A DNA stretch of 32,407 nt from Nitrospirota bacterium (GTDB lineage Bacteria > Nitrospirota > Nitrospiria > 2-01-FULL-66-17). Positions 1 to 32,407 of this stretch are shown one piece after another. Position 1 is the first letter of the stretch. Each line of letters begins with the position of its first letter. The notes under the pieces are model-generated. The model searched no databases. It had not been told where the DNA came from and worked only from the letters and a program-made list of their open reading frames with translations. The translations under genes were made by a program, and so were the position numbers. The stretch is from positions 1 through 32,407 of the forward strand of contig JBFLXB010000037.1 in NCBI GenBank assembly GCA_040757335.1, read 5' to 3'.

Positions 1-695
1 TCGGCCATCTCTTCCAGGGCCGGTTCAAGGCCATTGTCGTCGACAAGACGAGCTATTTGCTGGAACTGTCGCGGTATATCCATCTGAACCCGGTCCGCAT
101 CAGACAGCCGCTGGCCCTCGCACGCTACCCCTGGAGCAGCTATTGGGCCTATATCGGGCGGCGGGCGGCGCCGGCCTGGCTCACGCGTGGGGCCGTGTTG
201 GACGAAGTGGGCGGCAGGGGGCCCCAGGCGGAACAGCGGTATCAGGCGTTTGTCGAAGACGGCGCGAAAGCGGGTGTGGCCAGTCCCTGGGCGCGGGTGG
301 TGGCGCAGGTCGCCCTGGGCGATGAGCGCTTTCTAGCCAGCCTGCGGCGGCGGGTGCCGACGGCGGCGCATCGCGAGCTGCCCAGTCGCCGGCAGCTGGC
401 CAAGCGGCCGTCGTGGCGCGCGATCGAGCGGGCCGTGCAGGCGGCGGCCGCGACACTCACAGCCTTGGAGCCGGGGCGTCGCCGCGATCCGGTGCGCGCG
501 GTGTTGGTGTATGTGGCGCGTGAGCGGGGTGGGCTGTCGCTGCGCGAGGTGGCGCGTACGATCGGGCGGGAGGAGGCAACAGTGAGCCGGCTGGCGGGGC
601 GGGTAGCGGCGCGGCGACGGACGGATCGGCGCTGGGATCAGGCCATCGCGCGGATCGAAGAGGGGCTGGCCGAGCCCCAGCGCGGTCCGGGATGA
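1..695 (+). CDS. REP-associated tyrosine transposase (Y1/IS200-like), 5'-truncated by the window edge
   Basis: The reading frame is already open at base 3 and runs to a TGA at 693-695, so the N-terminus lies outside the window. The visible part opens with GHLFQGRFK and then LSRYIHLNPVR, a signature of RAYT/Y1 transposases that recognise short palindromic REP sequences and act by single-strand cleavage. The catalytic HUH motif would be upstream and cannot be checked. The C-terminal third carries a helix-turn-helix-like stretch (SLREVARTIG, EEATVSRLAGRV), as in many long RAYTs. Immediately downstream lies a dense short-repeat array that could be its substrate; that link is inference. An internal TTG at 57 is in frame but falls inside the conserved domain, so it is not the start. 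Confidence 0.85.
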   Translation, partial: GHLFQGRFKAIVVDKTSYLLELSRYIHLNPVRIRQPLALARYPWSSYWAYIGRRAAPAWLTRGAVLDEVGGRGPQAEQRYQAFVEDGAKAGVASPWARVVAQVALGDERFLASLRRRVPTAAHRELPSRRQLAKRPSWRAIERAVQAAAATLTALEPGRRRDPVRAVLVYVARERGGLSLREVARTIGREEATVSRLAGRVAARRRTDRRWDQAIARIEEGLAEPQRGPG

Positions 696-1012
696 TCGGA
701 CACACAGCAAGATGCTAGACCTGACCCCATTTAAATGACCTTCTGCTCCCTCTGCTCCCTTCACAGCAAGATGCTAGACCTGACCCCATTCAGTGACCCC
801 ATTCAGCAAGATGTGACCCCATTCAGCAAGATGTGACCCCATTCAGCAAGATGCTAGACCTGACCCCATTCTGCTCCCATGTTTAAATGACCCTCTCCCA
901 TGTTTAAATGACCCTTCACAGCAAGATGCTAGACCTGACCCCATTTAAATACTGACCCCATTTAAATACGTGACCCCATTTAAATACGTGACCCCATTTA
1001 AATACGAGAGGT
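696..1012. repeat. Patchwork of micro-tandem repeats sharing the core TGACCCCATT
   Basis: This non-coding stretch contains ten copies of TGACCCCATT (starting near 722, 781, 794, 814, 834, 861, 936, 953, 971 and 989) and four copies of AGCAAGATGCTAGACC. Local tandem runs have different periods: 9 bases (742-759), 20 bases (794-843), 21 bases (about 875-915) and 18 bases (953-998). No unit is long enough or regular enough for a CRISPR array. The position directly behind a RAYT gene suggests transposase-associated short elements, but the units are not obvious palindromes. Confidence 0.85.
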
Positions 1013-1092
1013 TGTGGGTGGAAAGCGGACAGCAGAATCGTGACGGTCCTCGGTCGACGTCACGGGGTCGCGTCGTGCGACTTGTGAACCAG

Positions 1093-1653
1093 CTAGTCGA
1101 AGATCTGGGCCAAGGGAATCTGGAGCTCCTGAAGCAGGGGGCTGGTGAGAACGTCGTTGGTTTCGCGGGACCATTCGTCGGCACGGTCATAGCCGTTGGG
1201 TCCGAGGCGATACACCTTGACCCGTTCGAGCTCTGGATCGACGATCCAGTACTCAATGACGCCGTAACGTTCGTACAATTTGCGTTTTGTTGTTTCGTCT
1301 GTCTTGCGCGTGGCGGCTGACAGTATTTCGATCATCAGTTCGGGGGCGCCTTGGATGGAGTTTTCGGTGATGATCGACTCTCGGTCCTTTGAGATGAAGA
1401 GCAGATCGGGCTGGACCACGTCGGTGGGCGACAAGACCACGTCGGTGGGAGCGTCGAATACTTGCCCAGCTTTGGTTCGGCGTAAGAAATCTTTCAACAG
1501 GTACAACAGGTTTCCCGAGATCTGTTGGTGGCGGGTGGAAGGCGCCGGGGTCATATAGTGCTCTCCGCTGATGATCTCGTGGCGTTTCCCGTCGGCAGGG
1601 AACAGCATGTAATCTTCGTAGGTTAACTTAAGATGTGCGGCGCGACCCGACAT
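1093..1653 (-). CDS. Uma2 family (DUF820) putative restriction endonuclease
   Basis: A protein of 186 residues with the Uma2 pattern: an N-terminal LTYEDYMLFP start, then a PD-(D/E)XK-like nuclease core with QPDLLFIS (catalytic Asp), ELMIEILS (Glu) and a following RKLYERYGVIEYWIVDPE helix-strand. Family members are small single-domain proteins abundant in cyanobacteria and environmental bacteria and often spread with mobile DNA; their biological role is not established. The ATG at 1653 is preferred to an upstream TTG at 1707 because the family normally begins just before the LTYEDY segment and a GAGA stretch sits upstream. The gene is isolated, between the repeat array and an empty 345-base region, consistent with an accessory insertion. 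Confidence 0.85.
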   Translation of the reverse strand: MSGRAAHLKLTYEDYMLFPADGKRHEIISGEHYMTPAPSTRHQQISGNLLYLLKDFLRRTKAGQVFDAPTDVVLSPTDVVQPDLLFISKDRESIITENSIQGAPELMIEILSAATRKTDETTKRKLYERYGVIEYWIVDPELERVKVYRLGPNGYDRADEWSRETNDVLTSPLLQELQIPLAQIFD

Positions 1654-1998
1654 GACTTGTCTCGAACTTTTGGTTTCATCGTAAATCAGTGGACAACGAG
1701 GTGTCAAACCGCCCGTTCATCGAGCGACCCTTCAGTTCGCCTTTCGTCCACGTACCTATGCACAAGCTACACCCGACGGTGCGGGAAGACGGGCCCCTGT
1801 TCCAAGGACGCAGGACCGCATCGGTTTGGCCGAGTGACGGTTCGAGTAAGTATTAGAGTAACGAAGTCCGGCCCACGCAAGCTCAGGGTCAAGACCTGGC
1901 GGCGGGAACTAGCTCCGGTCAAGCTGCGCGTCAGCCGACGCGATTCAGGAGCCCAGTTGTGATGGCTCGCGCTTTGTCTGCTTCGCGCCGTTCTCCCG
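1654..1998. other. Intergenic region, no supported gene
   Basis: Both flanking genes point left. Open frames here on either strand have no recognisable domain, no ribosome binding site and only run through because of base composition. A short direct repeat GGTCAAG occurs twice near 1889 and 1918. I see no terminator or RNA gene. It probably contains the promoter of the Uma2 gene, but no clear -10/-35 pair was identified. Confidence 0.5.
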
Positions 1999-2415
1999 TC
2001 AGTCCACGTACGGCTCGAAGTTGCCCCAGCGGGCGATTTTCTTCTTGGTGCGGGCGTCGTAAATGTCGAACGCGATAAAGCCTTCTTGGCCGTCCAGGAA
2101 GTAGGTGTTCGCGTACTGCAGGAAGGTCTTCTTGGCCTTGGGATCCGCGTTGTCCCAGCCGGGACCAACGTAGAGAAACGGGACCTCGTTCTCGATTTTC
2201 CAGTTGTCCACCAGCCCCAGGACCTTGGCCTCGTCGAGCTTGACCCGAGCGTGCTCTTTTTGTTGCGCGGCCTGCTCCGGGGTGCGGTCGGATTTGACCA
2301 GCTTCTTCGCGGGCTCTTTGAGCGTTCGACGCGTGGCGCCGAACGCCGTTGACGCAGATGTTTCACCGGGGCCGTTCTGAAAAGCTGCGAACCATTCCCT
2401 GAGCCGCTTAAACAC
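1999..2415 (-). CDS. Conserved-looking hypothetical protein downstream of serS
   Basis: A protein of 138 residues that I do not recognise. The GTG start at 2415 is chosen because a strong GGAAGGAGG Shine-Dalgarno precedes it by a suitable distance; the longer open frame overlapping serS is a composition artefact. The sequence is soluble, with a basic N-terminus (FKRLREWFAAF), a charged middle probably helical (TPEQAAQQKEHARVKLDEAK) and a C-terminal half rich in aromatic residues (VPFLYVGPGWDN, TYFLDGQEGFIAFDIYD, WGNFEPYVD). There is no signal peptide or membrane segment. It starts 22 bases after the serS stop on the same strand, so it is likely co-transcribed with serS; that does not define a function. 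Confidence 0.7.
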   Translation of the reverse strand: MFKRLREWFAAFQNGPGETSASTAFGATRRTLKEPAKKLVKSDRTPEQAAQQKEHARVKLDEAKVLGLVDNWKIENEVPFLYVGPGWDNADPKAKKTFLQYANTYFLDGQEGFIAFDIYDARTKKKIARWGNFEPYVD

Positions 2416-2437
2416 GCTGTTCCTCCTTCCGGCGCGC

Positions 2438-3724
2438 TCACGCCGTACGAATGATCTCCAGTCCGCCCATGTAGGGGCGGAGCGCTTTGGGGACCGACAC
2501 GGTCCCGTCTGCCTCCTGATAGTTTTCCAAGATCGCGACCACGGTCCGGCCCACCGCCAGCCCCGAGCCGTTGATCGTGTGAATGAAGTCGGTTCTCTTG
2601 CCCCCGGCCGGGCGGTACCGAATCCCGATGCGGCGGGCCTGGAACGCTTCAAAATTGCTGCACGACGAGATTTCGCGATACGTCTGCTCGCTGGGCAGCC
2701 ACACCTCCAGGTCGTAGGTCTTGGCGGCGGCGAATCCCAGATCGCCGCCGCAGAGCGCCACCACGCGATACGGCAACTCCAGTGCGGTCAGAATCGCCTC
2801 GGCGTGGTGGGTCAGACGCTCCAGCGCGTCATAAGATTGTTCGGGCGTGGTGAGCATCACCAGCTCGACCTTGTTGAACTGGTGTTGGCGGATCAGGCCG
2901 CGCACGTCTTTTCCGTACGACCCCGCCTCGCGGCGAAAGCAGGGCGTATACGCGGCGTAGGCCATCGGCAGCGCGGAGTCGGGAAGGATCTCATCGCGAT
3001 GCAGATTCGTCACCGGAACCTCCCCGGTCGGAATCAGGAAGTAGTCCTCCGCGGCCAATCGAAAGAGGTCGTCTTCGAACTTGGGGAGCTGCCCGGTTCC
3101 GGTCATGCTGGCGCGGTTGACGAGCGCCGGGGGAAGCACCTCGATGTACCCGTGCTCCATGGTGTGTCGATCGAGCATCAAGTTGATCAGCGCGCGTTCG
3201 AGCCGAGCCCCGGCTCCGCGATACACGGTAAATCGCGATCCGGTGATCCGAGCCCCGCGTTCGAAGTCGAGGATACCGAGCCGTTCACCGAGGTCCCAGT
3301 GGGGGCGGGGGGTGAACGCGAACTGGCGCGGGTGGCCGACCCGGCGGAGCTCCACGTTGGCGGACGCGTCTGCGCCTTCGGGGACCGACTCGTGGGGAAG
3401 ATTCGGTAACGCGAGCAGGCTGGCCTGTAGGTCGGCGTCGACCGCTTGCCAATCGGCTTCCAGCCGCTTGAGCGCGTCGCCCTCCTCCTGCACGCGGGCA
3501 CGAAGCGCGTCGATCTCGCTTGCGGGTTTGCCCGCGCGTTTGAGTTGCGCGATCGAGTCCGAGGCCTCGTTGCGGCGTTGTTTCAGCGCGTCGATGTCGT
3601 GCTGCAGGCGCCGTCGCTCCTCGTCGCGTCGGCGCAGCGCGGCCAGATCGGCGCTAAAGCCGCGCTTGCGAAAGCCGGCTTCCACGCGCGAAACATCCTC
3701 ACGGAGGATACGGAGATCCAGCAC
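2438..3724 (-). CDS. serS: Seryl-tRNA synthetase
   Basis: A full-length class II aminoacyl-tRNA synthetase of 428 residues that charges tRNA-Ser (and tRNA-Sec where present) with serine in the cytoplasm. The start [10 protein letters not shown] is the usual one. Residues about 27-100 form the long antiparallel coiled-coil arm that contacts the tRNA. The catalytic domain contains TGEVPVTN (about 233-240), motif 2 with [20 protein letters not shown] (261-280) and motif 3 with [16 protein letters not shown] (385-400), all intact. It leads a likely two-gene unit with the small unknown gene downstream. Confidence 0.98.
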
Positions 3725-3813
3725 GGCGGGATGCTACCACGCCCTCTTCGGGGCAGTCAATTTAGCCCGGATTAGGCATGACGGTTCGTCGCGAACCCGC
3801 GCAGACGCGTGGG

Positions 3814-4650
3814 CTACGGCTTGTCCGCGACCGCGAGGAGCGCCTGGTTGGGCAGGGCGATGCCGTCGCCGTCGCGGAACCGCGCGATTTCCGCCAGCGC
3901 CCGCGCCTTGAACGCCACCTGCGCGTGGCAGGACATTTTCGCGAAAACGTCTTTCCATAACGGCGAGTCGGCGGAGAGGTCCCAGTAGTCGAGCGGGGTG
4001 GGGAACCGGTAGGTCACGGTGAACGGTTCGATGCGGGCGCCGGACCACCCGGCCGCGGTGAGGACGCGAGCCAGGGCTCCCGGTGCACCGAGCGACACCA
4101 TTCTGGGCTCGGGCGGGAGGTCGGCGGGCGGGAGATAGTCCGCGAGGAGTCGCCAGACCGTGTGGACGGACGTGAGCTGAGGGAGCGGGCCCCACACCGC
4201 GATCGCCACCCGGCCGCCGGGCTTCAGCACCCGCCACATTTCACGCGCGCCCGAGACCGGGTCATCGAACAGCATGAGGCCGAACCGGCAGACCACGCGA
4301 TCAACCGACGCGTCGGGCAGGTCGAGTCGCTCACCGGGCATCACGCGAAACGTGACGCCCGTGAGGGATTCGTCGGCAGCTTTGGTGCGCGAGCGCTCGA
4401 CCATCGCCTCGGCCGAGTCCACGCCGGTGACCGTCACGCGCGGGCCGAACCGTCGCGCGATCGAGAGCGCAGGCTCGCCGGTGCCGCACGCCACGTCGAG
4501 CACGCGCTGGCCCGCGCGCGGATCGAGCAGCTCGATCAACCGGTCGGCAACCGGCTGGATGTACGGCACCCAGCGATCAAACGACGCGGCCATCGCGTTC
4601 CAGTCGATCGGGGGAGCTGCCGGCGCGATGGGGAGGGAAGGCTGATCCAC
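3814..4650 (-). CDS. Class I SAM-dependent methyltransferase (UbiE/COQ5-like)
   Basis: A protein of 278 residues with a standard Rossmann methyltransferase fold: motif I VLDVACGTGEPAL, an acidic residue closing strand 2 (TGVDSAEAM), a post-II segment LPDASVDRVVCRFGLMLFDD and motif III WRVLKPGGRVAIAVWG. The substrate is not predictable; the layout resembles small-molecule methyltransferases such as UbiE, yet no quinone genes adjoin. The GTG at 4650 is chosen because a TTGCGG-17-TACAAT promoter ends just six bases before it, implying a leaderless mRNA and explaining the absent ribosome binding site. A longer frame to an ATG at 4731 exists, but the extra residues are low complexity and it would start inside the divergent gene's promoter. 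Confidence 0.88.
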   Translation of the reverse strand: MDQPSLPIAPAAPPIDWNAMAASFDRWVPYIQPVADRLIELLDPRAGQRVLDVACGTGEPALSIARRFGPRVTVTGVDSAEAMVERSRTKAADESLTGVTFRVMPGERLDLPDASVDRVVCRFGLMLFDDPVSGAREMWRVLKPGGRVAIAVWGPLPQLTSVHTVWRLLADYLPPADLPPEPRMVSLGAPGALARVLTAAGWSGARIEPFTVTYRFPTPLDYWDLSADSPLWKDVFAKMSCHAQVAFKARALAEIARFRDGDGIALPNQALLAVADKP

Positions 4651-4656
4651 GGCCGC

Positions 4657-4685
4657 ATTGTAACGATCGTGGCGGTACACCGCAA
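4657..4685 (-). promoter_or_regulatory. Sigma70-type promoter of the methyltransferase gene
   Basis: On the minus strand TTGCGG and TACAAT are separated by 17 bases. The predicted transcription start coincides with the GTG start codon at 4650, so the transcript would have no leader. Confidence 0.5.
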
Positions 4686-4692
4686 CCTGACC

Positions 4693-4722
4693 TTGACGCC
4701 GTTGACGGGCACCCGCTATTCT
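4693..4722 (+). promoter_or_regulatory. Sigma70-type promoter of the diheme FGE-like gene
   Basis: TTGACG and TATTCT are separated by 18 bases. The predicted start falls at about 4729-4730, on the ATG of the gene, again predicting a leaderless mRNA. It lies back-to-back with the minus-strand promoter, with only seven bases between the two -35 boxes. Confidence 0.42.
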
Positions 4723-4729
4723 GCCCGAC

Positions 4730-5692
4730 ATGCGGTGGCCGTGGGGAGCGGTGCTGATCGTGGCGGTTGCCGCGGGATCGGCGGCAGGAGGGTGGCGCGT
4801 GGCAGGGGATCCGCACGGAGCGTTTCCCGACGCGCGGCCGCGAGGGGAGTGCCGGGCCTGCCACCTCCCCACCCACCCCGCCGACATCGCGTTGCTCGAC
4901 CGGCAAACCTGCCTTGAATGCCACGTGGCGGCGCGGGCGAGCGAAGATACGCGGGTCTTGCCGCCGATCGACGATCGCACGCGAACGGCGCGATCCCCTG
5001 ACAAACCGCTGGCAGTGAGCAGCGACATGGTTCAGATTCCCGCCGGACCGTTCCTGATGGGCTACGACAAGCGCCACCCGGACGAGGGTCCGATGCACAC
5101 GCGGGTGATCGACCATCCGTATTGGATCGATAAACAAGAGGTTACCAACGCGGCGTATCACGCGTTCGTGACGGCCACCAAACGGCCGTCACCGGACCAT
5201 TGGCGAAACGGCGCGTTCCCACCGGGAGACGACCGCATACCCGTGGTCTACGTCACCTGGTTCGACGCGCACGACTACTGCGCGTGGGCGGGCAAACGCT
5301 TGCCCACCGAGGCCGAGTGGGAAAAGGCCGCGCGCGGCACGGACGGCCGCCTGTTTCCCTACGGCGACACGTTCGACGCCAAGAAATCCAACTCCCCGCA
5401 AAGCGGCATCGGGCGCTTGATGCCGGTGGGCAGCTTTCCCCAGGGCAAGAGTCCCTACGGTCTGTTCGATGTCGCCGGCAACGTGTGGGAATGGACCGAC
5501 ACTTGGTATCAGCCCTACCCGGGCAACTCGCACCCCTCGCCCAATTACGGCGAGCAGTACAAGGTCGTACGAGGAGGATCCTACGTGGACTGTTCGTTTT
5601 ATCGCTGCGGCCTCTCAGCACCCACCTTCAATCGCGGGTTTTTCAAGCGCGAAACCAAAAACAGCGGGTTCGGATTTCGGTGCGCGCGATGA
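4730..5692 (+). CDS. Exported diheme cytochrome c / FGE-sulfatase (SUMF1) domain fusion protein
   Basis: A 320-residue protein in three parts: an N-terminal signal/anchor helix (about 6-21), a short segment with two c-type heme motifs (CRACH 41-45 and CLECH 61-65), and a formylglycine-generating-enzyme-like domain from about residue 99 to the end ([71 protein letters not shown]). FGEs oxidise a sulfatase cysteine using a copper-binding cysteine pair; here Cys288 and Cys293 keep the C-x4-C spacing, shifted one residue from the usual SYxC position. Hemes attached outside the cytoplasm would make it a periplasmic or membrane-anchored redox protein. No sulfatase gene lies nearby. The next gene overlaps by four bases and encodes a related domain. 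No ribosome binding site is visible; a promoter ends just upstream. Confidence 0.88.
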
Positions 5693-6477
5693 GTGGTGAA
5701 AAGATCGCCCACTCGGTTTTGCTGTGCCTCGTCCTCACGGCCTGCACACCAACTCCATCCGACATGGTGCAGATTCCGTCTGGCTCGTTCATGATGGGCA
5801 GCGACAAGGAGGACACCGAGGGCAAGGGCGCGGAATTCGGGATGGCCAAGCCCCTGTATCTCGACGAGCATCCCCGGCACGAGGTCAAGCTGTCGACCTA
5901 TTACATCGATCGATATGAGGTCACCAATGCGCAATACCAACGCTACGTGAGCGCGACCAAAGCGCGACCGCCCCGGAGTTGGCCCAACGGGCAATTGCCG
6001 CAGGGGCGCGAGCAGTATCCCGTAACGCACATCAATTGGTACGAGGCGCAGCAGTACTGCGCGTGGGCGGGCAAACGCCTGCCCACCGAAGCCGAGTGGG
6101 AAAAGGCCGCGCGCGGCACGGACGGCCGCGAGTACCCGTGGGGCAATGACTTCGACGAAAAGAAGGCCAACACCGGCGGTTCAGGTGTGAACGATCTCGC
6201 ACCGGTCGGCAGCTTTCCGCAAGGCAACAGTCCCTACGGCGTCGCAGACATGGCGGGCAACGTGTGGGAGTGGACCGCGGACTGGTACGAACCCTATCCG
6301 GGCAGCACCTACGAGAGCAAGGACTTCGGCCAGAAGTTCAAAATCCTGCGCGGATCGAGCTGGGGCGGCACCGGCCACTACGCGCTCAATTACTTCTATC
6401 GCAGCGCGCACCGGTTCCGGATCGAGCCGGAGATGAGCTTTGCGGATGCAGGGGTCAGATGTGCGAAGTCCGGCTAG
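5689..6477 (+). CDS. FGE-sulfatase (SUMF1) domain lipoprotein
   Basis: A 262-residue paralogue of the preceding protein, starting at an ATG that overlaps its stop codon (ATGA), so translation is probably coupled. A lipoprotein signal with lipobox LTAC places the lipidated residue at Cys19. The rest is one SUMF1 domain: [68 protein letters not shown] and a terminal AGVRCAK. The region that holds the catalytic cysteine pair in true FGEs reads SSWGGTGHYALNYFYRS and contains no cysteine, so it is unlikely to generate formylglycine; a binding or structural role is more plausible. A 75-base stretch (6055-6129) is almost identical to 5276-5350 in the first gene. Confidence 0.9.
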   Translation: MSGEKIAHSVLLCLVLTACTPTPSDMVQIPSGSFMMGSDKEDTEGKGAEFGMAKPLYLDEHPRHEVKLSTYYIDRYEVTNAQYQRYVSATKARPPRSWPNGQLPQGREQYPVTHINWYEAQQYCAWAGKRLPTEAEWEKAARGTDGREYPWGNDFDEKKANTGGSGVNDLAPVGSFPQGNSPYGVADMAGNVWEWTADWYEPYPGSTYESKDFGQKFKILRGSSWGGTGHYALNYFYRSAHRFRIEPEMSFADAGVRCAKSG

Positions 6478-6495
6478 CGCACGGCCGCCGATAAC

Positions 6496-6588
6496 GGGCC
6501 ATCTGCGGCGTTGTCGCTGCGCGTCCGCTCCTCACGTACGACCCAGTACGCTGCGGTGCGGGCGCTCGTTCCGCCTTGCATCTGGCCC
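6496..6588. repeat. 93-base imperfect palindrome, probable dispersed intergenic repeat
   Basis: The outer arms GGGCCATCTGC (from 6496) and GCATCTGGCCC (ending 6588) are imperfect inverted copies, and the centre has CGTAC/GTACG flanking a six-base core near 6542. The element is very GC-rich and lies in the gap between the SUMF1 lipoprotein gene and the tRNA. From memory it resembles intergenic repeats of environmental genomes; this cannot be verified here. It could also act as a terminator for the preceding operon, though no T-tract follows. Confidence 0.45.
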
Positions 6589-6696
6589 ATTCTCGACGGC
6601 CGAAAGAAGACGGGCTAAGGGCGGCCAGCTTGACCCATGCGGATTAAACGTGATAGAAGGTCACGCTCTTCGCAACACCTCTTCTCAGACCACATC

Positions 6697-6768
6697 GGCG
6701 GCGTAGCTCAGAGGTAGAGCAGGTGAATCATAATCACTCGGCCGGGGGTTCGAATCCCTCCGCCGCCA
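6697..6768 (+). tRNA. tRNA with CAT anticodon (tRNA-Ile2 with lysidine, or tRNA-Met)
   Basis: A complete cloverleaf can be drawn: seven-pair acceptor stem GGCGGCG/CGCCGCC, D-arm GCTC/GAGC, anticodon stem GGTGA/TCACT with loop ATCATAA (anticodon CAT at 6729-6731), five-base variable loop, T-arm GGGGG/CCCTC with loop TTCGAAT and discriminator A. CCA is not encoded. The AGAGCAGG and ATAATC context around the anticodon is closer to bacterial tRNA-Ile(CAU), read as AUA after lysidine modification, than to initiator tRNA, which would have an unpaired first base; elongator tRNA-Met remains possible. The region after it is less GC-rich and accessory in content. Confidence 0.93.
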
Positions 6769-6838
6769 TTTACTTTACTGTGGGGTTAAGGTCAGCGCAG
6801 CGTAGGCGCCGGGAGCCGATGGATCGAAGAGGGTAGTT

Positions 6839-7820
6839 ATGACCGAGAAATCAGTTCAGATATCCGATTCGCGGTGGGATGGCAGGGTCCCTTGGTCACT
6901 GCGTAATCCGATGATTCAGATCGAAGGAGATCATCGGCAGTTGTTCGACGGTCTCAGCGGACGTTTGAAACAGTTTGCACTCTACGGTGAAGGTGGGCCG
7001 AGCTTGGTGGGGGACTATTTCGGAGCCCAGGTGGACACGGCGTCGTTGCGCCTCTTCCGTCATCAAACGGGGACCCATCCGGCTGTGGAGTTGGAACAGT
7101 ATTTTTCACCCGAGGGGATACATAGACTTCTGGCGTTGCCTGTCGTTCGCGTTACTGAAATTTTATCGAGTGGTCACAAGGTCGACCTGGCCAAACAGGA
7201 GCGGGAGCGGCTAAAAGCAGAGAACCGAAGGTTTCTTGAGACTCGCCTCTCTGTCCTCGAATCCATTTTGCATGTGATTCCCGCTGGGAATGCACGTTCG
7301 AATCTGATCGTGGACATGAGGAGGATTTTTGCCTACAGCGGAGTCTCACTTGATATTGAGGGAGATCCGCCGTCGATTATCCCACTCGAAACAGCCGTTG
7401 CTCCAGCATGGAGTCATAAACAACCTCCTCCCGCGTTTGGCGGCTAAGTATCCCGCACGAGCCCAGGAACTCATTGAAGCCTATCAACGGCTACTGAAAG
7501 GGGACAAACCCGATGAGATCTTCGCCGGAGCTTTTAAAACGCTGGAGGAACTCGCACGGTCAATGGCTGGCGACTCCAAATTCGAATTCAAGAAAACAGA
7601 TCTGACCAAGTATTTTCCGCAGCTTCATCCAACGATCCACGAGCGGATCGCCAAGGTAGCAGCTCATCGTGGCGACAAGGCGTCGCATGGGCGGTCGGCA
7701 CCATCACAGCACGAAATTCGATATCTGCTCTTCGAAATCTGCAACATTGCCCTTTTGCTGTTAGATCATCCCGCAATGCCGGGGACCGTGCTGAGCCGAC
7801 CGGTTGACGGAGGAAATTAA
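6839..7820 (+). pseudogene. Frameshifted accessory gene with a HEPN-like C-terminus
   Basis: Two overlapping frames appear to be halves of one protein of about 325 residues. The first (6839-7447) starts at an ATG with a GAGGG ribosome binding site, contains a charged probable coiled coil (KQERERLKAENRRFLETRL) and ends in a run of low-quality sequence. The second frame, open from before 7329 to 7820, resumes convincing coding sequence at NNLLPRLAAKYPARAQELIE. The join fits a one-base change around 7396-7400. The C-terminal part includes RGDKASH, matching the R-x4-6-H motif of HEPN domains found in RNA-targeting toxins and abortive-infection proteins. I do not recognise the N-terminal domain. 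Base composition is less GC-rich than neighbouring genes. Alternatively these are two overlapping genes, or the shift is a sequencing error. Confidence 0.55.
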
Positions 7821-7929
7821 GAGCTATCAAAATGACTTGCCAATGGCCTTCTATGGTAGGCGCTGTAAGTAATCTGACCCTGGCGAGTCTGGTTGCCCCT
7901 GGTCGTGGCGGCGCGGCCTAGGGGTAGGG

Positions 7930-7955
7930 GCGAACACAGTTGCAAAACTGTTCGC
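7930..7955. repeat. Short inverted repeat (hairpin) in intergenic DNA
   Basis: GCGAA and CAGTT on the left pair with AACTG and TTCGC on the right, with a two-base bulge and a short loop. No T-tract follows. It lies between the frameshifted HEPN-like gene and the two-gene module, and could be an operator or decayed element end. Confidence 0.3.
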
Positions 7956-8030
7956 AGTTCGGCTATAAAAAAGTCCCAATGCTATCGCCATTGTCGCTTT
8001 CCGAGGACAAGATGAGCGATCTCCTTCCTG

Positions 8031-8438
8031 ATGGGGTGGCTGACCTATCGGACCATCGACCCGCGAAACCCGGCGGAGAAGCTACTCGTCCGGTTTCCGC
8101 AACCACTAATCGAGCATTGGCAGAAATACGTTCCGGTTCAGTTTGCGAATTTGGGGATTGCCGTTCCGGAGGTGCTGGACCAGCCACGGAGAATTTTCCA
8201 CGGGGTGCGTCGGTCTCATAACGAGGGCGGCTGGTGTTACATTGGTATCCCACAGCGTTGGACCGTTCGGGAGAATGTGACGGCACCATTTCCGCCCGGG
8301 AAGGTTTTCGCGGTTTACTTCAACCTGCAGTTCGAGTGCTATACTTTTCGCGCAGAATATGCGGATCCTGTTGATCCGCTGTGCCCAAAGGACTGGCAGC
8401 ACCGGTACGAGAGTTTAGTATGGAAGAGCGCCCACTAA
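8031..8438 (+). CDS. Unknown protein, first gene of an overlapping two-gene module
   Basis: A 135-residue soluble protein. The central and C-terminal parts look like a conserved small family: IFHGVRRSHNEGGWCYIGIP, PPGKVFAVYFNLQF, then YTFRAEYADPVDPLCPKDWQHRYESLVW. I recall families with GGWCY and ADP-x-P-x-LP-x-DW/Y patterns that occur next to a second small gene, as here, but their function is unknown to me. The start is the first ATG after an in-frame stop; no ribosome binding site is evident, and a CTG one codon earlier is also possible. The stop codon lies 19 bases inside the next gene, pointing to translational coupling and a functional pair, in the manner of toxin-antitoxin operons. Confidence 0.7.
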   Translation: MGWLTYRTIDPRNPAEKLLVRFPQPLIEHWQKYVPVQFANLGIAVPEVLDQPRRIFHGVRRSHNEGGWCYIGIPQRWTVRENVTAPFPPGKVFAVYFNLQFECYTFRAEYADPVDPLCPKDWQHRYESLVWKSAH

Positions 8439-8845
8439 AAGAACACCTCGCAAAGCTTGGGCCCCCTTCTCCTATTAGTGCCCAAGAACGTGTTCCCCGG
8501 CCCTGGTTCAACCCCTTCGGGGATTGTATCGAGTTTCAGTCGGAGTCCGTGGCTGTTGTTGCAGACCGTATTGATGACTTCCTCACACTCTACAGGTCTG
8601 CAGAGAATAACGAAGTCATCGGCTTTCAGCTCAAAGACGTCACGGCCTTGCTCCGAGACCTTGGTTACCAAGACCTTGAGGTGAGATGGTCAATGGATGA
8701 CAAGAGGATAGTGTCCTTGACGGCGCTCTTGTTGAAAGCATATGGACGATCCAACCTCACGATCCACAGGCTCTCGGGGTATTCCCAGGCGATCCGGACA
8801 ATCGAAGACGATGAGGTGGAAGTAGAAACAGCATCGGCTTGTTAG
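8420..8845 (+). CDS. Unknown protein, second gene of the overlapping module
   Basis: A 141-residue soluble acidic protein. The ATG at 8420 is preferred to an upstream ATG at 8381 that would lie deep inside the partner gene. Recognisable features are WFNPFGDCIEFQSESVAVVADRIDDFLTLYRS followed by NNEVIGFQLKDV, a pattern I associate with small DUF2283-like proteins (YNPxGDCIEF then ADRID), which often accompany another small gene. The second half (LLRDLGYQDLEVRW, SLTALLLKAYG) has no identity that I can name. The 19-base overlap with the preceding gene and the accessory setting suggest an antitoxin-like or partner role, but this is inference only. Confidence 0.7.
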   Translation: MEERPLKEHLAKLGPPSPISAQERVPRPWFNPFGDCIEFQSESVAVVADRIDDFLTLYRSAENNEVIGFQLKDVTALLRDLGYQDLEVRWSMDDKRIVSLTALLLKAYGRSNLTIHRLSGYSQAIRTIEDDEVEVETASAC

Positions 8846-9203
8846 CAACGCGCAGCTGCTTCCCCGCCCCCCCCATAACGGTCCGGTTCCGACGTTACTC
8901 CACCTCATACACCGACCAGCTGCCGCAGCGGGCGCGGGTCACGATGAGGGGGCAGCCCGCCGCTGCCGGTCGGCGCGCCAGGCCGTGCGGATCAGGCGCT
9001 CGGGTGGATCTGATCCATTTCGCTCAGCTCGCGCAGCGCCGCCACATCATCCCGGAACAGGTTTGGGTCTGGCTTGCCTTTGTGGCCATTTGACGTCGCT
9101 GTTCATCAGAACACCCCATTCGGGGGGTTGTTTTGGCGGCTTAAGTCTCTCAGTATGGCGCTGTGATCCCAGAAGGGACTAGACCCGAACGGAGGAGGGC
9201 GCC
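8846..9203. other. Intergenic region with probable gene debris
   Basis: No intact gene is visible. On the minus strand, short disconnected frames look like coding remnants: a frame with KPDPNLFRDDVAALREL and SEMDQIHPSA ending at a TGA near 9000, and another ending VTRARCGSWSVYEVE before a TAA near 8894. Neither has a supported start, and they lie in different frames. A run of eight C residues occurs near 8866-8873. This would fit decayed mobile or toxin-antitoxin genes. Confidence 0.35.
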
Positions 9204-9377
9204 ATGAATCAGCGGGATGCGGTTCGAGGCGAGTCGGAGGTTGTGAGCCGTACAGAGGATTTGCACTGGCTATTTGCGGAGCCTGGACGGGTGCCGATTG
9301 CGGACGCGGCAGCGGACGAACGGCACCGCCACCTTCGCGAAATGCAGCGCGCGTTTCTCAGGAACAGAACGTCGTAG
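9204..9377 (+). CDS. Small hypothetical protein (57 residues)
   Basis: A short ORF whose ATG follows a strong GGAGGAGGG ribosome binding site by six bases. The product is hydrophilic and highly charged, with no cysteine, signal or membrane segment; the middle reads TEDLHWLFAEPGRVPIADA and the end is basic (RHLREMQRAFLRNRTS), probably helical. It sits between gene debris and the convergent HD-GYP gene, without an operon partner. The strong start signal makes translation credible; function is unknown. Confidence 0.55.
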   Translation: MNQRDAVRGESEVVSRTEDLHWLFAEPGRVPIADAAADERHRHLREMQRAFLRNRTS

Positions 9378-9429
9378 GAAGAATCGGCTGACGTTGTGAG
9401 GGGCAGCGGGGTCTCACCGCGGCTGCGCC

Positions 9430-10656
9430 CTACGTCTTTCGCGATTTCATGAACGCGAAGAAGTGATCCACGAGGACCGGGTCCAGGTCCTTGCCCCTGT
9501 TGTTCTGCATGATCTCGTAGATCTGTTCCGGCTCCATCGCGTCGCGGTAGGGGCGGTTGCTGCGCATGGCGTCGAAGTGGTCGGCGACCGCGGTGAGCCG
9601 GCTCGCGATGTGTTGCGGGCGGTCGCGCGTGAGGGTCGGGTAACCGGTGCGGTCGTACTTCAGATGGTGCTCGTACGCCACGATGGCCGCGACCTTGGGG
9701 ATTTCCGGATGGCAGAGCAACTGGGCCGCACCGTGCACCGGGTGCGTTTTCATTTCTTCCTGCTCTTCCGGGGTGAGTTTGCCGGCCTTGTGCAGGACAT
9801 CCACGGACACTTTCGTTTTGCCCACGTCGTGGAGCAGGGCGCCGAGGCCGAACGCGTGGACCGCGGCTTTGGGAAAGCCGAGCGATTCGGCCTGTGCCAT
9901 GGTCAAGATCGACAGATTGATGGCGTGGACGTGGGTGTATTCGTCGTAGGCTTTGAGTTCGGCGAGCGGGATGAAGGACTGAAAATTCGCGTAGAGGCTC
10001 TTCTCGAGCGTGAGCATGATGCGCTCCACGTGGGTGATGACCACGTCCTGGATCGTCGTCCAGTCGATGTAGGTGTCGCGCAGAATCTTGGCGGCGTCGT
10101 CGAGTTGAGGTTGTCGCGAGGATTTCGAGATCGCGAATCCCAGGTTCTGGACCGCGCCCGGAACCACGGTCGATCCCGTGTCGTCGATGGCCACGTCGCC
10201 CAGCGTCACGTGCTGGGATCGGAAGCAGGGCTTTTCGGCCTCTTTGGTTCGTGGTGCGGCCAAGACATCCACCAGCGACTGAATCTCATCCGAGGTTAAT
10301 CCCCTCCGGATCGAGAGCACTTCCACGCCTTTGTCGCGAAGAGCGACCGCGAGGTCTCCGGTTCCCTTGCCCCGACCGCCGAGCAAGCGATCGTCGACGA
10401 AAATCTGATCGTCGATGATCACAAACGTGCGCTGATCGCGGTCCGCGAACAGGTCGTTGATCGCGTATTGCAATGAGGCCACCCCGGCGAGCGCTTGAGG
10501 GTGACTTGCGGGATACAACGTCCGGTCGGTCAAGACCTTGCCGATCGCCCGCAGGAACCGCTCGGCCGCGTCCACACGGGTCGCGGGCCCGGGTTCGGCC
10601 GGCGCGCCGCCGGCACGAGCGAGGTTGCCGTCAAACGGGGTCTTGGGGGCTGACAT
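9430..10656 (-). CDS. HD-GYP-type phosphohydrolase domain protein
   Basis: A 408-residue cytoplasmic protein. Residues about 1-200 form an uncharacterised N-terminal region (with FVIIDDQIFVDDRLLGG and a later helical part), and about 235-405 form an HD-GYP domain: HVHAINLSILTMAQAESLG, LLHDVGK with the HD pair at 276-277, HPVHGA, and EHHLKYDRTGYP at 329-340. HD-GYP enzymes usually hydrolyse cyclic di-GMP. The GYP loop reads DRTGYP rather than the more common DGxGYP, so activity is likely but not assured. The ATG at 10656 overlaps the end of the HEAT gene by 26 bases, implying translational coupling. Its N-terminal segment around TDRTLYPASHPQ resembles the YSMYSGAHAIIPQ region of that partner, suggesting a shared module. 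Confidence 0.9.
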   Translation of the reverse strand: MSAPKTPFDGNLARAGGAPAEPGPATRVDAAERFLRAIGKVLTDRTLYPASHPQALAGVASLQYAINDLFADRDQRTFVIIDDQIFVDDRLLGGRGKGTGDLAVALRDKGVEVLSIRRGLTSDEIQSLVDVLAAPRTKEAEKPCFRSQHVTLGDVAIDDTGSTVVPGAVQNLGFAISKSSRQPQLDDAAKILRDTYIDWTTIQDVVITHVERIMLTLEKSLYANFQSFIPLAELKAYDEYTHVHAINLSILTMAQAESLGFPKAAVHAFGLGALLHDVGKTKVSVDVLHKAGKLTPEEQEEMKTHPVHGAAQLLCHPEIPKVAAIVAYEHHLKYDRTGYPTLTRDRPQHIASRLTAVADHFDAMRSNRPYRDAMEPEQIYEIMQNNRGKDLDPVLVDHFFAFMKSRKT

Positions 10657-12898
10657 GAGCCGTCTCAGCAGGCGCGTCCTGGGGCACTTCTGGCGCGGTT
10701 TCGGTGTCTGTCTCCGCGGGAACGCTTCGGGGTTGCTCCTGGATTGGGCCGGGGACGAGGGTCGTCCGCGTTTCTTCCCGCCCGCGGATGGCGGCCAGGG
10801 CTCTGGTCGCGGCGGACCGCAGCGCCCGGGTCTTTCGCCATGACCAAAAGCGGAACAAATGATGCCGCGTCACCGCGTTCAGGAGGGGCACCATGACAGA
10901 CGTCCCGGTCTGTTCGATCACCCGCAGCAGCGCGATCTGGCGCTCGCGCTGCCTCCCGCTCGAGTCTTGAAGTAACCGATCGCTCGCCAACTGCAGCGAC
11001 GCCTCGTCGGGGCTCGACACCAGATGCGTGACGGCGGCTCGAAACACCTTGGGGTCGTCATCGTCCAACGCGCCCCTGAGGGCTTGCAGGAACGCGTGGC
11101 CGCGAGGGGCCAACGTTCCCAGCGTCTGAAAGGCGGCGAGGCGGACCTGGGCCGACTGATGCTGCAGGCATCGCGTGACTTCGGGGACCGCCTGCACCGC
11201 GACCAGATCGCGGAGCAAGAGCAACATGTTGCGCACGACGTACCACTGCGCGTGCCGAAGGCGTTCGGTCGCCAGCGGGACCACCGCATCGCCGCAGTCG
11301 CGCAGCAGCGCGAGCAGGCGCTTGCGCGCTTTGAGATTCTGCTCGCTTTCCAGCTTGTCGAGCAGCAACGGAATAATGCTGGGTCCGACGATTTCCAGGA
11401 GCTGGGCGAGCACGTCGCGTTGTTGCCGGTGATCAGCGCCGCCCTCGAGGGGCCCGAGCAGGTGGTGCGCGAAGTCGGCCTGAAAGAGGGTGACCACGCA
11501 TTCCCGGAAGAACTCGCGTTGGTCGTCCGCTGCCGAGGCGTACCGTTTTCCCAGGATCGTGATCGCTTCGTTGAACACGGAAGAGGCGTGGTCGCCCGTG
11601 CCCCTGGCGATCAACTCCCGTAACGAAGCGACGGTCCGACTGTATTGTTCCGTCGATCGGATCGGGGCTTCGAGCATTTCCAGCATGATGAGCGCCAAGT
11701 GGTGATCGACCGCCCCGTCATCGAACTCCGCGGCGCCTGCCGGCGATCCCGCGGTCGGGGAAAGCGCGTGTTCGGAGAATTCTTCGTCGAGCAGGGCGCG
11801 GTATTGCGCCGGATAGAACGTCCGGTCCGCCCGCTTGGTGAGCAGTTCCTGTAGCAGGTCCTTTTGATCGCCAAGCTTGGTTTCGAGCGATGCGGCCAGG
11901 GTCTGGTCGGATTCCGCCAGGGTCACGAATTTTTTCAGTAAACTCAACGTGGGCAGCGACACGTTGCGGTTGGAGACCTGGAGCTGCTCAAGGATTTCGA
12001 CCAGCATGGGTGCGGGGAGCGCATCCGCGAGAGCCTCCGCGGCCGTGCTCTCTTGACCCGCAGGGTCGAGTGCCGCGCGGAAGAGTCGCTGGCGGACCTC
12101 CGGGCTGAGATTGGCGAACAGGCGGTGGAGCTGTTGATTCATCTGGGCGCGCTGTTCCCTGGACGCGGTCGACGTGGCTTTTTCGTGAAGATAGCTCACG
12201 ATGGTCCGCTCGTAGGACTGCTCGCCGGTCTTTCGTTGCAAGCCCATGAGGTTGATGGCGGCAGCGAGTTGTTCGGCGTCCACAGCTTCCGCGTCGTTCG
12301 ACGAGAGGGTGGCGCGAGATTCGTCGGACAACTCCCCGGTCATGAGGCGATTGACCAGGCCGCGCCAGAGGTGCGGCGCTTCGGTCTGGTCGGCGCCGGC
12401 CGAATCGGCGTCGGTCGCGGCGTCGCGGTCTTTGACGGCTCCCTGGAAGCTGATGAACTGAAACGCGATGGAAGGCACTTCTCGGCAGAACCGCTCGATC
12501 GACTGGTCGCGTTCCTCAGGCGATGCCAATCCCCGGCACTCGGCCAGTACTTGGAGAAAGCCGTGGATATCGGCCTCGGTCGCCTCTCTGCGGAACGTCA
12601 CGCCCGCCACATTGATCTGATTCAGCAGCCTGGCGAGTTCGCGAACAACCGGGTTGCCGGTTGCGATGGGAGCGCCTTGGTACAGGATTTCGTCCTTGGT
12701 CACCCCGATCTGGAGCGCGTCGTGCGATCCAAGCACGGCGTGATACTGCGCGGTGAGCGACGCCACCACTTGCGGGATAATTGCGTGAGCACCCGAGTAC
12801 ATGGAGTATTTTCTGATCCCGACTTGCAGGTCGGTCAGCAGGCGCATGAGTTCGTGCGGATTGACGGTCGGCGCCGTGGTTGGAAGCGGGCTGTCCAA
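10631..12898 (-). CDS. HEAT-repeat scaffold protein partnered with the HD-GYP protein
   Basis: A large soluble protein of about 755 residues. The N-terminal region (ELMRLLTDLQVGIRKYSMYSGAHAIIP, then DEILYQGAPIATGNPVVRELARLL) resembles the N-terminus of the downstream HD-GYP protein. The middle is helical and charged; from roughly residue 490 to 680 HEAT-like helix pairs are clear (IIPLLLDKLESEQNLKARKR, VVPLATERLRHAQWYVVRN, AVPEVTRCLQHQSAQVRLAA, DDDPKVFRAAVTHL). A proline/glutamate-rich tail ends the protein. HEAT repeats usually bind proteins, so a scaffold or sensor role in signalling is plausible. The TTG at 12898 is chosen because AGGAGG lies nine bases upstream; a TTG at 12940 also exists without such a site. 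Confidence 0.85.
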   Translation of the reverse strand: MDSPLPTTAPTVNPHELMRLLTDLQVGIRKYSMYSGAHAIIPQVVASLTAQYHAVLGSHDALQIGVTKDEILYQGAPIATGNPVVRELARLLNQINVAGVTFRREATEADIHGFLQVLAECRGLASPEERDQSIERFCREVPSIAFQFISFQGAVKDRDAATDADSAGADQTEAPHLWRGLVNRLMTGELSDESRATLSSNDAEAVDAEQLAAAINLMGLQRKTGEQSYERTIVSYLHEKATSTASREQRAQMNQQLHRLFANLSPEVRQRLFRAALDPAGQESTAAEALADALPAPMLVEILEQLQVSNRNVSLPTLSLLKKFVTLAESDQTLAASLETKLGDQKDLLQELLTKRADRTFYPAQYRALLDEEFSEHALSPTAGSPAGAAEFDDGAVDHHLALIMLEMLEAPIRSTEQYSRTVASLRELIARGTGDHASSVFNEAITILGKRYASAADDQREFFRECVVTLFQADFAHHLLGPLEGGADHRQQRDVLAQLLEIVGPSIIPLLLDKLESEQNLKARKRLLALLRDCGDAVVPLATERLRHAQWYVVRNMLLLLRDLVAVQAVPEVTRCLQHQSAQVRLAAFQTLGTLAPRGHAFLQALRGALDDDDPKVFRAAVTHLVSSPDEASLQLASDRLLQDSSGRQRERQIALLRVIEQTGTSVMVPLLNAVTRHHLFRFWSWRKTRALRSAATRALAAIRGREETRTTLVPGPIQEQPRSVPAETDTETAPEVPQDAPAETAHVSPQDPV

Positions 12899-13023
12899 GA
12901 TTCCGGGCCTCCTGGTCGCGCCCGACAACGGTACCGCCAATCCTCAGACTGTCAACCCGCAATGTTCGAAATCTCCGATTAATTCAGTGGGTTAGAAACA
13001 GTCTTGCGCGGCGGCTCTGGCGA

Positions 13024-13052
13024 TTGCGCTCGGATTGCCGATCCGGTATGCT
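13024..13052 (+). promoter_or_regulatory. Sigma70-type promoter of the DUF2294 gene
   Basis: TTGCGC and TATGCT are separated by 17 bases, placing transcription start near 13059. This rules out the in-frame ATG at 13048 and supports the ATG at 13078. Confidence 0.4.
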
Positions 13053-13077
13053 GGGACCTCCTCTTCGGACGCCTCGG

Positions 13078-13455
13078 ATGCCCCGGACCATTGGCCAGGT
13101 TGAAGCAGAGATCGCTGCCGCGCTCATCCAGTTTGAGAAGGACTTCTTGGGGCGTGGCCCCAAAGAGACGAAGGCGTACATCATCGACGACATGGTGCTG
13201 ATCCGGCTCAAAGGCGTGCTCACGCCGGCGGAACAGCAACTGGCGAAGAACGCGGAAGGGACCGAGCTCATCAAGCGCCTGCGATCGAACCTACTCGAAC
13301 AGGCCCGGGAGCTTCTGTCCGGGACCATCGAAAAGATCACAGGGTTGGGCGTCACCAGTCTCTACACCGACATCAGCACCAGGACCGGGGAGCGCATTAT
13401 CCTGTTCACGCTGACGGAGAATCTCTCGGAGCGGTTTCGAAACAACCTGGGTTGA
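13078..13455 (+). CDS. DUF2294 domain protein
   Basis: A 125-residue protein matching DUF2294: TIGQVEAEIAAALIQFEKDFLGRGPKE, DDMVLIRLKGVLTPAEQQLAK, then LRSNLLEQARELLSGTIEKITG and a conserved end TGERIILFTLTENLSERF. The family is widespread, small and soluble; its biochemical function is not known. The ATG at 13078 is used because the family starts near this point and the predicted promoter lies just before it. A clear terminator follows (13541-13574), so the gene is probably its own transcription unit although it sits directly upstream of the inorganic-carbon pump operon. Whether the two are functionally linked is open. Confidence 0.85.
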   Translation: MPRTIGQVEAEIAAALIQFEKDFLGRGPKETKAYIIDDMVLIRLKGVLTPAEQQLAKNAEGTELIKRLRSNLLEQARELLSGTIEKITGLGVTSLYTDISTRTGERIILFTLTENLSERFRNNLG

Positions 13456-13540
13456 CTTCGTGCCAGATCCTCGGCTTTAATTGAAAAAAAATTTCGGAAG
13501 ACAGCCTGAAGGATTCCCTACGGAATCGGTCGGACTGTAG

Positions 13541-13574
13541 GCCGACCCCCTTGATGCAGGCGGGTCGGCTTTTT
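13541..13574 (+). terminator. Intrinsic terminator after the DUF2294 gene
   Basis: An eight-pair GC-rich stem GCCGACCC/GGGTCGGC with a 13-base loop is followed directly by TTTTT. The right-arm sequence GGGTCGGC occurs again at 13628-13635, so the left arm could pair with either copy. Confidence 0.75.
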
Positions 13575-13632
13575 GTTGGCAAACAGGCTACGGGACAGCC
13601 GACACTGATCTGCGGCGGTCCCGTGGAGGGTC

Positions 13633-13670
13633 GGCCGGCACAGGTCCTTAGTGAAGGATCAATGCCGGCC
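13633..13670. promoter_or_regulatory. Nested inverted repeat in the dabB leader region
   Basis: GGCCGGCA (13633-13640) is a perfect inverted copy of TGCCGGCC (13663-13670), and inside it TCCTT (13645-13649) pairs with AAGGA (13654-13658). The structure ends 32 bases before the dabB start codon. It could be an operator for a dimeric regulator, or an RNA hairpin in the leader. Confidence 0.5.
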
Positions 13671-13702
13671 TTCGTATGTGTGGTCCAGTCGAGGGACGTT
13701 CG

Positions 13703-16297
13703 GTGTCGCACTACTACCCGCTGCTGATCCCCCTGGCGCCGCTTGTCGCGGCCCTGTTGACCGCTCTGCCCGGTGGCCTGATCACCGAGCGGAGCTATCG
13801 GATCGGGGCGGTGGCGCACCTCGTCGCGTTCGTCATGGCGGTCCTGCTGCTCTACCAGGTCGCTGCGCCGGAACAGGCCGCGATCCGTCTCTCCCTCTGG
13901 GCTTCGCCATGGAGTGGGGTGCCGTCGTTCGAACTGGCCATCGACCGGTTAGCCGCTGTCATGATGGTGCTGATCTCCGGGATCGGCTCGGTGCTCTATT
14001 ACTATTCGATCCGATACATGCAGCAGGAACGGGGGCGCGCCAGGTATCAGACGCTGTTGGCGCTCGCCATCGCGACGCTGCTTTTCATGGTCTCCAGCGC
14101 CAATCTGATGATGCTCTTCTTGTTCTGGCAACTCCTGAGCTGGCTCCTCTCGCTCCTGGCCCACAACTATGCGCACCCCCCCACGGTCCAGGGCGCGTTC
14201 AGGACGTTCATCATGCTGCGGGCAGGGGATGTGGCCTTTCTTGCGGGCATCGTGCTGGCCTATCACCTCTACGGGACCGTGGAGTTCTCGCAGCTGTTTG
14301 CCCGAGCAGCCGACGATCACACCACGTTGTCGCTCTGGTGGCCGGGCAGCGGACTCGAGATCAGCGGCGCCACCGCGGTGACGCTGTTGATCTTCATCGG
14401 GGCCATGAGCAAGTCGGCCCAGTTTCCGCTACACATGTGGCTGCCCGATTCGCTCTATGCGCCCACGCCGATCCATGCCTTGCTCCACGCAGGTATCATC
14501 AATGCCGGCGGATTTCTCTTGAATCGTCTGGCTCCGCTCTACGGCCTCAGCCCCCTGACCCTGCACGTCGTGTTCGCCGTGGGGCTGCTCACCGCGCTGC
14601 TGGGCGCCGCCATGATGCTCACCCAGAACGACATCAAGAAGACGCTCGGCTACTCCACGATCGGCCAGATGGGCTACATGATCATGGAGTGCGGGCTGGG
14701 GGCGTTTGCCCTCGCGGTGTTCCATCTCATCGCGCATGGTCTCTTCAAGGCCACGATCTTCCTCAACTGCGGCAACGTGATCCATGTGGCCCGCCAGGAG
14801 CCCAGGGTGCCTCATAGGATCGACGCGGGAGCACCAACGGACTTTTCAGGCGTCACGTGGGCGACCGGATTTCTCACGTCGCTCCTTCTCCCGCTAGTCA
14901 TTCTGTTGGCCGCGCACGGCGCTCTGCAGATTCCCTTATGGGATTCGCAGGGTGTGGTGATTTTCCTGTTCTTTAGTTGGGTGACCTCCTCCCAGGCGAT
15001 CCTGACGCTCTATCGCCTCCGCGCGATCGGCTCCTGGAAAGTGGCGGGGATCATGTTGCTGACGCTGGTGCTGGTGATGTCCACCTACCTGTTCGCGGCG
15101 GAGCGCTTCACTCATTTCCTCTATCCAGCGCCGGGCGAAGTGAGCGCCTACTTCCACGCCGCTGCTCTGCCGGTCTGGCTGTTCGACGGCATGATCGCGG
15201 CCACGGCGCTCTTCGTCACCATGGGTTGGATCGTGATCTACGCCAAGAGCCATGGTCGATCGATTCATCTGCCGGAATGGATCAGCGCAATACAGATCCG
15301 AAGTTATCTCGTTTTCATGAATCGTCTCTACTTGGATGGCCTCGCGCTCAGGCTCCGCCAAGGTTTCGGGCGGGCCATCAGTCGGCTCGATCGGAGCAGG
15401 GGGTTCCTGCTGGTGAGCGCGGTGATCGCCCTGGCCCTCGCCGCGGCGCGAATGGGAACCTCATCGACGATCGAACACGTCGCCTTTTTGTGTCTGTTCG
15501 CCTTCATGCTTCCGCTCTTTCCGGTGCATGGGTTCTATGTGGCCGCCCTGACCCGATTGCCGGGATACGCGTCCATCCTGTTGGCGATCGTCTTGCCGGT
15601 CGCGGGGCTTGGGGGCGTGGCTGGCTTGCTTTCCGAGCTGCCCGCGGAGCTGCTCAACGGCGTGAGCGTGTTGGCCGTGTTCGGCACCGTCTATGGATCG
15701 ATCAAGGCGCTGGCTCAGCAGCGGGTCGCCCGCCTGGTGGCTTACGGCGGGCTCTCGTTCTATTCCATGCTCTGGTGGCATTTGGCCGTTGCTCAGATCG
15801 CAACCCCCCAGGCGATCGTGTATGCCACTTCGGTGGCGCTGGTCACCGGCGGGTTGCTCGTCGCTTGGCGTGCGGTGCACACGCGTTACGGCGATCTGGC
15901 GCTCGGCCGGCTCGGCGGGCTGGCGCGACCCATGCCCCGGTTTGCCGTCCTGCTCGCGCTCTTGGTGATGGCGGCCGTGGGTCTACCCCCCTTCGGGATG
16001 TTTTCGGGTTACGTAGCCATGCTGCTCCACCCGTCGATGGCGCTTTCCCTCGGCATTTCCGTGGGGCTGACGATCATCTTGGTGGCCTGGTTCACCGCCT
16101 CGTGGTATTTGTTCGCCTTGATGCAGCGGGTGCTCTTCGGCCCGCACCGTTCGGATCTTCCGTTCGACGATCTGGGCCCAGCCGAGCTCGCCCCGCTGGT
16201 GCTGGTGCTGGTGCTTCTGCTGGTCCTGGGCATCGCCCCGCACCAACTGGTCGATTTCTTCGGCGCCAATACCCTCACGGCTTGGAACGCGCGGTGA
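13703..16297 (+). CDS. dabB: DabB-type proton-coupling subunit of the inorganic-carbon pump, two-module form
   Basis: An 864-residue polytopic membrane protein of the NuoL/MrpA antiporter superfamily, partner of DabA in energy-coupled CO2/bicarbonate uptake. The GTG at 13703 has GAGGG seven bases upstream. The first module (to about 560) is typical: MSKSAQFPLHMWLPDSLYAP, PTPIHALLHAGIINAGG, TQNDIKKTLGYSTIGQMGYM, HLIAHGLFKATIFL. In the helix holding the conserved Glu of NuoL, the sequence is LFLFWQLLSWLLSLL, with Gln at that place. Known DabB proteins are about 500-560 residues; here roughly 300 more follow that look like a NuoM-like half (LPLFPVHGFYVAALTRLPGY, ALAQQRVARLVAYGGLSFYSML, AAVGLPPFGMFSGYVAMLL) with expected channel lysines not evident. 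The gene overlaps dabA by four bases. Confidence 0.93.
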   Translation: MSHYYPLLIPLAPLVAALLTALPGGLITERSYRIGAVAHLVAFVMAVLLLYQVAAPEQAAIRLSLWASPWSGVPSFELAIDRLAAVMMVLISGIGSVLYYYSIRYMQQERGRARYQTLLALAIATLLFMVSSANLMMLFLFWQLLSWLLSLLAHNYAHPPTVQGAFRTFIMLRAGDVAFLAGIVLAYHLYGTVEFSQLFARAADDHTTLSLWWPGSGLEISGATAVTLLIFIGAMSKSAQFPLHMWLPDSLYAPTPIHALLHAGIINAGGFLLNRLAPLYGLSPLTLHVVFAVGLLTALLGAAMMLTQNDIKKTLGYSTIGQMGYMIMECGLGAFALAVFHLIAHGLFKATIFLNCGNVIHVARQEPRVPHRIDAGAPTDFSGVTWATGFLTSLLLPLVILLAAHGALQIPLWDSQGVVIFLFFSWVTSSQAILTLYRLRAIGSWKVAGIMLLTLVLVMSTYLFAAERFTHFLYPAPGEVSAYFHAAALPVWLFDGMIAATALFVTMGWIVIYAKSHGRSIHLPEWISAIQIRSYLVFMNRLYLDGLALRLRQGFGRAISRLDRSRGFLLVSAVIALALAAARMGTSSTIEHVAFLCLFAFMLPLFPVHGFYVAALTRLPGYASILLAIVLPVAGLGGVAGLLSELPAELLNGVSVLAVFGTVYGSIKALAQQRVARLVAYGGLSFYSMLWWHLAVAQIATPQAIVYATSVALVTGGLLVAWRAVHTRYGDLALGRLGGLARPMPRFAVLLALLVMAAVGLPPFGMFSGYVAMLLHPSMALSLGISVGLTIILVAWFTASWYLFALMQRVLFGPHRSDLPFDDLGPAELAPLVLVLVLLLVLGIAPHQLVDFFGANTLTAWNAR

Positions 16298-19200
16298 ACC
16301 CCGTGGAGCAGATCACGTCCTACAGCGATACTCAGCGGATGCAGCTCCGAGCCGTGATCCTACTCTCGAGCGAGATCATCGCTCCCTGCTGGCCCATGCG
16401 CACGTTCGTTCATCACAATCCGCTCCACGGGTTGGAGGAACTCCATTTCGAGGAGGCTGCGCAACGGGCTCAACAGGTGTTGGGAGGGAAGGGATTTCTG
16501 TCGCTTGAGCTGTTTCGCGACTATGCCCGTTCGGGCCGGATTCTTCCCCGGCACATTGACGCCGCGCTGAAGTCGCGTGTGCATGACAAGCAGGTCACGC
16601 TGGGAGATCACCAGATCACCGATTTCGACGTGCTGCGAGCCCAGCTGCTCCACGGTCTCTCGGCCCCTCCGGAAGACGTGCTCGACGCCATGATCGCCCG
16701 CCGTCCGGATCGAACCGTGATCACCGCGCTCGCGGATCACCTCTCCCGCGGCCTGGAACCGGCCAACGTGGAGGAGGCGCAGGGAGACGACGATCCGGCT
16801 GTTCTCGGCCGCCACGCCACCCTGGCGTCGTGGTGCGATCGCACGTTGGGGACCGACATCACGGCCGGGATCAACCGGGAAATGATCAAGTGGTGCGAAG
16901 CGTTCTTGGACGAAGCCCATGCGGCCTGGGCAATGCCCGGCCGGGAGAACGGTTTCTACGCGGCCTGGAGGTCGCTGGCCGCGCTGGAGTGGTCGCCCTG
17001 CGGCATCCCCCAGAGCCGCCGGAAGCTTGCCCGCTTGCCGGCCCATCCGGAAGATGCGCTGCTTGACCATCTGGCCGCGCTCGGCGTTCCGCCCGGCCTG
17101 TGGCAGGGCTATCTCGCGTTGCATTTCGCAGCCCTGCCCGGGTGGGCGGGCTTCATCAAATGGCGCGCGGATCAATCCGACTACGAGTGGCAACAGGCCC
17201 ATCCCATCGACCTGGTCCAGTACCTTGCCGCGCGCCTCTGGTACGAACGCGAGTTGGTGCAACAGGCCTGCCGGACGGAACTCGGAATCGATGGAAATGT
17301 CCAGGCGATCCGGGGCGCAGCGGCATCGAAGGACTCGCCGGAGACGGACCGCACCGGGCTCCGCCATCGATCATGGTCGTGGCGGCTCGTGGCGCTTGCG
17401 ACCGCGTTGGACCTCGCGCCCTCGAGTCTGATGGACACGGCGCCGGACACGCTCAAGACCGTGCTGAACTGGCAGGACAGCTTCCCGGAATCACGCCACG
17501 GGCCGGTATGGCTGAACGCGTTCGAAGCCGCCTATCAAGAACAGCTTCTGGCGACACTCCGGCCCAACCACTCCAAATCGCCCTCGGCGACACCGGTCCG
17601 TCCGCAATCACAGGCCGTGTTTTGTATCGACGTGCGCTCCGAATCGCTCCGGCGCCACCTCGAAGCCGTCGGCGACTACGGCACGTTCGGCTTCGCCGGC
17701 TTTTTCAGCGTCTTCATCCGGTACCAGGCCATGGGAAGTACTCACGACACCGATCAGTTTCCGGTGATCATGAAGGCCAAAAATACGGTGCGTGAAGTGC
17801 CCCGGATCTATCACAGCCAGCTGCTCTCGCGGCATCGGGCCGGGACCAAATTGCTGCACGCGGCCCATACGCTGCTGCACGATCTCAAAGAAAACGTCGT
17901 GACGCCCTATGTCATGGTGGAGTCCCTCGGCTGGTTCTACAGCCTGCCCCTGATCGGCAAGACGGTGTTCGCCTCCTGGTATCACACGTGGGCCGAGCGG
18001 CTGCGGCGCATCTTCGTGCCGCGGGTCTCCACCAGCCTGACCGTGGACAAGCTGTCGCGGGAGGAGGTCACCGAGATGCTGGCCGCCGAGCAGCGCGGGA
18101 TCATCCGCCGCGCCCTGCAGGAACGGTTCGGAGACCGCGATCTGAATCTGTCGCTCGAGCGCCTGGAATACCTGCGCAAACGGGCGTTGGACGAGAGCCA
18201 CGGCGGTGATCACGCACCGAAGGGATCGCTTTCCGCCGAGGAAGAGGGGGCCTTCATCCAGGTTTTGCGCGAGCAGTACCGCATCAACCCCGGCGGAGCC
18301 TTCGCACGCATGGAGCGCATCACGCGCATGGGTTTCACCCTCGCGGAGCAGGCTTTCACGGTAGAAACCGCACTCCGGATGATGGGGCTAACCGAGAATT
18401 TCTCCCGCCTGGTCCTCTTCTGCGGCCACGGCAGCACGTCGGAGAACAATCCGTTCGAGGCGGCTCTCGACTGCGGCGCGTGCGGCGGCAACACGGGGAA
18501 GCCGAACGCGCGCGTCCTGGCGATCATGGCCAACAAGGCGCCGGTGCGCGAGGCGCTGGCGAAGAACGGCCTCGTCATTCCCCAGGACACGTATTTCATC
18601 GCCGGCCAACACGACACCACCACGGACACGGTCGAGCTCTTCGATCTGGAAGACATCCCGCACACCCATCTCAACGACCTGTTGCGCTTGGATCGCGACC
18701 TGGCGGAGGCGGGCCGGCGGAACAGCCGGGAACGGTGCGGGCGATTCCCGGAGCTTCCGCCCGCGCTCTCGCCCGCAAAGGCCGGGCGTGAAGTCCGGCG
18801 GCGGAGCGGCGATTGGAGCCAGGTCCGGCCGGAGTGGGGACTGTCTGGCAATGCCGCCTTCATTATCGGGCGTCGGGCGCTGACCCAAGGCATCGATCTC
18901 GGAGGGCGGGCCTTTCTCCATTCGTACGACCATCGGGGGGACGCGACCGGCCGGTTGCTGGAGATCGTGATGACCGGGCCGCAAGTCGTGGGCCAATGGA
19001 TCAACATGGAGCACTATTTTTCGACGGTGGATACGGAGGTCTACGGCAGCGGCAGCAAGATCTACCACAACGTGGTGGGACGGTTCGGCATCATGTCTGG
19101 TCCCCAAAGCGATCTCCGCACCGGGCTGGCCTGGCAAACCGTCATGTCCGGGCCCCGGCCGTATCACGAGCCCATGCGGATGCTCACCGTGATCGAAGCG

Positions 19201-19383
19201 CCCCGGGAACGGATCCTCCAGATCATCCGGCGGCACCGTCTCCTTCGGCAGCTCTACGACAACGAGTGGGTCCGCCTGGTGGCGCTTGACCCGGACCACG
19301 AAAGTTTCTTTTACTACGTGCCGAGGCAGGGATGGACGCCGGTGCACGATGACGGCCCATCGCTTCGAACCGCCACCAATTGA
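16294..19383 (+). CDS. dabA: DabA (DUF2309), zinc-dependent CO2-hydrating subunit of the inorganic-carbon pump
   Basis: A 1029-residue soluble, membrane-associated protein of the DUF2309 (UPF0753) family, related to beta-carbonic anhydrases, which with DabB captures CO2 as bicarbonate. The N-terminus has the family signature MRTFVHHNPLHGLEEL. Expected zinc ligands are all present: Cys444 and Asp446 in FCIDVRSE, His712 in FCGHGSTSENNPFEAALDCG and Cys727, with the same 15-residue His-Cys spacing as the characterised Halothiobacillus protein. The conserved C-terminal part includes VVGRFGIMSGPQSDLRTGLAWQ (split here only for description). The GTG at 16294 overlaps the dabB stop (GTGA), implying coupled translation and stoichiometric assembly. 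The long frame open upstream of 16294 lies inside dabB and is a shadow. Confidence 0.96.
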   Translation: MNPVEQITSYSDTQRMQLRAVILLSSEIIAPCWPMRTFVHHNPLHGLEELHFEEAAQRAQQVLGGKGFLSLELFRDYARSGRILPRHIDAALKSRVHDKQVTLGDHQITDFDVLRAQLLHGLSAPPEDVLDAMIARRPDRTVITALADHLSRGLEPANVEEAQGDDDPAVLGRHATLASWCDRTLGTDITAGINREMIKWCEAFLDEAHAAWAMPGRENGFYAAWRSLAALEWSPCGIPQSRRKLARLPAHPEDALLDHLAALGVPPGLWQGYLALHFAALPGWAGFIKWRADQSDYEWQQAHPIDLVQYLAARLWYERELVQQACRTELGIDGNVQAIRGAAASKDSPETDRTGLRHRSWSWRLVALATALDLAPSSLMDTAPDTLKTVLNWQDSFPESRHGPVWLNAFEAAYQEQLLATLRPNHSKSPSATPVRPQSQAVFCIDVRSESLRRHLEAVGDYGTFGFAGFFSVFIRYQAMGSTHDTDQFPVIMKAKNTVREVPRIYHSQLLSRHRAGTKLLHAAHTLLHDLKENVVTPYVMVESLGWFYSLPLIGKTVFASWYHTWAERLRRIFVPRVSTSLTVDKLSREEVTEMLAAEQRGIIRRALQERFGDRDLNLSLERLEYLRKRALDESHGGDHAPKGSLSAEEEGAFIQVLREQYRINPGGAFARMERITRMGFTLAEQAFTVETALRMMGLTENFSRLVLFCGHGSTSENNPFEAALDCGACGGNTGKPNARVLAIMANKAPVREALAKNGLVIPQDTYFIAGQHDTTTDTVELFDLEDIPHTHLNDLLRLDRDLAEAGRRNSRERCGRFPELPPALSPAKAGREVRRRSGDWSQVRPEWGLSGNAAFIIGRRALTQGIDLGGRAFLHSYDHRGDATGRLLEIVMTGPQVVGQWINMEHYFSTVDTEVYGSGSKIYHNVVGRFGIMSGPQSDLRTGLAWQTVMSGPRPYHEPMRMLTVIEAPRERILQIIRRHRLLRQLYDNEWVRLVALDPDHESFFYYVPRQGWTPVHDDGPSLRTATN

Positions 19384-19403
19384 TTGATCAGGAGGACCAC
19401 CGC

Positions 19404-19745
19404 ATGACCGGCCTCACGCTTCATCCCATGAAGGAAATCAGGATCATTATCCAAGGCGAACACGTGAAATACGCGATCGACTTGTTGGAGAGCAACAAGG
19501 CGACCGGGTACACGATCTTTCACAACATTTCGGGAAAAGGGCACCACGGGTTCCATACCGCCCATCCGATGTTTAATGAAATGGACAGCCTGGTGATGTT
19601 GGTAACCGTGGTGCCCCAGGAGAAGGTGGAGCCGATTTTGGCCGGCTTGAAGCCGCTCTTCGATCGCTACACCGGGGTGATGTTCGTTTCCGACGTGGCG
19701 GTGAGCCGCGCGGAATACTTCTCCGGGCCGGGCGAGAAGCCGTGA
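19404..19745 (+). CDS. PII-like signalling protein linked to the DabAB pump
   Basis: A 113-residue protein of the GlnB/PII superfamily: KEIRIIIQGEHVKYAIDLLE, a ATGYTIFHNISGKGHHGFH stretch at the T-loop/nucleotide-binding side, then SLVMLVTVVPQEKVEPILAGL and GVMFVSDVAVSRAEYF. It lacks the canonical TYRGAEY T-loop that carries the uridylylated tyrosine of GlnB, so it is closer to PII-like proteins tied to bicarbonate uptake, such as CPII and SbtB, which bind adenine nucleotides. It starts 20 bases after dabA with AGGAGG eight bases upstream, so it belongs to the same operon and most likely senses nucleotide or bicarbonate status to control the pump. That role is inferred from context. Confidence 0.88.
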   Translation: MTGLTLHPMKEIRIIIQGEHVKYAIDLLESNKATGYTIFHNISGKGHHGFHTAHPMFNEMDSLVMLVTVVPQEKVEPILAGLKPLFDRYTGVMFVSDVAVSRAEYFSGPGEKP

Positions 19746-19804
19746 CGGTTCGTTTTGCGCGTGTTGGTCCGGGCTCCGGGCGCGCGCCCCGCAGTGCGGT
19801 CGCC

Positions 19805-20419
19805 CTACTTGCGGTCTTGTAGCGAGACTTCGAACACAATTCGCCGGCACGTGCAGCGCGGCCCGAGGTGACAGAGCGCCAGGCGCGGGGCTTGTCCGGG
19901 CGCGGGCAATGGAACCCCTTCCGGTACGGTGCCCACCCCCAGCGTGATGTGCGGCCAGAACCGGTCGAAACTCGCACTGGCCGGGTACTCGTTCACCCAG
20001 CCCAGCGTGCTCGCCGTCACTGACGCCGGGTCAACGAACATCTCGGGCGTCGCGTGGTGGGTGAACCACGGTGCCGTGGCTCGCATGACCGCTTCGTGCA
20101 AAGCCTGAAGCGCCGGGTTGCGGGCGATTTCCAGGCTGCTGACCGTCTCACCCGTCTGTGAGGACCGCACCGACACGCCTGTAAACGTCAGCTCAACGGG
20201 CTGGTGTGAGTTCGCGAGGGTGGTCAGAGCCTGTGCCAGCGACGGGATGGTTTCTTCCACAACACAGCCCATGGCCAGCGAGACGTGCGGCACACAATCG
20301 GTGCGGCTCAGCGCGATAGGCGCCGGGCTCACGCGCCGAAGCGCGCGATTGAGGGAGATCGCGTGATCCATGATGTCCCCCGATGGGAGCAGGACGACGT
20401 CGATGGCCAACGCACCCAC
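19805..20419 (-). CDS. 2H phosphoesterase superfamily protein (2'-5' RNA ligase-like)
   Basis: A 204-residue cytoplasmic protein with two histidine motifs of the 2H superfamily: PHVSLAMG (His45, Ser47) and PHITLGVG (His157, Thr159), about 110 residues apart as expected for the two half-sites. Such enzymes act on 2',3'-cyclic phosphates or 2'-5' linkages in RNA or nucleotides; the natural substrate is usually unknown. The GTG at 20419 gives MGALAIDVVLLP, a normal opening strand for the fold; no ribosome binding site is visible. It is convergent with the dab operon and lies behind the csp terminator, so it needs its own promoter, which I could not identify. Confidence 0.85.
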   Translation of the reverse strand: MGALAIDVVLLPSGDIMDHAISLNRALRRVSPAPIALSRTDCVPHVSLAMGCVVEETIPSLAQALTTLANSHQPVELTFTGVSVRSSQTGETVSSLEIARNPALQALHEAVMRATAPWFTHHATPEMFVDPASVTASTLGWVNEYPASASFDRFWPHITLGVGTVPEGVPLPAPGQAPRLALCHLGPRCTCRRIVFEVSLQDRK

Positions 20420-20456
20420 GGGAGCAGCCTATCACGCGCGACGCCGATGCGGCCAT

Positions 20457-20497
20457 AAAAATACAAAAGGCCCGGGGGGAGTGTCCCCGGGCCTTTT
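20457..20497 (-). terminator. Intrinsic terminator of the cold-shock gene
   Basis: A perfect 13-pair stem AAAAGGCCCGGGG/CCCCGGGCCTTTT with a seven-base loop is followed on the minus strand by a T-rich tract (TTTTGTATTTTT). It lies 16 bases after the csp stop codon. Confidence 0.9.
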
Positions 20498-20512
20498 GAG
20501 TGCGCGCAATGG

Positions 20513-20713
20513 TTAGACTTTCACCACATTCGCTGCTTGGAGCCCCTTCGGCCCATTCACGACTTCAAATTCCACCTCTTGACCTTCGTCCAGAGACTTG
20601 AATCCGTCACCTTGAATGGCGGAAAAGTGCACGAAGACGTCTTTGCCCTCGTCTTGGGTAATGAACCCGTAGCCCTTGCTGCCGTTGAACCACTTCACTC
20701 GGCCTTTCGCCAT
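20513..20713 (-). CDS. Cold-shock domain protein (CspA family)
   Basis: A 66-residue single cold-shock domain that binds single-stranded RNA/DNA as an RNA chaperone. RNP1 is KGYGFITQ and RNP2 is [10 protein letters not shown], both intact; the end ANVVKV is typical. The ATG at 20713 follows a near-perfect GGAGGTGAT ribosome binding site at normal spacing. The frame stays open upstream to 20902, but that part is leader. A strong promoter (20870-20899) lies about 150 bases upstream, and a terminator-like hairpin (20787-20823) interrupts the leader; an independent terminator follows. The gene is thus monocistronic, with a long leader as is common for cold-regulated csp genes. Confidence 0.97.
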
Positions 20714-20786
20714 GTAACAATCACCTCCCTTCCACAGAATTCGGGACTGACCCCGTGGGTATCGATCGGAGGCGTGTTCCAAGGCG

Positions 20787-20823
20787 AAAAAAAACCGCAG
20801 CTCGTGCTTCAATGGCTGCGGTT
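20787..20823 (-). terminator. Terminator-like hairpin inside the csp leader (possible attenuator)
   Basis: On the minus strand AACCGCAG and CTGCGGTT form an eight-pair stem with a 15-base loop, followed by a run of eight T residues that partly overlaps the stem. It lies between the predicted csp promoter and its ribosome binding site, with no other minus-strand gene upstream for it to terminate. Confidence 0.6.
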
Positions 20824-20869
20824 GCGTTCCACTCACGACCTGTGACCACCCCAACTGACACCTGCGAAA

Positions 20870-20899
20870 TGTATACCACGAGCGCGGGCGGGATGTCAA
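20870..20899 (-). promoter_or_regulatory. Sigma70 promoter of the cold-shock gene
   Basis: On the minus strand a consensus TTGACA is separated by 18 bases from TATACA, the latter preceded by TGG (close to an extended -10). Predicted transcription start is near 20862, giving a leader of roughly 150 bases. Confidence 0.7.
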
Positions 20900-20982
20900 C
20901 ATAGCCCTTCGCCGTTGTGAGCGGATGGGCTGGGGGCTAGGGATCGTGCGACGGTCGCGCGTGCGTGATGGATACTCGTCGG

Positions 20983-21011
20983 TTGACCTTTCTCGGCCGC
21001 TCGGGTAGAAA
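20983..21011 (+). promoter_or_regulatory. Sigma70-type promoter of the NhaD-like transporter gene
   Basis: TTGACC and TAGAAA are separated by 17 bases, with predicted transcription start near 21018, about 40 bases before the GTG start codon. The remainder of 20714-21058 is taken up by the csp leader and divergent promoter. Confidence 0.45.
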
Positions 21012-21058
21012 GTCGTTCGTGTCCGCTGTCCGCCCGTTCGATTCCGCGCTCATCAAGC

Positions 21059-22318
21059 GTGCCTAAGCATCGCCTGCTCCTGAAGGGTCTCGGCGTACTC
21101 GTGACGTGCGTGTGGCCTCACGTGGCGTACGCAGCCCCAGCCGAGTCCTCGCCTGCCTCGGTGACCCTTTGGGGGATCCCGGTCGCGTTCGTCCTATTCG
21201 GAGTGACCTTGCTGGGAGTAGCACTCTTGCATCGGTGGACGTTCGAGGTTGCGGTCACCGGGCTCGCAGTGATCGTCACGTACACATTGGTCACCACCGA
21301 CCTAAACCTCGTCGCACACCTCAGGCATGAGGCGCGATTGCTGGCCAATCTCTTAGGGCTGCTCTTGGGCTTCGCAATCCTGGCCAGGCAGTTCGAGGAC
21401 TCGCACGTCCCCGAATGGCTGCCCAAATGGTTACCAGACGACTGGACCGGCGGCTTCGCACTGTTGGGACTCGTGGCTGTGTTGTCCACGTTCCTGGACA
21501 ATATCGCGGCCGCCATGATCGGCGGCGTTATGGCCAACAAGCTCTATAAGGGGCAGGTGAGCGTGGGGTTCTTGGCCGCGATCGTGGCGGCGGCCAACGC
21601 AGGCGGGGCCGGATCCGTGATCGGCGACACAACCACCACCATGATGTGGATCGCGGGCGTTCCCGCGCTTCACGTGGCCGAAGCGTTCATTGCGGCCGCC
21701 GCTGCGGTGGTGTTCTCGGGGATCGTTGCTGGACGGGCGCAACACCGACGCCAACCGATTCTCAAGGATCCGCACCGAGCTCGGCGGATCGACACCGGGC
21801 GGCTGGGGGTCGTGGGGCTGATGATCGCGGGAACCATCACGGCGAATGTGGTTCTGGACTTTCCCGCCGTGGGGCTGTGGGTGGCGATTCTGCTGGGAAC
21901 CGCTATTCGGCCCACACCGTGGGGTGAACTGTCGCGCGCTGCCAAGGGCAGCCTGTTTCTTTGTTCGCTGGTGTTGTCCGCGAGTCTGATGCCGGTTAAG
22001 GCGTTGCCCGACCCCTCCTGGCAGACCGCGCTGGGGCTGGGATTCGTCAGCGCGGTGTTCGACAACATTCCGCTGACCGCGCTCGCCTTGTATCAGGGCG
22101 GCTACGACTGGGGCATCCTGGCCTTTACCGTGGGGTACGGCGGGTCCATGATCTGGTTCGGGTCGTCGGCCGGCGTGGCGATCTGCAACCTGTTTCCGGA
22201 AGCGAGAGACACCGCGCGTTGGCTGGCCGAGGGCTGGCACGTCGCAGTGGCGTACGTGGTGGGGTTCTTTGTCATGCTCGCCCTAATCGGGTGGCATCCG
22301 GATGTTCTGCCGCACTGA
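21059..22318 (+). CDS. NhaD/ArsB-like (ion transporter superfamily) membrane antiporter
   Basis: A 419-residue membrane protein with about eleven hydrophobic segments, beginning with a signal-like helix (GLGVLVTCVWPHVAYA). Conserved segments match the NhaD Na+/H+ antiporter group: FLDNIAAAMIGGVMANKL, AANAGGAGSVIGDTTTTMMWIAG in the first half and the pseudo-symmetric FDNIPLTALALYQ and GYGGSMIWFGSSAGVAI in the second. The family couples sodium or another ion to proton exchange across the inner membrane; other members carry arsenite or dicarboxylates, so the substrate is uncertain. The GTG at 21059 has no visible ribosome binding site; a promoter is predicted just upstream. An ECF sigma factor gene follows 58 bases downstream on the same strand and may be co-transcribed. 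Confidence 0.85.
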   Translation: MPKHRLLLKGLGVLVTCVWPHVAYAAPAESSPASVTLWGIPVAFVLFGVTLLGVALLHRWTFEVAVTGLAVIVTYTLVTTDLNLVAHLRHEARLLANLLGLLLGFAILARQFEDSHVPEWLPKWLPDDWTGGFALLGLVAVLSTFLDNIAAAMIGGVMANKLYKGQVSVGFLAAIVAAANAGGAGSVIGDTTTTMMWIAGVPALHVAEAFIAAAAAVVFSGIVAGRAQHRRQPILKDPHRARRIDTGRLGVVGLMIAGTITANVVLDFPAVGLWVAILLGTAIRPTPWGELSRAAKGSLFLCSLVLSASLMPVKALPDPSWQTALGLGFVSAVFDNIPLTALALYQGGYDWGILAFTVGYGGSMIWFGSSAGVAICNLFPEARDTARWLAEGWHVAVAYVVGFFVMLALIGWHPDVLPH

Positions 22319-22376
22319 ACGACAAGGCGCGTGATCCGGACGAGGACTCTCCCGTGGACCTTTGAGGCGCGTTACG

Positions 22377-22979
22377 TTGTCTAAACCTGGCGATGAGACC
22401 GATGACGCGACGTGGGTGCAGCGGGTCCAGGCCGGCGAGACCGAGGCCTTCGACACCTTGGTGCGCCGCTATCAGACGCCGATCTACAACGTGCTCCTCC
22501 GATGGCTGGGCGACCGTGACGAAGCGGCCGAGGTCGCGCAAGACGTGTTCGTGGCGGCGTTCCGGGCGCTGGGTCGCTTTCGCGGCGAGGCCCGGTTTTC
22601 CACCTGGCTCTACCAGATCGCGATCAACCAGGCGAAGAACCGACGCAAGGCCCTTGCGCGCGCGGCCACACACGTGGTCCACAACAGCGGCGATCCAGAA
22701 AACGATCCGCTCGATCGAGTTCCCGATCCGCGACCGAATCCTTCGGATGAGATCGAACGGCGGCAACTGCAGCGCGTGGTCCAAGGGGCGATCAATGGAT
22801 TGGACGCTGACGACGCCCTGGTGGTCATCCTACGCGATCTGCAACAACAGTCGTACCAGGAGATCGCGCGCATATTGGCGGTGCCGGAGGGAACCGTGAA
22901 GTCGAGGCTGTACCGCGCACGCCAAGCTCTCAAGGCGCGGCTCGTGCCGTGGGTCTCTTCGCAGCGGATTCGTTTATGA
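22377..22979 (+). CDS. ECF-type RNA polymerase sigma factor (RpoE-like)
   Basis: A sigma factor of about 200 residues with region 2 (AFDTLVRRYQTPIYNVLLRWLG, EAAEVAQDVFVAAFRAL, FSTWLYQIAINQAKNRRK) and region 4 (LQQQSYQEIARILAVPEG, TVKSRLYRARQALKARL), and no region 3, as in ECF factors. It directs RNA polymerase to a specific regulon. The TTG at 22377 has GAGG nine bases upstream; a TTG at 22362 in the same frame is an alternative. The stop codon overlaps the ATG of the anti-sigma gene (ATGA), so the pair is translationally coupled. No site for autoregulation was identified. Confidence 0.93.
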   Translation: MSKPGDETDDATWVQRVQAGETEAFDTLVRRYQTPIYNVLLRWLGDRDEAAEVAQDVFVAAFRALGRFRGEARFSTWLYQIAINQAKNRRKALARAATHVVHNSGDPENDPLDRVPDPRPNPSDEIERRQLQRVVQGAINGLDADDALVVILRDLQQQSYQEIARILAVPEGTVKSRLYRARQALKARLVPWVSSQRIRL

Positions 22980-23980
22980 CGTGCGATGCCATTCAAGAGC
23001 GTCTTGCCGCGTATGTGGAGCGGCAGCTCGACCCCGAAACGCACCGATTGGTCGAAACGCACCTGGCGTCCTGCCCTACCTGCCGGGCAGAAGCCGAGGC
23101 GCTGGCTGGCGTGATCCGGGCCGTGGCGGATCTGCCGGTGGAAGCTCCGCCGCCCGGATTCTCGCAAGCCGTGATGGCGAGGGTGCGGGCTGAACCGCGC
23201 GCTCCCACGGTGTGGGAACGGCTGTTCGTGCCGCTCTGGATCAAACTGCCCGTGCACGCGGTGGCGTGGATCGTGGTGATTGCCGCCGGGTGGTATCTGT
23301 TTCGCGCCACCCCGCCGGTCCAGGTGCAGGTCGCGCAACGGAGTGAAGAAGTGGTGGGTGGCGCGGCCAAGGGTGACGAGCTCCCTGCCGAGCCTCACCC
23401 TGGTCCGCCTCCGGAAACCGCAATCGCACCGACCGAGAAGCTGCCCACAGCTCCTGGCGGCCTGAAACCGCCGGCAACCGATGCGGATGTTCGGAGGATG
23501 GAGACGTTCGAGCGGCAGACCAAAGACGAGGCCGCTCCCGGTCGATACGACGCGAAGAAGGAATCGGGGTCTCGGACCACGCCTTCATCGGTCCAGTCGT
23601 TTTCCGAGCCCGACCAGGAACTGACAGTGGCCTTGAATGACCCCCCCGGAGACGAGCAGGCCCTCGCGCGCGTACGCGCCGCGGTCGAGCGAGCAGGCGG
23701 CTCGCCGCTGCCAACGGCCCCAAACACGTCGGACACCGTATGGCTCACGATCAACGCTGATCGAGTGGATGTCCTGCGTCAGGAATTGCGGCTCCTTAGC
23801 CGTGTCCCGCCAGACCAACCAGGCAAGGGCGATGGTCCGTCGATGTCGGCTGCCGCCCCACCGGCCTCGCTCAACACCCCGCTCGCCGGACCCGGAGTGA
23901 AAACCGACGATGCACCGGTCGCCAAGGTTCGGGTCCGGGTCACCATCCAGTGGGCCGCGCCCCAACAATCCCTCCCGTAG
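22976..23980 (+). CDS. Zinc-finger anti-sigma factor with a long extracytoplasmic domain
   Basis: A 334-residue membrane protein. The N-terminus is a zf-HC2 anti-sigma domain with His29, Cys33 and Cys36 in H-x3-C-x2-C order (THLASCPTC), which would bind the sigma factor encoded just upstream. One transmembrane helix follows (about 92-109, VHAVAWIVVIAAGWYLF). The remaining 220 residues are outside the cytoplasm: a proline/charge-rich linker (about 110-225) and a small folded part (about 226-280, ALARVRAAVERAGGSPL, VWLTINADRVDVLRQELRLLS) that resembles the DUF2275-type extracytoplasmic domain found in some anti-sigma factors, then a disordered tail. This arrangement suggests envelope-stress sensing; the signal is unknown. 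Confidence 0.9.
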   Translation: MTCDAIQERLAAYVERQLDPETHRLVETHLASCPTCRAEAEALAGVIRAVADLPVEAPPPGFSQAVMARVRAEPRAPTVWERLFVPLWIKLPVHAVAWIVVIAAGWYLFRATPPVQVQVAQRSEEVVGGAAKGDELPAEPHPGPPPETAIAPTEKLPTAPGGLKPPATDADVRRMETFERQTKDEAAPGRYDAKKESGSRTTPSSVQSFSEPDQELTVALNDPPGDEQALARVRAAVERAGGSPLPTAPNTSDTVWLTINADRVDVLRQELRLLSRVPPDQPGKGDGPSMSAAAPPASLNTPLAGPGVKTDDAPVAKVRVRVTIQWAAPQQSLP

Positions 23981-24049
23981 CCTGGAACTTTTCCCGAATC
24001 GCGTTGTCTCACTCGCCGAACCCCATCAAGGGGTGGACGGGGGGACGCG

Positions 24050-26233
24050 ATGTACGACCGACTCGATCCTCGGTATTACCAGATCATGGCCCTGTCAGGG
24101 CTGTTGTTTTACGGCATCTGGGCGCTGTCGTTTGACGTTACCCCCTCGCGCGCAGCGCTCCTGATCACCACCGCGCTGGCCACCCAATGGGCCTGCACGC
24201 GCTTCTGGCGCCTGCCGGAATTCGACCCGCGGAGCGCGCTGATTTCCGCGCTCTCGCTCTGTCTGCTCCTGCGCACGAACGACGCGGTCCTGGCCGCGGC
24301 CGCCGCGGTGATCGCGATCGCAGGCAAATTTATCCTCCGAGTCAACGGCAAACACATTTTCAACCCCACCAATCTTGCCCTGGTCCTCATGTTGCTGCTC
24401 TCCGACCGAGTGTGGGTCTCATCGGGCCAATGGGGTCACGCGGCGTTTTTCGCGTTCTTGATGACGTGTGCGGGTGGGCTGGTGGTCCACCGGGCGTTGC
24501 GCAGCGACGTCACGCTCGCGTTTCTGGGCGCCTATGCCGGCCTGGTGGTCGGACGCGCGTTCTGGCTGGGTCAGCCGCTCGCCGTGCCCCTGCACATGTT
24601 CGAGAACGGCGCGCTGCTGCTCTTTGCCTTCTTCATGATTTCCGACCCCAAAACCACGCCGGACTCGCGGTTGGGCCGCGTGGTCTTCGCCGTGGTCGTC
24701 GCGCTAGGAGCCGGCCTCGTTCAGTTCGTCCTGTATCGCCCCAACGGCCTGTTGTGGTCGCTTGGAACCGTGTCGATCTTCACGCCGCTCATCGACCGAT
24801 TCCTGCCGGCCAGGCGGTACCACTGGAGCGGGAGAGAGGTTCTCGTACCGTTGATCGGCCGATTTGCGGCAATCGTTCACCGAAAGGAGCACACGATGAT
24901 CCGATCCCTCGTCCGTTTGTCTCTGTGCAGTCTGTTCCTGTTGGGATGGGCTGCTTCGGCTTCGGCCTTTTGCGGTTTCTACGTGGCCAAGGCCGATACC
25001 AAGATCTTCAACAAGGCTTCGCAGGTGGTTCTCGCGCGCCTTGAAGATAAAACGGTCATGACTATGGCCAACGACTTCAAAGGTGATCCCACGGAGTTCG
25101 CGGTGGTGGTCCCGGTGCCGACCGTCCTTGCGAAGGACCAGATCCATGTGGGAGATCAAGCCGTGGTCGATCACCTCGACGCGTATTCGGCCCCGCGACT
25201 GGTGGAGTACTACGACGAGAACCCGTGCGCGCGGGTCGACAAGAACGCCGCGGCCCCGCTGGGTTCCGGGACCGTCTTCGAGGCCGCACCCGGCCGGCGA
25301 CAGAAATCGGAGGCCCTGGGGGTGAAAATCGAAGCCCGCTACACCGTAGGTGAGTATGACATCTTGATCCTGTCGGCCACGCAGAGCCACGGATTGGAGA
25401 CGTGGCTGCGCGAAAACGGCTACCGGGTTCCGCCGGGTGCGTCGCGTGTGCTCGGGAGCTACCTCAAACAGGGTATGAAGTTCTTCGTGGCCAAGGTCAA
25501 CCTCTCCGAGCAGGAGCGCCTGGGGTACCAGCACCTCCGGCCGATCCAGGTGGCGTACGAGTCGCCCAAATTCATGCTGCCGATTCGGCTGGGCATGGTC
25601 AACGCGGATGGGGCCCAAGAGCTCTTCGTGTACACGCTGACCCAGCGAGGGCGGGTCGAAGCCACCAACTATCGGACCGTGAAGCTCCCCTCGAACGCCG
25701 AAATCCCGATCTACGTGAAGAACGAGTTTTCACCGTTCTACCAGGCCCTGTTCGCTCACCAAACCGAGAAAGAGCGCGGTTCCGTCGTGTTTGTCGAATA
25801 CGCCTGGGACATGGGCTGGTGCGATCCCTGCGCAGCCGATCCGCTCTCGCGCGATGAGCTCAAACGTCTCGGCGTGTTTTGGCTCGTCGACGGGCCGACC
25901 GGAGCCTTCCGCGGCCCGGCACCTGCCGCCAACGTCTTCCTCACCCGGCTCCACGTGCGTTACGATGCCGCGAGTTTTCCCGAAGATTTGGTCTTTCAGG
26001 AAACGGCTGACCGGACCAATTTCCAGGTCCGGTACGTTCAACGCCACGCGTGGACTGGCGAGGCGTCCTGTCCCGAAGTCGTCTCGTATCGTCGCACCCT
26101 GGCTGAACGGCGCGAGCGCGAGGCTCAGACGTTGGCCTCACTGACCGGGTGGGCGTTGGACGAGATTCGCGCCAAGATGGAGCTGGACGCGCCGCCATCG
26201 ATCCGGCCGTGGTACAAGAAGCTCTGGGAGTAG
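24050..26233 (+). CDS. RnfD/NqrB-like membrane domain fused in frame to a secreted DUF2330 domain
   Basis: One uninterrupted frame of 727 residues that reads as two proteins. Residues 1-282 are an integral membrane domain of the RnfD/NqrB family, with GKHIFNPTNLALVLMLL (100-116) and FMISDPKTTPDSRLG; I do not see the SGAT-type flavinylation motif of full RnfD. From residue 283 a fresh signal peptide (MIRSLVRLSLCSLFLLGWA then ASASA) leads into DUF2330: FCGFYVAKADTKIFNKASQVV, FKGDPTEFAVVVPVPTV, MLPIRLGMVNADGAQEL, GWCDPCAADPLS. DUF2330 proteins are exported and of unknown function. A ribosome binding site precedes Met283, so the second part can probably be made alone. Elsewhere the parts are expected as separate neighbouring genes; here the stop codon between them is absent. 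Confidence 0.75.
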   Translation: MYDRLDPRYYQIMALSGLLFYGIWALSFDVTPSRAALLITTALATQWACTRFWRLPEFDPRSALISALSLCLLLRTNDAVLAAAAAVIAIAGKFILRVNGKHIFNPTNLALVLMLLLSDRVWVSSGQWGHAAFFAFLMTCAGGLVVHRALRSDVTLAFLGAYAGLVVGRAFWLGQPLAVPLHMFENGALLLFAFFMISDPKTTPDSRLGRVVFAVVVALGAGLVQFVLYRPNGLLWSLGTVSIFTPLIDRFLPARRYHWSGREVLVPLIGRFAAIVHRKEHTMIRSLVRLSLCSLFLLGWAASASAFCGFYVAKADTKIFNKASQVVLARLEDKTVMTMANDFKGDPTEFAVVVPVPTVLAKDQIHVGDQAVVDHLDAYSAPRLVEYYDENPCARVDKNAAAPLGSGTVFEAAPGRRQKSEALGVKIEARYTVGEYDILILSATQSHGLETWLRENGYRVPPGASRVLGSYLKQGMKFFVAKVNLSEQERLGYQHLRPIQVAYESPKFMLPIRLGMVNADGAQELFVYTLTQRGRVEATNYRTVKLPSNAEIPIYVKNEFSPFYQALFAHQTEKERGSVVFVEYAWDMGWCDPCAADPLSRDELKRLGVFWLVDGPTGAFRGPAPAANVFLTRLHVRYDAASFPEDLVFQETADRTNFQVRYVQRHAWTGEASCPEVVSYRRTLAERREREAQTLASLTGWALDEIRAKMELDAPPSIRPWYKKLWE
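24885..24898 (+). promoter_or_regulatory. Internal ribosome binding site and start codon for a separate DUF2330 protein
   Basis: AGGAG (24885-24889) lies six bases before ATG at 24896, followed by a textbook signal peptide. This would give a 445-residue secreted DUF2330 protein (24896-26233) independent of the upstream membrane domain. Confidence 0.6.
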
Positions 26234-26311
26234 GAAGCCCTCGACCAGAATCGAGCGTTGCGCCTGGGTGGCCCCACCCCGTATACTTACACGCTTTTTG
26301 CGGAACGCGGC

Positions 26312-26905
26312 GTGCAGCGAATCCTGTTTTTCGACATCGAGACCGTGCCGTCGGAGCACGGGTTCAAATACGGCAAGCCGCGCGGAGCGGACGAACCCGA
26401 GGAGCAGTACATCAAGCGCCTCTCGCTCTCGGCCGTCACCGCGCGGGTGCTGTGCATCGGGTTCGCGCTGGAACCGCCCGCGGATGCGCCGCCTCAGATC
26501 CTGTCCGGCGACGAGGCCACGATCCTCAAGGACTTTTGGGGGCTGATCGAGCGGGCCGACCTCTATGTCGGGCACAATGTCTTGGATTTTGATCTCAAAT
26601 TCATCGTCCAGCGCTCGACGATCCATCGCATCAAGCCCACGCGGGACATCCCGTTTGCGCGTTTTCGCAACGCACCGGTGTTCGACACCATGCAGGAATG
26701 GACGCGTTGGGGGCGAGAGGGCGTGAGCCTGGAAGCGTTGGCGTTGGTGTTGGGACTGAACTCGCCCAAAGACGGCATGGACGGGGCCAAGGTCTATCCC
26801 GCATTCGTTGAGGGACGGGTGCAGGCGATTTATGACTATTGCCGCGGCGACGTGGACACGGTGCGGCGCGTCTACCGCCGATTGAAATTCGCGGAAGGGA
26901 GTTAA
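26312..26905 (+). CDS. PolB-like DEDDy 3'-5' exonuclease
   Basis: A 197-residue cytoplasmic exonuclease of the DNA polymerase B-like exonuclease family (PF10108 type). Exo I is FFDIETV with Asp8 and Glu10, Exo II is YVGHNVLDFDLKFI, and Exo III is YDYCRGDVDTV in the Y-x3-D form, giving the complete DEDDy set for two-metal hydrolysis of single strands from the 3' end. The length fits a stand-alone nuclease with no polymerase part. The GTG at 26312 is preferred because the family begins a few residues before the DIET motif; an upstream frame to 26258 adds unconserved residues. It lies nine bases before ettA and is probably co-transcribed with it. Confidence 0.85.
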   Translation: MQRILFFDIETVPSEHGFKYGKPRGADEPEEQYIKRLSLSAVTARVLCIGFALEPPADAPPQILSGDEATILKDFWGLIERADLYVGHNVLDFDLKFIVQRSTIHRIKPTRDIPFARFRNAPVFDTMQEWTRWGREGVSLEALALVLGLNSPKDGMDGAKVYPAFVEGRVQAIYDYCRGDVDTVRRVYRRLKFAEGS

Positions 26906-26914
26906 CGAGGGTCC

Positions 26915-28594
26915 ATGGCGACGTATCAGTACATCTACACCATGCAGCGGGTCACCAAGGTGGTTCCGCCCAAGCGCGAAATTCTCAAAGATATTTCGTT
27001 GTCGTTCTACCCCGGCGCCAAGATCGGCGTGCTGGGGCTGAACGGATCGGGCAAGTCCACGCTCTTGCGGATCATGGCGGGCGTGGACACGGACATCTTG
27101 GGTGACGCCAAGCCGGCCAAAGGCATCAAGATCGGCTATTTGCCTCAAGAACCGCAACTCGACCTCGCGAAAGATGTGCGCGGGAACGTTGAAGAGGGCG
27201 TAGCCGCGACCAAGAAGCTGCTCGACGAGTTCAACGCGCTGTCGGCCCGGTTCGCGGACCCGATGTCGGACGACCAAATGGCCGCGTTGCTCGATCAACA
27301 GGCCAAGCTGCAGGAACAGATCGACGCTGCCAACGCGTGGGAGTTGGACCGGCAACTGGAAATCGCGGCGGACGCGCTGCGTCTGCCGCCGTGGGACGCG
27401 GACGTGAAGACGCTCTCGGGCGGCGAGCGGCGCCGGGTGGCGCTCTGCCGGCTGCTGTTGTCCAACCCCGACATGCTGCTGTTGGATGAGCCCACCAACC
27501 ACCTCGACGCCGAGTCCGTGGCCTGGCTGGAGCGGTTCCTCAAAGACTTCAAGGGCACCGTGGTCGCGGTCACCCATGACCGCTATTTCTTGGACAACGT
27601 CGCGGGCTGGATCTTGGAGCTGGACCGTGGACGAGGCATTCCTTGGGAAGGCAACTACTCGTCGTGGTTGGATCAGAAAGCGCTGCGCCTGGCGCAGGAG
27701 GAGAAACAGGAGTCGGCGCGCCAGCGCGCGCTCAAACACGAATTGGAATGGGTGCGGACCGCTCCCAAGGGCCGTCACGCCAAGAGCAAGGCGCGGCTGA
27801 AAGCGTATGAGGAGCTGGCCTCCAAGGAGGTCGAGGGACGGAACGAGACCAAAGACATCGTGATCCCGCCGGGGCCTCGTCTGGGCGAACTCGTCATCGA
27901 AGCCAAGGATCTGACCAAGGGGTATGGCGATCGCGTGCTGATCGACGGCTTGTCGTTCAGCCTGCCCCGCGGCGGCATCGTGGGAATCATTGGTCCGAAT
28001 GGGGCGGGCAAGACCACGTTGTTCCGACTGCTGGTCGGGCAGGAAAAGCCCGACAGCGGCACGATTAAAGTCAGCGACACGGTCAAGCTCGCCTACGTGG
28101 ATCAGTCGCGGGATGCCCTCGACGGATCAAAAACCGTCTACGAGGAGATTTCGGGCGGACGGGACGTGATCGAAGTGGGTAAACGTGAGCTCTCTTCCCG
28201 CGCGTACGTAGGCGGGTTCAATTTCAAGAACACGGACCAGCAGAAGTTGGTCAAAGAGTTATCGGGCGGCGAGCGCAATCGCGTTCACCTGGCCAAGGTC
28301 ATCAAGAGCGGGGGCAACGTGCTGTTGCTCGACGAGCCCAGCAATGATCTGGACGTCGAGACATTGCGTGCGCTGGAGGAGGCTATTCTTGATTTTGCGG
28401 GGTGCGTGCTGGTCATCAGCCACGATCGATGGTTTCTCGATCGTATCGCCACGCACATCCTCGCGTTCGAAGGTGACAGCCGCGTCGTGTGGTTCGAGGG
28501 CAATTACCAGGAGTACGAGGCGGATCGACACAAACGCCTCGGCACCGACGCGGATCAGCCGCATCGGATCAAGTACCGCAAGCTGACGCACTGA
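26915..28594 (+). CDS. ettA: Energy-dependent translational throttle protein EttA (ABC-F)
   Basis: A 559-residue soluble ABC-F ATPase with two nucleotide-binding domains and no membrane part. Walker A motifs are GLNGSGKST (41-49) and GPNGAGKTT (about 359), signatures LSGGERRRV (about 167) and LSGGERNRV (about 449), Walker [12 protein letters not shown] and [11 protein letters not shown]. The N-terminus ([21 protein letters not shown]) and the linker with the PtIM and arm region ([16 protein letters not shown]) match EttA specifically. EttA binds the ribosomal E site and gates the start of elongation according to ATP level. Its glutamates in both Walker B motifs are intact. It is followed by a small zinc-ribbon gene 12 bases downstream. 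Confidence 0.97.
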
Positions 28595-28606
28595 ACCCTC
28601 CGCACC

Positions 28607-28792
28607 ATGAAGATGTTGAAAGTCAGCCGCGGCTCGTTGTTCATCTGCGAGACCTGTTACCACATCATCGAAGAGTCGGGGCAGATCGAGGGCGACCGCG
28701 CCACGTCCGACGCCGTGATCGCGGAGTTGTGTCCGAACTGCGAGGATCAGAACAAGCCGCTGCTGGATGATCTGCTGGGCAGCGAAGAGTAA
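28607..28792 (+). CDS. Small zinc-ribbon protein downstream of ettA
   Basis: A 61-residue acidic protein with two CxxC pairs: CETC at residues 15-18 and CPNC at 42-45, spaced as in a zinc ribbon or rubredoxin-like knuckle. The rest is soluble, with an acidic C-terminus (LLDDLLGSEE). I do not recognise the family. An ATG two codons later (28613) is an alternative start; no strong ribosome binding site is present. It follows ettA by 12 bases and so is likely co-transcribed, which hints at a ribosome- or RNA-related role without proving one. Confidence 0.72.
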   Translation: MKMLKVSRGSLFICETCYHIIEESGQIEGDRATSDAVIAELCPNCEDQNKPLLDDLLGSEE

Positions 28793-28812
28793 TATCCGTC
28801 TGGGTGCGATTC

Positions 28813-28841
28813 TTGATTCGCCCCAACGCTCTTGATATTCT
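28813..28841 (+). promoter_or_regulatory. Sigma70-type promoter of queE
   Basis: TTGATT and TATTCT are separated by 17 bases; predicted transcription start is about 30 bases before the queE ATG. No preQ1 riboswitch fits in that short leader. Confidence 0.42.
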
Positions 28842-28877
28842 GACTCGTCTGCTGGGCTGAGCAGGTTTTGGATCGCG

Positions 28878-29513
28878 ATGCGTATCACGGAAATCTTTCA
28901 CAGCATTCAAGGCGAGTCCACCTTCGTCGGACTGCCGTGTGTCTTTGTCCGCGTCACGGGGTGCCCGTTGCGGTGCACGTGGTGCGACACGACGTACGCG
29001 TTTTACGACGGCCAGGAGATGAGCGTCGAGCAGATCGTCGAGCGGGTGGAACGCTACGACTGTCGTCTCGTCGAAATTACGGGCGGCGAACCGCTCCATC
29101 ATCCCGAGGCCTTGGAGCTGACCACCCGGTTGCTGGATGCGGGCTACGCGGTGTTGGTGGAGACCAGCGGTGCGGTCGATATTGCACCCCTCGACCCGCG
29201 CGCCGTGGTCATCATGGACCTGAAGTGTCCGGGGAGCGGCATGGCGGATCGCAACCTGTGGAGCAATCTCGACCGCCTGAAACCGAGCGATCAGATCAAA
29301 TTCGTCGTCAAAGACCGCGCGGACTACCAGTGGGCGCGGGACGTGCTCGCACGGACAGGACTCCACGAACGCCACGCGGTCTTGTTGTCGCCCGTGTTCG
29401 GGGAGCTTGATCCCAAAGCCCTGGCGGCATGGGTCCTCGAAGACCGACTCCCGATTCGTCTTCAACTCCAACTCCACAAATTGATCTGGGATCCTGCCGC
29501 ACGCGGCGTCTAA
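28878..29513 (+). CDS. queE: 7-carboxy-7-deazaguanine synthase (radical SAM)
   Basis: A 211-residue radical SAM enzyme that converts 6-carboxytetrahydropterin to 7-carboxy-7-deazaguanine in queuosine precursor synthesis. The start MRITEIFHSIQGES is diagnostic, and the cluster-binding motif is C-x3-C-x2-C (Cys29, Cys33, Cys36; CPLRCTWCDTTYAF), the form common to compact QueE proteins. Further conserved parts are VEITGGEPL for SAM binding and LQLHKLIW near the C-terminus. Other queuosine genes (queC, queD, queF) are not in the window. The gene has its own predicted promoter and precedes the aminopeptidase gene by 54 bases. Confidence 0.96.
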   Translation: MRITEIFHSIQGESTFVGLPCVFVRVTGCPLRCTWCDTTYAFYDGQEMSVEQIVERVERYDCRLVEITGGEPLHHPEALELTTRLLDAGYAVLVETSGAVDIAPLDPRAVVIMDLKCPGSGMADRNLWSNLDRLKPSDQIKFVVKDRADYQWARDVLARTGLHERHAVLLSPVFGELDPKALAAWVLEDRLPIRLQLQLHKLIWDPAARGV

Positions 29514-29567
29514 GCGCGCGAGGTCGGCACACGAAGAGGCCCAACAAGGAGGCCAAACGAGACGACT

Positions 29568-31154
29568 ATGACGCGATCGATTACCGTGAAGACCGGGTCA
29601 CTGCATGCCGCACCCGACGATGCCGTGGTCGTGTTTCGCTACCAAGACGGCGAGCCTCCCCGCGCGTTCAGGGCGATCGCGCAAGCCCTGGGCGCGTCGT
29701 TTCAGTCCGCGCTGACCGGGGCCGGTTTCGAGGGCAAGACCGGGCAGGCGGTGCTCGTGCACACCGGCGGTCGGATTCGAGCGCGGGCGGTTGTCGCGGC
29801 CGGGTTGGGCGGCCGCGACGGCGCGGAGCCCGAACGCGTGCGGCAAGCCGCGGCCCGCGCGGCCCAGCGCGCGAGGGAGGCGGGCTGCGAGCGGGTGGCG
29901 TTTGATCTCGCCATCGGGGGTGATCCCGAGGAGACGGCGCGAGCCTGCGTCGAGGGCGCCGTGATGGGCCTCTACCGGTTCAGCCGGTATAAGACGGAGA
30001 ACGGAGACCAGCGTCGCGAGGTGAAGGCCCTCGCGCTCTACGCCGACGAGGCCGATGCGGCGGCTGTCCGATCCGGCGCGCGGCGGGGCACGATCGTGGC
30101 CGAAGCGGTGAACCAGGTGCGCGATCTCGGCAACCTGCCCGCGAACGTGGCAACCCCGACGTACGTGGCGGACCAGGCCAGACGGATCGCGCGCCAGCAC
30201 GGGCTTGCGTGCGAGGTCATCGACCGCAAGGGCATGGAGCGGCTGGGGATGGGCGCCCTGCTGGGCGTGGCGCGCGGGAGCGTGGAACCGCCCAAGCTGA
30301 TCATCCTGCGGTATCAGGGCCGCGGGACACCCGGCGCGAACGGATCGCGAGGGGCGGATCGGCCGATCGCGCTGGTCGGCAAAACGATCACGTTCGACAG
30401 CGGAGGGATCTCGCTCAAGCCGGCCGAAAACATGGAGCAGATGAAGAGCGACATGCTCGGCGGAGCCGGCGTTCTGGCGGTGTTGGAGGCCGCCGCGAAA
30501 CTGCGGCTGCGGGTGTCGGTGGTCGGTCTGCTCCCGGCGACCGAAAACATGCCGAGCGGCACGGCCATCAAACCGGGAGACGTGGTGACGGCTATGTCGG
30601 GCACGACCATCGAGGTGGTCAACACCGACGCGGAGGGTCGCCTGGTCCTGGCGGATGCGCTGGCGTACGCGGTCAAGCGATTCCGGCCCCGGCTCGCGTT
30701 GGACATCGCGACGCTGACCGGTGCGTGTTCGGTCGCACTCGGCCAGCACGCCATCGGACTGCTCGGGACCGACGAGGCTCTGGTCGGCGGGCTCAAACGG
30801 GCCGCGGAGGAATCCGGGGAGCGCGTGTGGCAGTTGCCGCTGTGGGACGACTACTACGAGCAGATCAAGAGCGACGTCGCGGATCTCAAAAACACCGGCG
30901 GACGGCCCGCCGGAACGATCACGGCTGCCGCGTTCCTCAGCAAATTCGTCGGCGAGACGCCGTGGGCGCACCTCGACATCGCCGGAACCATGTGGGGGAG
31001 CGACACGCGGCACTACGTCACCAAGGGCGCAACCGGAGCGGGCGTTCGGCTGCTGATCCAGTTCCTCATGGATGAAGCCGCCGCCGCGCACCGGGGACGC
31101 GTCCACCCGCCCGCGCGGAGGACCCGGCGCGCGCCGCGTCCCGTGCAACGATGA
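29568..31154 (+). CDS. pepA: Leucyl (cytosol) aminopeptidase, M17 family
   Basis: A 528-residue two-domain peptidase that removes N-terminal residues from peptides in the cytoplasm, normally as a hexamer with two metal ions. The N-terminal macro-like domain covers about residues 1-165. The catalytic domain has VGKTITFDSGGISLKP (Lys and Asp ligands, about 270), DMLGGAGVLA, the M17 signature NTDAEGRL (about 352-359) and a conserved TGACSVALG. The last 25 residues (from AHRGRVHPPARRTRR) form an unusual arginine/proline-rich extension beyond the family core. The ATG follows AGGAGG at longer than usual spacing. The stop overlaps the nagZ start (ATGA). Some homologues also bind DNA, but nothing here shows that. 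Confidence 0.96.
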   Translation: MTRSITVKTGSLHAAPDDAVVVFRYQDGEPPRAFRAIAQALGASFQSALTGAGFEGKTGQAVLVHTGGRIRARAVVAAGLGGRDGAEPERVRQAAARAAQRAREAGCERVAFDLAIGGDPEETARACVEGAVMGLYRFSRYKTENGDQRREVKALALYADEADAAAVRSGARRGTIVAEAVNQVRDLGNLPANVATPTYVADQARRIARQHGLACEVIDRKGMERLGMGALLGVARGSVEPPKLIILRYQGRGTPGANGSRGADRPIALVGKTITFDSGGISLKPAENMEQMKSDMLGGAGVLAVLEAAAKLRLRVSVVGLLPATENMPSGTAIKPGDVVTAMSGTTIEVVNTDAEGRLVLADALAYAVKRFRPRLALDIATLTGACSVALGQHAIGLLGTDEALVGGLKRAAEESGERVWQLPLWDDYYEQIKSDVADLKNTGGRPAGTITAAAFLSKFVGETPWAHLDIAGTMWGSDTRHYVTKGATGAGVRLLIQFLMDEAAAAHRGRVHPPARRTRRAPRPVQR

Positions 31155-32224
31155 CGCTCAAGGAGAAGCTGGGTCAGCTCGTGATGGCGGGGTTCGAGGG
31201 CACGAGACCCTCGAAGGCCGTCACCCGGTTGGTCGCAGGCATCCGCGTCGGGGGGGTGATTCTGTTCAAGCGCAACGTCGTGGAGCCCGCCCAGGTGTTG
31301 TCTTTGACCCGCGCCCTGCAACGGTCGGCTCCCCGCGCGCCGCTGTTTATCGCCGTGGATCAGGAAGGGGGGCGCGTGAGTCGCCTCCCGGCTCCGTTCA
31401 CGCAGTTTCCCGCGGCGGCCGTGTTGGGCAAACGAAAATCCGTGTCCCTCACCTACGCGGTCGGCGAAGCCATGGGACGTGAACTCGCCGCCGTGGGCAT
31501 CAACATGAATATGGCGCCGGTGCTGGACGTGAACACCAATTCCGCCAACCCGATCATCGGGGATCGGGCGTTCGGCGACAGCCCGATGGTGGTGGAAGAA
31601 CACGGCCTCGCACTGATGGTGGGGCTCCAAGACCGCCGAGTGATCGCGTGTGCCAAGCACTTTCCCGGCCACGGAGCTACGGCGGCCGACTCGCACCTGG
31701 AACTTCCCGAAGTCGCGGTCTCGCTGGGCCAGCTCGAACGCGTGCATCTTCGCCCGTTCGAGCACGCCATCGCCAACCGGTTGGCCGCGGTGATGACCGC
31801 GCACGTCCGCTATCCCGCGTTGGATCCTCGGGCTCCCGCCACCTTGTCGAAGAAAATCCTGACGAACCTGCTGCGCCGTGCGATGGGCTTCGACGGCGTG
31901 GTGGTCACCGACGCATTGGAAATGAAGGCGATCTCCGACCGCTACGACGCCGCGTCCGCAGCCCTGAAGGCGTTCTACGCTGGCGCGGATCTCCTGCTTT
32001 TCTGCGAAAATCCTGATGCGCCGGCCGAAGCAGTCGACGCCCTCGCGACGGCGGTCAAACGGGGAGGTCTCTCCGAGACCCGCGTGGATGAGTCTCTCAA
32101 CCGGGTGCTGCGGCTCAAGGAGCGCTTCCTGTTGGGTGGCAGACCTCCGACGAGATCAGCGCTTCGCCAGGTGGTGGGTTGCGACGCGCATCTTCGCCTC
32201 GTGCAGCAGATCCAGGCCTTGTAA
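31151..32224 (+). CDS. nagZ: Beta-N-acetylhexosaminidase NagZ (GH3)
   Basis: A 357-residue cytoplasmic glycoside hydrolase family 3 enzyme that removes GlcNAc from anhydro-muropeptides during cell-wall recycling. Features are LGQLVMAGFEGT at the start, FIAVDQEGGRVSRL, MNMAPVLDVNTNSANPIIGDRAFG, the catalytic-loop motif KHFPGHGAT (about 169) with Asp and His of the NagZ dyad, and nucleophile Asp254 in VVTDALEM. No signal peptide is present, as expected for NagZ. The ATG overlaps the aminopeptidase stop by four bases, so both are translated from one transcript. A strong hairpin follows 42 bases after the stop. Confidence 0.95.
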   Translation: MTLKEKLGQLVMAGFEGTRPSKAVTRLVAGIRVGGVILFKRNVVEPAQVLSLTRALQRSAPRAPLFIAVDQEGGRVSRLPAPFTQFPAAAVLGKRKSVSLTYAVGEAMGRELAAVGINMNMAPVLDVNTNSANPIIGDRAFGDSPMVVEEHGLALMVGLQDRRVIACAKHFPGHGATAADSHLELPEVAVSLGQLERVHLRPFEHAIANRLAAVMTAHVRYPALDPRAPATLSKKILTNLLRRAMGFDGVVVTDALEMKAISDRYDAASAALKAFYAGADLLLFCENPDAPAEAVDALATAVKRGGLSETRVDESLNRVLRLKERFLLGGRPPTRSALRQVVGCDAHLRLVQQIQAL

Positions 32225-32266
32225 GTTCAGGAACACGACGCGGGCAGTCACCGCGTCCGGGTGGTG

Positions 32267-32294
32267 TCGTCGCGGACCTCTGGGTCCGCGACGA
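32267..32294. terminator. Hairpin between convergent genes, probable bidirectional terminator
   Basis: A perfect 12-pair stem TCGTCGCGGACC/GGTCCGCGACGA with a TCTG loop lies between the nagZ stop and the stop of the minus-strand regulator gene. It has no T-tract on either side, so it may depend on Rho or act as an RNA stabiliser. Confidence 0.5.
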
Positions 32295-32304
32295 GCAGGG
32301 CGGG

Positions 32305-32407
32305 CTACTTCCGTTTCGACGCTTTTCCGGTCAACAGCCAGTCCACGCTGACCTTTCCGAAATCGGCGATACGGAGCAGCAACTCCGGGTTCGGGACGCG
32401 GCCGCGT
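32305..32407 (-). CDS. XRE/CI-type helix-turn-helix regulator, C-terminal end only
   Basis: A minus-strand frame enters from the right edge and stops at 32305. The 33 visible residues, RVPNPELLLRIADFGKVSVDW then LLTGKASKRK, match the fourth helix and tail of Cro/CI-type HTH domains (pattern NPSPELLxRIADxxxVSVDWLLTG). The recognition helix and any effector domain lie outside the window, so the target cannot be judged. It converges on nagZ. Confidence 0.6.
   Translation of the reverse strand, partial: RGRVPNPELLLRIADFGKVSVDWLLTGKASKRK

What the first reader, a model, noticed from the sequence alone, without database searches (positions are those of the whole stretch)
13703..16297. DabB about 300 residues longer than usual: NuoL-like plus degenerate NuoM-like module
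Described DabB proteins have a single antiporter-like module. Here a second region with a NuoM-like order of motifs follows, apparently without the usual channel lysines, and the first module has Gln where NuoL has its conserved Glu. This would change proton coupling or give a built-in second subunit of the pump.
Basis: partly seen in the sequence, partly recalled or inferred. Interest (0 to 1): 0.65.

Follow-up and report, generated by a model that had tools for sequence, protein, structure and literature searches.

The report
DabB fused to a gutted NuoM-like subunit
A bacterial CO2-uptake membrane protein (DabB) carries an extra half-antiporter at its end that has lost every proton-carrying residue; it is the fused form of a separate third subunit found in relatives, including the unexplained small third subunit of the DAB1 system of Halothiobacillus, so it links an orphan protein to complex I.

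Summary
ORF 13703-16297 (864 aa, GTG start) is a complete DabB followed by a NuoM-like half (about residues 575-864, TM7-14). It lies between mpsC and a zinc-ligand-complete dabA. The modelled C-part matches NuoM/ND4 folds (pLDDT 83, TM 0.73-0.80). All NuoM proton-relay residues are gone. The Glu-to-Gln change in the first module is no innovation: no DabB examined has Glu there, and the DabB channel residues are intact apart from Ser256 to His.

The module is neither unique nor a new pump. In Nitrospira (including Ca. N. defluvii) and two Nitrosomonas it is a separate ~435 aa gene between dabB and dabA. Gammaproteobacterial DAB1 operons have a ~250 aa gene there. [quoted passage not shown] pairwise 33% identity, E 2e-10). 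Fused forms make one clade, so the fusion probably happened once.

Best reading: a non-conducting, NuoM-derived accessory subunit of DAB1-type vectorial carbonic anhydrases, fused here to DabB, probably docking on DabB as NuoM docks on NuoL. Homology is well supported; docking and function are inferred.

The parts
13078..13455 (+). mpsC-like gene (125 aa)
   Evidence: PF10057 MpsC, E 2.2e-38; coordinates
13539..13671 (+). leader between mpsC and dabB: GC-rich hairpin with T-run (13539-13571, terminator- or attenuator-like) and a second long stem-loop (about 13632-13671)
   Evidence: RNA fold -109.7 kcal/mol, z -4.7 for 13500-13720; no Rfam match; not recognised by the simple terminator scan
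13703..15370 (+). DabB module (residues 1-556, NuoL-like, proton-channel residues conserved)
15371..16297 (+). fused C-terminal NuoM-derived module (residues 557-864, TM7-14 half, no proton-relay residues); homologue of the separate third subunit of DAB1-type operons
16294..19383 (+). dabA, long type (1029 aa, GTG start overlapping the dabB stop)
   Evidence: PF10070 916 bits; Zn-ligand motifs FCIDVRS, CGHGS, DCGAC and the Leu658-equivalent present

Best explanation
The window encodes a DAB1-type vectorial carbonic anhydrase, mpsC-dabB-dabA. DabB carries, as a C-terminal fusion, an accessory subunit that in most relatives is a separate gene between dabB and dabA. That subunit descends from a NuoM-like antiporter and has been gutted: all residues that relay protons in NuoM are replaced by non-titratable ones and a new conserved Lys/Arg has appeared. 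In this lineage and in gammaproteobacteria only the C-terminal half (TM7-14) remains. Most likely protons flow, as in DAB2, through the DabB half-channel and the DabA finger to drive CO2 hydration. The module conducts nothing; it docks beside the DabB TM5/6 face, as NuoM docks on NuoL, to stabilise or hold DabB and the long-type DabA in the coupled state. Shown: homology, gene order, residue loss, single fused clade, purifying selection. Inferred: docking site, scaffold role, proton path.
For: Gene order dabB - module - dabA, with the module as a separate ~435 aa gene, occurs in most class relatives. In H. neapolitanus DAB1 the 248 aa middle gene (Hneap_0908) matches the module profile (52 bits) and the window module directly (33% over 102 aa, E 2e-10); profile-profile probability is 99.1% over 243 columns. 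Separate, fused and gamma forms make one clade (100/100) apart from NuoM, NuoN and other DAB-linked antiporters. A K/R in KALAQ is present in 50 of 50 module rows and absent from NuoM (0 of 7). NuoM relay residues are kept in 34 of 35 NuoM cells and lost in all but one of 250 module cells. Fused DabBs are one clade, SH-aLRT 99, with split forms outside. Module dN/dS is about 0.30. The fold is NuoM-like. In complex I, E407 of NuoM, R175 of NuoL and E144 of NuoL meet at the M-L interface (PMC13324432); the retained NuoM half is the one that bears E407, and both acids are gone here.
Against: No complex model exists; the full-length AlphaFold model was poor (pLDDT 57), so docking is untested. Two Nitrospira-family genomes have DabA and DabB but no module anywhere (G010, G041), so the module is not needed by every long-DabA system. 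The gamma branch is very long (2.75 changes per column), so its exact place among the split forms is unsure, although synteny and the shared basic residue agree. Module dN/dS is about 2.5 times that of the DabB part.
Confidence: 0.7

Rival explanations
1. The second module adds a second proton route or changes the H+/HCO3- stoichiometry, as more antiporter subunits do in complex I (first reader; COGNAT also speculated that the number of membrane subunits sets the number of ions).
For: NuoM-type fold; other DAB operons do carry several antiporter subunits that keep Lys/Glu (clade C rows; PMC5700660).
Against: All NuoM relay residues are replaced in fused, split and gamma forms; half of the fold (TM1-6) is missing in the fused and gamma forms.
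Confidence: 0.07
2. The module lines part of a conduit with the DabA finger or DabB, for example a hydrophobic CO2 path or part of the periplasmic half-channel, rather than being a passive scaffold; the conserved Lys/Arg would pair with an acid of DabA or DabB.
For: New fully conserved K/R inside the module (50/50); DabA finger acid apparently conserved as Asp/Glu; DabB2 lacks a NuoL-like TM9-13 bundle and borrows the DabA finger for its half-channel (PMC13144422).
Against: No structural evidence; DAB2 works without the module; some Nitrospira DABs lack it.
Confidence: 0.15
3. The tail is a neutral relic of a fused gene, kept by chance.
For: The module evolves faster than the DabB part (68% against 86% identity between the window and L071) and has been truncated.
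Against: dN/dS about 0.30, well below 1; 24 invariant columns across 24 sequences of separate and fused forms; an ORF of this kind is present in 22 of 22 gamma DAB1-type operons examined plus H. neapolitanus.
Confidence: 0.07
4. The long ORF is an assembly or frameshift artefact joining two genes.
For: Neighbouring lineages do have two genes.
Against: Fused ORFs of 864-928 aa in at least ten independent assemblies, one clade, all lacking the same N-terminal stretch of the module.
Confidence: 0.01

Closest known systems
DAB1 of Halothiobacillus neapolitanus (DabA1 Hneap_0907, Hneap_0908, DabB1 Hneap_0909)
   Same: Same gene order, long DabA, NuoL-like DabB, and a homologous third membrane component
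   Different: The third component is a separate 248 aa protein with no Pfam or NCBIfam annotation; in the window it is fused to DabB and a MpsC gene lies upstream
Nitrospira-type dabB - NuoM-like - dabA operons (for example Ca. Nitrospira defluvii FP929003.1)
   Same: Closest relatives; same residues lost, same order, mpsC nearby
   Different: Module is a separate ~435 aa protein that keeps part of the N-terminal half
DAB2 of H. neapolitanus (PDB 9rd0)
   Same: DabA active-site motifs and DabB channel residues conserved
   Different: Two subunits only, short DabA (827 aa), no module
NuoM / ND4 / NdhD antiporter subunit of complex I
   Same: Fold and sequence ancestry
   Different: Only half of the fold, no proton-relay residues, separate clade
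Multi-antiporter DAB operons (COGNAT clade C, dabA upstream of nuoL/nuoM homologues)
   Same: DabA associated with several antiporter-like subunits (PMC5700660; loci L199-L213)
   Different: Those extra subunits are full length and mostly keep Lys/Glu; they group with NuoM, not with this module

Membership tests
DAB / vectorial carbonic anhydrase complex (DabA-DabB) | DabA with PF10070 and beta-CA-like Zn ligands (C, D, H, C) plus Leu in place of the CA Gln/His | tested here: met
   PF10070 916 bits; FCIDVRS, CGHGS, DCGAC and WGLSGN motifs aligned to DabA2
DAB / vectorial carbonic anhydrase complex (DabA-DabB) | DabB with the channel residues shown to matter in DabB2 (S256, H260, K310, S316, H339, H343, K347) and the K235/D185/R182 set | tested here: met
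   All present except Ser256, which is His258 in the window and the Nitrospira clade
DAB / vectorial carbonic anhydrase complex (DabA-DabB) | Acidic residue at the tip of the DabA finger (Glu444) | tested here: inconclusive
   Asp in LLHDLKEN at the ungapped equivalent position; the HMMER alignment is gapped there
DAB / vectorial carbonic anhydrase complex (DabA-DabB) | CO2-uptake activity coupled to proton motive force | not testable with these tools
   needs complementation of a carbonic-anhydrase mutant
DAB1-type three-component DAB | Third membrane component homologous to Hneap_0908, encoded between dabB and dabA | tested here: met
   Homology shown; here fused to DabB rather than separate
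NuoM-type proton-pumping antiporter subunit | NuoM-like fold | tested here: met
   AF2 model pLDDT 83; best PDB matches NuoM/ND4/NdhD, TM 0.73-0.80 by query length; only the TM7-14 half is present
NuoM-type proton-pumping antiporter subunit | Relay residues K234, K265, H322, H348, E407 | tested here: not met
   M, V, F, V, Y in the window; lost across all 50 module rows with one His exception
NuoM-type proton-pumping antiporter subunit | Above the curated cut-off of TIGR01972 (NuoM) | tested here: not met
   94.5 bits for the module against a cut-off of 263.8

The most novel reading that the evidence does not exclude
DAB1-type carbonic anhydrases contain a third subunit that is a gutted, half-length NuoM which has kept only the half that contacts NuoL in complex I. 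It has been truncated to the same half independently in gammaproteobacteria and in the Nitrospirota fused lineage, and it acts as an essential non-conducting clamp that sets the coupled state of DabB and the long-type DabA.
Probability: 0.4. Interest if true: 0.7.

Novelty: new variant of a known kind. Interest (0 to 1): 0.55.

Why it matters
It gives an identity to an orphan subunit of a carbon-concentrating system. Hneap_0908 is called a small hypothetical transmembrane protein (PMC13144422) and matches no Pfam or NCBIfam family here, yet it is homologous to a NuoM-derived module that this lineage fuses to DabB. That makes the role of the third DAB1 subunit directly testable, shows that an L-like and an M-like subunit occur together in a carbonic-anhydrase machine (as NdhF3 and NdhD3 do in cyanobacterial NDH-1MS, from general knowledge), and supplies a case of an antiporter subunit kept under selection after losing its ion path.

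Tried and rejected
Full-length AlphaFold of the 864 aa protein (20 sequences) gave pLDDT 57 and pTM 0.49, so the placing of the module on DabB could not be read from it. A second-proton-path reading was rejected on residues. A pseudogene tail was rejected on dN/dS. An assembly artefact was rejected because the fusion recurs in many assemblies and forms one clade. The idea that Gln143 is special was rejected: no DabB sampled has Glu there. Equating the module with the extra antiporters of COGNAT clade C was rejected by the tree and residues. One residue map (K265 at module residue 63) was mis-indexed and corrected (residue 77). The original DAB report (Nat Microbiol 2019) is not held, so phenotypes of Hneap_0908 mutants could not be read.

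Full report
OBSERVATION. The long ORF is as described: GTG 13703 to stop 16297, 864 aa (873 from an in-frame ATG at 13676). It lies about 250 bases after an mpsC-like gene (PF10057), and its stop codon overlaps the start of dabA (GTGA). DabA has PF10070 at 916 bits and the Zn-ligand motifs and Leu658-equivalent of DabA2. The first 556 residues are a complete DabB. Its best solved relative by profile is DabB2 (PDB 9rd0_B, E 2.7e-99), and all residues that were shown to matter in DabB2 (PMC13144422) are present except Ser256, which is His258 here and in the Nitrospira DabBs. The last ~290 residues match only the second half of NuoM (TIGR01972 positions 205-476, E 5.9e-27).

FOLD. AlphaFold2 on residues 557-864, with 24 aligned relatives, gave pLDDT 83.4 and pTM 0.82. 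Foldseek against the PDB returned almost only antiporter-like subunits, led by NuoM/ND4/NdhD (E about 1e-8, TM 0.73-0.80 by query length). The full-length model failed (pLDDT 57), so relative placement is unknown.

RESIDUES. NuoM moves protons through K265 via H348 and H322 to E407, gated by the K234-E144 pair (PMC13324432). In a 245-column alignment with NuoM of related genomes as control, these positions are K/K/H/H/E in NuoM (one Leu at H348 among seven rows). They are non-titratable in all 50 module rows except one His. In the window they are M602, V633, F686, V711 and Y770. A Lys/Arg at window K668 (KALAQ) is present in 50 of 50 module rows and in no NuoM row. The Glu144 position of NuoL is Gln, His or Ile in all 21 DabBs aligned; the DAB2 paper already reports Ile151 there.

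DISTRIBUTION. Among 58 relatives of the window genome and 80 loci found by scanning GTDB genomes with the module profile, most module-bearing operons have three genes: dabB (~570 aa), a NuoM-like gene (~435 aa), dabA. Examples are Ca. Nitrospira defluvii (FP929003.1), Nitrosomonas nitrosa Nm90 and Nitrosomonas sp. Nm51. Fused forms of 864-928 aa occur in the window's family and a few other families of the class (G001, G007, G011, G012, G036, G042; partial in G008, G048) and in MAGs labelled Deltaproteobacteria, Ca. Scalindua, Leptospirillum and Manganitrophaceae (L073, L074, L076, L077). The DabB tree puts all 11 fused rows in one clade (SH-aLRT 99) beside the Nitrospira split clade, with split forms also outside. 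One fusion, with loss of the N-terminal stretch of the module, is the simplest history. The module tree alone does not resolve this.

THE DAB1 THIRD SUBUNIT. In 369 gammaproteobacterial genomes, 83 have DabA. Of the 40 loci read, 22 have a DAB1-type DabB of 554-589 aa followed by DabA of ~1040 aa. In 21 of them the ORF between the two (247-298 aa) matches the module profile at 37-87 bits, at profile positions ~160-407; the 22nd (L207) has an ORF of similar size and look that did not reach the threshold. I located H. neapolitanus itself by 100% identity to the solved DabA2 (G442). Its DAB1 locus reads DabB1 559 aa, a 248 aa protein, DabA1 1046 aa; its DAB2 locus has no middle gene. [quoted passage not shown] It has no Pfam or NCBIfam hit. 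It matches the module profile (52 bits) and the window module directly (33% over 102 aa, E 2e-10 for a single comparison). Profile against profile gives 99.1% probability over 243 columns, and the gamma profile hits one PDB sequence, a NuoM (E 1.4e-6). In the tree, gamma, separate and fused modules form one clade (100/100) apart from NuoM, NuoN and the clade C antiporters, with long branches as a caveat.

MECHANISM. Shown: homology, synteny, loss of the proton relay, purifying selection on the module (dN/dS about 0.30 against 0.12 for the DabB part), one fused clade. Inferred: in complex I, R175 of NuoL bridges between E407 of NuoM and E144 of NuoL (PMC13324432). The half of NuoM kept in the fused and gamma forms is the half that bears E407, and both acids of that contact are gone while DabB keeps R173 and the K237/D176 pair. 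The module therefore most likely docks on DabB as NuoM docks on NuoL without passing protons to it. The proton path would be that of DAB2: the DabB half-channel and the DabA finger. The role would be structural: holding DabB and the long-type DabA, or fixing DabB in its open state. Two genomes with DabA and DabB but no module (G010, G041) show that it is not universally required.

NOVELTY. DabB, DabA, MpsC and multi-antiporter DAB operons are known (PMC13144422, PMC5700660). I found no paper in the held library that identifies the third DAB1 subunit as a NuoM-derived half or describes the fusion; subscription papers, including the original DAB report, could not be read. I rate it a new variant of a known kind.

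Noticed in passing
window 13500-13702: Very stable leader before dabB (z -4.7): a GCCGACC/GGTCGGC hairpin followed by TTTTTG and a second long stem-loop ending near 13671; no Rfam family. Possibly an attenuator or terminator between mpsC and dabB.
   Followed up: partly
window residue His258 of DabB (13703 frame); L035, L069, L070, L034, L041: Ser256 of DabB2, needed for activity, is His in the window and Nitrospira DabBs (PIHALLHAG instead of PVSALLHAG): an extra titratable residue in the proton channel.
   Followed up: partly
L033, L034, L035, L068, L069, L070: Several Nitrospira operons carry two tandem DabB genes plus the NuoM-like gene and DabA; the first DabB copies sampled form their own clade.
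   Followed up: partly
L199-L202, L208-L213: Gammaproteobacterial operons in which dabA is flanked by up to three full-length antiporter subunits that mostly keep the Lys/Glu residues (COGNAT clade C type).
   Followed up: partly
window 24050-26233: A 727 aa ORF joins an NQR2/RnfD/RnfE-like membrane domain (PF03116) to DUF2330 (PF10092), an unusual combination.
   Followed up: no
window 20463-20820, minus strand: Rfam cspA thermoregulator match just above the gathering score (79.1 against 78).
   Followed up: no
window 14977-16293: The dabA frame stays open for about 440 codons upstream across dabB; a GC-rich overlapping frame, probably not coding.
   Followed up: no
L073, L074: Fused DabB also appears in MAGs labelled Deltaproteobacteria/Myxococcota and Ca. 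Scalindua, either gene transfer or binning error.
   Followed up: no
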